From: Alphaproteobacteria bacterium
GTDB lineage: Bacteria; Pseudomonadota; Alphaproteobacteria; Rickettsiales; UBA1997
NCBI GenBank assembly: GCA_030835905.1
Contig: JAURQX010000035.1
Span: 1 to 51,911 of the forward strand
Reading direction: 5' to 3'
DNA: 51,911 bases
Position 1 is the first letter of the stretch. Each line of letters starts with the position of its first letter. Below the pieces are notes generated by a model. It had not been told where the DNA came from, did not search any database, and was given only the letters and a program-made list of their open reading frames with translations. Position numbers and translations under genes: made by a program. Below, one piece after another: positions 1 through 51,911 of the stretch.

Positions 1-467
1 CTGTTAAGATATTCAGTTCCCAATAATGGAATCCTAATTGCTTTTTTATCACCAAATCTTACAAGCCCCATAATTTCAGAATCTTTTATCACACCACCAA
101 TAGCAATTAAGCTAGTCCCTGGCCCCATGGTAACATTTCTAAAAACTGAATTCACAAATATGCTATTAATAAAAAAATTATCACTATTAGATCCAGACAA
201 TCTTGCATCCGATATTTCGCAACCACCAAATATCCATAGATCACCTTGCGTTAGACCACCTTGTGTTATTGTTACTTTAAAATTTGCAAGCTCATCTTTG
301 CTACTATCATTCATATATTTTAAATTACCCCCGAATAATTGACAGCTAGGGCTTAATAAGGTAAAACTAATATTCTTACCTGACCTGCGAGAACAAGATG
401 GAGCTGGAGACATCAAAAAACTAGCTAGCAGGGTCAATAATCCCCCTTTTTTGTAATATCCTGTCAT
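1..467 (-). CDS. Secreted protein of unknown function, 3' end cut by window edge
   Basis: An open frame runs from ATG at 467 off the left edge for 155 codons with no stop. The N-terminus has a basic patch (YYKKGG), a hydrophobic stretch (LLTLLASFLM) and then Cys25, which suggests a signal peptide and possibly a lipoprotein, although SPAPSC is a poor lipobox. The remainder is rich in Gly, Asn and Ser, with short alternating hydrophobic segments such as NSIFVNSVFRNVTM. This pattern is typical of parallel beta-helix or repeat-type surface proteins. I do not recognise a family. It ends a minus-strand series and is followed upstream (468-659) by about 190 bases in which I see no gene. Confidence 0.5.
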   Translation of the reverse strand, partial: MTGYYKKGGLLTLLASFLMSPAPSCSRRSGKNISFTLLSPSCQLFGGNLKYMNDSSKDELANFKVTITQGGLTQGDLWIFGGCEISDARLSGSNSDNFFINSIFVNSVFRNVTMGPGTSLIAIGGVIKDSEIMGLVRFGDKKAIRIPLLGTEYLN

Positions 468-659
468 AAAATATATATAGATAACAATCTATCCCAACAT
501 CAAAAGCAATATTGCGTCAAAAGACGCCTTTGACTTGGCAAGGCTAATATTTATTATGACATAATTTAAGGTGAATATAAAGAATATTAGATATTTTTAT
601 TCAAATAGATAGTGAGCTATATTATTTTGAAACCATCTTTAATAAAGGTCTTAAAAAAA

Positions 660-736
660 TGGCGCACTCGAAAGGATTCGAACCCTTGACCCTCTGATCC
701 GAAGTCAGATGCTCTATCCAGCTGAGCTACGGATGC
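660..736 (-). tRNA. tRNA-Arg (anticodon TCG)
   Basis: The minus strand folds as a cloverleaf: acceptor GCATCCG pairs with CGAGTGC with one C-A mismatch, the D-arm is GCTC/GAGC, the anticodon stem is TCTGA/TCAGA around CTTCGGA (anticodon TCG), and the T-loop is TTCGAAT. The CCA end is encoded (660-662). It reads CGN arginine codons, mainly CGA. Confidence 0.93.
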
Positions 737-762
737 ACAAAAAAATCTCTAAAATTTATTAG

Positions 763-776
763 GCTTCTTTCGAAGC
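763..776 (-). terminator. Short hairpin after pgi
   Basis: GCTTC/GAAGC with a 4-base TTTC loop lies between the pgi stop and the tRNA-Arg gene, with AT-rich flanks. It could end pgi transcription, but there is no clean U-run, so this is weak. Confidence 0.3.
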
Positions 777-828
777 AATCAAATTTTGAGTAATTTTTAA
801 TAACGACGAAATTACCAAAATTTAGTAG

Positions 829-2052
829 TTAAGAAAGAGTTCTATTCAACAACCCCTTAGCCATAACTTTTCTTTCTTCAACTGCCGGCTGATCAAAAGG
901 ATCGATATTTTTGGCGTAAGCAATCAAAATTGTTTCTAAAAACATTTGCATCATTAATCCACCCAAAATTTCTTCATCAAATTTCGGCAATTCAATAATT
1001 CTAATTGGCAGATCTTTCTGACTTAGACATTCAATTGTAGTATCTTGCTCAATTTTTACAATTTCACTCAAATTCTTACCACCAAAAATTGTTGAACAGT
1101 TTTTAATATCTTCAACTAAAAAATCTAAATTATGATTTTTATTAACAATAAAGGTAAAAAACTTATCTTTAGGCCCTGCCATATAAAGTTGCAATTGACT
1201 GTGTTGATCAATTGTGCCCATTGAGTTTATTGGTGTTGAACCAAAACCATTTTTACCCAAAGATTCAGCCCATAATTGACGATACCAATCAGTAAAATTT
1301 TTTAGATCATCAATATAAGGCATTATCACGTTACTAACAAAGCCATCTTGATAAAAAGCCAGCTGATTATAGCATGATTGCTTTATCCAATCTTCATTTA
1401 AAAAACTATCTAAAATTTTTCTTGCCCCAACCCTGATTGCTTTGGCATCAACCCCCGCTAAGATAGACGGCAGCATGCCAACAATTGAAAAACACGAATA
1501 TCTTCCCCCGACATCATTTGGATGATGAGCAATTTGACAATCTAACTCATTGGCAATTTTACCAATCGAATTATTTAGATCTTGAGTTACAAAAAGAAAT
1601 TTTTTGGCAAAATCTTTAACGCCCTTATCTGCTAAATATTTTTTGACAATCAAAGTTTGGCAAATTGTTTCAATGGTTTCTCCCGATTTACTAATTATTA
1701 CAAAAAAACTTTTAGCAATATCAATTTTTTCTAAGATGTTATTAATTGCTTTTGGATCAATTGATTCAACAAACTCTAGCCTATCATCATTGCCAAGAAC
1801 CGACAAAGTTTTACCCCCCAAACTTGAACCGCCGACTCCCAAAATATAAATTTTGTTAAAAGACGCCAAATCTTGAGCAATTTTTTGAAACCCCGCCAAA
1901 TCACCTTCTTGCTCTACAACATTAATAGGCGCAATCTTTTTGCGCAAAATATCGTGACGCAAATTTTGGTAAGAAATATTTATAGCTTCTTCGCTAATTG
2001 GATTTTTTGAAGCGTTATAGCCAATAAATTTTTGCGAATATAAACTTGTCAT
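829..2052 (-). CDS. pgi: Glucose-6-phosphate isomerase, short form
   Basis: Interconverts glucose-6-phosphate and fructose-6-phosphate in the cytoplasm. Visible signatures are the SIS-fold sugar-phosphate loop ILGVGGSSLGG, ISKSGETIET, the Pgi signature DVGGRYSCFSIVGM, catalytic Glu in LWAESLGK, His in GTIDQHSQLQL and the C-terminal Lys in VEERKVMAKG. The open frame extends upstream to 2217, but that extension is the antisense of tRNA-Cys, so I start at ATG 2052 (407 residues). No convincing Shine-Dalgarno is visible, and an upstream non-ATG start between 2053 and 2126 is possible. At about 407 residues it resembles the compact bacterial form rather than the ~550-residue enterobacterial enzyme. 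Confidence 0.9.
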   Translation of the reverse strand: MTSLYSQKFIGYNASKNPISEEAINISYQNLRHDILRKKIAPINVVEQEGDLAGFQKIAQDLASFNKIYILGVGGSSLGGKTLSVLGNDDRLEFVESIDPKAINNILEKIDIAKSFFVIISKSGETIETICQTLIVKKYLADKGVKDFAKKFLFVTQDLNNSIGKIANELDCQIAHHPNDVGGRYSCFSIVGMLPSILAGVDAKAIRVGARKILDSFLNEDWIKQSCYNQLAFYQDGFVSNVIMPYIDDLKNFTDWYRQLWAESLGKNGFGSTPINSMGTIDQHSQLQLYMAGPKDKFFTFIVNKNHNLDFLVEDIKNCSTIFGGKNLSEIVKIEQDTTIECLSQKDLPIRIIELPKFDEEILGGLMMQMFLETILIAYAKNIDPFDQPAVEERKVMAKGLLNRTLS

Positions 2053-2126
2053 TAAGCTATTAAAACCAAATAAATTTTGAATTGTTGCATAATATTTATT
2101 ATATTTTAAAAGTATAGTTTCGCTTT

Positions 2127-2200
2127 GGCTGGGTAGCAAAGTGGTAATGCAGAGGCCTGCAAAGCCTTTATCGCCGGTTCGATTCCGGCCCCGGCCTCCA
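2127..2200 (+). tRNA. tRNA-Cys (anticodon GCA)
   Basis: Acceptor GGCTGGG pairs with CCCGGCC (one G-U), the anticodon loop contains GCA, the T-arm is GCCGG-TTCGATT-CCGGC, the discriminator is T and CCA is encoded. It lies on the plus strand between two minus-strand genes (tsaB and pgi), so its promoter must sit in or near the pgi 5' end. Confidence 0.95.
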
Positions 2201-2228
2201 TCTATTCTAAGGCTCATAAAGCTTTCAG

Positions 2229-2906
2229 CTATTTTTTCCTCTTTTCAATTTTTGGCTTTCTTAAATAAGACATTTCTAAGCTTTGTGAATTTTGGCTCAT
2301 CTTAGTTTGAAGTATTGCATATTTAGCAATATCAACTGCATCAATTTGATCATAGCCGTTGCACAATATTTGACAATTTGTATCAAGTTTTGCATTAATC
2401 AAAGCCTTTTTGGCGTTACCGCAGACCAGAATTGAAGATGAGTATTTATTGATAACACTACTAACCTCTTCTAATTTACAGATTTGCGTTTTTTGTAAAA
2501 TTTGCATCTTATTTTCTTCAACTAGATAACCCGCAACATAATATTCACCTAGAAAACCATCCATTATCACAAAAATATTTTTCTGATCGGTTTTTAAATT
2601 CTTAAAAGCCAAAACTTGAGTCGCATCCAACAAAGCCAAATCAACATTTAATGATAATTTTAAAGTTTTGGCCGTTACCAAAGCAATTCTTGAAGAAGTG
2701 AAGCTTCCAGGCGTTATGGTTGTTGCTATCAAGTTAAGATCTTGATACCAAACACCAACTTTATTTAATAAATTTTCAATCTCACAAACTAGCAACTCTG
2801 AATGTCTACTTTTTTCTTTAATAGCTTTTTTGAACAAAACTTCTTCATCTTGCAAAATAGCCAAAGATAGAAATGGTGACAAAACATCAAAAGCTAAGGT
2901 TAGCAT
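2229..2906 (-). CDS. tsaB: tRNA threonylcarbamoyladenosine biosynthesis protein TsaB
   Basis: Non-catalytic partner of TsaD in making t6A37 in ANN-decoding tRNAs. The N-terminal ASKHA-fold start is MLTLAFDVLSPFLSLAIL, followed by the family's PGSFTSSRIAL motif (about residues 67-77), which is normally G-P-G-S-F-T; here the first Gly is Thr. The length of 225 residues is normal for the family. Its start codon is one base from the stop of the upstream beta-barrel gene, so the two are probably co-transcribed, without an obvious functional link. Confidence 0.88.
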   Translation of the reverse strand: MLTLAFDVLSPFLSLAILQDEEVLFKKAIKEKSRHSELLVCEIENLLNKVGVWYQDLNLIATTITPGSFTSSRIALVTAKTLKLSLNVDLALLDATQVLAFKNLKTDQKNIFVIMDGFLGEYYVAGYLVEENKMQILQKTQICKLEEVSSVINKYSSSILVCGNAKKALINAKLDTNCQILCNGYDQIDAVDIAKYAILQTKMSQNSQSLEMSYLRKPKIEKRKK

Positions 2907-2907
2907 C

Positions 2908-3699
2908 TCAAAACCTATAAATTATGCCAATAGTAGTGCGCCTGGATACTCGATTGATTGGCATTTTTCTTTTAGTATCATCTTCATAGCGCGTTTGTTC
3001 ATAATCATGAGTTAATTGCAAAGAAATCTTGGAATCAATTTTATAAATTAATTTAGTAATCAACTCATTATCAATCGATTCGTGATCGATGAAGAAAAAG
3101 CCTCTTTGCACAAATTGCAACTTATCAGTCAAATCAAATTTTACCCGCAAAGATGGTATAACATTCATAATATTTCCATAATTTTTTACATCACGATAGC
3201 CCAAACTTAAATCAAACTGAATATCTTGGTCTTTGAAAAAACGACCAAGTCCGACAGCCGTTCTGAGATCATAATAATAATCTGACATATCATCATATTG
3301 AGTTCGATGATAAAGGGCTACATAATTTTTTTGCTCTAAAATTCTGATTTTGTCTGATAAAGTCACATCATAAAGTTCAGAATATTTAGTGGGAACACCC
3401 CTTGCTACCTTTACCTGAATTTTATATCTCGACTCATGTTCAAATTTAATATAAGCAACATTTCTATTGCTTGTATATCCATAACGCCCCGATAGATTGT
3501 AATCTTTTGAGTTATAATCAGAGTCACGATAGCCTGATAATGCCATAAATTGCCTTACCTTATTATTGCGATCAAAGGTACGATTCTTTTCGCTGGCAAT
3601 CGCTTTACGTTCACCAGGAGTTTCTTGGTCAATCGCCAAACATTTATCTGCTATAAAGATAAAAAAAATGCAAATTAAACAGGGTGTTGAGGCTTTCAT
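2908..3699 (-). CDS. Probable outer-membrane beta-barrel protein (DUF481-like)
   Basis: 263 residues with an N-terminal signal peptide (MKASTPCLICIFFIFIADKCLA, cleavage near residue 22). The mature part consists of alternating polar and aromatic strands (GRYGYTSNRNVAYIKFEHESRYKIQ, YDLRTAVGLGRFF) and ends in YRF, the C-terminal aromatic signature recognised by the Bam machinery. The strand pattern and the RTAVGLGRFF segment resemble DUF481 (YdiY-type) barrels. The function of that family is unknown. Four bases or fewer separate it from tsaB. It could instead belong to another small-barrel family. Confidence 0.6.
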   Translation of the reverse strand: MKASTPCLICIFFIFIADKCLAIDQETPGERKAIASEKNRTFDRNNKVRQFMALSGYRDSDYNSKDYNLSGRYGYTSNRNVAYIKFEHESRYKIQVKVARGVPTKYSELYDVTLSDKIRILEQKNYVALYHRTQYDDMSDYYYDLRTAVGLGRFFKDQDIQFDLSLGYRDVKNYGNIMNVIPSLRVKFDLTDKLQFVQRGFFFIDHESIDNELITKLIYKIDSKISLQLTHDYEQTRYEDDTKRKMPINRVSRRTTIGIIYRF

Positions 3700-3755
3700 G
3701 TTTTTGGTGAATGGGCTTTAATTTAGATAATTCTATTCAGCTTTGACTAAGTTTA

Positions 3756-3965
3756 TTATTCAACATCCTCTTCTTGGATCGATTCTTGGCCATTGGGCAG
3801 CACTCCCCCAACAGGACGATTATATGATTTTGGCAATTCCATTTCTTGAGCAGATTCAAACATCCAGCTAAACTGATCTTTAATCGAATTACTATATTTG
3901 ATTCCAGCTATAAAGGAAAACAACATCAAGAAAGCTACCGAAACTAGAGCTAAAGGTGAAGGCAT
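3756..3965 (-). CDS. Small single-span membrane protein of unknown function
   Basis: 69 residues. One hydrophobic helix (residues 4-22, PLALVSVAFLMLFSFIAGI) is followed by a soluble, acidic tail ending QESIQEEDVE. The long spacer between helix and tail is Pro/Gly-containing (RPVGGVLPNG). It lies between pdhC and the beta-barrel gene, all on the minus strand. No family recognised. The helix and tail composition make it more likely a real gene than a random frame. Confidence 0.5.
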   Translation of the reverse strand: MPSPLALVSVAFLMLFSFIAGIKYSNSIKDQFSWMFESAQEMELPKSYNRPVGGVLPNGQESIQEEDVE

Positions 3966-4041
3966 TTCAGTTCTATTTAATGTTTAACAATTTCAACAAT
4001 TATATAAAGCAACTAAAAACCAAGAGTAATTTTAATATCGA

Positions 4042-5334
4042 TTAAATCAACATTAAAATTGGATTTTCGACATAGCTTCTAAGCGCCTTTAAAAACTCAG
4101 CGCCAACCGCACCATCAACCGATCTATGATCAGAAGATAAAGTGACATTCATCATATTGGCCACCGCAATTTCACCATCACGAATTACCGGCTTTTCAAC
4201 TGCCCTTGAAACCGCCAAAATACAACTTTGTGGCGGATTAACAATTGCTGAAAAATTATCGATACCAAACATCCCCAAATTAGATATGCTAAAAGAGCCT
4301 CCTTGGAACTCTTCAGGTTGCAACTTGCCTTCTCGAGCTTTTTTGGCCAAATTCTTCATCTCAATTGAAATATCTTGGATCGACTTTTGATCAGCATTTT
4401 TAACGATTGGCGTAATCAGCCCACCATCAATTGCCACAGCTACCGAAATATCAATATTATTATAAACAATGATTGCCTCATCATTCCAACTAGAATTGGC
4501 CTCTGGCACTTTTTTAAGTGACAAAGCTACTGCTTTAATGATTAAATCATTGACCGAAATTTTGTAAGCTGGCTTACCATTTTCATCTAAGCTAGCTGCG
4601 CCATTTAAAGTAGCTCTTAGCTCGCTAAGCTTAGTAATATCAAATTCACAAGATAAATAAAAATGCGGAACGCTTAATTTTGACTCAAGCAATCTTTTAG
4701 CAATAACTTTGCGAATATTGCTATTTTTAATTTGATAAAATTCTTGCGGATTTCTCCTAACAATTCCTTTGCCACTACCACCACTTTGTAAGAATTCAAT
4801 AACATCATCCTTAACAATTCTGCCTTGTGGTCCAGATCCAGAAACGCTATATAAAGAAACATTTTCTTCTTTGGCAATTCTTTTAGCTAGCGGACTGGCT
4901 TTAATTTTATTAGAAAATTTATTAGTTTTTGCTTCTTTTATATCTGGCTTTACAACAATTTCTTGCTTTGCAATTGGCGCTACAAAAGTTTCAACTTTTT
5001 TAACTTCTAGCGTCTTTTCTTCTTTTTGCGCTTCTGATTTGTTGTCATTGGCACTTTCAACCTTATATTTATCTAGAGCACCCTTATCTTCGCCATCTTC
5101 TAAAATTAAAGCGATACATTTATTTACTGCCACATTTTCAGTGCCTTCATTAATTAAAATCTTACCTAAAACTCCTTCATCAACCGCCTCAACCTCCATA
5201 GTTGCTTTGTCGGTTTCAATTTCGGCAATAACTTCACCAGCACTTATTTTATCACCTTCTTTTTTAAGCCATTTAGCGAGATTGCCTTCGGTCATAGTTG
5301 GCGAAAGCGCAGGCATCAAAATTTCAATCGGCAT
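4042..5334 (-). CDS. pdhC: Pyruvate dehydrogenase E2, dihydrolipoamide acetyltransferase
   Basis: Core subunit of the pyruvate dehydrogenase complex; transfers acetyl groups from lipoate to CoA. It has one N-terminal lipoyl domain with lipoylated Lys43 in TDKATME, a charged linker (about residues 84-142), the E3-binding domain (about 144-182, [14 protein letters not shown]...[11 protein letters not shown]) and the catalytic acyltransferase domain with the His403/Asp407 motif DHRSVDG. At 430 residues with a single lipoyl domain it matches the alphaproteobacterial and mitochondrial form. The E1 and E3 genes are not in the window, so the pdh genes are scattered. Confidence 0.95.
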
Positions 5335-5403
5335 TTATCGAATTATTAAGTTATAAAAATTGCTTTTATCCAAGCATAATATAAATTGAGTTTTTTTTGT
5401 AAA

Positions 5404-6399
5404 TCATTTTCTTGAGTCAAAAGCATCTCTTAAAGCTTCTCCTATAAAAACCAGCAAAGTTAAGATAATAGTTATAATAAAAAAACCAACCATCCCGATC
5501 CAATAAGCAGCAATATTATTTTTACCTTGTGCCAAAAGCTCACCCAAAGATGGCGAGCCAGCTGGCATGCCAAGCCCTAAAAAATCAAGGGCGGTTAAAG
5601 TGGTAATCGAGCCGGCAATTAAAAATGGCAAATTAGCTAAAATTATTGGCGAAGCGTTGGGCAAAATATGACGAAATATTATGTAATAATCTCCAGCGCC
5701 CAAAGCCTTGGCCGATCTAACAAAATCAAAATTTCTAAGTCTTAAAAATTCAGCGCGCACAAAACCAACCATCCCCATCCAGCTAAATAAAAGCATCAAA
5801 AATAATAAACTAAAAAATCCGGGCTCAATGATTGATGATAAAATTATCAATAAAAACAACATTGGCATGCTCGACCAAATTTCCATGAATCTTTGAAATA
5901 AAAGATCCAAAAGCCCACCAAAATAACCTTGAATCGCCCCAAAAAAAACACCAATCACACCCGAAAAAAACGATAAAATCAGCCCAAAAATCAACGAGAT
6001 TCTTACGCCATAAATTGCTCTACCTAAAATATCTCGACCTTGATCATCAGTGCCCAGCCAATTAATATTATCAGGCTTTGAAGGCGCTGGAGAAGTCATT
6101 GAAAAATTTATAGTATCATAAGAAAAAGGTATAATTGGCATAATCATCCAACCTTTTTGCTCAATTAAATTTTTAACAAATGGATCGCGGTAATCAGTCT
6201 CGGTTTTCAACTCTCCACCAAAAAGAGTTTCAGGATAAGATTTAAGAATTGGCGAGTAATATTTGCCGTCGAATTTAATCAATATCGGCTTGTCATTGGC
6301 AATAATTTCAGCAAAAAAAGTTAAAATAAAAATAGCCAAGAAAATCAGCAAAGAATAATAGCCTCTTTTATTTTTTTTAAATTTTTGCCACATGATCAA
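5404..6399 (-). CDS. yejE: Oligopeptide ABC transporter permease, YejE/OppC type
   Basis: Inner-membrane permease of a peptide importer. One N-terminal helix (residues 15-31) is followed by a ~90-residue periplasmic segment containing the TDDQGRDILGR element typical of DppC/OppC/YejE proteins, then five helices. The coupling EAA-like loop is seen as SAKALGAGDYYIIFRHILPN. The extended N-terminal region (IKFDGKYYSPILKSYPETLFGGE) is characteristic of YejE. No yejA, yejB or yejF partner is adjacent. The start at 6399 (MIMW) could equally be the second Met at 6393. Confidence 0.85.
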   Translation of the reverse strand: MIMWQKFKKNKRGYYSLLIFLAIFILTFFAEIIANDKPILIKFDGKYYSPILKSYPETLFGGELKTETDYRDPFVKNLIEQKGWMIMPIIPFSYDTINFSMTSPAPSKPDNINWLGTDDQGRDILGRAIYGVRISLIFGLILSFFSGVIGVFFGAIQGYFGGLLDLLFQRFMEIWSSMPMLFLLIILSSIIEPGFFSLLFLMLLFSWMGMVGFVRAEFLRLRNFDFVRSAKALGAGDYYIIFRHILPNASPIILANLPFLIAGSITTLTALDFLGLGMPAGSPSLGELLAQGKNNIAAYWIGMVGFFIITIILTLLVFIGEALRDAFDSRK

Positions 6400-6459
6400 T
6401 TGATTTGAATAAATCAGACTTCTACACTAAATACAATCTGTTTAACTTTCATTAAATTT

Positions 6460-7992
6460 ATGTCAAATTTACAAAAAATATCGCGTTGCTTAATTTCAGT
6501 TTCTGATAAATCTGGAATTATTGAATTAGCCAAGTTTTTAGAATCAAAAAATATCGAAATTATTTCAACTGGTGGCACTCAAAAACTTTTATCTCAAAAC
6601 AATATTAAGGTTAAAGATATTTCGCAGTTTACCAATTTCCCTGAAATTATGGATGGTCGCGTTAAAACTCTGCACCCAAAAGTTCATGGCGCACTTTTAG
6701 CCTTAAATGACGATCCAAGACATCAACAACAAGCTAAAGAAAACAATATTTCCTCAATCGATTTACTTATTGTCAATCTTTATCCATTTGTTGAAACGGT
6801 TGCAAAAACCAATGACCAAGCCGAAATTATTGAAAATATCGATATTGGTGGCCCGGCGATGATTCGCTCGGCATCTAAAAATTTTGCCTTCAAAACTGTA
6901 ATTACCAATGCAAATCAATATCAAGAGTTGATTGAAAATTTACAAAATAATCAAAATCAAACCAATCTTGATTATCGTCAAAAATTAGCCGTTCAAGCTT
7001 TTAAAATGATAGCTGATTATGATTTGGCAATTGCTAACTGGTTTGAGGGCGTTAGTTTTAGCCTTAATTGCTCACTAAAACAGAGCTTGCGTTACGGTGA
7101 AAATTCACATCAACAAGCCAAATTATACGCAATCGGCAATTCTGGAATTGTTTCAGCCAAGCAATTACAGGGCAAAGAATTAAGCTATAACAATATCAAT
7201 GATGCTGACGGCGCTTACAATTTGATTTTAGAATTTGAACAGCCAGCTTGCGCTATCATCAAACACGCCAATCCTTGTGGGGTAGCAATTGCTGACGATA
7301 TTTTGCAAGCTTATCAAGAAGCTTTGTCTTGCGATCCTAAAAGTGCTTTTGGTGGCATTGTGGCTTTAAATGATAAAATTGACGAAAATTTAGCGATTGA
7401 GCTTTCAAAAATGTTTTTTGAAGTGATAATTGCCAAAGAAATTGATGAAAAAGCGCAAGAAATTTTAGCACAAAAAAAGAATTTACGCATTTTAATCGCT
7501 GATTTTCAAAAACCAACTCAACCACAAATAAAATCAGTTTCTGGCGGGCTTTTAGTGCAAGATTTAGATCAAAAAATCATAGATAAAAATGATCTTGAGT
7601 TAGTTAGTAAAAAAACAGCTGATGAACAAGAAATTCAAAATCTAGTTTTTGCCATGAAAGTGTGCAAACATGTCAAATCTAATGCAATCGTAGCAGTACA
7701 AAACAACAAAGCAATTGGCATTGGCGCCGGCCAGATGAGTCGTGTCGATTCTTGCCAAATTGCCTGTCAAAAAGCATCAGATTTTATTAAAAACAACAAC
7801 TCGCAAGACTCTTTATTTATGGCCTCTGATGCCTTTTTTCCATTTGCCGATAATATCGAAATTGCTCACAAATTTAATATCAAAGCTATTATTGCCCCAA
7901 GTGGCTCAGTGCGCGATCAAGAAGTGATTGATAAAGCTAATGAACTAGGAATTGCTCTTTACTTTATCAAAACTAGGCATTTTAGGCATTAG
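6460..7992 (+). CDS. purH: Bifunctional AICAR transformylase/IMP cyclohydrolase
   Basis: Catalyses the last two steps of de novo IMP synthesis. The N-terminal MGS-like cyclohydrolase domain begins ALISVSDKSGI-like (here CLISVSDKSGIIELAKFL) with STGGTQKLL and VKTLHPKVHGALL. The transformylase domain shows SLRYGENSHQQA, IIKHANPCGVA, SAFGGIVALN and the C-terminal SDAFFPFADN...IIAPSGSVRDQEV. At 510 residues it is full length. De novo purine synthesis is missing in Rickettsia but kept in other Rickettsiales families. Its 3' end overlaps the convergent rsmE by 11 bases. Confidence 0.97.
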   Translation: MSNLQKISRCLISVSDKSGIIELAKFLESKNIEIISTGGTQKLLSQNNIKVKDISQFTNFPEIMDGRVKTLHPKVHGALLALNDDPRHQQQAKENNISSIDLLIVNLYPFVETVAKTNDQAEIIENIDIGGPAMIRSASKNFAFKTVITNANQYQELIENLQNNQNQTNLDYRQKLAVQAFKMIADYDLAIANWFEGVSFSLNCSLKQSLRYGENSHQQAKLYAIGNSGIVSAKQLQGKELSYNNINDADGAYNLILEFEQPACAIIKHANPCGVAIADDILQAYQEALSCDPKSAFGGIVALNDKIDENLAIELSKMFFEVIIAKEIDEKAQEILAQKKNLRILIADFQKPTQPQIKSVSGGLLVQDLDQKIIDKNDLELVSKKTADEQEIQNLVFAMKVCKHVKSNAIVAVQNNKAIGIGAGQMSRVDSCQIACQKASDFIKNNNSQDSLFMASDAFFPFADNIEIAHKFNIKAIIAPSGSVRDQEVIDKANELGIALYFIKTRHFRH

Positions 7993-8716
7993 CCACAAAT
8001 TCATTAACCAAAGCCAAAGCTGAGATTATCGCGGTATCTGTCCTTAATATTCTTTTGCCCAAAGAAATTGCATAAAGATTTTTAATTTCATACATCATCT
8101 TAAATTCGTCTTGGCTGAAGCCGCCTTCAGGGCCGATTAAAATCACTATTTCTTTATTCTTTAGACCTAATTTGCTCAAAACTTCGCTAGCTTTTTTAGC
8201 ATTTCCCGACTCATCGCAAAGTATCAAAATCTTATCATCTAAATTCTTGTCTTTAAAAAAATCGCCCAATTTAGTAATTTTTTGTAAATTTGGCACATCA
8301 TTGCGCCCGCATTGTTCACAAGCTTCTTTAATGTTGGCCAAAAATCTTTCATTATTTATTTTATCAACTATTGTTCGCTGAGTAATAATTGGCCAAAAAT
8401 TAACCACTCCCATTTCACAAGCTTTAGCTGCCACAAAATCAATACGCACATTCTTAACTGGCGCAAAAGCTAGTGTGATTTTGGGTAAAATTTCAAGATC
8501 AGCAATTTTTTCAATAATCAAAATCTGTAAATCTTTTTTAGCAATTTTACAGATTTTCACCAAAAATTCGCCATCTATCCCGTTAAAAATTAAAATAGTG
8601 TCGTTGATTTTTTGTCGCATGACTTTAATTAGATAATTAAAATCTTTATCAGTGATTTTTATAATATCGCCGATATTAATTATTTTTAGATCCAAATATA
8701 ATCTAATTTTTGACAT
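7982..8716 (-). CDS. rsmE: 16S rRNA (uracil1498-N3)-methyltransferase
   Basis: SPOUT-family enzyme methylating U1498 of 16S rRNA. It has an N-terminal PUA-like domain followed by the knotted SAM-binding domain with the diagnostic LIGPEGGFSQDE (about residues 194-205) and the knot-forming SLGKRILRTDTAII at the C-terminus. The 244 residues match the family. It is divergent from the pstC gene, with start codons 15 bases apart. Confidence 0.93.
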   Translation of the reverse strand: MSKIRLYLDLKIINIGDIIKITDKDFNYLIKVMRQKINDTILIFNGIDGEFLVKICKIAKKDLQILIIEKIADLEILPKITLAFAPVKNVRIDFVAAKACEMGVVNFWPIITQRTIVDKINNERFLANIKEACEQCGRNDVPNLQKITKLGDFFKDKNLDDKILILCDESGNAKKASEVLSKLGLKNKEIVILIGPEGGFSQDEFKMMYEIKNLYAISLGKRILRTDTAIISALALVNEFVANA

Positions 8717-8731
8717 AGTTTTAAATATTTA

Positions 8732-9103
8732 ATGAGTCTTATTCTACTGTTTTTAGCTACCATCATCATCTTGTCGCTAATTTTAAACAAAAAAATTAAA
8801 AAATCGCGCTTTAAACGAAGAGACCAAAAATTTAATTCTTTAGCCAAATATTTCAGCTATTGTTTTATTTTATGGTCTTTATTAGCAACAATAATTATTT
8901 CCATAACACCTTTAACCATATATATCAAAATCATTACAATTACATTATTTTATGCACTTGGATTTTTTTTACTTAAGAATTTGCAACAAAAAAATTTCAA
9001 TGCAAAAAAGCATATTGAAAAATCAGGAGAAGTTGTTTTATCAATAACTGCAGGGATTGGTATTTTGATTACAATTATCATAACTGCCTCGATTTTTTTT
9101 TGA
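8732..9103 (+). CDS. pstC: PstC phosphate permease, N-terminal part (frameshifted gene)
   Basis: First part of the phosphate ABC permease PstC. MSLILLFLATIIILSLIL plus a basic loop and FILWSLLATIII match the long N-terminal extension of alphaproteobacterial PstC, with four hydrophobic segments. The frame stops at TGA (9101-9103) directly after a run of nine T (9092-9100 region). Removing one T makes the protein read on as EAWRFFEKISFFDFIFGLQW into the second part, which is the normal PstC continuation. Either pstC is a pseudogene, the run is miscounted, or expression relies on slippage at the T-run. Confidence 0.75.
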   Translation: MSLILLFLATIIILSLILNKKIKKSRFKRRDQKFNSLAKYFSYCFILWSLLATIIISITPLTIYIKIITITLFYALGFFLLKNLQQKNFNAKKHIEKSGEVVLSITAGIGILITIIITASIFF

Positions 9104-9170
9104 AGCTTGGCGTTTTTTTGAAAAAATATCTTTTTTTGATTTTATTTTTGGCCTTCAATGGAATCCACAA

Positions 9171-9917
9171 ATGGCAATTAGTGAAGATCAATCAGTTGGT
9201 CAAAGCGCATTTGGATTTATTCCTGTATTTTTAGGCACACTCTTAATTGCTACAATTTCGATGTCAGTAGCCATTCCACTTGGAATTATGGGTGCGGTTT
9301 ATTTAACGATGTATGCCAAAAACTCAACCAGAGATGTTTTAAAGCCGATTTTGGAAATTTTAGCAGGAATCCCAACGGTAGTTTATGGCTATTTTGCAGT
9401 AACTACCATAGGGCCATTTTTAAAAAACCTTTTTGATCTATTTAGCATCAAAATTGCCAGTGAGAGTGCCTTAAATGCTGGTTTTGTAATGGGTATTATG
9501 ATTATTCCATTCATCTTGTCACTTACTGATGATGCCCTAAAAGCGGTACCTCAATCTTTAAAGGATGGAGCTTTAGCAATGGGCAGCACTAAATCAGAAA
9601 TGATTAAAAAAGTGGTTTTACCAGCTGCTACGCCCAGCATTGTTGGTGCGATTATTCTGGGGGTTTCCAGAGCAATTGGTGAAACCATGATTGTAACTAT
9701 GGCTGCTGGTTTGGTTGCCAATCTAACCTTTAACCCCCTTGACTCAGTAACAACAGCTACCGCTCAAATTGTAACTTTGCTTGTTGGCGATCAAGAGTTT
9801 GACTCGCCAAAAACTCTAGCAGCTTTTGCTTTGGCCTTGACGCTTTTTGTTTTGACTTTTATCTTTAATATTGTTGCCTTATCAGTAATTAAGAGCTATA
9901 AGAAAAAATATAGCTAG
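9171..9917 (+). CDS. pstC: PstC phosphate permease, C-terminal part (frameshifted gene)
   Basis: Second part of PstC: five or six membrane helices and the coupling loop DGALAMGSTKSEMIKKVVLPAA, then GETMIVTMAAG. Homology in this frame begins before the first ATG, at about 9102 (FEAWRFFEKI, then FFDFIFGLQWNPQ), so ATG 9171 is an internal Met and not a natural start. Joined with the upstream part the protein would be 394 residues. The open frame over 248 codons and the well-kept permease motifs suggest recent or tolerated damage rather than long decay. Confidence 0.8.
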   Translation: MAISEDQSVGQSAFGFIPVFLGTLLIATISMSVAIPLGIMGAVYLTMYAKNSTRDVLKPILEILAGIPTVVYGYFAVTTIGPFLKNLFDLFSIKIASESALNAGFVMGIMIIPFILSLTDDALKAVPQSLKDGALAMGSTKSEMIKKVVLPAATPSIVGAIILGVSRAIGETMIVTMAAGLVANLTFNPLDSVTTATAQIVTLLVGDQEFDSPKTLAAFALALTLFVLTFIFNIVALSVIKSYKKKYS

Positions 9918-9941
9918 GAACAGCGTCTAAAAAGATTATTT

Positions 9942-9977
9942 AGTTAAAATTTGCTAAATTTTAGCTTATTTTTTTAA
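9942..9977 (+). terminator. Hairpin plus T-run between pstC and the toxin-antitoxin-like pair
   Basis: An 11-bp stem (AGTTAAAATTT/AAATTTTAGCT, one G-T pair, 3-base loop GCT) is followed by TATTTTTTTAAT. It looks like an intrinsic terminator, AU-rich as expected here, that would separate pstC transcription from the downstream pair and from pstA. It could alternatively be an operator for the antitoxin. Confidence 0.5.
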
Positions 9978-9984
9978 TAAAATT

Positions 9985-10521
9985 ATGACAGAAAAAATCC
10001 ACCAAACCAATTATAGCCCGGCTCACATAGCTAATTTCTTCATTTGGAAAGCCGATGAAGAAGATATTAAAAACATCACTTTGTTAAAACTAATAAAGCT
10101 GGTATATTTCGCCTATGGCTGGTATTTAGCAGTTTATAACAAAAAATTATTCGATGAAAAAATCGAAGCTTGGCGTTATGGCCCTGTAATTCCTTCAATA
10201 TATCATGAATTTAAAGAATTTGGCAATTCACCAGTTTGTCGCTACGCTGTCGAGTTTGTACCCGAAACTGGAGAATTTGACTATCCTATAATCGATAAAA
10301 ATGATAGTGACGCTATTCAAGTTTTAGAAGCAGTTTGGAATGTTTATAAAAATCGCGACGGCACCCAACTTAGCAGACTTACCCACGATGCCAATAGCCC
10401 TTGGTCTTATTCTTATGTCAAAGACACAAATAAAGAAATTAGTGATTCCTTGATTAAAAAAAGAGCCAAAGACGCTATCTTAAAATATCAAAATTTTAAT
10501 AATTCGGATAAATCTCAATAG
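9985..10521 (+). CDS. Panacea-domain (DUF4065) antitoxin-like protein
   Basis: 178 residues, with the DUF4065/Panacea hallmark segments LLKLIKLVYFAYGWYLA (about 33-49), EAWRYGPVIPSIYHEFK (61-77) and LSRLTHDANSPW (129-140). In the family (SocA, GepA, PanA) the domain neutralises varied toxins encoded next door. Here the next gene, 13 bases on, codes for a two-helix membrane protein of a type that fits the membrane toxins reported with Panacea. The pair interrupts pstC-pstA, which no pst biology explains, so it looks inserted. Antitoxin activity is inference from family and layout. Confidence 0.8.
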   Translation: MTEKIHQTNYSPAHIANFFIWKADEEDIKNITLLKLIKLVYFAYGWYLAVYNKKLFDEKIEAWRYGPVIPSIYHEFKEFGNSPVCRYAVEFVPETGEFDYPIIDKNDSDAIQVLEAVWNVYKNRDGTQLSRLTHDANSPWSYSYVKDTNKEISDSLIKKRAKDAILKYQNFNNSDKSQ

Positions 10522-10534
10522 TTAAGCGATTTTG

Positions 10535-10951
10535 ATGACTAAACAACAACAATTTAAACAAGTTATTGCTCAATTAAGCGGTTGCTATCCACAACAAAAT
10601 TCTAGCAATATAAAATCAAATGCAACCCTTAACAAGGAGCCTATTCATCCTAAAATTCCTAATGCTTTTGATTTACAAAAAAAAGATGAGGAGCTGAGGC
10701 GCAAAAAAATTGAAAACGATATTAGCGAAAATGAATTAGCTCTTAAAAAAGGCATTTATTTTTGGGTTAAATGGGTGGTTACTATATATTTATCTTTTGT
10801 TGCTATTACGATTTTGGCATTATTTACTGGCTTTGGTAGCTTAAGTGACAATGTTGTTATCGCGCTACTCTCAACTACCACAATCAATATTTTAGGTTTA
10901 CCTTACATGATTATTAAATCGTTATTTCCTAATAAAAATAACTCTAAATGA
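10535..10951 (+). CDS. Two-helix membrane protein, possible toxin partner of the Panacea protein
   Basis: 138 residues from ATG 10535 (a TTG three bases earlier is also in frame). The first ~70 residues are hydrophilic and charged (KKDEELRRKKIENDISENE), followed by two membrane helices (about 74-98 and 103-130) joined by GFGSLSDN. The second helix contains ALLSTTTINILGLPYMIIKSLFP, a TTT-x-N-x-x-GL pattern I associate with small membrane proteins found next to Panacea antitoxins. The last codon overlaps the pstA start (ATGA), so pstA translation is probably coupled to it. Toxicity is inferred from context only. Confidence 0.6.
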   Translation: MTKQQQFKQVIAQLSGCYPQQNSSNIKSNATLNKEPIHPKIPNAFDLQKKDEELRRKKIENDISENELALKKGIYFWVKWVVTIYLSFVAITILALFTGFGSLSDNVVIALLSTTTINILGLPYMIIKSLFPNKNNSK

Positions 10952-12165
10952 CCAATACTAAAATCAAAAACCTAACCAAAAGAAATAAAAAGGAAAAAAG
11001 ATTTAAAATATATGGCTTATCGGCCATAGTTTGCGCCATGATCTTTTTAGCTATACTTTTATCAACAATTTTCATTCGTGGTTATAGTGGGTTTTTTTAC
11101 AGTAAGATCGCGCTTGATATTGACTTAAGTAAAAATCATGAAATTTTACAAATTGATTATCGTCAAATTATCAAAAAAGCTTTGCGTCACAAATTCCCAG
11201 AAGCCCAAGAAATTAGTGAAATAAATTCACTTTATCAACTAATCAGCAAAATTAGTAATTTAGAACTTAAAGAAAAGATTGCCAACAACCCAAATTTACT
11301 TGGTAAAAAATCTAGAATTTTTCTTCGTGCTTCATCAATTTCCGACATGTACTTTAAGCACAATCAAGACGCATCACTGAATAATAATCAAAAAAAATGG
11401 CTCAATCAAATAAAATCTGAAAATTCTTACGAAATAAAGTTTAATTGGAGTTTTTTTACGATTGCTGATTCAAGAGAAGCAGAGATTGCAGGAGTTGGAG
11501 CTAGTTTGACTGGGTCTTTTTTTATAATTTTGATATTTTTAATTTTAGCTTTCCCAATTGCTATAATGTGCGCTTTTTATCTAGAAGAATTTGCGCCTAA
11601 AAATCGCTTAACTGACATTATTGAAATTAGCATTAATAATTTAGCCGCCGTGCCTTCAATAATCTATGGCTTACTTGGCTTAGTTATCTACTTACAATTT
11701 ATGAATTTACCACGCTCTTCAGCTTTGGTTGGTGGTATGACGTTATTTATGCTAGTTTTACCAGTAATAATAATTGCCACCCGTAACACTATTCGCTCAA
11801 TTCCACAGTCCATTAGAGATGGCGCCTTGGCTATCGGCGCTTCAAAAATGCAAACTACCTTACATCATCTTTTACCCTTATCTATGCCTGGAATTATGAC
11901 TGGTACAATTTTAGCAATTTCTCGAGCCTTGGGTGAGACAGCTCCACTTTTAATGATTGGTATGGTAGCTTTTATTGCCGATATTCCTCGCAATTTTTTT
12001 GATCCAACTACCGCTCTTCCAGTACAAATTTATCTGTGGTCAGATTCTCCAGAATCTGGCTTCTTAGAAAAAACTTCAGCAGCCATTTTGATTTTATTAA
12101 TGTTATTAATTCTGTTTAACATTTTTGCCATAGTAATTCGTAAAAAATTTGAGAAAAAGTGGTAA
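10948..12165 (+). CDS. pstA: Phosphate ABC transporter permease PstA
   Basis: Inner-membrane partner of PstC in high-affinity phosphate uptake. The 405 residues include the long N-terminal domain (DUF3333 type, about residues 1-180) usual in alphaproteobacteria: one helix, then a periplasmic segment with KIALDIDL and RIFLRASS. The canonical permease core follows, with coupling loop DGALAIGASKMQTTLHHLLPLS and LGETAPLLMIG. Translation probably couples to the upstream membrane protein. PstB, PstS and PhoU genes are not downstream, so the pst set is split. Confidence 0.93.
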   Translation: MTNTKIKNLTKRNKKEKRFKIYGLSAIVCAMIFLAILLSTIFIRGYSGFFYSKIALDIDLSKNHEILQIDYRQIIKKALRHKFPEAQEISEINSLYQLISKISNLELKEKIANNPNLLGKKSRIFLRASSISDMYFKHNQDASLNNNQKKWLNQIKSENSYEIKFNWSFFTIADSREAEIAGVGASLTGSFFIILIFLILAFPIAIMCAFYLEEFAPKNRLTDIIEISINNLAAVPSIIYGLLGLVIYLQFMNLPRSSALVGGMTLFMLVLPVIIIATRNTIRSIPQSIRDGALAIGASKMQTTLHHLLPLSMPGIMTGTILAISRALGETAPLLMIGMVAFIADIPRNFFDPTTALPVQIYLWSDSPESGFLEKTSAAILILLMLLILFNIFAIVIRKKFEKKW

Positions 12166-12959
12166 AATTAGTCGGCATTTTAAATATTACACCCGATTCT
12201 TTTAGTGATGGAGGCAAATATTTTTCACTTAAAAACGCACTAAACAAGACCCGTAAATTGCTTGAAGACGGTGCTGATATAATTGATATTGGCGCCGAAT
12301 CAACTCGTCCTAACGCACAAATTTTAAGTGATGATGAAGAATGGCAAAGATTAGAAAATATTTTACCACAAATCATTACTCTAGTAAAAGATTTTAACCA
12401 AAAAAATAATAAAAAAATTCAAACCAGTATAGATTCTTATCATTTTTCTACTATTAAAAAATCTTTCCAACTTGGAATTGATATAATTAATGATGTAAGC
12501 GGTTTAATTGATGAAAATATTATAGAATTTATTGCCAAAAACAATATAAAGACTGTCTTAATGCATAACCTAGCAATTCATGCCAACCCCAATATTTTAA
12601 TCAATCAATATTTAGACATAAATCACGAAATCATAAAATGGACGCAACAAAAAATTAAATATTTAGAAAAATTTAGCGTTAAAAAAACTCAATTAATTTT
12701 CGATCCAGGTATTGGCTTTAGTAAAAACGCCAAACAATCAATTCAAATTCTCAAAAATATTAGCAACTACAAAATTCTTAAGTTACCAATTTACGTAGGA
12801 CATTCGATGAAAAGCTTTTTAGATAGTATTGATATTTTAGGAGATAGAACTAGTAAAACTCTCAAGATATCAGAATTTCTTATCAAGAATAAAGTTGATT
12901 ATTTAAGAATTCACGATGTTTTTTCTCATCAAAAATTAATAAAAAACATCAAAAATTAA
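12159..12959 (+). CDS. folP: Dihydropteroate synthase
   Basis: Joins p-aminobenzoate to dihydropterin pyrophosphate in folate synthesis. GILNITPDSFSDGG (residues 6-19) is the pterin-site signature, followed by DIIDIGAESTRPNA and, later, DPGIGFSK and GHSMKSFL, which stands in for the usual G-x-SRK. Only 266 residues, but the TIM-barrel motifs are in order. The GTG start at 12159 overlaps the pstA stop by seven bases. The stop shares one base with the ybeY start (TAATG), giving a tight folP-ybeY-corC operon. Confidence 0.93.
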   Translation: MVKLVGILNITPDSFSDGGKYFSLKNALNKTRKLLEDGADIIDIGAESTRPNAQILSDDEEWQRLENILPQIITLVKDFNQKNNKKIQTSIDSYHFSTIKKSFQLGIDIINDVSGLIDENIIEFIAKNNIKTVLMHNLAIHANPNILINQYLDINHEIIKWTQQKIKYLEKFSVKKTQLIFDPGIGFSKNAKQSIQILKNISNYKILKLPIYVGHSMKSFLDSIDILGDRTSKTLKISEFLIKNKVDYLRIHDVFSHQKLIKNIKN

Positions 12960-13489
12960 TGAAAAATCTAGAAATTGATATCTTAATAAGATCAAAAAAA
13001 TGTTTTCTTTATTTCAAAGATGAAAAATCATTCCAAAAGAAAATTGAAGAAATTTGCCAAAATTTATTTAAACAAAGTCCATTAAAAGAAATCCTAAAAA
13101 ACAGTAAATTTACTACTATTGCCTTTACTTTCACCAATAATCAGCAAATTAAAAAAATAAACCAGCATACCAGAAACAAAGATAAGTCGACCAATGTTTT
13201 ATCTTTTCCACATTTTAGTAGAGATGAAATAGAAAAAATTATTTACAAAAATATTAAAAATAACTATACTTTCCTTGGTGATATCATAATATCGTGTGAA
13301 AAAATTGACCAAGAAGCAAAAAAGCAAAATAAAATTTTTAAAAATCATTTGACCCATTTGATTTTACATAGTATATTACATCTTCTTGGCTTTGATCATG
13401 AAAGTGAGGCAGAAGCTATAGAAATGGAAAATCTAGAAATTAAAATTCTTGAAAATCTTAACATAAAAAACCCTTATATTAATATTTAA
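12959..13489 (+). CDS. ybeY: Endoribonuclease YbeY
   Basis: Single-strand-specific metallo-endoribonuclease used in 16S rRNA 3'-end maturation and ribosome quality control. The zinc motif H-x3-H-x5-H is present as HSILHLLGFDH (about residues 141-151), preceded by NKDKSTNVLSFP and FLGDIIIS. 176 residues. Neighbouring corC is a very common partner of ybeY in proteobacteria, and the spacing here (8 bases) fits an operon. Confidence 0.94.
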   Translation: MKNLEIDILIRSKKCFLYFKDEKSFQKKIEEICQNLFKQSPLKEILKNSKFTTIAFTFTNNQQIKKINQHTRNKDKSTNVLSFPHFSRDEIEKIIYKNIKNNYTFLGDIIISCEKIDQEAKKQNKIFKNHLTHLILHSILHLLGFDHESEAEAIEMENLEIKILENLNIKNPYINI

Positions 13490-13497
13490 TTTTTTTA

Positions 13498-14394
13498 ATG
13501 AGTAATAATTCAAACTCCGAAGACTATCCCAAGAGTAAAATATATAAAAAAAGACTCAATTTTATAAGATTTTTTAACTTTTTCATAAATCTTTTTGGCA
13601 AAAAAACCAAAAAATCATTTTCCTCTGTTTTAACTCATCTTGTTGAAGATTATCATAAAGAAGGATTAATAAGCCTTGAAGAAAAAATAATGTTTAAAAA
13701 CATCGCTAATTTTGGCGATAAAAAAGTTTATAACATTATGACCCCACGAACAGATATCATTTCCGTCAAATATAACTCAACCTTAGAAGAAATTAAAAAA
13801 GTTATTAATGAAGATGGTCACACCAGAATACCAGTTTTTAAAAATAATAATGAAGAAATTGCTGGCTTTATCCACACTAAAGATCTAGCCAGATTTTTAT
13901 GTAAAGAAGATCAAAATTTTAACATCGATAACATTCTTCGAAAAATTCTCTTCGTTCCAGGATCAATGAGAATTAGCGATGTTATGCTTAGAATGAGAAT
14001 CGCTAGAGTTCATATCGCTATGGTTCTTGATGAGTTTGGTGGTATTGACGGCTTAGTAACCATTGAAAACGTTGTTGAAGAGATAGTTGGAGAGATTGAA
14101 GACGAGCACGATATTATGGAACACGACTCATTCTTTTGTATCAGAAAAATAGATGACGACACTTTTCAATTTGGTGGACGAGTTGAAGTTAAAAAAGCTC
14201 AAGATCTAATAAAAACCAAGATTAGTAATGACGATGAGCAATATCAAACCATAAGTGGGTTGGTACTATTTTTATTTAATCGCGTTCCTGAAATTGGTGA
14301 AGAGATTAAAGAATTTGGCCTTAATTTTCGAATAATTGACTCAAATAATAGATTAGTTAAGTTAGTCGAGGTAAAAAAGCTACATTCTAACTAA
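13498..14394 (+). CDS. tlyC: CBS-domain hemolysin-C/CorC-like protein (tlyC in Rickettsia)
   Basis: 298 residues. After a basic N-terminus comes a CBS pair (about 75-200: IMTPRTDIISVKYNSTLEE, GHTRIPVFKNNNEEIAGFIHTKDL, FVPGSMRISDVMLRMR, DEFGGIDGLVTIENVVEEIVGEI). A CorC_HlyC C-terminal domain follows (QTISGLVLFLFNRVPEIGEEI). Unlike the membrane-bound form it lacks the DUF21 membrane domain. In Rickettsia the homologue is called TlyC; its physiological role is more likely in ion homeostasis than haemolysis. Its 3' end overlaps the convergent hemE by 15 bases. In Wolbachia this COG1253/hemE pair is described as lying at the replication origin. Confidence 0.9.
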   Translation: MSNNSNSEDYPKSKIYKKRLNFIRFFNFFINLFGKKTKKSFSSVLTHLVEDYHKEGLISLEEKIMFKNIANFGDKKVYNIMTPRTDIISVKYNSTLEEIKKVINEDGHTRIPVFKNNNEEIAGFIHTKDLARFLCKEDQNFNIDNILRKILFVPGSMRISDVMLRMRIARVHIAMVLDEFGGIDGLVTIENVVEEIVGEIEDEHDIMEHDSFFCIRKIDDDTFQFGGRVEVKKAQDLIKTKISNDDEQYQTISGLVLFLFNRVPEIGEEIKEFGLNFRIIDSNNRLVKLVEVKKLHSN

Positions 14395-15408
14395 ATCAAT
14401 CAAAAATTCAACATTTTCAATTGGTGTTTGCGGTAAAATACCATGTCCTAAGTTAAAAATAAAAGGTTTTGAACTAAATTTTTGCAAAATATCTTCAACT
14501 TCTTTTTGAATTTCTTTTTTACTACCAAAAGCCAGTAAAAAATTATCCAAATTTCCTTGAATAGTTGTTTTTTCCTGCAGATTTTCGACTATCCAATTTC
14601 TTGGCAAATTTTGATCAACAGCTACACAATCACAATTAACATAATTAACAAAATCTTTATAATTTACTCCAATACCTTTTGGAAAACAAATAATGGGTAT
14701 ATCTGGGTATTTTTCCTTTAACTTATTAACAATATTTTTAACCGGCTCAAACACCCATTTTTTTAGATCACTTGGTGGTAACAAACCAGCCCAGGAATCA
14801 AAAAGCTTTACAATATTAGCTCCAGCTTCAATTTTTAACGATAAATATCTAATAATACTTTGGGTTAAGATATCTATCAAATCCCCAAAAAACTCTTGAT
14901 TAAAAATAGCTAATTTTCTTGTTTCGTCAAAATTTTTAGAACCACCACCCTCAATCATATAACAAGCTAAAGTCCAAGGGCAACCAGCAAAACCAATTAA
15001 AGCCTTATCTTTTGATAAATTTTGACGAGTTAAACTAACCGCTTCAAAAACAGGTTTTAGAAATGAATCAATTTTATTAATTTTAAGGGCTTTTAAATCA
15101 TTACTAGATGATATTTTTGATAATTTAGGACCTTCACCAGCAATGAATTTTAAATCGCATCCTAAGGCGTGAGGAATAACTAAAATATCAGAAAAGATGA
15201 TTGCAGCATCAAAATTAAATCTTTTAATTGGTTGTAGAGTAACTTCACATGCTAGCTTTGGATTATAACAGAGATCTAAAAAACTTCCTGCCTTACTTCT
15301 AGCTTCTCGATATTCTGGCAAATATCGACCAGCTTGACGCATAATCCAAATAGGTGGTTTTTTATTTTTTAAATCTTTTTTATTTAATACATCTACTATA
15401 TAACTCAT
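14380..15408 (-). CDS. hemE: Uroporphyrinogen decarboxylase
   Basis: Decarboxylates uroporphyrinogen III to coproporphyrinogen III in haem synthesis. The URO-D signature 1 is PPIWIMRQAGRYLPEYRE (residues 18-35), followed by AAIIFSDILVIPHALG, the GFAGCPWTLACYMIEG motif, FDSWAGLL and the C-terminal FNLGHGILPQTP. The 342 residues are full length. The gene runs away from the AT-rich gap at 15409-15688, the arrangement seen at the Caulobacter and Rickettsia origins where hemE flanks oriC. Confidence 0.96.
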   Translation of the reverse strand: MSYIVDVLNKKDLKNKKPPIWIMRQAGRYLPEYREARSKAGSFLDLCYNPKLACEVTLQPIKRFNFDAAIIFSDILVIPHALGCDLKFIAGEGPKLSKISSSNDLKALKINKIDSFLKPVFEAVSLTRQNLSKDKALIGFAGCPWTLACYMIEGGGSKNFDETRKLAIFNQEFFGDLIDILTQSIIRYLSLKIEAGANIVKLFDSWAGLLPPSDLKKWVFEPVKNIVNKLKEKYPDIPIICFPKGIGVNYKDFVNYVNCDCVAVDQNLPRNWIVENLQEKTTIQGNLDNFLLAFGSKKEIQKEVEDILQKFSSKPFIFNLGHGILPQTPIENVEFLIDLVRM

Positions 15409-15688
15409 TTATATAAATTTATAATAATATTAATAGAGTTGTTAATTATTTTATAACTTTTTTAAACATTTTATTAACAGTTTTTTTAACAAGAAATATT
15501 AAATTTCGCTTGATATAAAAGAATTTTACAAAAAATAAAAATTCATGTTAAGAAAAATTATTTTTTATTAACTAGAAAAATACTGTTAATAGAATTGTTA
15601 ATAAAATTAATAAAAATAAGTTATTAATAGTAATTCAAAGTTGTTAACATTTTATTAACATAAGATAATTAAGTATAAATAGGTAAAA
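15409..15688. other. Candidate chromosomal replication origin (hemE upstream gap)
   Basis: 280 bases, extremely AT-rich, with no gene. It contains a perfect CtrA-type box (15644-15659) and the nonamer TTATTAACA three times (15471-15479 plus, 15596-15604 minus, 15652-15660 plus), with close variants at 15565 and 15621. The nonamer differs from the DnaA box TTATCCACA at two positions. On the plus strand, coding DNA left of the gap is slightly C-rich and right of it clearly G-rich, as expected at an origin. hemE flanks the origin in Caulobacter and Rickettsia. No canonical DnaA box is present. Confidence 0.45.
15644..15659 (+). promoter_or_regulatory. CtrA-like binding site
   Basis: TTAA-CATTTTA-TTAAC is an exact match to the alphaproteobacterial CtrA consensus TTAA-N7-TTAAC. 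It ends 29 bases before the SDR start and could regulate that gene, the putative origin, or both. In such AT-rich DNA a chance match is possible. Confidence 0.4.
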
Positions 15689-16393
15689 ATGATAAAAAAT
15701 GTTATTATTACAGGTGGCTCTAGGGGTGTAGGTTTGGCTTGTGCCAAGGTATTCTTAGATTTGGGATATAATGTATTAATTTGTTCAACAAATGAAAGAG
15801 ATCTAAAAAATGTTGTAGATAATAATAAGCAAAAATCAGGCAATTTAATCTATAAAAAATGCGATATTTCTAATCAAAACGAAGTAATCGAGTTATTTAA
15901 ATTTGCTAAAAATAATTTTGGTGCAGTTGATATTTTAATAAATGCGGCAGCTATTATTCAAAATCAAAAATTTATAGATTTAAAGATTAATGATTGGCAA
16001 AGACTGATTGATGTTAATTTGAAAGGTTCGGTTTTATGTTGTTTCGAAGCTTTTAATTATATGAAAAATAAAGGAGGTAATATTATAAATATTAGTTCTT
16101 TAGGAGGTTTGCAAAATTTTGAAAAATTTGCAGGTTTTAGTTCTTATGTAACTTCTAAATTTGCAATCACAGGACTAACTGAAAGTTTGGCAGTTGAAGG
16201 TAGAGAATTTAATATTAGGGTAAATGCAATTGCTCCTGGGGCGGTTGATACTCATATGTTAAAACAAGCTGCACCAAATTTAAAAACCTCAACTAAACCT
16301 CAAGATATTGCTAAAAATATTATCTATTTATGTGACGATGATCAATGTGGTCATATCAGTGGTTCAATCTTAATAATAAACTCAAATGAGTAA
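15689..16393 (+). CDS. Short-chain dehydrogenase/reductase
   Basis: Classical SDR of 234 residues: NAD(P)-binding TGGSRGVG (about 9-16), INAAA (the NNAG equivalent), catalytic Ser in INISSLGG, Tyr/Lys in SSYVTSK and the APGAVDTHM loop. Its stop overlaps the following pterin-synthase gene by 8 bases, so the two form an operon. An SDR paired with a 6-pyruvoyl-tetrahydropterin-synthase homologue could be a sepiapterin-reductase-like pterin reductase. FabG-like or other substrates cannot be excluded. Codon usage is G-rich compared with genes just to the left. Confidence 0.85.
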   Translation: MIKNVIITGGSRGVGLACAKVFLDLGYNVLICSTNERDLKNVVDNNKQKSGNLIYKKCDISNQNEVIELFKFAKNNFGAVDILINAAAIIQNQKFIDLKINDWQRLIDVNLKGSVLCCFEAFNYMKNKGGNIINISSLGGLQNFEKFAGFSSYVTSKFAITGLTESLAVEGREFNIRVNAIAPGAVDTHMLKQAAPNLKTSTKPQDIAKNIIYLCDDDQCGHISGSILIINSNE

Positions 16394-16796
16394 TTTTACT
16401 TCATATATCACTCGTAAAGAATCTTTGTGTATAGCGCATCGCTTATATAATCCAAATTTTTCCCATCAAAAAAATTTAGAAATATATGAAAAATGTACCA
16501 ATTGTCATGGTCACAATTTTAATTTATTTGTAACTATTAAAGCAAAAATCGATAAAGAAACCGGTATGGTTATGAACTTTAAAGATTTAAAACAAATTAT
16601 TAGAAAGGAGGTTTATGATAAGATGGATCATAAATATCTAAACGAAGATATTGATGAATTTAAGGGGAGTCTTATGCCAACAGCTGAGAATATTGCAGTA
16701 GTTATTTGGCGATGGCTAAAACCAAAATTACCAAATTTATACGAAATTAGATTAGAAGAAACCGAAAATAATGCCACAATTTATCGCGGTGAATAA
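16386..16796 (+). CDS. queD: 6-carboxy-tetrahydropterin synthase / PTPS-family enzyme
   Basis: 136 residues of the PTPS/QueD T-fold family. Zn-binding His residues are in IAHRLYNP and CHGHNF, with catalytic Cys in CTNCHGHN giving the spacing CxxxHGH, which is the QueD type. ETGMVMNFKDLK, DHKYLNED, PTAENIAVVIW and EETENNATIYRGE follow. The overall wording is strikingly like eukaryotic-type PTPS (same NLEIYEKC and GMVMNF blocks), but eukaryotic PTPS has a longer C-to-HGH spacing. queF and queA elsewhere in the window favour queuosine synthesis. The SDR neighbour would favour a tetrahydrobiopterin-like product. Confidence 0.88.
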   Translation: MSNFTSYITRKESLCIAHRLYNPNFSHQKNLEIYEKCTNCHGHNFNLFVTIKAKIDKETGMVMNFKDLKQIIRKEVYDKMDHKYLNEDIDEFKGSLMPTAENIAVVIWRWLKPKLPNLYEIRLEETENNATIYRGE

Positions 16797-16822
16797 TTTT
16801 TATAATGCAAATTGGCGTTATA

Positions 16823-18316
16823 TTACTTCAATTTTTTAATATAATCTTCCAATTCTTTTTTTATAGTACCACTCATAATATAAAGTCCAATCAAGTTAGG
16901 TACTGACATAATTAAGAATAAAATATCGGCCAAGTCAATCACGGTGCCAATTTTTAGCATTGAGCCAATAAAAACAAAAACTGCAAAAATAGTATAGCAA
17001 ATTTTTAGATGTTTGCCTTTTGTTAAATATGTCCAAGCTTGCTTACCATAATAGCTATAGGTTAGCATTGTTGAAAAAGCGAACAGAAAAACAACCAATG
17101 ATAACAAGTAAGTAAACCAAGGCGCAACAGAATTAAAAGCGGCCTGAGAGATTAAAATTCCGTCACTAGAGCTATCTAAATAGGCGCCAGTGGTTACAAT
17201 TACAATTCCTGATAAAAAGCATATTGTAATGGTATCAATGAATGGCTCTAATATTGAGACGGATCCTTCTTGCATTGGATGACTTACTTTTGCAGCAGCG
17301 TGAGCGATAGGAGCGCTCCCAAGTCCAGCCTCATTTGAAAACGCTGCTCTTTTAAATCCTTGAACTATAGCGCCAATTACTCCACCATAAGCAGCATTTT
17401 GGCTAAATGCTGAAGTAAATATCAAGTTAATTGCTGATAAAACTTTATCATTATGAACAACAAGCACTGCAATGCACATAACAATATAAATTAAAGCCAT
17501 TAAGGGCACAATTTTTTCAGAAATATGCGCTACACGAACAATTCCACCAAGTAAAACAAAGGCAATCAATCCTGCTAAAACAAGGCCAATTAAAGCCTTA
17601 AGAGATTGGCCAAGGTTAAAGCTTTCAGCAATAATTGAAACACTTTGATTTGCTTGAAACATTATTCCGGCGCCAATCGCACCACCTATGCAAAAAATAG
17701 CAGCTAATTTAGCTAAAAATTTTCCTAATTTTTCTTTGCCATGATCTTTTAAGCCATCTTCTAAATAATAAAAAGCGCCAGCTAGTAAATGACCATCTTT
17801 AGTGCGACGATATTTTTGACCCATTGAAACTTCGGTAAATTTAGTCGACATACCAAAAAAGGCAGCAATCATCATCCATATAACTGCACCTGGGCCACCA
17901 ATTGAAATAGCAATAGCCACTCCAGCAATATTTCCAAGACCAACAGTTGCTGAAACTGCAGTAAATAAGGCCTGTAACGGAGTAATTTTACCATCACTGC
18001 CTTCATTACTTATATATTTGCCACGAACAACATCAATTCCATGTTTAAATAATCTAATATTAACAAATTTTAATTTTATGGTAAAAAACAAGCCGGCAAA
18101 AATTAACCAAGCAACGATTAAGGGTAGACCTAATATAGTAATTTGTATTTCATGACCAAAAAACGAATAATTAGCACCCAGAAATAAAAAGGCTAAAAAA
18201 GAAGTTACGGGCAATATGACTAAGTCAAGAAAGCTAGTTATAGAATGTGCTAAAGAATTATTGGCAAGTGCGGTATTAGGTATGGCAAAAAAAGCTAATG
18301 TTATTAAATACTTCAT
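16823..18316 (-). CDS. Sodium:alanine symporter (AGCS family)
   Basis: Inner-membrane amino-acid carrier using a Na+ gradient. 497 residues from ATG 18316. The AGCS signature is present (LFTAVSATVGLGNIAGVAIAI, GGPGAVIWM), along with KFTEVSMGQKYR and FKRAAFSNEAGLGSAPIAHAAA; about 11 membrane helices. The open frame continues to 18382, but that would overlap doxX by 59 bases and spoil the hydrophobic N-terminus MKYLITLAFFAIPNTALA, so I use the internal Met. Alanine or glycine is the usual substrate. Downstream of doxX by 7 bases, probably one transcript. Confidence 0.92.
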   Translation of the reverse strand: MKYLITLAFFAIPNTALANNSLAHSITSFLDLVILPVTSFLAFLFLGANYSFFGHEIQITILGLPLIVAWLIFAGLFFTIKLKFVNIRLFKHGIDVVRGKYISNEGSDGKITPLQALFTAVSATVGLGNIAGVAIAISIGGPGAVIWMMIAAFFGMSTKFTEVSMGQKYRRTKDGHLLAGAFYYLEDGLKDHGKEKLGKFLAKLAAIFCIGGAIGAGIMFQANQSVSIIAESFNLGQSLKALIGLVLAGLIAFVLLGGIVRVAHISEKIVPLMALIYIVMCIAVLVVHNDKVLSAINLIFTSAFSQNAAYGGVIGAIVQGFKRAAFSNEAGLGSAPIAHAAAKVSHPMQEGSVSILEPFIDTITICFLSGIVIVTTGAYLDSSSDGILISQAAFNSVAPWFTYLLSLVVFLFAFSTMLTYSYYGKQAWTYLTKGKHLKICYTIFAVFVFIGSMLKIGTVIDLADILFLIMSVPNLIGLYIMSGTIKKELEDYIKKLK

Positions 18317-18323
18317 TATTATT

Positions 18324-18815
18324 TCATAAGCGATTGATGGAATTTCTACCAAACATTCTTTTAGTCTTAAATAATGTAGCAACTTTTTTTAGAAGATTGC
18401 TTAAAGTTATTTTTCCTGGGCCAAAAGTAAGAATTGTCAGCAGCATCACTAACCAGTGAAGATAGTAGCCATCAGTTATGATTAAATATTGAATAGCTAG
18501 AGTTATAATAACTAATCCGAAGCTAGCAATTCTTGCAAAAGCGCCAATAATTAGCATTATTGAGCATAATATTTCAAAAAAGACAGCACCATAAACAGCT
18601 AAAGCGGGATTTATTGTAGCAATATAATAATTACTTCTAAAAAGAAAAATAGAAGAATCTATATCATCCAAGGATTCAACACCAATTTGAAAGAAAGTCA
18701 ATGAGACTAGAATTCTAAAGATAAAAAGAAGTATGTGTGAAATATATTTCTCAAAAAGTTGAGTTTTTGTTTGATGGAATTGTTCGGCTTTGTTTAAAAA
18801 GTCATCTAAACCCAT
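18324..18815 (-). CDS. DoxX-family membrane protein
   Basis: 163 residues with four hydrophobic helices: LLFIFRILVSLTFFQIGVESL, NPALAVYGAVFFEILCSIMLIIGAFARIASFGLVIITL, and YYLHWLVMLLTILTFGPGKITL. The ending FGPGKITLSNLL and the FEI-x-x-x-x-LIIGAFAR segment are DoxX/DoxD family features. Family roles are mostly undefined (quinone or thiosulfate-related redox in some members). Forms a likely operon with the symporter gene. Confidence 0.78.
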   Translation of the reverse strand: MGLDDFLNKAEQFHQTKTQLFEKYISHILLFIFRILVSLTFFQIGVESLDDIDSSIFLFRSNYYIATINPALAVYGAVFFEILCSIMLIIGAFARIASFGLVIITLAIQYLIITDGYYLHWLVMLLTILTFGPGKITLSNLLKKVATLFKTKRMFGRNSINRL

Positions 18816-18870
18816 TATTTGCTATCTTATATTATAAATTTAAGTTCAATAGCTAATACTATTTTTTATT

Positions 18871-19034
18871 TAACCCCCAATTTCGCTTTTTTAATATTGC
18901 TGATTTTGAGATATTTTTTAGCGAAAATGAGTTAATTTTTACCTTAATATTCAGCATATTTAGGTAAAAATTAGCTTATTTGTAGCAAAAAAAGCCAAAA
19001 TTCAGTTACTATTAAAAAAGCGAAATTGGGGTTA
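18871..19034. repeat. 164-bp imperfect palindromic element, copy A
   Basis: The outer 25 bp pair perfectly except for one bulged C (TAACCCCCAATTTCGC at the left, matched at 19010-19034). Interrupted pairing continues to ~18944/18962 around a 17-base centre, so each arm is about 74 bases. Copy B (22344-22507) is exactly the same length. The two share a 21-base stretch (18904-18924 here; minus strand 22455-22475 there) with only two differences. No open frame lies inside. Best read as a MITE-like or Rickettsia-palindrome-like element placed between doxX and a lipoprotein gene. Confidence 0.7.
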
Positions 19035-19093
19035 TTTAGATAAACTTAAGCCAATAAATAATTTATTAAAGATTGGCTTAAGTTATTTTTAAT

Positions 19094-19273
19094 TTATTTT
19101 TTAGATGACTTACATTGACACTTATTAGAAGAGTCTTTGCTTGATTTGCACATTTTATCACACTCTTTGTTGCTTTTGTTGTGACATTGTTTACCAGAAA
19201 TCATGGCACAAGAAGTTGTTAAGCTAAGAGTAAATAAAGCAATTACTAAAGATTTAAAAAAGGTCTTTTTCAT
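19094..19273 (-). CDS. Small cysteine-rich lipoprotein
   Basis: 59 residues, below common length cut-offs. The signal peptide is MKKTFFKSLVIALFTLSLTTSC, with a lipobox-like LTTSC and lipidated Cys22. The mature peptide is short, Lys/Ser-rich and has five further Cys and one His (QCHNKSNKECDKMCK, then KCQCK), a pattern suggesting metal or disulfide chemistry. ATG 19273 follows an A-rich leader. No family recognised. It lies directly upstream of the exonuclease gene's stop and next to palindrome copy A. Confidence 0.65.
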   Translation of the reverse strand: MKKTFFKSLVIALFTLSLTTSCAMISGKQCHNKSNKECDKMCKSSKDSSNKCQCKSSKK

Positions 19274-19293
19274 AATTTTTTATTTTATACAGT

Positions 19294-20097
19294 TTATAAA
19301 AATTTTAAAAATTCAGCAAAATGAGATTTAGAATTCACCTTGCTTTGTAAAAAAAGTTTGAGTTCATTTTTGCATTTGTCAAACGAGTTTTTTGAAAGAG
19401 ATCCATTGTGATGTTGATAAATCAAGTAAAGTAAGTAAGTGTTAATTACATCGCTTTCACAATAATCACGAATTTCTTTTATCTTACCCTCGTCAAACAT
19501 AGACATAACTTGTGAGCCATCGACACCAATTTTGCCAGGTAAATTAAAAGCAGCACATAGCTCATTCATTTTAACTCTTGCCGAAGCTCCAAAATCGCTA
19601 AAAGCATCAGCTAAGTCGCAATGCCAATCTAGAGAGTAGCGCTGATTATAATTATTCCATTTGTCGCCCATCTTATAAAACCATCCAGCTTCAACTTGAT
19701 GCTTCATAGCAGCATATTTTAAAACTGGCATGTCAAAACCACGACCATTAAAACTAACAAATCTTGGCTGAATCTTTTTAAGATGATTGAAGAATCCCGA
19801 AATTAATTCGCTTTCAAGGGTTTCTTCGTTACCACCACATCTAATTTCAGTGATTTTGTAAAATTCTACCCCATCAAAATCGCGAATTATTTGCGCTTCA
19901 AGAAAGCCAATGGCCACAATTTTGTGAAAAGGTTGTCGCAAAAAAGAATTTTTTTGATCTGTAATATCAAGATGATATTTAGTTAAACCTTCTCTTAGCT
20001 CTTCTTGAGAAGCATTAGGAAGATCAAGAAGGTTTTTAGCGGCATTAGTATCAGGAATTGTTTCTATATCTAAAACAAAGAGATTTTGATGTTGCAT
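19294..20097 (-). CDS. Predicted 3'-5' exonuclease, PolB-like DEDD family
   Basis: 267 residues. Exo I motif LDIETIPD (9-16), Exo II VSFNGRGFDMPVL and Exo III DYCESDVINTYLLYL (Y-x3-D, DEDDy type) place it with the stand-alone PolB-like exonucleases (DNA_pol_B_exo2) common in alphaproteobacteria. Probable role is DNA or RNA 3'-end trimming or repair; substrates are unknown. All three metal-binding motifs are intact, so it should be active. Confidence 0.87.
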   Translation of the reverse strand: MQHQNLFVLDIETIPDTNAAKNLLDLPNASQEELREGLTKYHLDITDQKNSFLRQPFHKIVAIGFLEAQIIRDFDGVEFYKITEIRCGGNEETLESELISGFFNHLKKIQPRFVSFNGRGFDMPVLKYAAMKHQVEAGWFYKMGDKWNNYNQRYSLDWHCDLADAFSDFGASARVKMNELCAAFNLPGKIGVDGSQVMSMFDEGKIKEIRDYCESDVINTYLLYLIYQHHNGSLSKNSFDKCKNELKLFLQSKVNSKSHFAEFLKFL

Positions 20098-20187
20098 TTA
20101 GTGAATCAGTCAGTGAATTTATTAAAATATAGATAAAATATTTTCAAGTTTCTTTAATAAGAAGGTTAATTTTAAATAGATAAAATT

Positions 20188-21171
20188 ATGGAAATGCAAG
20201 CAGTTTTGGTTAATAAATATTGTAAAGCAAAAGATCTTAAACCAATAAAAGTTGATTCACCCAAAATAAGGGCCAATGAGGTTTTGATAAGACATAGTGC
20301 TATCGGAGTTAATTTTTTTGATATTTGTTTTCGAAAAGGTCAATATACGATTTCTAGCATGCCAGCAATTTTGGGTATGGAAGCTTGTGGTTACGTGGAA
20401 GCGGTTGGTAGTAAAGTAAAAAATTTTCATGAAGGAGAAAGGGTTGCTTATGCCACTGGAGGAATTGGATCTTACTGTCAAAAAAGAGCTATTGCTGAGC
20501 AATTTGTGGTAAGCGCCCAAAACAATCTAAGTGATGTTCAAGTCGCTGCTGTTTTGCATAAGGGTTTAATGGCTCATGCTTTGTTGCATCGAGTTTATAT
20601 TGCCAAAAGAGCTAAAAGAATCTTGATTCATGCGGTTGCTGGTGGAGTTGGTCATATATTATGTCAATGGGCCAAGCATTTAGGGATTGAGGTTATTGGC
20701 ACTGTAGGCAACGAAGAAAAAATAGGTTTTGCCAAAAGTTTAGGATGCGATCATATTATAAATTATAAAAAAGAAGATTTTGTACAAAGGGTTACTGAAA
20801 TCACTAATCAGCAAGGTGTTGGGTTGGTCTATGACGGAGTTGGCAAGGATACTTTGCACAATTCTTTGCAATGTTTGTGGCCGATGGGAATGTGCGTTAA
20901 TTACGGAGAAGCTTCTGGTAAAACTGAGCCGCTAGATTTGAATTATTTGTTTGCCAATTCTCTTTATGTTACTAGACCAACTATGGCAATGTACAAATCC
21001 AATAGGACAGAATTAGTGTTGTCAGCTAATGAAGTATTTGCAGCCACTGAAAAAGGGGTTATTAAGCCCAAAATTACCACTTATGATTTTAAAGACGTGG
21101 CCAAAGCTCATCAAGACTTAGAATCAAGAAAAACTACAGGATCTCTCGTTTTAATCCCGCCTAAAAATTAA
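20188..21171 (+). CDS. NADPH:quinone oxidoreductase, zinc-independent MDR family
   Basis: 327 residues. GroES-like N-terminal half (GVNFFDICFRKGQY, LGMEACGYVEAVGSKV), then a Rossmann half with the VAGGVGHILCQWAKHLG nucleotide loop and GTVGNEEKIGFAKSLGCDHIINY. The missing structural-zinc cysteines and the YDGVGKDTL segment are typical of QOR. It would reduce quinones or other carbonyls with NADPH. Single gene, flanked by genes on the other strand. Plus-strand G-rich codons, as in other genes of the right half. Confidence 0.9.
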   Translation: MEMQAVLVNKYCKAKDLKPIKVDSPKIRANEVLIRHSAIGVNFFDICFRKGQYTISSMPAILGMEACGYVEAVGSKVKNFHEGERVAYATGGIGSYCQKRAIAEQFVVSAQNNLSDVQVAAVLHKGLMAHALLHRVYIAKRAKRILIHAVAGGVGHILCQWAKHLGIEVIGTVGNEEKIGFAKSLGCDHIINYKKEDFVQRVTEITNQQGVGLVYDGVGKDTLHNSLQCLWPMGMCVNYGEASGKTEPLDLNYLFANSLYVTRPTMAMYKSNRTELVLSANEVFAATEKGVIKPKITTYDFKDVAKAHQDLESRKTTGSLVLIPPKN

Positions 21172-21246
21172 ACGCTTGATTCAAAATTTTTGATTAGGCG
21201 CCGTTAAAAAGTTTTTTTATAGTGTATCTAAAGATCGAATTTGGTG

Positions 21247-22224
21247 TTAGTTAAAGGTGCTCAGTTTATCATAAAACGCCTCAACTTCAGCAATTACATT
21301 TTTAGAGCCTTGAGTGGTATTAATTTTGGCGCGATATTCTGCTGAATCTTTAAGACCAGAACTATACCAACCAATATGTTTGCGAGCTAGTGGAATTGCT
21401 ACCTTTTCTCCATAATGCTCAATCATTTGCTTCAAATGATCTATAACAATTTCTTTTTGTTCAAAAATATTAGGAGCCTCGATTATTTCGTTTTTATTTA
21501 TTTCGGCAGAAATTTGGTTAATTAACCATGGTTTTCCGTAGCAAGCTCTTCCCACCATAACACCATCAGCTTTAGAAAGTTCCATTGCTTTTTTGGCATC
21601 ATCAGAGTTTTTGATATCGCCATTAGCAATTACCGGAATTTTTACCACTTCTTTAACTTTTGCAATTTCTTGCCAATTTGCGCTGCCATTATACATCTGA
21701 CAACGAGTACGGCCATGCACTGTTAACATCTTTACACCAGCGTCTTCAGCCTTTTTGGCTAAGGATGGCGCATTAAGATTTTCATAATTCCAGCCCAATC
21801 TCATCTTCATAGTGACAGGAATTTTTACCGCTTTAACAACTTTTTCCATGATGCTTGTTGCCAAATCTTCGTCTTTCATTAAAGCGCTTCCTGCAAAGCC
21901 ATTAACTACTTTTTTTACGGGGCAACCAAAATTGATATCAATTATATCGGCACCCAAATCTTCGTTGAGCTTAGCCGCCTCAGCCATAACCTCTGGATCA
22001 CAGCCGGCAATTTGAACCGACATCGGAAAGTGATCTTTGTCTTTTTTTCCTTTTAGCAAAGATTCTCTGGTTTGTAGAATCATAGCTCTAGAAGCGATCA
22101 TTTCTGAAATTACTAAGCTAGCTCCAAATTTTTTTACCAATCTACGAAATGGTAAGTCAGTTACACCTGACATTGGTGCTAACAAAACATTGTCTGTTAA
22201 ATTTATATTACCGATCTTAATCAT
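21247..22224 (-). CDS. dusB: tRNA-dihydrouridine synthase
   Basis: FMN enzyme reducing uridines in tRNA D-loops. APMSGVTDLPFRRLVKKFG (residues 15-33), the DINFGCPVKKVVNGFAGSALM active-site segment with catalytic Cys, TVHGRTRCQMYNGSANW, IANGDI and GVMVGRACYGKPWLI are all present; 325 residues. The open frame reaches 22254, but those extra codons lie inside the tRNA-Arg(CCT) gene. ATG 22224 gives the normal MIKIGNINL start. dusB sits directly after this tRNA on the same strand and may be co-transcribed with it. Confidence 0.93.
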   Translation of the reverse strand: MIKIGNINLTDNVLLAPMSGVTDLPFRRLVKKFGASLVISEMIASRAMILQTRESLLKGKKDKDHFPMSVQIAGCDPEVMAEAAKLNEDLGADIIDINFGCPVKKVVNGFAGSALMKDEDLATSIMEKVVKAVKIPVTMKMRLGWNYENLNAPSLAKKAEDAGVKMLTVHGRTRCQMYNGSANWQEIAKVKEVVKIPVIANGDIKNSDDAKKAMELSKADGVMVGRACYGKPWLINQISAEINKNEIIEAPNIFEQKEIVIDHLKQMIEHYGEKVAIPLARKHIGWYSSGLKDSAEYRAKINTTQGSKNVIAEVEAFYDKLSTFN

Positions 22225-22239
22225 TAAAACAAAAAATAG

Positions 22240-22314
22240 TGGCGCTCCCGACATGATTCGAACATGTGCACATGGTTTAGGAAACCAATGCTCTATCCCC
22301 TGAGCTACGGGAGC
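22240..22314 (-). tRNA. tRNA-Arg (anticodon CCT)
   Basis: Acceptor GCTCCCG/CGGGAGC, D-arm GCTC/GAGC, anticodon loop TTCCTAA (CCT), T-arm ACATG-TTCGAAT-CATGT and an encoded CCA. The first pair of the anticodon stem is a T-T mismatch. Reads AGG. Its 5' end is 30 bases from palindrome copy B. Confidence 0.93.
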
Positions 22315-22343
22315 AAATAATCAAAAATAATTATATCGTTCTT

Positions 22344-22507
22344 TAGACACTGTTAACTAATTATTTCATTTTATTATTTTGGCTAGTTTTTACTCTTTTT
22401 TTTGTAAAATTTTTCAAAATATAACCTGATATTTTTAAAAATTTTGCAAAAAAATCGCTAAAAACTACCTCAAAAACTAAAACAAAATAATTAGTTAACA
22501 GTGTCTA
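22344..22507. repeat. 164-bp imperfect palindromic element, copy B
   Basis: Perfect 22-bp terminal inverted repeat (TAGACACTGTTAACTAATTA at the left, pairing with 22486-22507), then about 45 further bases of mostly paired arm around an AT-rich centre (AATATAACCTGATATTT). Same length and architecture as copy A at 18871, with a shared internal 21-base segment. Inserted between tRNA-Arg(CCT) and virB8. Bases 22508-22664 up to virB8 hold no further gene that I can see. Confidence 0.7.
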
Positions 22508-22664
22508 GGCAATGTTAGAATATATTTTCTCACCCTTCCTTTTTTATAGTGAATAATAATCCAATTTAAGTAAATTTAATAAAACTTGAATTATTAAGCT
22601 GCAACTTTAGCTTACTTTTATTGTAATATTTTAATCTTTGCAACCCTTAGTTTCTAAGATCTCA

Positions 22665-23336
22665 ATGATAGCTCTAACAAAAAAGAAAAATACCAATCAC
22701 AAGCTTGAAATTAAAAGTTGGTATTCAAACAGATATCAAATTGTTGTTGTTCAAAGAAATATATTATTAATTTTAACTGCGCTTTCAATTATTTCTGTAG
22801 CTGTAGCTGTATTATTTGTTAAAAAAATCATTTCATCAAAATCTCTAGATCCTTATGTCATAGAGCTAGAACAAAAAACTGGAGTTGCCACAGTTGTTGA
22901 TCCAAACACTGCAAGTAGATATACAGGTCAAGAAGCTATAAGAAATTACTTTATTAATAAATTTCTTAATTCGGCTCTAGGTTATGATCCAAAGACTTAT
23001 AAAGAAGATGCTGAAGAAGTTAGATTGTTTTCGGTGCCATCAGTATATTCAGATTTTAGGTCGCGAATTAACCCAAGGATCCTTGGTGTAAGCGGTAATA
23101 TCGAGGTTAAAATAAAAACTATGCGCTATCTAGATGCCAATAATCTTAAATTAAGAATATTAAGAATAATTAAAACCAGCGATAACTCTCCAACCATCAG
23201 GAATGATGAGGTGGTAACAATGTCTTTTTATTTTGCGCCAAATATTGAGCTAACAGCTGAGGATAGAATGATTAATCCTCTTGGTTTTCAGGTTGATAGC
23301 TTGCTAATCGAAAAAGAAATTTTTACTGGATATTAG
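22665..23336 (+). CDS. virB8: Type IV secretion protein VirB8
   Basis: Bitopic inner-membrane assembly factor of the T4SS. Cytoplasmic N-terminus (about 40 residues, KSWYSNRYQIVVVQRN), one membrane helix (ILLILTALSIISVAVAVLFV) and a periplasmic NTF2-like domain (DPYVIELEQKTGVATVVDP, RNYFINKFLNSALGYDP). I prefer ATG 22665 (223 residues) to the in-frame TTG at 22638. Followed by virB9 154 bases later. No virB10, virB11 or virD4 follows, so the system is scattered as in Rickettsiales (rvh). Confidence 0.9.
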   Translation: MIALTKKKNTNHKLEIKSWYSNRYQIVVVQRNILLILTALSIISVAVAVLFVKKIISSKSLDPYVIELEQKTGVATVVDPNTASRYTGQEAIRNYFINKFLNSALGYDPKTYKEDAEEVRLFSVPSVYSDFRSRINPRILGVSGNIEVKIKTMRYLDANNLKLRILRIIKTSDNSPTIRNDEVVTMSFYFAPNIELTAEDRMINPLGFQVDSLLIEKEIFTGY

Positions 23337-23490
23337 TAAGAGTTAAAAAGCTGTAGCCAATCTTTGAAAATTATGTTAAAAAGAACTATTGCTTAATATT
23401 TCTGAAGGTAAAAATTAGTTTATCGTGATATGTTTATAATGCAATTTGTAAATTTTAAAGTTTGCGCTATAAGATTGAGTTAAAATTAAA

Positions 23491-24354
23491 ATGTTCGGCC
23501 ATTTAAACAAAATTTTGAAATTATCCGCCCTTTTTCTCTGCTTCATTTTTTTAGCTGTCCCTACTTTTGCGCAAGTACCTATCACAACTGATTCAAGAAT
23601 TAGAACTTTGGTTTATAATCCAAATGAGGTTTATGAGCTGAAGTTTTTTTACAACTATCAGTCTTTTATCGAGTTTTCAGAAGATGAAGAAATAGAGATG
23701 ATTTCAATTGGTGAGGCTTTCGCTTGGCGCCTAACACCGGCTGGCAAAAGACTTTTTGTTAGGCCGCTAGAAATAGCAGCTCACACAAATATGACAATAA
23801 TTACCAATAAAAGAACCTACCATTTTGATATTAGGTCTGATGAGTTTACGGGCAAAGCCGACGAACATCTAGTCTACACGGTGCGCTTTTTTTATCCACA
23901 AATTGGCCAGCCTCTTCCGTTGCCACCGCAATTGACTGTGCCAAATATTGCAATGCCAGAGCCTCAGCCAGAAATGGTCGTAGTTGATAGCGATAGCATC
24001 AAAACTCCGTTTCCTATTCCTAAAGTTGATGAAGATTTGCCAGATATCTTAACTAGAAATCCCGAAGGGGCTAATTTGAATTTTGATTATGGAGTGGCTG
24101 GAAAAGCTGATAATATCGCGCCAATAAAAGTCTACGATAATGAAAAAGAAACCTATTTTCAATTTGCTAACGATAATCAAGTAATTCCAAATATCAGCAT
24201 GGTTAGCGCAAACGGTGTTGAGCAGCAACTAAATTACATAATTCGTGACAATTATGTGGTTATCCCAATTGTCGCAAGGCAATTTAGTCTTAGATTGTCA
24301 GATAGTTTGCTATGTATTTATAACAATAAAATGCTTAGATTAAACAATTTTTGA
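23491..24354 (+). CDS. virB9: Type IV secretion protein VirB9
   Basis: Periplasmic/outer-membrane core-complex subunit. Signal peptide (LSALFLCFIFLAVPTFA, cleavage near residue 27), N-terminal domain with DSRIRTLVYNPNEVYELKFFYNYQSFIEF and LFVRPLEIAAHTNMTIITNKRTYHFDI, a Pro-rich linker (PLPLPPQLTVPNIAMPEPQPE), then the C-terminal domain that binds VirB7 and VirB10 (NFDYGVAGKADNIAPIKVYDNEKETYFQF). 287 residues. Full-length and intact. Partner of the preceding virB8. Confidence 0.93.
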   Translation: MFGHLNKILKLSALFLCFIFLAVPTFAQVPITTDSRIRTLVYNPNEVYELKFFYNYQSFIEFSEDEEIEMISIGEAFAWRLTPAGKRLFVRPLEIAAHTNMTIITNKRTYHFDIRSDEFTGKADEHLVYTVRFFYPQIGQPLPLPPQLTVPNIAMPEPQPEMVVVDSDSIKTPFPIPKVDEDLPDILTRNPEGANLNFDYGVAGKADNIAPIKVYDNEKETYFQFANDNQVIPNISMVSANGVEQQLNYIIRDNYVVIPIVARQFSLRLSDSLLCIYNNKMLRLNNF

Positions 24355-24419
24355 TAACAAAACTAAAATAGCATAAATAACGAACTAACAAAATCTCCTT
24401 TTTTTGAGTCGTTAAAATT

Positions 24420-26456
24420 CTAGCTTTGATTATTTTCGGCGCTGCATTTATTCAAAATTCTAGAGGCTCTAGCAATTGGATTGGTTAGATAGAAGTCATA
24501 ATCTTGAGCCTGAATTATTCCTTTAATTTTATCGGCTTTTTTACTCGCTTTTTGCCATAGATAATTGCTAGTGATAAAAGAATTTTCATAGGCTCCAAGA
24601 GCTTTATAGGTGGAATAGGTCATATCGCTATGATTTTTTGATTCTAAATCGCAGCCAATTTCTTTGGCTAAATTTATCAATAAATCAAAATCTCTTGTTG
24701 TGTTGGTTAAATTTGCAACCGCTTTTTGAGTTTTTTGAATGCGTCCTTCAACATTAATATAAGACGCTTCCTTTTCAGCAAAGCTAGCTGATGGCAAAAT
24801 TATATCTGCCACGTGAGCTCCCCTATCACCATGTGAACCAATGTAAATCACAAAGCATTTGTTTAAATTTTCAAAATCGATATCATCATCAACGCCATGC
24901 AAAACAACAGTCTCAATATCGCCATTTTGACATTTATCAATTATTTTGGAACATGTTGTCAAATCATTGCTAAATCCAAGCGCTAGGCCGTTTATAACCC
25001 CGCTTGATCTTGCAAGAAAATTAAATCCATTCCAATCTTTTTTAATAAAACCAAATTTTTCTGCTAGCGATTTGATTAGATGCATTGCCTCATAGCCATT
25101 ATTTTTATTTATAGCATCACGACCAAAAACTAGCATAGGCTTTTTGGAGTTTTTTAAATCATTGCATATCTCATGCTTATTGGCCAAAATATCTTCAATA
25201 ACCGACAGGTCTCGACCTAAATTTAGATATTTATAAGTTAAGTCGCTGTTGCAACCTATAGCTGCAATTTTTAGTTCACCACTTAAATATCTCTTTCTGA
25301 TTCGAGCGTTAATAATTGGCGCATCTTTTCTTGGATTGCTACCAATTATTAAACAAAAATCAGCCTCTTCAATTCCTGAAATTGTTGTATTAAACAAGTA
25401 AGACATAGGATCGCTTGCCTTTATTTTTTCATCATTAAGCCGGCAATCTATTTGTTCAATTTTTAGATGATCGCTAATTTTTTTTAAGATAAATATTTCT
25501 TCTAGTGATGAAAGTTGACCGGTCAAAATGGCAATCTTGTTAGGGTCTGTAGAGCTTAATCTTTTAGCAGCTTCAGAAATTGCGATTTCTTGGTTTGAAG
25601 CAACAAGCTTGCCGTCTTTCTTGATATATGCTTTATCAAGTCTTTGATATTTAAGGCCGTCATAGCAAAATCTTGTTTTGTCTGAGATCCATTCTTCATT
25701 AATATCCTCGTTTAGTCTTGGTAAAATTCTCATAATTTCTACACCACGAGAGTCAATCCTGATATTGCTACCAACGCCATCCATTATATCAATAGAGCTA
25801 GTTTTGTTTAATTCCCAGCTTCTAGCTTTAAAAGCGTATGGTTTTGAAGTTAAAGCCCCAACCGGACATAAATCAATAATATTTCCTGAAAGCTCTGAAG
25901 AAATCGATTTTTCAAGATAGGTGGTAATCTCCATATTTTCACCACGATTTGCGGCGCCAATTTCGCAGGTTCCAGCTATATCTTCAATAAATCTAACGCA
26001 TCTAGTACAATGAATACAGCGCGTCATATGGGTTTTAATTAGAGGTCCCATATACTTATCTTTTACCGCCCTCTTATTCTCGCAATATTCGCTTTTGCCA
26101 CGGCCGTATTGATATGCCTGATCTTGCAAATCGCACTCCCCTCCTTGATCGCAGATTGGGCAGTCAAGAGGATGGTTGGCTAATAAAAACTCCATCACTC
26201 CTTCTCTCGCTTTCTTTACCATTGGCGAGTTTGTAAATATTTCCATGCCTTCATTTACTGGCATTGCGCAAGAAGCAACTGGTTTTGGCGGGCCGCCAAC
26301 AACCTCAACTAGACACATTCTGCAATTGCCGGCTACCGACAATCTTTCATGATAACAAAAGCGCGGAATCTCTATATCAGCTTGTTCGCAAGCTTGAATT
26401 ATGGTTAAACCTTCTTCAACTTTGTATTTTTTCTTATCAATAGTAATTTCAGGCAT
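24420..26456 (-). CDS. nuoG: NADH-quinone oxidoreductase subunit G
   Basis: Large Fe-S subunit of respiratory complex I. The plant-type [2Fe-2S] site is near residues 34-60 (CYHERLSVAGNCRMCLVEV), the His-coordinated [4Fe-4S] site HPLDCPICDQGGECDLQDQ is near 94, and the next site is TRCIHCTRCVRFI near 144. The C-terminal half is the degenerate molybdopterin-oxidoreductase fold (RKDAPIINARIRKRYLSGE; ADIILPSASFAEKEASYINVEGR). 678 residues, as in alphaproteobacteria and mitochondria (NDUFS1). Other nuo genes are not adjacent in the window. Confidence 0.97.
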   Translation of the reverse strand: MPEITIDKKKYKVEEGLTIIQACEQADIEIPRFCYHERLSVAGNCRMCLVEVVGGPPKPVASCAMPVNEGMEIFTNSPMVKKAREGVMEFLLANHPLDCPICDQGGECDLQDQAYQYGRGKSEYCENKRAVKDKYMGPLIKTHMTRCIHCTRCVRFIEDIAGTCEIGAANRGENMEITTYLEKSISSELSGNIIDLCPVGALTSKPYAFKARSWELNKTSSIDIMDGVGSNIRIDSRGVEIMRILPRLNEDINEEWISDKTRFCYDGLKYQRLDKAYIKKDGKLVASNQEIAISEAAKRLSSTDPNKIAILTGQLSSLEEIFILKKISDHLKIEQIDCRLNDEKIKASDPMSYLFNTTISGIEEADFCLIIGSNPRKDAPIINARIRKRYLSGELKIAAIGCNSDLTYKYLNLGRDLSVIEDILANKHEICNDLKNSKKPMLVFGRDAINKNNGYEAMHLIKSLAEKFGFIKKDWNGFNFLARSSGVINGLALGFSNDLTTCSKIIDKCQNGDIETVVLHGVDDDIDFENLNKCFVIYIGSHGDRGAHVADIILPSASFAEKEASYINVEGRIQKTQKAVANLTNTTRDFDLLINLAKEIGCDLESKNHSDMTYSTYKALGAYENSFITSNYLWQKASKKADKIKGIIQAQDYDFYLTNPIARASRILNKCSAENNQS

Positions 26457-26491
26457 TGATCTATATATCGATTAAAGATTTTTTATAGAAA

Positions 26492-26947
26492 TTAAAAAGG
26501 AATTTCATCGTCAATTTCTTCAACCGTAACATTGTCATTGCTTGATTGGTTGGAAGTGCTATTGTTATAATTTGAATAATTTTGCTCTGCAGATGAATCT
26601 CTTTTTGAATCTAAAAGTTGCAAAGAAGAGTTATAATTTTGCAAAATAACTTCAGTTGTATATTTTTCAATTCCTTGATTATCAGTCCATTTTCTGGTCT
26701 GTAGCTGTCCTTCCAGATAAAGCTTGCTACCTTTTTTTACATAGTTTTTTACAATACCAACCAATCCTTGCGAAAAAATAACCACACGATGCCATTCGGT
26801 TTTATCCTTTTTTTCGCCAGTTGTTTTATCTTTCCAGCTTTCGGTGGTGGCAACAGAGAAGTTTGCAATCTCACGACCATCTTGAGTTGATCTGATTTCT
26901 GGATCTTGACCAACATTGCCGACTAGTATAACTTTGTTTATAGACAT
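26492..26947 (-). CDS. ssb: Single-stranded DNA-binding protein
   Basis: 151 residues. OB-fold N-terminal domain (MSINKVILVGNVGQDPEIRS, FSVATTESWKDKTTGEKKDKTEWHRVVIF, YVKKGSKLYLEGQLQTRKW), a flexible Asn/Ser-rich linker, then the acidic tip ending DDEIPF that docks replication and repair partners. Independent promoter likely, as 219 bases with no recognisable gene separate it from aroB. Confidence 0.97.
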   Translation of the reverse strand: MSINKVILVGNVGQDPEIRSTQDGREIANFSVATTESWKDKTTGEKKDKTEWHRVVIFSQGLVGIVKNYVKKGSKLYLEGQLQTRKWTDNQGIEKYTTEVILQNYNSSLQLLDSKRDSSAEQNYSNYNNSTSNQSSNDNVTVEEIDDEIPF

Positions 26948-27166
26948 TTTTTTCTTTTTGATTTAATTAATTGTGGGTTTGGTTAAATTTTAATCACTTA
27001 TTTTATCAACCAGGTTAATAATAATTAGTGAAATTGCTAAATTAGCTGGTTAAATTTTTAAATTAAGCTAAACAATAAACAAGTGCAAAACTTCTAATAT
27101 TTAGCTAATTGTATAAAATTTTACTTCAGAATATTTTCTAAAGCATACTATAATTTATTTTGATTG

Positions 27167-28270
27167 TTAACTAGCGCCAAATTGTTGAATCACTTCCTCA
27201 AACTCTTTGGTAGATTCAAATTTCTTAATAACAGCATTGCCAATAGTTTTTAACAAAATAAATCTTGGTTGATTATTTTGTGATTTTTTGTCTTTAGCCA
27301 AATACTTAACTAGCTTTGACTTTTTCCAGCTATGCTTAATTGATTTTAAATCTAGATTAAATCCGCAATCATTTAAGTGGTTTTTTATTTCTTCTACATC
27401 CTTTTTTTGGAGCATGTTTTGATTGCATGACATTTGGGCGGCCATTAGCATGCCAATCGCTACAGCCTCACCATGATTTAAGAGGTTGCTATAGTCGGTT
27501 TCAGCCTCTAGCACATGGGCAAAAGTATGTCCAAAGTTTAAAATTGCCCTGATATCATGCTCTTTTTCATCCTCAGCAACAATTTGCGCCTTGATTTCAC
27601 AAGATCTTTTGATGGCATGAGCAAGGTTTTCCTCGTCAAGCAAAAGAATTTTTGTAAAGTTTTTGCTTAAAAAATTATAAAATCTTTTATCGTAAATTAA
27701 TCCATATTTTAATATTTCAGCATATCCTGATCTTATTTGACGCAGAGGTAATGATTTTAAAAAATCAAGATCGCAAATAACCAATTTAGGTTGATAGAAA
27801 ACCCCAACCAAATTCTTGCCAGATCGACAGTTTACCCCTGTTTTGCCACCAACTGAGCTATCAACCATTGATAAGAGAGTAGTTGGTACCTGAACAAAAT
27901 CTATGCCGCGCATTAAAATTGCAGCAGCTAGTCCAGTTAAGTCTCCAACCACACCTCCCCCTGCTGCAATAATTAATGATTTTCGATCAATTCCTTGTTC
28001 AAGAAGTCTTTCGCATAAATCTTCGAGACCTGCAAAGGATTTGGTTTGCTCTCCTGCATCAGCAATTAAGGTACTGGCCTCAGGTAAGAGTTTTTTTATT
28101 TCTTCTAAATGATGATTGGCAACATTGAAGTCTGTGACTATAAAAACTTTGCTGTAATTATTTTTTTTTATAAATTCTTGCAATTTGCTAATTGCTTTAT
28201 TGCCGATAAAAATATCGTAACTACGATCCTTCAGATCTAAACTAATTTTTTCTATAGTTTCAGCTGTCAT
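27167..28270 (-). CDS. aroB: 3-dehydroquinate synthase
   Basis: Second step of the shikimate pathway, NAD- and Zn-dependent. GGGVVGDLTGLAAAILMRGIDFVQVPTTLLSMVDSSVGGKTGVN (about 105-148) is unmistakable, with the metal-site residues in later HGEAVAIGM and NFGHTFAHVLE. 367 residues. The start codon shares one base with the aroK stop (TAATG), so aroK-aroB form an operon. Presence of shikimate genes argues against a Rickettsia-like degree of reduction. Confidence 0.97.
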   Translation of the reverse strand: MTAETIEKISLDLKDRSYDIFIGNKAISKLQEFIKKNNYSKVFIVTDFNVANHHLEEIKKLLPEASTLIADAGEQTKSFAGLEDLCERLLEQGIDRKSLIIAAGGGVVGDLTGLAAAILMRGIDFVQVPTTLLSMVDSSVGGKTGVNCRSGKNLVGVFYQPKLVICDLDFLKSLPLRQIRSGYAEILKYGLIYDKRFYNFLSKNFTKILLLDEENLAHAIKRSCEIKAQIVAEDEKEHDIRAILNFGHTFAHVLEAETDYSNLLNHGEAVAIGMLMAAQMSCNQNMLQKKDVEEIKNHLNDCGFNLDLKSIKHSWKKSKLVKYLAKDKKSQNNQPRFILLKTIGNAVIKKFESTKEFEEVIQQFGAS

Positions 28271-28779
28271 TATTTAATTAGATTAATTATTTCTTGAACT
28301 ATTTTATCTCCCTCTTTGTTGTCAATCTCGATAGCCATATCAGACTGACAATAAATCGGAGTTCTTTTTTCTATCAAATCAAGTAAAATTTTTCTTTTAT
28401 CACCATTATTAAGTAAAGGGCGATTAGTTTTATTTTTCAATCTTTGCATGATTGTTTCTAAATCAGCCTTAAGCCAAATTGTTGTCGCCTTTTCTTTTAA
28501 TTTATTTAGAATCTCTTGATCCATGCAGGATCCGCCTCCAAGGGCAATGATTAATTTTTCATTTCTGGAGACTATTTCAAAAATTAATTCTTTTTCAATT
28601 TTTCGAAAATAAGCCTCACCATCTTCTTCAAAAATTTGATTTATTGTTTTACCGAGTCGATCTTGAATCTCTTGATCGCTATCTATAAAGTAATAATCTA
28701 ATGTTTGGGCAAGCTTTTGACCAATTGTTGACTTTCCGGCTCCTGTTATGCCATTAAGGGCAATTATATTTTTAACCAT
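28270..28779 (-). CDS. aroK: Shikimate kinase
   Basis: Phosphorylates shikimate using ATP. P-loop GITGAGKST (residues 10-18), the shikimate-binding DSDQEIQDRLGKTINQIFEEDGEAYFRKIE with Asp34-type residues, ALGGGSCMD and the lid/adenine segment NRPLLN. 169 residues. First gene of the aroK-aroB operon, transcribed away from the BI-1 gene. Confidence 0.95.
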   Translation of the reverse strand: MVKNIIALNGITGAGKSTIGQKLAQTLDYYFIDSDQEIQDRLGKTINQIFEEDGEAYFRKIEKELIFEIVSRNEKLIIALGGGSCMDQEILNKLKEKATTIWLKADLETIMQRLKNKTNRPLLNNGDKRKILLDLIEKRTPIYCQSDMAIEIDNKEGDKIVQEIINLIK

Positions 28780-28789
28780 TGAAAAACTC

Positions 28790-28818
28790 TTGACTAAGAA
28801 TTAAATTTAACCTAGGAT
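28790..28818 (+). promoter_or_regulatory. Sigma70-like promoter for the BI-1 gene
   Basis: TTGACT, a 17-base spacer, then TAGGAT, about 50 bases before the ATG at 28866. Five of six -35 bases and four of six -10 bases match consensus. It sits in the divergent aroK/BI-1 gap. Confidence 0.4.
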
Positions 28819-28865
28819 TCATTAACGAGTATGAATATATCATTAATTTAAATTAATAACATAAA

Positions 28866-29588
28866 ATGTCTAACTTTAATAATAGATCTTTTTCTGCTAA
28901 CTTATCTGCTAGCAAAGATGCTACTTATGATGCATCTCTTCGTGAATATATGGTTAAGGTATATAATCATATGTCATTCGCGCTAGGAATTTCTGGCGTG
29001 GTTGCTCTTCTAATATCTTCATCTCCTAACTTGATGGCTTTATTTTTTGGAACGCCACTAGCTTATATAGTTATGTTTGCGCCACTTATTTTTGTTTTTT
29101 TTATTGCTGCTAAGATTAATTCAATTTCTTCTCAAAAAGCTAAGACTTATCTCTACATATATGCGGCCTTAATGGGAATCTCTCTTTCAACGATTTTTAT
29201 TGCATTTACCGCTACTAGCATAACGAGAGTTTTTTTTATAACTGCATCAGTTTTTGGTGCAATGAGTCTTTATGGCTACAGCACTAAAAAAGACTTAACT
29301 TCTTGGGGATCTTTTTTGATGATGGGTTTATTTGCAATATTAATTTCAATGTTGGTTAATTTCTTTTTGCAAAGTTCTGCATTTGACTTTGCGATATCAA
29401 TTATTGGTTCTTTAATTTTTATTGGGCTTATCGCTTACGATACGCAAAAAATAAAACAAAATTACTATCAATTTGCTGGTAATGCAGAGCTTGCAAATAA
29501 GGCGGCAGTGATAGGGGCTCTAAATCTTTATATGGACTTTATAAATCTATTTATAATGTTGCTTCGACTTTTTGGCGAAAGAAAATAG
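28866..29588 (+). CDS. Bax inhibitor-1/YccA family membrane protein
   Basis: 240 residues with seven membrane helices: LREYMVKVYNHMSFALGISGVVALLI, the SLSTIFIAFTATSITRVFFITASVFGAMSLYGY block and the C-terminal IAYDTQKIKQNYYQ...AVIGALNLYMDFINLFIMLLRLFGERK. The Asp-containing C-terminal helix (LYMDFIN) is the family's pH-sensor-type region. Likely calcium or stress-related channel; related to YccA, which modulates FtsH. Followed five bases later by the NDUFS4-like gene. Confidence 0.92.
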   Translation: MSNFNNRSFSANLSASKDATYDASLREYMVKVYNHMSFALGISGVVALLISSSPNLMALFFGTPLAYIVMFAPLIFVFFIAAKINSISSQKAKTYLYIYAALMGISLSTIFIAFTATSITRVFFITASVFGAMSLYGYSTKKDLTSWGSFLMMGLFAILISMLVNFFLQSSAFDFAISIIGSLIFIGLIAYDTQKIKQNYYQFAGNAELANKAAVIGALNLYMDFINLFIMLLRLFGERK

Positions 29589-29592
29589 AATA

Positions 29593-29919
29593 ATGTCAAT
29601 AAAGGCAAATGAATTTGGCAAAATGACAAAGCTAATTATTTATCAAAATCCAAAATCAGCCATGCAATCCGGTAAAAAAAATACCGGTAAATGGCTTGTC
29701 ATATTCGCTGGTAATGAAAATTATCGCTTTAAAGAGCCTTTAATGGGTTGGATTTCTGCCAAAAATACCAATTCACAACTTAAATATGAGTTTGCTAGTA
29801 AAGATTTGGCAATAAACTTTGCTAAAAAAAACAATTATCAATATGAGGTTAAGGAGCTAGCTAAGCCAAAAATTAAAGCCAAATCATATGCCGCAAACTT
29901 CACCAAACCAGCTCTATAA
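29593..29919 (+). CDS. Complex I NDUFS4-like accessory subunit (ETC complex I subunit)
   Basis: 108 residues from ATG 29593; the open frame starts at 29572, but that would overlap the BI-1 gene. KLIIYQNPKSAMQSGKKNTGKWLVIF, the PLMGWISAKNTNSQLKYEFASKDLAINFAKKNNYQYEV core and the basic C-terminus are those of the NDUFS4/18-kDa family found only in alphaproteobacteria and mitochondria. It stabilises the NADH-dehydrogenase arm. The last 32 bases overlap the gshA start. Confidence 0.9.
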   Translation: MSIKANEFGKMTKLIIYQNPKSAMQSGKKNTGKWLVIFAGNENYRFKEPLMGWISAKNTNSQLKYEFASKDLAINFAKKNNYQYEVKELAKPKIKAKSYAANFTKPAL

Positions 29920-31156
29920 GACTCAACTAAGCTTAGAAAAGAAAGTCGTTGAGCTAATAGCAAGTCAAATTACAAAAAAGAATTTTGAGCTAGAAGCTTT
30001 TTTTAATGAAAGTTTTTTGGAAAATAGTCCTCTTTTTTATAATTCTGTTGATGTAAGAAATAGCGGTTTCAAAATTTCAGCAGTAGATACCAACTGTTTT
30101 CCTGCCGGATTTAATAATTTATCGGCAAAATCTATTGAGTTGGCGCAAAAAACAGCGGATGATTTTTTATCTAAGAATTTTCCAGAAGCAAAAAATATTG
30201 CAATCATTCCTGAAAGTCACACAAGAAATTTAAATTATTTGACCAATGTCAAAAATTTACAAAAAATTCTATCTTTTAAAAGAGTGGTTAAAATTGGTTC
30301 GTTAATTCCAGAAATTGATAAACCAACAAATTTTCAAGATGCAACTGGCGACTTGGTTGAGCTAAATCCAGTAATCAAAAATCAAAATAAGATTTTGGTA
30401 AATGATTGTGAGGTTGGTTTAGTGATTTTAAATAATGATTTGTCTGAAGGAGTTCCAGAAATTCTAAAAGATTGCACAGCGCCAATAATTCCATCAACAA
30501 AAATTGGCTGGTATAATCGTAGCAAATTTAATCATTTTACAAAATTTAATGAAATAGCCAAGCAAATTTCTAAAATTTTAGAAGTAGATCCATGGTTAAT
30601 AACGACTTTTGTTGATATTTGTGAAAATATTAACTTCAAAGATAGAGTTGGTATTGATGAATTGGCGCAAAAAGTAGATAAAATTTTGCAAAAAACTAAG
30701 GAAAAATATCTTCAATATAATATAGATAAAGAGCCATATTGTTTTGTTAAAGCTGATAGCGGAACTTATGGTATGGCCGTTTGGAAGGTGACTTCTGCAA
30801 ATGATATTTTAGAAATTAACAAAAAAGATCGCAATAAAATGAGTGCCACTAAAGGTTCAATTGCAAATAATAGAGTAATAATTCAAGAGGGTATCCCAAC
30901 TATTGACAAGATTGATAATATGCCAGCTGAGCCTTTGATTTACTTAGTTGATGGTCAAGTAATTGGTAATTTATATCGTGTAAACCAATCAAGAGATGAT
31001 TTGAGTAGCCTTAATGCTGCAGGGGCTATATTTTTTGATAGTATGGATCTTGATATGGCAAGAATTGAGCCAAAATATCAAGATGGCCATTTTAATATGG
31101 TAAATTCTCTTATTGCCAGAATCGCAGCAATAGCTGCTACCAAAGAGTTATTATAA
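29888..31156 (+). CDS. gshA: Glutamate-cysteine ligase, proteobacterial (GshA) type
   Basis: First step of glutathione synthesis. 422 residues of the second proteobacterial GshA family rather than the E. coli family: SVDVRNSGFKISAVDTNCFPAGFNNLS, IAIIPESHTRNLNYL, SFKRVVKIGSLIPE, PYCFVKADSGTYGMAVWKV and VIIQEGIPTID. The start overlaps the NDUFS4-like gene by 32 bases (MPQTSPNQLY); no later Met is plausible. The next gene encodes a class I amidotransferase that may act on gamma-glutamyl compounds. gshB is not in the window. Confidence 0.93.
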   Translation: MPQTSPNQLYKTQLSLEKKVVELIASQITKKNFELEAFFNESFLENSPLFYNSVDVRNSGFKISAVDTNCFPAGFNNLSAKSIELAQKTADDFLSKNFPEAKNIAIIPESHTRNLNYLTNVKNLQKILSFKRVVKIGSLIPEIDKPTNFQDATGDLVELNPVIKNQNKILVNDCEVGLVILNNDLSEGVPEILKDCTAPIIPSTKIGWYNRSKFNHFTKFNEIAKQISKILEVDPWLITTFVDICENINFKDRVGIDELAQKVDKILQKTKEKYLQYNIDKEPYCFVKADSGTYGMAVWKVTSANDILEINKKDRNKMSATKGSIANNRVIIQEGIPTIDKIDNMPAEPLIYLVDGQVIGNLYRVNQSRDDLSSLNAAGAIFFDSMDLDMARIEPKYQDGHFNMVNSLIARIAAIAATKELL

Positions 31157-31162
31157 TTAACA

Positions 31163-31915
31163 ATGAAAACATCTAAACCGGTTATTGGTATAGTTCCAGA
31201 TTTTAAAGAAGGCTCACAAAATGGCTATTCTTTACGAGATTATTATGCACTAAGAGTTAATTATATAGAGGCAATAAACCATAATGGCGGTGCCGCAGTT
31301 ATTTTGCCATATGATTATGGTTTAATTGATGATTACCTGGATTCAATTGATGGCTTGTTAATAGTTGGCGGTTTTTTTGATATAAATCCCAAAAGATATG
31401 GCGAAGAACTGCATCCCGAGTCAAATTTAAATGAGGTTCGTGAAAATTTTGAATATGCAATTGGTGAAAAAGCCCTAAAAAAAAGAATCCCGTTTTTTGG
31501 GATTTGTAATGGTATGCATTTAATAAATGTTTTACGTGGTGGCAGCTCAATTCAGCACATTCCTGATCACAAAGAATTTATTGAGCATGATCAAAAATAT
31601 ATAGAAGGATTTGATGATTACAGCAAGCAATATCACGAGGTAATATTGGAAAAAAAATCTAAATTATTAGAAATAGTGGGCCAAGAAAAAATGGTTACTA
31701 ACTCATCTCATCATCAAGCTACTAAGAAGGTAGGCAGGGATTTAAAAATAAGCGCCAAAGCTTCGGATGGTATAATTGAAGCGATAGAAGACTTAAACTA
31801 TGATTTCTTACTTGGGGTGCAATGGCATCCAGAATTTAACTGTTGCGAGGCTGATAATAAAATATTTCAATCTTTTATAAAGGCTGCCAATAATTATAAA
31901 CAGCAAAAACTCTAA
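31163..31915 (+). CDS. Class I glutamine amidotransferase-like peptidase (C26, gamma-glutamyl hydrolase type)
   Basis: 250 residues. Catalytic nucleophile in FFGICNGMHLINVLRGG (about residue 114), with the His-Glu pair in GVQWHPEF near 223. KPVIGIVPDF at the start and GLLIVGGFFDINPKRYGEE are typical of the PuuD/gamma-glutamyl-GABA hydrolase family. Six bases after gshA and two before rluB, so part of the same transcript. Next to gshA it may hydrolyse gamma-glutamyl peptides or glutathione; this is inferred from position only. Confidence 0.85.
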   Translation: MKTSKPVIGIVPDFKEGSQNGYSLRDYYALRVNYIEAINHNGGAAVILPYDYGLIDDYLDSIDGLLIVGGFFDINPKRYGEELHPESNLNEVRENFEYAIGEKALKKRIPFFGICNGMHLINVLRGGSSIQHIPDHKEFIEHDQKYIEGFDDYSKQYHEVILEKKSKLLEIVGQEKMVTNSSHHQATKKVGRDLKISAKASDGIIEAIEDLNYDFLLGVQWHPEFNCCEADNKIFQSFIKAANNYKQQKL

Positions 31916-31916
31916 G

Positions 31917-32660
31917 ATGTTACAAGAAAACAAGCTAAAACCTATTAGAATCGCCAAAGTTATTGCTGATTCTGGCTATTGTTCAAGAAGACAAGCTGAA
32001 GAGCTGATTTTAGAAGGTCGCGTACAAGTAAATGGCAAATTAATTGACACGCCAGCAACTCTAATTACCGATCAATCAATTAAAATTGATAATAAATTAA
32101 TCAATGCCAAGCAAGATGTAAGATTGTGGCTTTTTCATAAGCCTGCGGGCTTTTTAACCTCGACTTTTGATCCTAAAAATCGTCAAAATATTTTTGATAT
32201 TTTGCCTGAAGGAATGCCAAGAGTTATTTCAGTGGGTCGTTTAGATTATAACAGCGAAGGATTGTTATTATTAACTACCAGCGGCGATTTGGCGCGATAT
32301 ATGGAGTTGCCAAAAACTGGCTGGATTAGAAAATATAGAGTTAGGGCTCACGGCAAAATCAATCAAGAAAGACTGCAAAAACTTACCAAAGGCATTACTA
32401 TTGAAGGCATCAAGTATAAATTTAGCGAGGTAGTTGTTGAATCGAGTGCTGGAACTAATAGCTGGTTAAAAATTTCGCTTAAAGAAGGCAAAAATCGCGA
32501 AATTAGAAAAGTTTTAGAAGAATTGGGATTGAAAGTTAATCGACTTATAAGAGTTTCTTATGGATCTTTTAATTTAGGCAATTTGCCAAAAGGGCAAATT
32601 CTTGAAATTAATAAAAAACAATTACAAAGTTTTTTACCAAAAAATTTACTTAACAATTAG
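31917..32660 (+). CDS. rluB: 23S rRNA pseudouridine synthase, RluB type
   Basis: 247 residues. S4 RNA-binding domain (IAKVIADSGYCSRRQAEELILEGRVQVNG), then the pseudouridine synthase domain with catalytic Asp in VGRLDYNSEGLLLLTTSGD and the KIRAHG-like/GKNREIRKVLE motif. Isomerises U2605 of 23S rRNA in E. coli; RsuA-like substrate use cannot be excluded. Final gene of the BI-1 to rluB block. Confidence 0.9.
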   Translation: MLQENKLKPIRIAKVIADSGYCSRRQAEELILEGRVQVNGKLIDTPATLITDQSIKIDNKLINAKQDVRLWLFHKPAGFLTSTFDPKNRQNIFDILPEGMPRVISVGRLDYNSEGLLLLTTSGDLARYMELPKTGWIRKYRVRAHGKINQERLQKLTKGITIEGIKYKFSEVVVESSAGTNSWLKISLKEGKNREIRKVLEELGLKVNRLIRVSYGSFNLGNLPKGQILEINKKQLQSFLPKNLLNN

Positions 32661-32668
32661 CTAGCAAC

Positions 32669-32865
32669 ACTCCCTCTTTGGGGCACTAATTCTTAATAAA
32701 AATCGAATTTCTATTATCGCGCCCCGCCCCTGCGGGGCACTAAACTTAAAAGATCGAATTCTATGTTAGATACACCCCGCCCCTGCGGGGCACTAAACTT
32801 AAAAGATCGAATTCTATGTTAGATACACCCCGCCCCTGCGGGGCACCCCTCTAGAAGAGGGGAAT
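32669..32865. repeat. 53-bp GC-rich tandem repeat before leuS
   Basis: CCCCGCCCCTGCGGGGCAC starts at 32722, 32775 and 32828, exactly 53 bases apart. The units between are identical (ACTAAACTTAAAAGATCGAA and on to GATACAC). A degenerate unit precedes (from about 32669), and the last copy ends in a separate perfect hairpin (CCCCTCT-AGA-AGAGGGG, 32846-32862). Each unit can form a GCCCC/GGGGC stem. GC content is far above the surrounding DNA. It occupies almost the whole rluB-leuS gap. Confidence 0.9.
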
Positions 32866-32881
32866 TAATTTTAAATATGCT

Positions 32882-35470
32882 ATGACTATTAAGCAAAATA
32901 TAGGCAACTATAACCACAAAACTGCAGAATCTAAATGGCAAAAGGCTTGGCTTGAAGCTAAAGCTTTTGAATTTGATAAAAATTCTAGCAAAGAAAAATA
33001 TTATGTTTTGGAGATGTTTCCCTACCCTTCGGGCAAAATTCACATGGGACATTTACGAAATTATGCAATTGGCGATGCCATAGCTCGTTTTAAAAATTTG
33101 CAGGGCTATAATGTTTTGCACCCAATGGGCTTTGATTCATTTGGTTTACCGGCTGAAAACGCCGCACTTGAACATAAAATTCACCCTAAGGATTGGACGC
33201 TAAAAAATATCGAAACCATGCGTAAAAATCTTAAATCAATTGGTTTATCAGTAGATTGGCAAAGAGAAGTTGCCACTTGCTTGCCAGATTATTTTAAACA
33301 TGAACAAAAAATCTTTATTGATTTTGTCAAGGCCGGCTTGGCTTATCAAAAAGAATCGGAAGTTAATTGGGATCCAGTTGATCAAACAGTTCTAGCTAAT
33401 GAGCAAGTTATTGATGGTAGAGGTTGGCGCAGTGGGGCTCTGGTTGAAAAGAAAAAATTAAAGCAGTGGTTTTTAAAAGTTTCAGAATTTAGTGAAGAAT
33501 TATTAGCTGAGCTTAAAAATTTATCAGGCTGGGACAGTCGAGTTTTATCAATGCAAGAAAAGTGGATTGGTAAAAGCGAGGGTTTAGAAATTGATTTCGA
33601 AATTGCTAATTCAGATCAAAAAATCAAAGTTTATACCACGCGTCCTGATACAATTTTTGGCGCTTCCTTTTTAGCAATTTCCCCAGATCACCCTGTTGCC
33701 ACAGAAATTGCCAAAAAAGATCAAAAAGCCGAGCAATTTATTGCTGATTGCAAGAAAAATGCAGTTGATAATCAAACCCTAGAAAAGCAAGAAAAACAAG
33801 GATATAAAACTTCTATTCAAGTTAGAAATCCTCTTAATCAAGAAATTTTACTAGATGTTTATATCGCTAATTTTGTGTTGATGGATTATGGTTGTGGTGC
33901 AATTTTTGGCTGTCCAGCTCATGATGAAAGAGATTTTGAATTTGCTACAAAATATAATTTAAAAATCACCCAAGTAATTCAAGGTAAAAATAATGAAGAA
34001 TTACCATTTACCAGCGAAGGGAAATTAATAAATTCTGCGGTTCTAAATGGCATAAACAGTAATGAAGCCAAGGAAAAAGTTTTTGAAATTTTATCAGCTA
34101 AAAAACAAGCCACCAAAAAAACCAATTATAAACTGCGTGATTGGGGCATTTCTAGGCAAAGATATTGGGGCTCGCCAATCCCGATGCTTTATTTGGAAGA
34201 TGGTAGAGTGGTGCCAGTGCCACAAAATCAATTACCAGTTGAACTTCCTGCTGAACCAAAATTTGACGGCAATGGCAATCCGCTAGCCAATCATCCAACT
34301 TGGAAATACACAACTTACATAGATGAAGATGGTAAAGAGCTAAAAGCTATTAGAGAAACCGATACTTTTGACACTTTTTTTGAAAGTTCTTGGTATTTTT
34401 TGCGTTTTATTGATCCAAAAAATGATGAGTTGGCCTTTGATAAAAATTTAGTCAATAAATTAATGCCAGTTGATCAATATATTGGCGGTATTGAACACGC
34501 GGTCTTGCATCTTTTGTATGCTAGATTTTTCACTAAAGCTTTGAAGAAATGCGGCTATTTAAATTGCGCTGAACCATTTAAAAATCTTTTAACGCAAGGC
34601 ATGGTTTGTCATCAAACCTTTAAGGATAAAGATGGTAAATGGCTTTATCCAAGCGATGTAGTTAAAAAAGAAGATGGCAAATTTTATGACATTAACTGCA
34701 GGCAAGAAGTAACTGCTGGTCGAAGTGAAAAAATGAGCAAATCCAAGAAAAACGTGGTTGAACCACTTCACATAATTGATGCTTACGGTGCTGATACGGC
34801 GCGCCTTTTCATGCTTTCTGACACCCCTCCTGAAAGAGATTTGGAGTGGCTTGATAGTGGTATTAATGGTTGTTGGGTTTATGTTAATCGCTTATGGAGG
34901 TTATTTTTGGGATTTTTACAAGATTTTGATCTTAAAAATTGTGATTCAGGGGTAAAGCTTGATAATCTCGATGATAAAAATTCACAAGAAATTTTAAAAC
35001 TAACTCACAAAACAATTGCTCTAGTTAGGCAAGAATATGAAAATATGGCTTTCAATGTGGCAATTGCTAAAATTCGTGAATTTTCAAATGCTTTAGAAAA
35101 ATTTAAACCGCAAGATCAAGAATCTAAAAATGTTATGTTTTTTGCTTTAAAAAATTTAACAATTTTAATGGCGCCAATAATGCCGCATTTAGCTGAAGAA
35201 TTATGGCAAAAATTGGGCTTTAAAGATTTGGTTGTTGCTCAATCATTTCCATCTTTTGAAGAAAAGCTAACTATCGACGATGAAGTCGGTATAGCTTTGC
35301 AGGTATGTGGTAAGTTAAGAGCGGTAATTAAGGTTAAAAAAGATTTGTCAAAAAATGAGTTAGAAAAACTAGCTTTTGATAATGAAAATGTTAAAAAATT
35401 TACAGATGGCAAAGAAATCAAAAAAGTGATTGTGGTACCAGGTAAATTAGTTAATATAGTTGCAACTTAG
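32882..35470 (+). CDS. leuS: Leucyl-tRNA synthetase
   Basis: Class I aminoacyl-tRNA synthetase, 862 residues. HIGH-type motif in [14 protein letters not shown] (about 46-59), the CP1 editing domain with [12 protein letters not shown] and [23 protein letters not shown] (about 620) and the C-terminal anticodon-binding and leucine-specific domains. The ATG lies 18 bases after the 53-bp repeat array. Overlaps or abuts dxs, suggesting co-transcription. Confidence 0.98.
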
Positions 35471-35471
35471 C

Positions 35472-37403
35472 GTGAAAAAAAGCAAAAAAGATTCAAAAAC
35501 TTCAATTTTATCCAAGATTAATATCCCGGCAGATCTTAAAAAACTTAATTTATCACAAATTAAGCAATTAGCAGATGAATTGCGATTAGAAACTATTAAC
35601 TCGGTATCACAAACTGGTGGTCACTTAGGTGCCGGGCTTGGAGTGGTAGAGTTAACCTGCGCTTTGCATTATGTCTTTGATACACCAAAAGATCGCTTAA
35701 TTTGGGATGTTGGCCATCAAGCCTATCCGCATAAAATTCTTACTGGCAGAAAAGATAAAATAACCACAATTCGTCAAGCCGGAGGTTTGTCTGGCTTTAC
35801 TAAAAGAGCAGAAAGCGAGTACGATCCTTTTGGCGCAGGGCATAGCTCAACTTCAATTTCTGCGGGTTTAGGGATGGTGGTGGCCAAAAAAATCAAGCAA
35901 GAAAAATCAAATGTTATTGCTGTAATTGGTGATGGCGCTATGTCGGCAGGCATGTCTTTTGAAGCGCTTAATAATGCAGGGGCTTTGGCTGATGAATTTT
36001 ATAGAAATAATCGCCTAATTGTTATTTTGAATGATAATGATATGTCGATTGCGCCACCAACTGGTGCATTTTCCAATTACTTATCAAGGCTAGCCGCCTC
36101 TAAATCATATCTTAAGATTCGCGATTTTTCAAAAAAAATTGTTGATAAATTACCAGAAACAATTGGCAAATTTCCGCGAAAATTCGAAAAAGCTGCCAAA
36201 GATTGGTGGATGGGTGGCAATATTTTTGAAGAAATGGGCTTTTATTATATCGGGCCAATTGATGGCCATAATTTAGATGTTTTGGTGCCAATTTTAAAAA
36301 ATATTCGCGATAGCAAATCAACTGATCCAATTTTAATTCATTTAGTGACTGAAAAAGGTCGTGGCTACAATAATATCATTGAAAGTGATGACAAATTACA
36401 CGCAGTTGTTAAATTTGATCCAAAAACAGGCGAACAATTTAAAAAAAAATCTGAATTTGACAGCTATTCCAAAATTTTTGGTACTAAGTTAGCTGAGTTG
36501 GCAAAAAAAGATAAAAAAATTACCGCTATAACTGCTGCTATGCCAAGTGGCACAGGTTTAGATATTTTTGCTAAAAACTTTAACGATCGATTATTTGATG
36601 TTGGTATTGCTGAACAGCATGCCGTCACTTTTGCCGCTGGCATAGCCTGCGAAGGATTAAAACCATATGTTGCAATTTATTCAACTTTTTTACAAAGAGC
36701 TTATGATCAGATTGTTCACGATGTAGCTATTCAAAAATTGCCAGTGCGTTTTTGTATTGATCGCGCTGGGTTTGTGGGCGCTGACGGCCCTACTCATGCT
36801 GGGTCTTTTGATATATCATTTTTAATCAATTTACCAAATTTTATTTTGATGGCGCCCGCTGATGGTCAAGAATTGGTAAAAATGCTCAATACCGCCAATG
36901 AAATTAACGATTTCCCTTGTGCAATTCGCTATCCAAGAGGAGATTTCAAAGGTAAAATTGATTATAAAGACGGCGAGGTTTTAAAAATCGGTAAAGCTAG
37001 AATTATTCAAAAAGGGCAGAAAATAGCCATAATTAGCTATGGCACAATTTTAGAAAATGTTTTGCAGGCGACAAAAACTATTGAAGAAAAGTTAAGTCTA
37101 AAAATTACTATAATTGACGCCAGATTTGCCAAGCCTTTTGATCAAAAATTAATTAAAGAGATTGCTAAAAATCATCAATTTTTAATCTCGGTTGAAGAAG
37201 GCGCGATCGGTGGTTTTGGTAGTGTTTTAGATAATTTTTTACAAAGTGAAGGTTTGATTGAAAGATATAATCTTAAATTTCGCTCATTTTTTATGAAAGA
37301 TGAATTTATCGAGCATGATTCTCAGGAAAATATGCAAAAAAAATCAAATTTAGATGCAAAATCGATTGCCTACTTTGTTATAAAAAATCTATCTGACAAA
37401 TAA
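35472..37403 (+). CDS. dxs: 1-deoxy-D-xylulose-5-phosphate synthase
   Basis: Entry enzyme of the MEP isoprenoid pathway; thiamine diphosphate-dependent. [57 protein letters not shown] (TPP motif) with [14 protein letters not shown], and the transketolase-like half [21 protein letters not shown] start at GTG 35472 (643 residues), two bases after the leuS stop; an in-frame TTG at 35460 would overlap leuS. Most Rickettsia rely on host isoprenoid precursors, so this is another sign of a fuller metabolism. Confidence 0.95.
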
Positions 37404-37404
37404 A

Positions 37405-37857
37405 ATGAAAAAAACTTTACAAAATCTTGGTCAAAAAACCGATTACAATCTAAATCAAATTGATAAAAAAATTTTAGAAAAAGTCGATAACCCGCATCAA
37501 GATTTGGATTATTTAATTCGTTTTACATGTCCAGAATTTACCTCAATTTGTCCAGTAACTGGTCAGCCAGATTTTGCTTATATTGTTATTGATTACGTAC
37601 CAAGCAAAAAAATGGTTGAGAGTAAATCTCTAAAATTATATCTTTTTTCCTTTCGTAATCATGGAGCATTTCATGAAGATTGCACTGTGCAAATTGCTAA
37701 AGATATTATTGATCTTATAAAACCAAAATTTTTAAGAGTTGGCGGTTATTGGTATCCAAGAGGCGGTATTCCAATCGATGTTTTTTTTCAATATGGCAAA
37801 TTGCCAAAAAATATTTGGTTGCCAGATCAAGGAATTTCAACTTATAAAGCGCGATGA
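37405..37857 (+). CDS. queF: NADPH-dependent preQ0 reductase (7-cyano-7-deazaguanine reductase)
   Basis: Reduces preQ0 to preQ1 in queuosine synthesis. 150 residues, type I (unimodular) QueF: catalytic Cys in [14 protein letters not shown] (about 52) and the family's E-S-K-S-x-K motif in [23 protein letters not shown]. Stop overlaps the lgt start (ATGA). Together with queA at 42.8 kb and queD at 16.4 kb it supports de novo or partial queuosine synthesis. Confidence 0.95.
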
Positions 37858-38657
37858 ATCAATATTCACATTTTGTTTTACCATATTTAGATCCAGTTTT
37901 AGTTTCTATTGGCCCCCTTCAAATTCGTTGGTATTCTTTGGCTTATATTTTTGGTATTTTAGCTACACTTTTCTGGCTTGGTAAAGTTAATAAAAAAGAA
38001 AATATTATGTCGGCCAAGGCATTCGATAACTGGCTTACTTGGGCGGTACTTTCAGTTATTTTAGGAGGGCGTTTGGGATATGTCTTATTTTATAATTTTG
38101 GCTATTTTATCCATAACCCTCTAGAAATTTTTGCCTTTTGGCAAGGTGGCATGTCTTTTCATGGTGGGCTGATTGGCTCAGGAGTGGGTATGTTTTTATT
38201 CTGCAAAAGAAATCAAGTAGATTTTCTTAAACTAACCGACAATTTGTCAGTTGCAGCGCCAATAGGATTATTCTTGGGCAGAATTGCTAATTTTATTAAT
38301 ATGGAGCTTTATGGTCGTTTTACTGACTCAAAATTTGGTATAATTTTCCCTAATGCCGGACTTTATCCAAGACATCCTAGCCAATTATATGAAGCTTTTT
38401 TGGAAGGGATTGTACTGTTTGCCGTCCTTATTATTTGTCGCCAAAAAGAAAAAATCTATCAAATAAAAGGATTGTTAACCGGAATTTTCTTGATTGGCTA
38501 TGGTTTGGCAAGGTTTATTGTCGAATTTTTTCGTGAACCCGATGATCATCTTGGATTTATTTTTGAGCAAATAACTATGGGACAAATTTTGTCATTACCA
38601 ATAATTTTGGTTGGATTTTTGGTTATTTTTTACAAAAAAATTCTTGAGAAAGTCTAA
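37854..38657 (+). CDS. lgt: Prolipoprotein diacylglyceryl transferase
   Basis: Adds diacylglycerol to the lipobox cysteine of lipoproteins at the inner membrane. 267 residues, seven helices; the family signatures [41 protein letters not shown] and [12 protein letters not shown] are present. Translationally coupled to queF by a 4-base overlap. Its clients in this window would include the small Cys-rich lipoprotein and the DUF3833 protein. Confidence 0.96.
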
Positions 38658-38910
38658 AAATTTTTTACTAAAAATACTTGACAAAAACTGGTGGTTTTTA
38701 ATTAAAGAACTCGAGAGCTTATAAACTTGTCAATCTAGCTATATCAATAACAAGACTTTTATCAAGAGCCCATTTACTGCCTTTAAAGAAGGCAAAACTG
38801 TCAAGAAGTTTATTTAACAAAAACTTAAATATTTTTCTTTACTGCAGTAAAATATCATGTCAAAAATTGACCTCCCTTATTAAAAATTTGTTTAGGAATT
38901 TATTTAATTA
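38658..38910 (+). promoter_or_regulatory. dnaA upstream region with TTGACA promoter element and hairpin
   Basis: 253 bases without a gene. A consensus -35 box TTGACA is at 38678-38683; the matching -10 is poor (ATTAAA or TTAAAG after 17-18 bases). A 6-bp hairpin TGCCTT/AAGGCA sits at 38778-38794. I searched for DnaA boxes (TTATNCACA) and see none, so I do not regard it as the origin. A small RNA cannot be excluded. Confidence 0.35.
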
Positions 38911-40335
38911 ATGTTAGTTCAAGATCAGCAAATAAAAAATGACAGCGCAACTGAGCATAAAGTTTTCTTAGAAAATTTTAAGCAACTAATTATTGCTAAT
39001 TTTAGTGTTGAAGTTTTTGATAAATGGTTTGCTGAGTTAGATATTCTATTAATTAATAATTCAGAAATTATATTTAAAGCTCCTTCAAAATTTGTTCGTG
39101 ATTGGGTTAAAAGAGAATATTTAGAAGGCAAAAATTCTAAGATCCTAATCGCATTAAAAAATATTCAGCCAACCATTAAAAAAATAGGTATCGTTTTTAT
39201 AGCCCAAGATCTTGATCACGATATTAATAATATTGAGTTAAAAGCTCAGCCTAACAAAGTCTTAAATTTATCATCGCATGACAATGTTTTTGCTTTTGGC
39301 ACTGAATTAAGTCAGAGATTTACTTTTGATAGTTTTGTAAGTTGTAAATATAATAAGTTAGCGGTTTCAATGGCCAAAATTGCGTCTGGTCTTGATGCCC
39401 AAGTTAATCTATTCAACGATAAAATTCCCCTTTACATACATGGCGGGGTTGGTATGGGAAAAACTCACTTGGCGCAATCAATCGCTTGGCAATTAAAAGA
39501 AGCCGACAAAAGCAAAAAGATAGTCTATCTTTCGGCTGAAAAGTTCATGTATCACTTTGTTAGATCGATCAAAGACAATGATATCATGTCTTTCAAAGAA
39601 AAAATGCGCTCAGTAGATGCTTTAATAGTTGATGATGTTCAATTTATTGCTGGTAAAGAAAGCACTCAGCAAGAATTTATGAATTGCTTTAATTCTTTAG
39701 TTGAAGACAATAAGCAAGTAGTTTTGGTTTGCGATAGATGTCCGACTAATCTTGAAAATATTGACGAAAAATTAAAATCAAGAATTGCCGGGGGGATGGT
39801 AATTAATTTCAAAAGTCCCGATTTTAATGATCGTTTAACAATTTTAAGACAAAAGTCAAAAATAATGGAGCAAAATATTGAAGAAGAAATTCTACATTTT
39901 ATAGCTCAAAATGTTAAAACCTCAGTACGAGATCTTGAAGGAGCTTTAAAAAAGCTTGTCGCTGAAAAATTATTTTTGAATGAAGAAATATCAATCAGCA
40001 ATGCTCAAAAAATATTGGGTTCATATGTTGCAAAAAACAACTCGACAGCGGTAAACATAGCTAAAGTTCAAAAGATTGTGGCCAATTTTTACAACATTAA
40101 AATATCTGACTTAACTTCAGCTAGTCGCCTCAGGTCAATTGCTAGGCCAAGACAGGTTGCTATGTATTTGTGCAAGAGCTTGACAAATGAAAGTTTGCCA
40201 AAGATTGGTGAAAAATTCGGTGGCAAAAATCATGCTACAGTTATTCACTCATGTAAGACTGTTGATAAATTAATATTGCAAGATGCAAATCTTATTGCTG
40301 ATATAAAATCTTTGGAAGATAAAATAGTCAGCTAA
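38911..40335 (+). CDS. dnaA: Chromosomal replication initiator DnaA
   Basis: 474 residues. Domain I N-terminus, then the AAA+ core with Walker A GGVGMGKTHLAQ (about residue 178), Walker B ALIVDDVQFIAGKE, sensor motifs, and the C-terminal DNA-binding helix-turn-helix with the DnaA signature KIGEKFGGKNHATVIHSCKTV. The initiator-specific motif RPRQVAMYLCK is intact. It is not next to the proposed origin at 15.4 kb, as is normal in Rickettsiales and Caulobacter where oriC lies by hemE. Confidence 0.98.
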   Translation: MLVQDQQIKNDSATEHKVFLENFKQLIIANFSVEVFDKWFAELDILLINNSEIIFKAPSKFVRDWVKREYLEGKNSKILIALKNIQPTIKKIGIVFIAQDLDHDINNIELKAQPNKVLNLSSHDNVFAFGTELSQRFTFDSFVSCKYNKLAVSMAKIASGLDAQVNLFNDKIPLYIHGGVGMGKTHLAQSIAWQLKEADKSKKIVYLSAEKFMYHFVRSIKDNDIMSFKEKMRSVDALIVDDVQFIAGKESTQQEFMNCFNSLVEDNKQVVLVCDRCPTNLENIDEKLKSRIAGGMVINFKSPDFNDRLTILRQKSKIMEQNIEEEILHFIAQNVKTSVRDLEGALKKLVAEKLFLNEEISISNAQKILGSYVAKNNSTAVNIAKVQKIVANFYNIKISDLTSASRLRSIARPRQVAMYLCKSLTNESLPKIGEKFGGKNHATVIHSCKTVDKLILQDANLIADIKSLEDKIVS

Positions 40336-40344
40336 TTATAAATA

Positions 40345-41097
40345 ATGTCACAAACTTGTTGGATAATAGGTGCAAGCCATGGCATAGGAAGTTCCCTTGC
40401 TAAAAAATATTATGATCAAGGCTACAATATAGCAATTTCTGCGCGAAGCAAAGATAATCTTGTCTCTTTAAAGCAAAATCTTGTCAAAAATCAATCTTTG
40501 CAAGTCTTGGTTGCTGATTTTGACGTAAATGATCTATCTAACTTTGAAAAAGCCAAAGGTAAAATCATAAAACAATTTAAAAAAATTGATCTGGTCATTT
40601 TTTGCTCAGCAATCTATGAGCAGATGAATATTTTTGATTTTGATATTGATTTTGCGCAACAAATTATCCGCACCAATTTAGGAGGATGTCTTAACTTGTT
40701 AAAAGTAATTATACCACAAATGCAAAAGCAAAAATCTGGAAACATTGCATTAGTTGCAAGCGTTGCTGGTTATTGTGGATTGCCAAATTCCTTAGCTTAC
40801 GGCGCTTCTAAAGCTGCAATAATTAACTTGGCGGAAGGAATTTATTCACAACTTAAAGCCAAAAATATAAATCTATCAATTATCAATCCAGGATTTGTTG
40901 ACACTAGGTTAACTAAAAAAAATAAATTTCCAATGCCATTTATAATTTCGCAAGCAGAAGCGGCAGATGAAATCTTTGCTGGCCTGAATCAAAATAAATT
41001 TGAAATTCATTTTCCTAAAAAATTTACTTTATTTCTAAAAATCTTAAAGCTAGTACCATATAAGCTATACTTCTATATAATCAAAAAACTTTTATAA
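40345..41097 (+). CDS. Short-chain dehydrogenase/reductase
   Basis: 250 residues. NAD(P) motif IGASHGIG, catalytic Ser (VASVAGY) and YGASKAA, then INPGFVDTRLTKKN. The C-terminus is extended and hydrophobic/basic (LFLKILKLVPYKLYFYIIKKLL), suggesting membrane association. It is followed four bases later by the DUF3833 lipoprotein, a pairing common in proteobacterial gene clusters around cyclopropane-fatty-acid or pigment-type genes. Substrate unknown. Confidence 0.88.
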   Translation: MSQTCWIIGASHGIGSSLAKKYYDQGYNIAISARSKDNLVSLKQNLVKNQSLQVLVADFDVNDLSNFEKAKGKIIKQFKKIDLVIFCSAIYEQMNIFDFDIDFAQQIIRTNLGGCLNLLKVIIPQMQKQKSGNIALVASVAGYCGLPNSLAYGASKAAIINLAEGIYSQLKAKNINLSIINPGFVDTRLTKKNKFPMPFIISQAEAADEIFAGLNQNKFEIHFPKKFTLFLKILKLVPYKLYFYIIKKLL

Positions 41098-41100
41098 ATC

Positions 41101-41754
41101 ATGCAGATTGCAAGAAAACTTATTATAATTTTTGTTTTAATACTAACCTCATCTTGCGCTTATATTGAAAAATACCGCGTTGAACCAGAATCTCCTCAAG
41201 GTTTAAAGGGTGGAGTAAAAGCTGATGTTAAAGAATTTTTTAACGGAGACGTAAATGCATTTTCTATAAAATTCGATGCTAATGATAAAATAGTAGCTAG
41301 TAGAATAATCAAAATTAATGGAAGTTGGGAAGATGATAAAGGAATCATTAGGCAGCAATTTATTAACCATAAGGGCGAAAAAGATTCAAGAACTTGGCTA
41401 GTAACAATTGAGGGTGAAAATGGAGATTTTACGGCTATTGGTCATGACATCTTGGCTCCAGCGCAAGGTATTCAAACCGGCAATATTGTGCAAATGACCT
41501 ATACCCTATCTAAGAATGAATCCGGAGTTAAAACTAATATTGATTATAAGGATCAAATGTATCTAGTTGACGAAAATTCAATGATTATGATCTCTAAATT
41601 ATCAAAAAAAGGCAAGTATATAGGTAAAGAAGTTATTTCTATGTCAAAAGATGCTAGCTCAAGCAATAAAACTTCATCTATAAAAGACAAAAAAATATTT
41701 GCACCTTCCATTAAAACTGTTAGCTCGCAAGAGAAAAAAGAAATTCTAGAGTAA
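41101..41754 (+). CDS. DUF3833-family lipoprotein
   Basis: 217 residues. Lipoprotein signal LIIIFVLILTSSCAY with lipidated Cys19. The mature part has the family pattern: FFNGDVNAFSIKFD near the start, then GSWEDDKGIIRQQFINHKGEKDSRTWLV, and a lipocalin-like run of short strands to GNIVQMTYTL. A Lys/Ser-rich tail is extra. DUF3833 has no established biochemical role. Coupled to the preceding SDR. Confidence 0.78.
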   Translation: MQIARKLIIIFVLILTSSCAYIEKYRVEPESPQGLKGGVKADVKEFFNGDVNAFSIKFDANDKIVASRIIKINGSWEDDKGIIRQQFINHKGEKDSRTWLVTIEGENGDFTAIGHDILAPAQGIQTGNIVQMTYTLSKNESGVKTNIDYKDQMYLVDENSMIMISKLSKKGKYIGKEVISMSKDASSSNKTSSIKDKKIFAPSIKTVSSQEKKEILE

Positions 41755-41761
41755 CCCAAAT

Positions 41762-41786
41762 CCTATCTATATTTCTATATAGATGG
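41762..41786. terminator. Hairpin between convergent genes
   Basis: CC-ATCTATA pairs with TATAGAT-GG around a short T-rich loop, with one bulged T, in the 41-base gap between the convergent DUF3833 gene and the minus-strand membrane protein. Probably a bidirectional terminator. Confidence 0.45.
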
Positions 41787-41795
41787 AATTTCGTA

Positions 41796-42026
41796 TTATT
41801 TTTGTAATTTTAAGTAAACAAAGTAAGATAGGCCGGCAATAAACAGTAATATCAGTAAAAATAATGATATTACAATCGCAAAATATAAAATAACTAAGCC
41901 AGACAAAGTTGCCACAATTAAAATGCCGTATTTCTTGAAGTTAGTTTTAAACTTCTGCCACAAGCTTTTTGCTTTTCTTGTGTTTTCGCTATCTCGATGA
42001 TTGATGATAATAATTTTTTTAGGCAT
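41796..42026 (-). CDS. Small membrane protein of unknown function downstream of ubiE
   Basis: 76 residues. Basic cytoplasmic N-terminus (MPKKIIIINHRDSENTRKAKSLWQKFKTNFKKYG), then two closely spaced hydrophobic segments (ILIVATLSGLVILYFAIVISLFLLILLFIAGLSYFVYLKL). It overlaps the ubiE stop by eight bases, so it is translated with ubiE. No family recognised; a role in ubiquinone synthesis would be guesswork. Confidence 0.6.
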   Translation of the reverse strand: MPKKIIIINHRDSENTRKAKSLWQKFKTNFKKYGILIVATLSGLVILYFAIVISLFLLILLFIAGLSYFVYLKLQK

Positions 42027-42792
42027 AGGCTATATGAATTGCTGCAGCTCCGAAGCTAAAATTTTTGTAACTAACTTTTTCAAAGCCTGCATTTTTTATC
42101 ATATTGGCAAAATTTTCTTGGTCAGGAAATTTGCGAATCGACTCCACTAAATATTGATAAGATTGACGATCATTTAAAACAAGCTCACCAATTTTTGGAA
42201 TTATTTTAAAAGAATAGCAATCATAGATTTTTTGTAAGAAATAATCATTTACCTTTGAAAACTCTAAACAAACAAATTTACCACCTTTTTTTAGAACTCT
42301 TTTAGCTTCGCTCAAGCCCTTATCAATATTGGTAAAGTTTCTTATGCCAAAAGCTATTGTGTAAAAATCAAAATAACCATCTTCAAACTTAAGATTCTCA
42401 CCGTCATTGCAAATAAATTCTAAATTATTAAAGCCAAATTTATGAAGATTTCTTTCTTTGCCAACTTCAAGCATCTCTTGATTTATGTCGACAACTTTGA
42501 TATTTGAATCAATGCCTAGCTTTGTAAATTTTCTGGCCATACGAAAGGCAATATCCCCGGTTCCACCAGCAACATCAATAATTTGACAGGTCTTTTCTTT
42601 AGTAAATTTATCTTGCCTAGAAAAATTGATTTCTTTTACCATTTCATTTTTCCAGTGACGATGAACGGTTCCACTCATTAAATCATTCATCAAGTCATAT
42701 TTTGTGGCAACATTTGAAAAGATATCTTTTACCAAGTTAGACTTTTTATCTTTATCAACTGTTTTAAAGCCAAAATGAGTTTTATTATCCAT
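42019..42792 (-). CDS. ubiE: Ubiquinone/menaquinone C-methyltransferase
   Basis: SAM-dependent C-methylation in ubiquinone synthesis. 257 residues. KTHFGFKTV at the start, then FSNVATKYDLMNDLMSGTVHRHWK (UbiE signature), SAM-binding IIDVAGGTGDIAFRMA, and the second signature FDFYTIAFGIRNFTNIDKGLSEAKRVLKKGG. I use ATG 42792; the longer open frame to 42855 runs antisense through queA. The start codon is separated by one base from the divergent queA start. Confidence 0.95.
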   Translation of the reverse strand: MDNKTHFGFKTVDKDKKSNLVKDIFSNVATKYDLMNDLMSGTVHRHWKNEMVKEINFSRQDKFTKEKTCQIIDVAGGTGDIAFRMARKFTKLGIDSNIKVVDINQEMLEVGKERNLHKFGFNNLEFICNDGENLKFEDGYFDFYTIAFGIRNFTNIDKGLSEAKRVLKKGGKFVCLEFSKVNDYFLQKIYDCYSFKIIPKIGELVLNDRQSYQYLVESIRKFPDQENFANMIKNAGFEKVSYKNFSFGAAAIHIAYA

Positions 42793-42793
42793 T

Positions 42794-43852
42794 ATGTTAA
42801 AAGTTAGTGATTTTGATTTTGACCTGCCTACAGATTTAATAGCACAAGAGCCCAATAAATCTAAAGAACAAACAAAAATGTTGGTTTTTGATGATAATTG
42901 CCAAATGCTAGATAAGCAAGTAATAGATTTGCTAAATTATATCAGTGAAGGTGATGTAGCGGTTTTTAATGATGCTAAGGTAATTAAGGCCAAATTAAGA
43001 GCAAAAATAAAGCGCAATCATTCAATTCTTGATTTTAACCTTGATCAACAAATTAAAAAAGAGCGTAATTCAATAATTTGGCAAGCACTATGTCGTCCAG
43101 CCAAAAAGGTTAATGAAGGTGATGTTTTAGAAATTGCTGATGATTTTCAAGCGCAAGTTAAGAAAAAAATGGATAATGGCCTGATTATTTTACACTTTTC
43201 TTATGAAACAAAAGATTTTTTTGAAAAAATTGATAAATATGGATCTATACCACTGCCTCCATATATAAAAAGAGACGAGCAGCTAGAGTCAGATCTGGCA
43301 AGCTACCAAACAATATATGCAAATAATGGAGTAGCGGTTGCTGCTCCAACTGCAGGATTACATTTTAGTCCAAATTTAATGGAAAAAATTAAGCAAAAAA
43401 AAGCTAAAATTGCTTTTGTAACCTTAAATGTAGGTGCCGGAACTTTTTTGCCAGTTAAGAGTGATCTTATTCAAGATCATACAATGCACACCGAATCATT
43501 TTCTATCTCCCAAGAAACCGCAGACATAATTAACAATGCTAAAAAATCAGGGAATAAGATAATAGCTATTGGTACGACTTCGCTTAGAGTCTTAGAATCG
43601 GTTGTGGATAAAAATGGAAGTGTTAGAGAATGTGTTTCTGATACTAAAATATTTATTTATCCGCCATATGATTTTAAAATAGTAGATATTTTGATGACCA
43701 ATTTTCATTTACCAAAGTCTACTTTGTTTATGTTGATTTGTGCATTCATAGGAACTAATCAGTCTCATCAATTATATAAATACGCCATTGAAAAAAAATA
43801 TCGCTTTTATTCTTATGGTGATTCTACTTTATTAATAAGAAAAGCCATTTAA
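42794..43852 (+). CDS. queA: S-adenosylmethionine:tRNA ribosyltransferase-isomerase
   Basis: Builds epoxyqueuosine on tRNA from preQ1. 352 residues: KVSDFDFDLPTDLIAQEP, the NDAKVIKAKL motif, YGSIPLPPYIKR, AAPTAGLHFSPNLM, VGAGTFLPVK and the C-terminal TNFHLPKSTLFMLICAF. Full-length. With queF and queD it gives most of the queuosine route. No leader exists on its own strand, so promoter and RBS must lie within ubiE codons. Confidence 0.96.
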   Translation: MLKVSDFDFDLPTDLIAQEPNKSKEQTKMLVFDDNCQMLDKQVIDLLNYISEGDVAVFNDAKVIKAKLRAKIKRNHSILDFNLDQQIKKERNSIIWQALCRPAKKVNEGDVLEIADDFQAQVKKKMDNGLIILHFSYETKDFFEKIDKYGSIPLPPYIKRDEQLESDLASYQTIYANNGVAVAAPTAGLHFSPNLMEKIKQKKAKIAFVTLNVGAGTFLPVKSDLIQDHTMHTESFSISQETADIINNAKKSGNKIIAIGTTSLRVLESVVDKNGSVRECVSDTKIFIYPPYDFKIVDILMTNFHLPKSTLFMLICAFIGTNQSHQLYKYAIEKKYRFYSYGDSTLLIRKAI

Positions 43853-43900
43853 AAACTATAGAAATAGTGATTAAATTTTAATTAACAAAATCAAAATAAC

Positions 43901-44749
43901 ATGAAATTAATCGTAGCAAACTGGAAAATGAATCACGGTTTTGGTGAAATTGGTGAGTGGTTACAAGTTTATCTTAATGCGGTTACCCAAAATGTTAATG
44001 CATTGGAGGATAAAAGGGTTGTTTTATGCCCTCCTTTTCATGTAATTGAATATATAGACAGTGAGCTGGTTGCAGCCGCCATGAGCTACTATGAAGAAGA
44101 ATTCAAAAAAGAGGGCAAAGAGATGTCTGATTTTTCTCAGGATGAAATTCAAGATATGATCATGAATACTAGAGCTATTAGCTTAGGCGCGCAAGATTGC
44201 CATTATCGTCAAGAAGGGGCCTACACTGGCGATATTAGCGCTAAAATGCTTGCCGAAGTTGGTTGTGAATTTGTGATAGTTGGGCACTCAGAAAGGCGCA
44301 CTTATCATGGAGAAAGTGATAAAATGGTTGCTCAAAAAGTGAAAGTTGCCGTTCAAAATGGTATTTTACCAGTGATTTGCATAGGTGAACCTCAGGATAT
44401 TAGAGAAAAAGGTAAGCATTTTGAGTTTATTAATAATCAGCTCGCTACTTCAGTTCCGCAAGACCTTGAATTTGTTAATTTAGTTATAGCTTATGAACCA
44501 ATTTGGGCAATCGGTACCGGCAAAATTCCAAACACTGATCAGCTACAAGAAGTAGCTAAAAACATTGAAGATTTTGTTGCCAAGAATTTAGCTGGTCGTG
44601 TGCAAAATCTTTTCATCTTATATGGCGGATCAATAAGCTCGGCAAATGCTCAACAATTAATGAATACCAAAGGAATTTCTGGACTGCTAGTTGGTAAGGC
44701 GAGTCTTGATGCTGAAGAATTCTGCAAAATAGTTGGTCTAAAATCCTAA
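43901..44749 (+). CDS. tpiA: Triosephosphate isomerase with an insertion
   Basis: 282 residues, about 30 longer than usual. The catalytic residues are present: Lys9 in NWKMN, His129 in GHSERR, Glu in AYEPIWAIGTG, plus YGGSISSAN. Between CPPF (43-46) and GAQDCH (96) there are about 27 extra residues (AAAMSYYEEEFKKEGKEM and SDFSQDEIQDMIMNT), charged and helical, which would sit in the loop region near the dimer interface. This should still be an active glycolytic/gluconeogenic enzyme. Confidence 0.94.
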   Translation: MKLIVANWKMNHGFGEIGEWLQVYLNAVTQNVNALEDKRVVLCPPFHVIEYIDSELVAAAMSYYEEEFKKEGKEMSDFSQDEIQDMIMNTRAISLGAQDCHYRQEGAYTGDISAKMLAEVGCEFVIVGHSERRTYHGESDKMVAQKVKVAVQNGILPVICIGEPQDIREKGKHFEFINNQLATSVPQDLEFVNLVIAYEPIWAIGTGKIPNTDQLQEVAKNIEDFVAKNLAGRVQNLFILYGGSISSANAQQLMNTKGISGLLVGKASLDAEEFCKIVGLKS

Positions 44750-44773
44750 ACTTTAATCATAAATTTTAAATCT

Positions 44774-46315
44774 ATGACAAAATCACAAATCAAAACAAAT
44801 CAAACTCGTCTTGAAAGTGACTCAATGGGTGAAATTGAAGTACCAGCTGATGCATATTATGGCGCACAAACCGCAAGAAGTGTCAAAAATTTCCCAATTT
44901 GCAATGATAATGCAGGCCACAAAATGCCAAAAGAGATGGTTGAAGCCATGATTTTGGTTAAAAAAGCCGCAGCCTTGGCTAATCAAGAAATTATGCAAAA
45001 TGATAAAACAGCTAAAAGTTACCAAAAATATTCAGACGATATTGCTAGCAAAATAATTGATAGTGCAGATCAAATTTTAGCCAACTTTGATTGGTTCTAT
45101 GAAAATCATTTTCCGTTAGTTATTTGGCAAACTGGTTCTGGAACTCAAACCAATATGAATTGCAACGAAGTAATTGCAGGACTTGCTAACGAAAAAGCAA
45201 CTGGTCAAAAAGGTGGCAAATCGCCAATTCACCCCAATGATCATGTTAATCTAGGACAAAGCTCAAATGATACTTTTCCAACCGCAATGCATATTTGTGC
45301 CACTCTTTTGGTTTATAACAAATTAATGCCAACCCTTTTTAGATTTTATGATGAGTTAAAGGCTAAGGAAGAAGAGTTTAAAAATATTGTAAAAATTGGT
45401 CGAACTCACACCCAAGACGCAACACCTTTAACCTTAGGCCAAGAATTTTCTGGCTATAAATATCAGATTTTTAATAATATTTTGCGCTTAAATTCTACAG
45501 TTGAAAATGTGATGTCTCTGGCACAAGGTGGTACAGCAGTTGGCACTGGCCTAAATTGTCATCCACAATTTGCTCAAAAATTTGCTGAAAAAATTTCTGA
45601 AATTTCAAAAATTGCTGATAAAGTTGCTAATTTTGGTAAAAAATCTCAAGAAAGTAAAGAATTTGCAGAAGTTAAAAATTTATTTACTGATCATCAAAAT
45701 AATTTTATTACTAACCCCAATAAATTTGAGTCTTTAGCAAGTTGCGATGGTTTGGTCGAGCTTTCTGGTACGCTTAATACTATTGCCACTTCTTTGATGA
45801 AAATTGCCAATGATATTCGCTTTTTAGCATCTGGCCCGAGATCTGGTCTTGGTGAAATTTCATTGCCAGAAAATGAGCCGGGTTCATCAATCATGCCGGG
45901 CAAGGTTAATCCAACGCAGTGTGAAGCACTTACCATGATTGCTTGTCAAGTTATGGGAAATCATCTAGCAGTTACTGTTGGTGGCTCCAATGGTCATTTT
46001 GAGCTAAATGTATTTAGGCCAATGATAATTGCCAATATCACCAATTCAATGAATTTAATTAGTGATGGCATTAATAGTTTCATTGACCAATGCTTGATTG
46101 GCATCAAACCTAATCAACAAAGAATAAATCAACTCTTGGAGCAATCTTTGATGCTAGTTACCGCCTTAAATCCTTATATTGGCTACGACAATGCTGCTAA
46201 AATCGCTAAAACCGCCCATCAAGACGGTTCAACTTTAAAAGAAGCTGCTATTAAGTTAGGATTGGTAAAAGCTGAAGATTTTGATAAGTGGGTTGATCCA
46301 AAGAAGATGGTTTAG
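44774..46315 (+). CDS. fumC: Class II fumarate hydratase
   Basis: Fumarate to malate in the TCA cycle. 513 residues, about 50 longer than the standard enzyme. Standard motifs: [50 protein letters not shown], and the superfamily signature [16 protein letters not shown]. An extra charged stretch (about residues 282-309, [20 protein letters not shown]) lies just before [12 protein letters not shown]. The catalytic segments flank it intact. Single gene with an unannotated 346-base gap after it. Confidence 0.95.
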
Positions 46316-46661
46316 TTGAGAAGTTTCTAGTAAATTTTTAACGAAGATTGCTTCATATTTATTATTTTTAGATATAATTAGATATTTTTTGGATATTTAA
46401 TCCTTAATAAATTATACCAAAATTCACCTTTAATAGCATATTTGGATAAAGGATTTTTAAGGATCAAATTTAAGAGAAAAAACCTTGTGTATCATGATAT
46501 ACAGAAGATTTTTCTTTTGAATTTTAGACTAAAAAGATGAAGCATAAAGTGGGTGTTTTGAGGTTAAAATGGCATAATATTCAAAAATTATCTAGTGCTA
46601 ATTACAATACTTTAAAAAGTTAAATTGAAGGATTTGGCAAAGATAAAAAGAGTCATTTCAG
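46316..46661. other. Gap after fumC: hairpin and possible short peptide, otherwise no gene
   Basis: 346 bases. There is an imperfect hairpin at 46475-46514 (AGAAAAAACCTTGTGTAT paired with ATACAGAAGATTTTTCT) that could be a terminator or operator. ATG 46537 opens a 28-codon frame (MKHKVGVLRLKWHNIQ...) ending at 46623, which I cannot assign and which may be spurious. Nothing else is visible. Confidence 0.4.
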
Positions 46662-47456
46662 TTGGTAAGGGCAGATGTGTTGTTTATCAGATTATTAACA
46701 AATCTTAAATTAGTGAATAAAAATCAAGACTACCCGAATCTACTTAGAGATTTTAAAAAATATTTTTACGGCGAAAATTATGAACATGAAAAAGGTATTT
46801 CAGAAAATACTATAATTAGTCAAATCCATGAAATGAAGAGAAATCACGAGGTGTTTTCTATCTTTAATAATGCAATAAAAGAATCCCAGGAAGAAGAAAA
46901 TTTTAGAGAACTTTTTTCTTCAAATAGATATCTATGGAATATAATTCTTAACGACTATTTTAAGAGCCAGGCTTTATTTATCAGAAGGCTAACCGATAAG
47001 AATGAAAAGTCGGCATCACTAATCTCGATTCTTAATAAGATTCAAAGAAACTTGCATTACGATGAATTAAATACAAAGATTTTTGAGATTTATAAAAATT
47101 CAATAAGCAAAGAGAACTTAAAATATATTGAAAAACTAGCATTAGATATCAAATTTACTAGAATGTTTTCTTGCCAATATATAGAGGACATGAAAGAAAG
47201 ATTAGATTCTAAAGAAATAAATGAAGTTAGAAATTATACAGATAAATATCTTGCCCATGCAGACATAGCGCCAAAAAAAGTTAATCTGAATATTAATAAG
47301 ATTAAAAACTGCCATCAAGTAATTATTGCAACATTTAAATCAATATACTTTCTTCTTTTTGGGGCTGACGGAAGTTTTTTGACAAAGGTTTCTTTGAATA
47401 AAATTGATGTTTTAAAAAATGCAAATAATCCATTTCTTACAAACATGCCTAGATAA
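46662..47456 (+). CDS. AbiU2/HEPN-like protein
   Basis: 264 residues starting at TTG 46662 (GTG 46677 is also possible). The region LWNIILNDYFKSQALFIRRLTDKNEKSASLISILNKIQ (about 91-128) and the segment EVRNYTDKYLAHAD (188-201) match the layout of HEPN AbiU2-type abortive-infection proteins. In these a late R-x4-6-H motif supplies ribonuclease residues. Here the usual Arg before DKYLAH is Thr193, leaving Arg190 nine residues from His199, so activity is uncertain. All-helical otherwise. Assignment is by pattern only. A ~75-bp direct repeat begins 20 bases after its stop. Confidence 0.5.
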   Translation: MVRADVLFIRLLTNLKLVNKNQDYPNLLRDFKKYFYGENYEHEKGISENTIISQIHEMKRNHEVFSIFNNAIKESQEEENFRELFSSNRYLWNIILNDYFKSQALFIRRLTDKNEKSASLISILNKIQRNLHYDELNTKIFEIYKNSISKENLKYIEKLALDIKFTRMFSCQYIEDMKERLDSKEINEVRNYTDKYLAHADIAPKKVNLNINKIKNCHQVIIATFKSIYFLLFGADGSFLTKVSLNKIDVLKNANNPFLTNMPR

Positions 47457-47475
47457 ACTTGGTCAAGAGAAAGAC

Positions 47476-47550
47476 ATGGTGCACTTCGTGCTTGCAAACG
47501 CCTATTTTCTGAACTCGCTAGCGTTTATTAAGTAAAATTACGGCTTTTTT
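47476..47550. repeat. ~75-bp direct repeat, left copy
   Basis: Matches 49891-49964 with about six differences over 75 bases, in the same orientation. The shared core is GCACTTCGTGCTTGCAAACG, followed by CCTATTTTCT and TTAAGTAAAATTAC. It contains a small hairpin (GCAC-TTC-GTGC). The two copies enclose the Fic/cyclase-like pair and both 10-bp arrays. Confidence 0.85.
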
Positions 47551-47572
47551 GTTGACTTTCAAATGTATTTAT

Positions 47573-47602
47573 CTCACACTATCTAACATTATATCACATT
47601 TA
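47573..47602 (+). repeat. Three-unit 10-bp repeat before fic
   Basis: CTCACACTAT, CTAACATTAT, ATCACATTTA: cores CTCACA, CTAACA and ATCACA start at 47573, 47583 and 47593, exactly 10 bases apart. The last core ends 16 bases before the fic ATG, an operator position. The same cores occur on the opposite strand in the array after the second gene. Confidence 0.6.
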
Positions 47603-47613
47603 TATGTTGCATT

Positions 47614-48696
47614 ATGGATTGGAAAGATTTTAGAGTAAATAAAAGGCTAAATTTAAGACCAAATATTATTGAAGAAGTTTATTCTTTAATTGCAAAAATT
47701 GATTCTGTTAAAAATAGCTTTTCTTTAACTAACAATCTTTTACCTCAAACTATTAGTCGCCTTACCTCATCTTTAATTGTAACCTCTGCTGGTGCCTCAA
47801 ATAGAATTGAAGGAAATAAACTAACAGATAATCAGGTTGAGAAGCTTTACAAGAATTTAAATATTCAAAAGTTCAAAACCAGAGACGAACAAGAAGTTGC
47901 TGGATATATAGAGGTTTTACAAGAAATATTAGCTAATTATCAAAATATTAAAATAAGCGAATCTATAATTTTGGGTTTTCATGACCAAATGTTAAAATAT
48001 AGTGAAAAAGATTCTAGACATAAGGGAGTATATAAATTTGGATCAAATCGAGTAGAAGCAAAAGATCATGATGGCAATTTAGTTGGGGTTATTTTTGATC
48101 CAACCCCACCTCATTTAGTTAAAAAGGAAATTCAAGAACTCGTTGAGTGGTATAACTTTTCCAAAAATGAAGGACAAAAACATCCTTTAATTTTAATTGC
48201 TAATTTTATCTTTGAATATTTAGCGATTCATCCTTTTCAAGATGGTAATGGAAGAACCAGCAGATTGTTGACAAATTTAATGCTCTTACAGTCAGGTTAC
48301 AACTTTACCAATATCGTCTCTCATGAAAAACTAATAGAAAACAATAAAGCTGATTATTATTTGGCTTTAAACAAAACCCAAAAAACTTGGAAAACTGAAA
48401 ATGAAGATATTTCGCAGTGGTTATTATTTTTCTTAAAAATTGTTGATGGACAGGCGGAGAAAGCTTTAGGTATTTTAAGAGGAGAAACAATTGAACATTT
48501 GCTATCAGAAAAACAGATAGAATTATGGAATTGGGCTTTGTCATTAGAGAAAAAAGAATTTTCACGAAAAGATGCAATTGAAGCAACAGGATTTCCACCT
48601 AGAACCGTTGAAGCAATAATTAAAAAATTATTTGATCTGAAAAAGTTAGACAGGATTGGTGAAGGTAGAGGAATTAGGTATAGAATATTAAGATGA
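47614..48696 (+). CDS. Fic-domain AMP-transferase with N-terminal inhibitory helix and C-terminal winged helix
   Basis: 360 residues. The N-terminal (S/T)xxxE(G/N) inhibitory motif is SNRIEGN (62-68), then the Fic core with flap FDPTPPHLVKKEI (about 161-173) and a canonical active site HPFQDGNGRTSR (206-217). The C-terminal part (about 300-360: EFSRKDAIEATGFPPRTVEAIIKKL, GEGRGIRYRIL) is a winged-helix domain. This is the common class II, self-inhibited Fic architecture, which adenylylates proteins. All catalytic residues are present. ATGA overlap with the next gene means both are made together. The winged helix could bind the 10-bp repeats nearby. Confidence 0.93.
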   Translation: MDWKDFRVNKRLNLRPNIIEEVYSLIAKIDSVKNSFSLTNNLLPQTISRLTSSLIVTSAGASNRIEGNKLTDNQVEKLYKNLNIQKFKTRDEQEVAGYIEVLQEILANYQNIKISESIILGFHDQMLKYSEKDSRHKGVYKFGSNRVEAKDHDGNLVGVIFDPTPPHLVKKEIQELVEWYNFSKNEGQKHPLILIANFIFEYLAIHPFQDGNGRTSRLLTNLMLLQSGYNFTNIVSHEKLIENNKADYYLALNKTQKTWKTENEDISQWLLFFLKIVDGQAEKALGILRGETIEHLLSEKQIELWNWALSLEKKEFSRKDAIEATGFPPRTVEAIIKKLFDLKKLDRIGEGRGIRYRILR

Positions 48697-49598
48697 TAAA
48701 TATGAGAAAAACAAATTATAAAAACCAAATTTTTCTTAAAAAAACTGAAGAACTTAGCAAAAAATACAAAAAGAAAGTCATTATCTATTTGGATATACTG
48801 GGAATAAAAGATTTTACTTTAAATCAGAATACTTCAGATAATGAATTGTGTGAAGTATATCAAATCTTAAAAAATATAGCAGATAGCTTTTCTAAAGATG
48901 ATCATTTAAAAAAATTTCTGAATTTTAGTGAAGAAGAATATTCCTTAAAAATAGCAACTGAGGATCTAGATTTCTCAATTTCGATTCTAAGTGATTCAAT
49001 CATTATCTCATTTTCTAAGAATTTTTTATTTCTTCTACCTTGGGTTTTAAGAATAACTCGATTTTTACAGATAATATTAATTTTTCATGGATTATTGGCT
49101 AGGGGCGCTGTGACTTGTAATAAAATATATCACACAAAAAATGATACAACAATGCTTTTTGGTAAAGGATTGGTAGAAGCTTACACGCTAGAAAGTAAAG
49201 GTGATGATCCAATTATGCAGATAGAAAATAAATTATGGAATCAGTATAAAAGAATGATGGAGAAAGAAGGAGAACTAGAGTCAATTTTTAAAAAAAATTG
49301 CACCACAAAAGGTGATTTAAAATTTGTAGAACAGGTATTTTTTGCTAGTTCTAAAACAGCATTTATCGAAAAAAAGCCTGAAAACAAAATTTGTTATAGG
49401 CATTTTTATGATCTGGAGCATACTTTGCATCAACTATCTGAAAATAATTTTATAAGAAAATCTGATAGCAATTACTTTTTGTCTATTGTGGATAAAAATA
49501 TTGAAAAATTTCAAAATGATAAAAATATTTTAGGAAAATGGCAGGTAACTAAAAAATTGATTGAATGGGAATTGGATATTTCAAGAAATATTCTCTGA
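48693..49598 (+). CDS. Class III nucleotide-cyclase-like protein of unknown function
   Basis: 301 residues. The pattern is VIIYLDILGIKDF (29-41), LSDSIIISF (99-107), GLLARGAVTCNKIYH (133-147), then LFGKGLVEAYTLES (155-168). It follows the class III adenylate/guanylate cyclase layout: the D-I-x-G-F metal Asp (Asp34), a second Asp in a hairpin (Asp101), R-x-G-I-x-x-G, and G-x-x-V-N-x-A-x-R-L-E. The final Asn and Arg of the classical enzyme are not matched, so catalysis is open. A Pycsar-type pyrimidine cyclase is one possibility. Translation couples to fic by ATGA. The 133-residue tail is helical and unfamiliar. Confidence 0.5.
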   Translation: MINMRKTNYKNQIFLKKTEELSKKYKKKVIIYLDILGIKDFTLNQNTSDNELCEVYQILKNIADSFSKDDHLKKFLNFSEEEYSLKIATEDLDFSISILSDSIIISFSKNFLFLLPWVLRITRFLQIILIFHGLLARGAVTCNKIYHTKNDTTMLFGKGLVEAYTLESKGDDPIMQIENKLWNQYKRMMEKEGELESIFKKNCTTKGDLKFVEQVFFASSKTAFIEKKPENKICYRHFYDLEHTLHQLSENNFIRKSDSNYFLSIVDKNIEKFQNDKNILGKWQVTKKLIEWELDISRNIL

Positions 49599-49712
49599 TC
49601 TCCATTTCGGTCGTCCTTTTTTATACTCAGCAATATCAAGGCTAAATGCCCTGTTATCCTGAATTTTTTGGCAAGATTCTCCAAAAACTCTTAGAAATCT
49701 CCATATTACAAA
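49581..49712 (-). pseudogene. Possible coding remnant (44 codons, no start)
   Basis: Between two stops the minus strand reads WRFLRVFGESCQKIQDNRAF and continues SLDIAEYKKGRPKWRSENIS. It has natural-looking composition but no ATG, GTG or TTG start in a good place. The source family is unknown to me. It may be a remnant of a gene displaced when the Fic module arrived, or chance. Confidence 0.25.
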
Positions 49713-49791
49713 TTAAAAATTTTGAGTATTTCTTCAAAATTTTGTCTCCGCTTTAGAAAAAGATAAAACTGATTAGAAATTCTGAGAGCGG

Positions 49792-49875
49792 GTGAGTAAA
49801 AGGCTTGTGAGTAATGATGAGTAATTGTTAGTAAATGTGAGTAGTTGTGAGTACTCCATAGTAACTCTGAGTACT
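49792..49875 (-). repeat. 10-bp periodic repeat array after the cyclase-like gene
   Basis: (G/T)AGTA cores begin at 49809, 49819, 49829, 49839, 49849, 49859 and 49869, exactly 10 bases apart, with one more at 49794. On the minus strand the unit is TACTCACANT (variants TACTAACAAT, TACTCATCAT). Seven uninterrupted units at one period suggest multi-site binding by one protein on one DNA face. Not a CRISPR: no spacers of useful length. Confidence 0.8.
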
Positions 49876-49890
49876 GGCGGATGGAAAGGG

Positions 49891-49964
49891 ATGGCGCACT
49901 TCGTGCTTGCAAACGCCTATTTTCTAAACTCACTAGCGTTCGTTAAGTAAAATTACAGCTTTTT
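49891..49964. repeat. ~75-bp direct repeat, right copy
   Basis: Second copy of the 47476 repeat, same orientation, about 92% identical. It starts 15 bases after the 10-bp array. Between it and the hairpin at 50002 I see nothing else. Confidence 0.85.
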
Positions 49965-50001
49965 GTCGAACCGCATTTGGGTTCGACTCTTATCTCATCA
50001 T

Positions 50002-50069
50002 CATAAATTATATTTTAGATGTAAACACACGCTTCGCTTAAAGTGTTGACATCTAAAATATAATTTATG
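50002..50069. repeat. Hairpin with 27-bp arms abutting tRNA-Ser 3' end
   Basis: CATAAATTATATTTTAGATG pairs exactly with its complement ending at 50069, and the arm extends to 27 bp with one mismatch around the loop ACGCTTCGCTTAAA. The right arm includes part of the tRNA CCA end. It could be a processing or termination structure for the tRNA, or an inserted palindrome. Confidence 0.85.
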
Positions 50070-50157
50070 GCGGAGAGAAAGGGATTCGAACCCTTGATAC
50101 AGTTACCCGTATACCTTCTTAGCAGGAAGGTGCCTTCAGCCACTCGGCCATCTCTCC
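50068..50157 (-). tRNA. tRNA-Ser (anticodon GCT)
   Basis: Acceptor GGAGAGA/TCTCTCC, long variable arm, anticodon GCT in CTTCCT-GCT-AAGAAGG, T-loop TTCGAAT and encoded CCA (50068-50070). Reads AGC/AGU. About 90 bases, normal for serine tRNAs. Confidence 0.95.
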
Positions 50158-50478
50158 GTAATTTAACTATTTAATCACAAGTTCGCTTTGCTTTTTTCGC
50201 CTAAAGGCTCAAAGTCAAAGCTCACCTCGGGGATTGCGTCGTTTACGCTCCTGATCCCGCTTTTCTTGGAAAAATTATGCGTTTAGGCATAATTTTTTTG
50301 AAGAAAAGCCTCGGCCATCTCTCCGTAATTTAACTATTTAATCACAAGTTCGTTTTGCTTTTTTCGCCTAAAGGCTCAAAGTCAAAGCTCACCTCGGGGA
50401 TTGCGTCGCTTACGCTCCTGATCCCGCTTTTCTTGGAAAAATTATGCGTTTAGGCATAATTTTTTTGAAGAAAAGCCT
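50144..50478. repeat. 167-bp tandem duplication including the 5' end of tRNA-Ser
   Basis: TCGGCCATCTCTCCGTAATT recurs at 50311, 167 bases after 50144, and the units differ at only a few positions (for example GTTCGC/GTTCGT). Each unit holds the first 14 bases of tRNA-Ser and a stem of about 20 bp (50259-50309 and 50426-50476; GCTTTTCTT...GAAGAAAAGC around GTTTA). No gene is visible in it or in 50479-50696. Confidence 0.9.
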
Positions 50479-50696
50479 CATGGATTGCGTTGCCTTCTTT
50501 AAAAAACCATTTTACCCCAATTATAATAATTTAAGATAATTAAAGTCTTAAAAAAGCTAAATAAAAGTGTCATCCAAGTTAGTAGCGATATATCTTAAAT
50601 GCAAACTTGTTTTTATTAAAAGCTTAGATAAAATCTTTTTTCTCTCTTTTTCAAGAGTTTTATTTTGATCAAAAATTTATTCAAAAGTTCTTAATT

Positions 50697-50771
50697 GCTA
50701 TCGTAGCTCAGTGGTAGAGCACTTCATTGGTAATGAAGAGGTCGGCGGTTCAATCCCACTCGATAGCACCA
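50697..50771 (+). tRNA. tRNA-Thr (anticodon GGT)
   Basis: Acceptor GCTATCG/CGATAGC, D-arm GCTC/GAGC, anticodon GGT in CTTCATT-GGT-AATGAAG, T-loop TTCAATC and encoded CCA. Reads ACC/ACU. Confidence 0.95.
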
Positions 50772-50878
50772 GCTTATGCCAACATTCATATTTCTATAAT
50801 TTGAAAATGTTTTAACGTTCTTATCTTTCTCTTAAAAGATAAATTTAGCAAAATCAAAATAATGTTTAACAATAGCGC

Positions 50879-51472
50879 CTAATTTAGAGTAAAAGTTATT
50901 GGTATTAAAATATTTGACGATCTTTTTGAATCTTTGTTTGCTTCAAATTGCCATGTTTTTATAGTTTTTAATGCTGCTTCATCAAGAATTTCATAACCAC
51001 TAGATTGTTTAATCGATAAATCTTCTACAGCTCCGTTATTTTTAATAAAAACCTCAATCACTACAGTGCCTTGTTGTTTTTTAAGGCGGGCGATTTTGGG
51101 ATATTGCGGTGGTTGATTATTTATTTTTTCGACCAAATCAGATTTGGTTATGGCGCCAAATTTTTTATTAGAATTTATTGCGGTTAAGCCCGAAGTAATT
51201 TGTTTTAGATTGCCTTTATTCTCTAAATTATCTTGATCTTGAAGTTTTTGAGTGCCTTGCCTAACCAGAGTTAGCCTTATTTTATTTTTCTGATTATTTT
51301 GTTGATTAGAATCGCTTTTTGAGCTATTTGGCATCACCATTTCGCTATTAATTATTTGATGATTTGGTGGTGTTAAAAAGTTGCTATCAAGCAATAAAAT
51401 AAATGCTAAGCCGTGAAATATAATAGCAAAAATAAAAGAAGATGTTTTTAAGATTTTGCCAATCTCAACCAT
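50879..51472 (-). CDS. TonB-family energy-transducing protein
   Basis: 197 residues. One N-terminal membrane helix (TSSFIFAIIFHGLAFILLL), a hydrophilic Asn/Gln/Lys-rich periplasmic spacer and a C-terminal TonB domain (PQYPKIARLKKQQGTVVIEVFIKNNGAVEDLSIKQSSGYEILDEAALKTIKTWQF). It would couple the proton gradient to outer-membrane receptors. It lies 11 bases from the receptor remnant on the same strand, so they were probably one transcript. exbB/exbD are not in the window. Confidence 0.9.
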   Translation of the reverse strand: MVEIGKILKTSSFIFAIIFHGLAFILLLDSNFLTPPNHQIINSEMVMPNSSKSDSNQQNNQKNKIRLTLVRQGTQKLQDQDNLENKGNLKQITSGLTAINSNKKFGAITKSDLVEKINNQPPQYPKIARLKKQQGTVVIEVFIKNNGAVEDLSIKQSSGYEILDEAALKTIKTWQFEANKDSKRSSNILIPITFTLN

Positions 51473-51483
51473 AGAAAAAATAA

Positions 51484-51831
51484 TTAAAACTCAAATTTGG
51501 CCTGCATATAATATGATCTACCGGCTTCATTAACTTGAATTTTGGTGGTATCATAAACATTGGCACGATTTAAGTGGTTGGCGTAAGTTTTATCAAGTAG
51601 GTTACTAATGCCGAATTTTAAGGTTAGTGGCTTAATTTTAGTTAAAGTGGCATTGAGATCGAAAACACTATAACCCCCAGTTTTGCCAACATCCCTTCCA
51701 GTGCCAGTTTGACTGTTACTATCAACTCTTGTTTGTTTTATGGCCCAGCGCATAACTGATTCTATTTTTAAAAATAAGACCTCTGCAAAACCCAAAGATT
51801 TTCCTGAACATTTAAACAATTTTCCTTGCAC
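51484..51831 (-). pseudogene. C-terminal remnant of a TonB-dependent receptor
   Basis: Only about 75 residues look like a receptor: RWAIKQTRVDSNSQTGTGRD, GGYSVFDLNATLT, FGISNLLDKTYANHLNRANV and the end AGRSYYMQAKFEF, like the last strands of metal-type receptors. Upstream the frame begins at a GTG with unrelated sequence, and a TAG closes it 6 codons earlier. Just upstream, another frame has a signal-peptide-like TRQILALLLFSA, so a gene may have lost its middle. A receptor normally exceeds 600 residues. Confidence 0.6.
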
Positions 51832-51911
51832 TAAACAGTAATAAAGCTAGTATTTGTCTAGTTTTATCACTGTATTTTTTGTTTAATGATTATTGTTTTA
51901 ATATGGTTTCA

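What the first reader, a model, noticed from the sequence alone, without database searches (positions are those of the whole stretch)
47476..49964. Fic plus nucleotide-cyclase-like gene pair bracketed by matched repeat arrays and direct repeats
Seen: order is 75-bp repeat, 10-bp array, fic, cyclase-like gene (ATGA overlap), inverted 10-bp array, 75-bp repeat. The second protein shows a class III cyclase layout (Asp34, Asp101) but lacks the usual Asn/Arg. Known: Fic proteins with the SxxxEGN helix are self-inhibited until released, and some bacterial cyclases (Pycsar) signal phage infection. Inference: a compact mobile two-gene system in which a nucleotide made or sensed by the second protein controls Fic. 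I know of no described system with this pairing.
Basis: partly seen in the sequence, partly recalled or inferred. Interest (0 to 1): 0.8.

Follow-up and report, generated by a model that had tools for sequence, protein, structure and literature searches.

The report
Fic toxin with borrowed cyclase-like gene
A self-restrained Fic toxin gene of a Rickettsiales-type bacterium sits, under its own conserved control site, directly in front of an uncharacterised cyclase-shaped gene; the pair looks like a recent local combination rather than a fixed two-gene system, but the cyclase-shaped family is interesting because it turns up beside several different phage-defence genes.

Summary
In detail: 81-bp direct repeats (73 of 81 identical), both 10-bp arrays, the Fic gene and the overlapping second gene are there. 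The second protein (301 aa) has a predicted class III cyclase fold (AlphaFold pTM 0.76; best structural match guanylate cyclase, Z 13.5). It keeps both metal Asp (D34, D101) but has Val and Thr where the catalytic Asn and Arg should be. Fic lies near this cyclase-like family in 2 of 41 genomic and plasmid loci (the window and one Megaera plasmid), 0 of 43 viral and 0 of 12 further loci of the order; 1 of 19 other Fic-orthologue loci has it. In a relative with a 92% identical Fic, other genes fill the slot. The left array is the fic promoter/operator (16 of 18 upstream regions, the window's included), so not an element end; the right array belongs to a conserved noncoding stretch beside tRNA-Ser. 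Best reading: a Sofic-like, self-inhibited, self-regulated Fic that recently gained a portable, probably non-canonical cyclase-like accessory gene at an exchange site. The family (phrog_23933) also occurs beside AbiE, Shango, Dsr1, type I RM and ParA-like genes, the more interesting lead.

The parts
46577..46693 (+). Remnant resembling the 3' end of a second fic gene that stands downstream of fic in the relative L022
   Evidence: blastn 80% to L022 6524-6639, inside the second fic ORF there
46662..47456 (+). HEPN AbiU2-like ORF (264 aa, TTG start as listed), neighbour, not shown to be part of the unit
   Evidence: Pfam PF18734 2.6e-8, 34 bits against a cut-off of 26.8
47469..47549 (+). Left copy of the 81-bp direct repeat
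47552..47605 (+). fic promoter/operator: TTGACT at 47552, then 10-bp-phased CTCACA-like units at 47573, 47583, 47593
   Evidence: at least 2 phased units in 16 of 18 usable upstream regions of Fic orthologues, this one included
47614..48696 (+). fic, 360 aa, Sofic-like, self-inhibition motif, C-terminal winged-HTH-like part
   Evidence: Pfam PF02661, PADLOC SoFic 9.3e-45; PDB matches, best 8uqu 4.6e-28, SoFic entries about 3e-11
47797..47817 (+). codons of the inhibitory motif SNRIEGN (S62-N68)
48229..48255 (+). codons of the Fic active-site motif HPFQDGNGR (H206-R214)
   Evidence: translation
48508..48687 (+). codons of the C-terminal winged-HTH-like part (about residues 299-358)
   Evidence: only confident part of the Fic model, block means 79-89 over residues 301-360, helix-strand-helix-helix-strand-strand; weak HTH-type profile hits (Pfam 0.1; PADLOC Csa3 0.016)
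48693..49598 (+). class III cyclase-like gene, 301 aa (P0001)
   Evidence: phrog_23933 1e-20; AlphaFold model; Foldseek and VIA-align matches to cyclases
48792..48794 (+). codon of D34, first metal Asp
   Evidence: D in 61 of 61 ungapped rows of 64
48993..48995 (+). codon of D101, second metal Asp
   Evidence: D in 62 of 62 ungapped rows of 64
49599..49874 (+). conserved noncoding right-end stretch
   Evidence: window 49598-49864 is 79% identical to L022 7710-7976; part of it also beside tRNA-Ser(GCT) in G013
49805..49873 (-). right 10-bp array (CTCACA-like units on the minus strand)
49875..49892 (-). partial copy of a tRNA-Ser 3' end (16 of 18 to 50068-50085)
   Evidence: family D11; in L022 the array abuts an intact tRNA-Ser(TGA)
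49884..49964 (+). right copy of the 81-bp direct repeat
50068..50157 (-). tRNA-Ser(GCT)
   Evidence: ARAGORN

Best explanation
The core is a Sofic-like Fic toxin with its own conserved operator, most likely an abortive-infection or toxin-antitoxin-type defence gene. In the resting cell the SNRIEGN helix blocks the ATP site (inferred from the class), and the protein's C-terminal winged HTH represses its promoter by binding the 10-bp-phased CTCACATAAT-type sites (inferred). When repression and inhibition are relieved, for example by a phage, it would AMPylate cell targets and stop growth (inferred from Sofic). The cyclase-like gene is a recent passenger put directly behind fic, in a slot that other genes fill in a relative, and is co-transcribed (inferred from the 4-bp overlap). 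Its predicted fold is class III cyclase-like and it keeps the two metal Asp but not Asn/Arg, so it is unlikely to make cAMP or cGMP by the usual chemistry. I take it for a portable, nucleotide-binding accessory that tunes or triggers whichever defence toxin it lands beside, here Fic. Predicted fold, residues, operator conservation and slot exchange are shown by computation; the regulation of Fic by the second protein is inferred and weakly supported.
For: Fold: 21-sequence model, pLDDT 76.4, pTM 0.76; Foldseek 44 PDB matches at E <= 1e-3 and all 50 rows listed are cyclases, incl. the Anabaena uridylate cyclase 8jsz; VIA-align Z 13.5, 175 residues, rmsd 3.9; the family profile aligns to a true cyclase domain in L018; one of 21 members hits Pfam Guanylate_cyc at 0.0036. 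Residues: D 61/61 and 62/62, Arg137 61/62, Asn position Asn in 6/62, Arg position Arg in 6 of 64 rows. Fic: PADLOC SoFic 9.3e-45, PDB SoFic entries, winged-HTH-like C-terminus. Operator: at least 3 phased units in 12 of 18 and at least 2 in 16 of 18 upstream regions, the window's included, at most 2 of 300 shuffles in each of the 16. Slot exchange: L022 Fic 92% identical, followed by a second fic and a 350-aa gene instead, then the same right-end stretch. Defence company of the family: AbiEii, Dsr1, SngB/SngC of Shango, HsdR/HsdM, SocA/Panacea.
Against: No experiment. The Fic link recurs only once outside the window, and there the order is reversed with a 407-bp gap. The commonest immediate partner that I recognised was a ParA-like gene (5 loci), not a known defence toxin, and two members sit among what look by eye like prophage tail genes (L094, L194), so a phage or plasmid function is possible; the defence company was noted from selected partners without a control. 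A sequence profile of the family against the PDB gave no significant cyclase (best 1yk9 at E 0.8; top hit an unrelated repeat protein at 8e-4). The model is weak over residues 191-260 (block means 40-62; 34 residues below 50). The nearest relative L022 has only a degenerate operator by my criterion (1 unit) and L025 none. NCBIfam's SoFic equivalog is far below cut-off (69 of 550 bits). The Fic model as a whole is poor (pLDDT 47.9).
Confidence: 0.45

Rival explanations
1. Bystander: the cyclase-like gene is simply another cargo gene in an exchange hot spot near tRNA-Ser and works independently of Fic.
For: 2 of 41, 0 of 43, 0 of 12 loci with Fic; different genes in the same slot in L022; accessory company including an AbiU2-like HEPN gene and a fic remnant.
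Against: The 4-bp stop/start overlap suggests co-expression; the closest plasmid relative of the Fic among 72,556 plasmid records (66.7%) is itself 407 bp from a member of the same family, a coincidence that is hard to expect, though both kinds of gene are accessory.
Confidence: 0.33
2. Dedicated two-gene signalling system: the second protein makes or senses a nucleotide upon infection and this switches Fic on, like Pycsar with a Fic effector.
For: Predicted cyclase fold and both metal Asp; overlapping genes; one second pairing in Ca. Megaera polyxenophila.
Against: No conserved link; catalytic Asn and Arg absent; 18 of 19 other Fic-orthologue loci lack it; no PADLOC match for the second protein.
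Confidence: 0.1
3. Antitoxin-like partner: the protein binds and restrains Fic directly, as the small downstream AS1 does for E. coli Sofic, with the cyclase fold used only as scaffold.
For: Position directly downstream of a Sofic-like Fic, as AS1 (PMC12249575, abstract and passages); catalytically inactive cNMP cyclase domains are described in conflict systems (PMC7159879, passages).
Against: 18 of 19 other Fic-orthologue loci do without it; AS1 is 47 aa, this is 301; both metal Asp are invariant in the ungapped rows, which argues for nucleotide or metal binding.
Confidence: 0.12
4. Transposon-like element: the two arrays are its inverted ends and the 81-bp repeats its target duplication.
For: The arrays share a phased motif in opposite orientation; direct repeats flank the stretch that is shared with L022 at another site.
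Against: The left array is the promoter/operator of Fic orthologues in 16 of 18 upstream regions in differing surroundings; no ORF of transposase or integrase size in the unit; the right-end stretch has one copy in the assembly.
Confidence: 0.05

Closest known systems
Sofic / SoFic Fic defence protein
   Same: Fic motif, SxxxEGN-type inhibitory motif, winged-HTH-like C-terminus, PADLOC SoFic profile 9.3e-45
   Different: NCBIfam SoFic equivalog cut-off not reached; conserved CTCACATAAT-type operator seen here; neighbour is cyclase-like, not the 47-aa AS1 of E. coli Sofic (PMC12249575)
Class III nucleotidyl cyclases (adenylate/guanylate cyclases)
   Same: Predicted fold (Z up to 13.5), both metal Asp, RGg and FG-A-E stretches in register with RIG and FGQPVNLAAR
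   Different: Catalytic Asn and Arg positions are not conserved; no Pfam cyclase match for P0001
Pycsar (PycC with PycTM or PycTIR)
   Same: PycC also has class III motifs with two metal Asp (PMC11224242, passages); Foldseek lists the Anabaena uridylate cyclase 8jsz
   Different: No PycC profile match for P0001; the adjacent gene is Fic
phrog_23933 and phrog_21097 (phage protein families of unknown function)
   Same: P0001 matches both (1e-20 and 9e-12)
   Different: No function is given for either; P0001 is a divergent member (local identities mostly 20-35%)

Membership tests
Sofic-type Fic | Fic active-site motif HPFx[DE]GN[GK]R | tested here: met
   HPFQDGNGR, H206-R214
Sofic-type Fic | Inhibitory motif SxxxE[GN]N | tested here: met
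Sofic-type Fic | PADLOC SoFic profile | tested here: met
   9.3e-45 over 29-353
Sofic-type Fic | NCBIfam SoFic equivalog cut-off (550 bits) | tested here: not met
   69 bits; so called Sofic-like, not filed as SoFic
Sofic-type Fic | AMPylation, toxicity, phage protection | not testable with these tools
   bench work
Class III cyclase superfamily (fold) | Class III catalytic-domain fold | tested here: met
   predicted model and fold searches; the sequence profile against PDB was not significant for cyclases
Class III cyclase superfamily (fold) | Two metal-binding Asp | tested here: met
   D34, D101
Catalytic class III cyclases | Transition-state Asn and Arg (recalled) | tested here: not met
   V161 and T165; Asn in 6 of 62 ungapped rows, Arg in 6 of 64 rows
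Pycsar | PycC profile match | tested here: not met
   0 PADLOC families at E <= 1 for P0001; a relative, P0003, 0.03
Pycsar | PycTM or PycTIR effector beside it | tested here: inconclusive
   only the Fic and the AbiU2-like neighbour were scanned against PADLOC, neither matched
Dedicated Fic-cyclase two-gene system | Conserved gene pairing | tested here: not met
   2 of 41, 0 of 43, 0 of 12; 1 of 19 from the Fic side
tRNA-associated integrative element | Duplicated tRNA 3' end at the boundary | tested here: inconclusive
   18-nt partial copy at 49875-49892, 16 of 18; no matching copy at a left boundary noticed
tRNA-associated integrative element | Integrase in the unit | tested here: not met
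   fic and the cyclase-like gene are the only ORFs of 130 aa or more on 47469-49964

The most novel reading that the evidence does not exclude
phrog_23933-type proteins are an unrecognised, widespread class of non-canonical class III cyclase homologues that act as interchangeable nucleotide-dependent sensors or triggers for unrelated defence effectors (Fic, AbiE, Shango, Dsr1, type I RM, ParA-like), moving between them as a module; the window shows one such capture by a Sofic-like Fic.
Probability: 0.25. Interest if true: 0.75.

Novelty: new variant of a known kind. Interest (0 to 1): 0.45.

Why it matters
If the cyclase-like family really tunes unrelated defence toxins, it would be a shared regulatory layer of bacterial immunity that the family libraries used here do not name: P0001 has no Pfam, NCBIfam or PADLOC match of weight, and of 21 members scanned only one touches Pfam Guanylate_cyc, at 0.0036. 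Whether such proteins make, bind or sense nucleotides becomes directly testable with small two-gene loci such as this one. Separately, the conserved CTCACATAAT-type operator offers a simple handle on how Sofic-like Fic toxins keep themselves off.

Tried and rejected
Rejected: the left array as a transposon end (it is the fic operator); Pycsar membership on the cyclase side; a conserved Fic-cyclase pair; the 81-bp repeat as a dispersed genomic repeat (two copies found). Left open: why the right-end stretch is conserved (all six frames were printed; no clean shared gene seen by eye) and whether the right array is a second binding-site cluster for the same regulator (in L022 it is weaker, two units by my criterion).

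Led nowhere: relatives of P0001 in genome contigs; P0001 and P0005 in phages; alignment A1 and P0003 in viral contigs; literature on the pair or the family (among the titles and abstract starts listed I saw no Fic-plus-cyclase system, and one search listed no paper); BFVD fold search (no match at E <= 1e-3, best 2.6e-3); profile against PDB sequences (no significant cyclase); structure of the whole Fic (poor except the C-terminus).

Limits of the counts. In the Acinetobacter plasmid that I read (L007) the homologous gene is broken; the Acinetobacter records were left out of the counts. Of 27 plasmid records with a match I fetched 14 plus the Hymenobacter one. Output was cut in the middle, so the Fic counts are taken from the compact rerun. 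The 43 viral loci lie on 39 contigs and give 21 nonredundant proteins. In one search, 2 of 20 upstream regions (L090, L174) could not be used, which leaves 18, the window included. Flanks were not always full: both sides of 3 kb or more in 33 of 41, 18 of 43 and 7 of 12 cyclase-like loci; on the Fic side too several orthologues lie near a contig end (for example L025, L089, L090), so a partner could be missed. A Leisingera locus has an annotated Fic 3.8 kb away, cut by the end of the stretch, not counted.
Full report
Observation. The listed features were found at the stated places. The direct repeat is 81 nt with 73 identical and was found only twice in the own assembly of 1.25 Mb in 57 contigs, 87.8% complete. 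Fic (47614-48696) and the second ORF (48693-49598) overlap by ATGA; a start 9 nt downstream is also possible. A 10-bp-phased CTCACA motif (at most 1 mismatch) gives exactly one run of three on each strand of the 51.9-kb window, at the two arrays; 60 dinucleotide shuffles gave none.

Organism. The relative with 92% Fic identity is titled an uncultured Rickettsiales bacterium (L022), and its contig appears, by length and match, as genome G014 of the window's own family; so the window most likely comes from a Rickettsiales-type MAG (inference).

The second protein. P0001 has no Pfam, NCBIfam or PADLOC match of weight but belongs to phrog_23933 (1e-20) and phrog_21097 (9e-12), both of unknown function. 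Relatives were found on plasmids (27 records with P0005 as query), in 11 of 289 genomes of the class (own genome and one true cyclase, L018, included), 14 of 398 of the phylum (own included), 15 of 343 of the order (own included) and in 43 viral-contig loci on 39 contigs, 21 nonredundant proteins. The family profile aligns to the true class III cyclase domain of L018 with both metal Asp in register: FiDiLGF with FTDIVNF, SDs with GDG, RGg with RIG, and GpAlirAYelE with GQPVNLAARIM. In 64 aligned rows Asp34 is Asp in 61 of 61 and Asp101 in 62 of 62 ungapped rows, Arg137 is Arg in 61 of 62, while the Asn position is Asn in 6 of 62 and the Arg position is Arg in 6 of 64; P0001 has Val161 and Thr165. 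The AlphaFold model from 21 sequences has pLDDT 76.4 and pTM 0.76, with the strand-helix order of the class III core (order recalled); residues 191-260 are weak. Foldseek gives 392 matches, 44 at E <= 1e-3; the 50 rows listed are all cyclases and include the uridylate cyclase 8jsz. TM-scores normalised by the query are 0.32-0.41 in those rows, as the matches cover about residues 19-218 of 301. VIA-align gives Z 13.5 (rmsd 3.9, 175 residues) for soluble guanylate cyclase and 13.3 for the adenylyl cyclase C2 domain. Against this, a sequence profile of the same 21 proteins against the PDB found no significant cyclase (1yk9 at E 0.8), and BFVD gave nothing at E <= 1e-3. The fold is thus supported by prediction; usual cyclase chemistry is not.

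The Fic protein. It has the Fic motif and SNRIEGN, a PADLOC SoFic match and PDB matches, best 8uqu (4.6e-28) and SoFic entries at about 3e-11 over 162-350. The model is poor as a whole (pLDDT 47.9), but residues 301-360 are confident and show a winged-HTH order. Of 20 Fic-orthologue loci, 18 gave a usable upstream region, the window's included: TTGACT followed by CTCACATAAT-type units at 10-bp intervals recurs, at least three phased units in 12 and at least two in 16; L022 has one by this criterion and L025 none. This makes the left array the promoter/operator of fic; that Fic itself binds it is inference from its HTH.

Link between the two genes. From the cyclase-like side, Fic was found by motif and by blastp in 2 of 41 genomic and plasmid loci, 0 of 43 viral loci and 0 of 12 further order loci. 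The second case is a plasmid of Ca. Megaera polyxenophila (L146), where the cyclase-like gene lies 407 bp upstream of a Fic 66% identical to P0002. That Fic is also the closest plasmid relative of P0002, the only one of 68 records at 60% or more, while its cyclase-like neighbour is only 26% identical to P0001. This recurrence is the best evidence for a functional link and keeps it open. From the Fic side, 1 of 19 other orthologue loci (the same plasmid) has the gene. In L022/G014 the Fic is followed by a second fic and a 350-aa gene, then by the same noncoding right end. The blastn homology ends 10 bp before the end of fic and resumes at the last base of the cyclase-like stop codon, as expected if genes are exchanged in this slot.

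Surroundings. The right end (49599-49874) recurs, 79%, directly against tRNA-Ser(TGA) in L022 and in part near tRNA-Ser(GCT) in G013; in the window it ends in an 18-nt partial copy of a tRNA-Ser 3' end, followed by the right 81-bp repeat and tRNA-Ser(GCT). An AbiU2-like HEPN gene and a fic remnant lie upstream. This looks like a tRNA-proximal exchange hot spot, but no integrase-sized ORF lies in the unit, so the means of movement is open.

Company of the family. Immediate partners that I recognised: AbiEii (Leisingera, Ruegeria, Roseovarius plasmids; annotated, one confirmed by profile), Dsr1, genes matching SngB and SngC of Shango (L239), HsdR- and HsdM-like genes with the cyclase-like gene between them (L120), a SocA/Panacea gene (L198), ParA-like genes in five loci (L115, L125, L199, L202, L217; two confirmed by Pfam) and, by eye, prophage tail genes (L094, L194). 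These are selected partners, not a census with controls, so an excess of defence genes is a lead and not a result.

Mechanism. Shown by computation: predicted fold, residues, operator conservation, slot exchange, lack of a fixed pair. Inferred: self-inhibition and self-repression of Fic, growth arrest by AMPylation as for Sofic (PMC12249575, abstract and passages), and an accessory nucleotide-binding role of the second protein. Catalytically inactive cNMP cyclase domains have been noted in other conflict systems (PMC7159879, passages), and PycC shares the two Asp (PMC11224242, passages).

Verdict. A new variant of a known kind: a Sofic-like Fic with a sporadically acquired cyclase-like gene. 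Interest 0.45, mainly for the family and the operator.

Noticed in passing
50143-50476: Tandem duplication of 167 bp (99% identical) that includes a copy of the first bases of the tRNA-Ser(GCT) gene.
   Followed up: no
32722-32846: Perfect 53-bp tandem repeat, 2.4 copies, with a G+C-rich part.
   Followed up: no
46662-47456: HEPN AbiU2-like ORF (listed with a TTG start) directly upstream of the unit, overlapping a remnant of a second fic gene.
   Followed up: partly
L022 4001-5080: The 92% identical Fic has HPFQDSNGR where the window has HPFQDGNGR, a difference in the active-site motif.
   Followed up: no
L115, L125, L199, L202, L217: Recurrent ParA-like gene directly upstream of the cyclase-like gene, in genomes and viral contigs, overlapping or within a few bases; possibly a system of its own.
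   Followed up: partly
L239 4924-9381: Cyclase-like gene 16 bp behind genes matching SngB and SngC of the Shango defence system.
   Followed up: partly
L138, L139, L150: Cyclase-like gene 13 bp behind AbiEii on three roseobacter plasmids; in the third an annotated transposase gene overlaps its end.
   Followed up: partly
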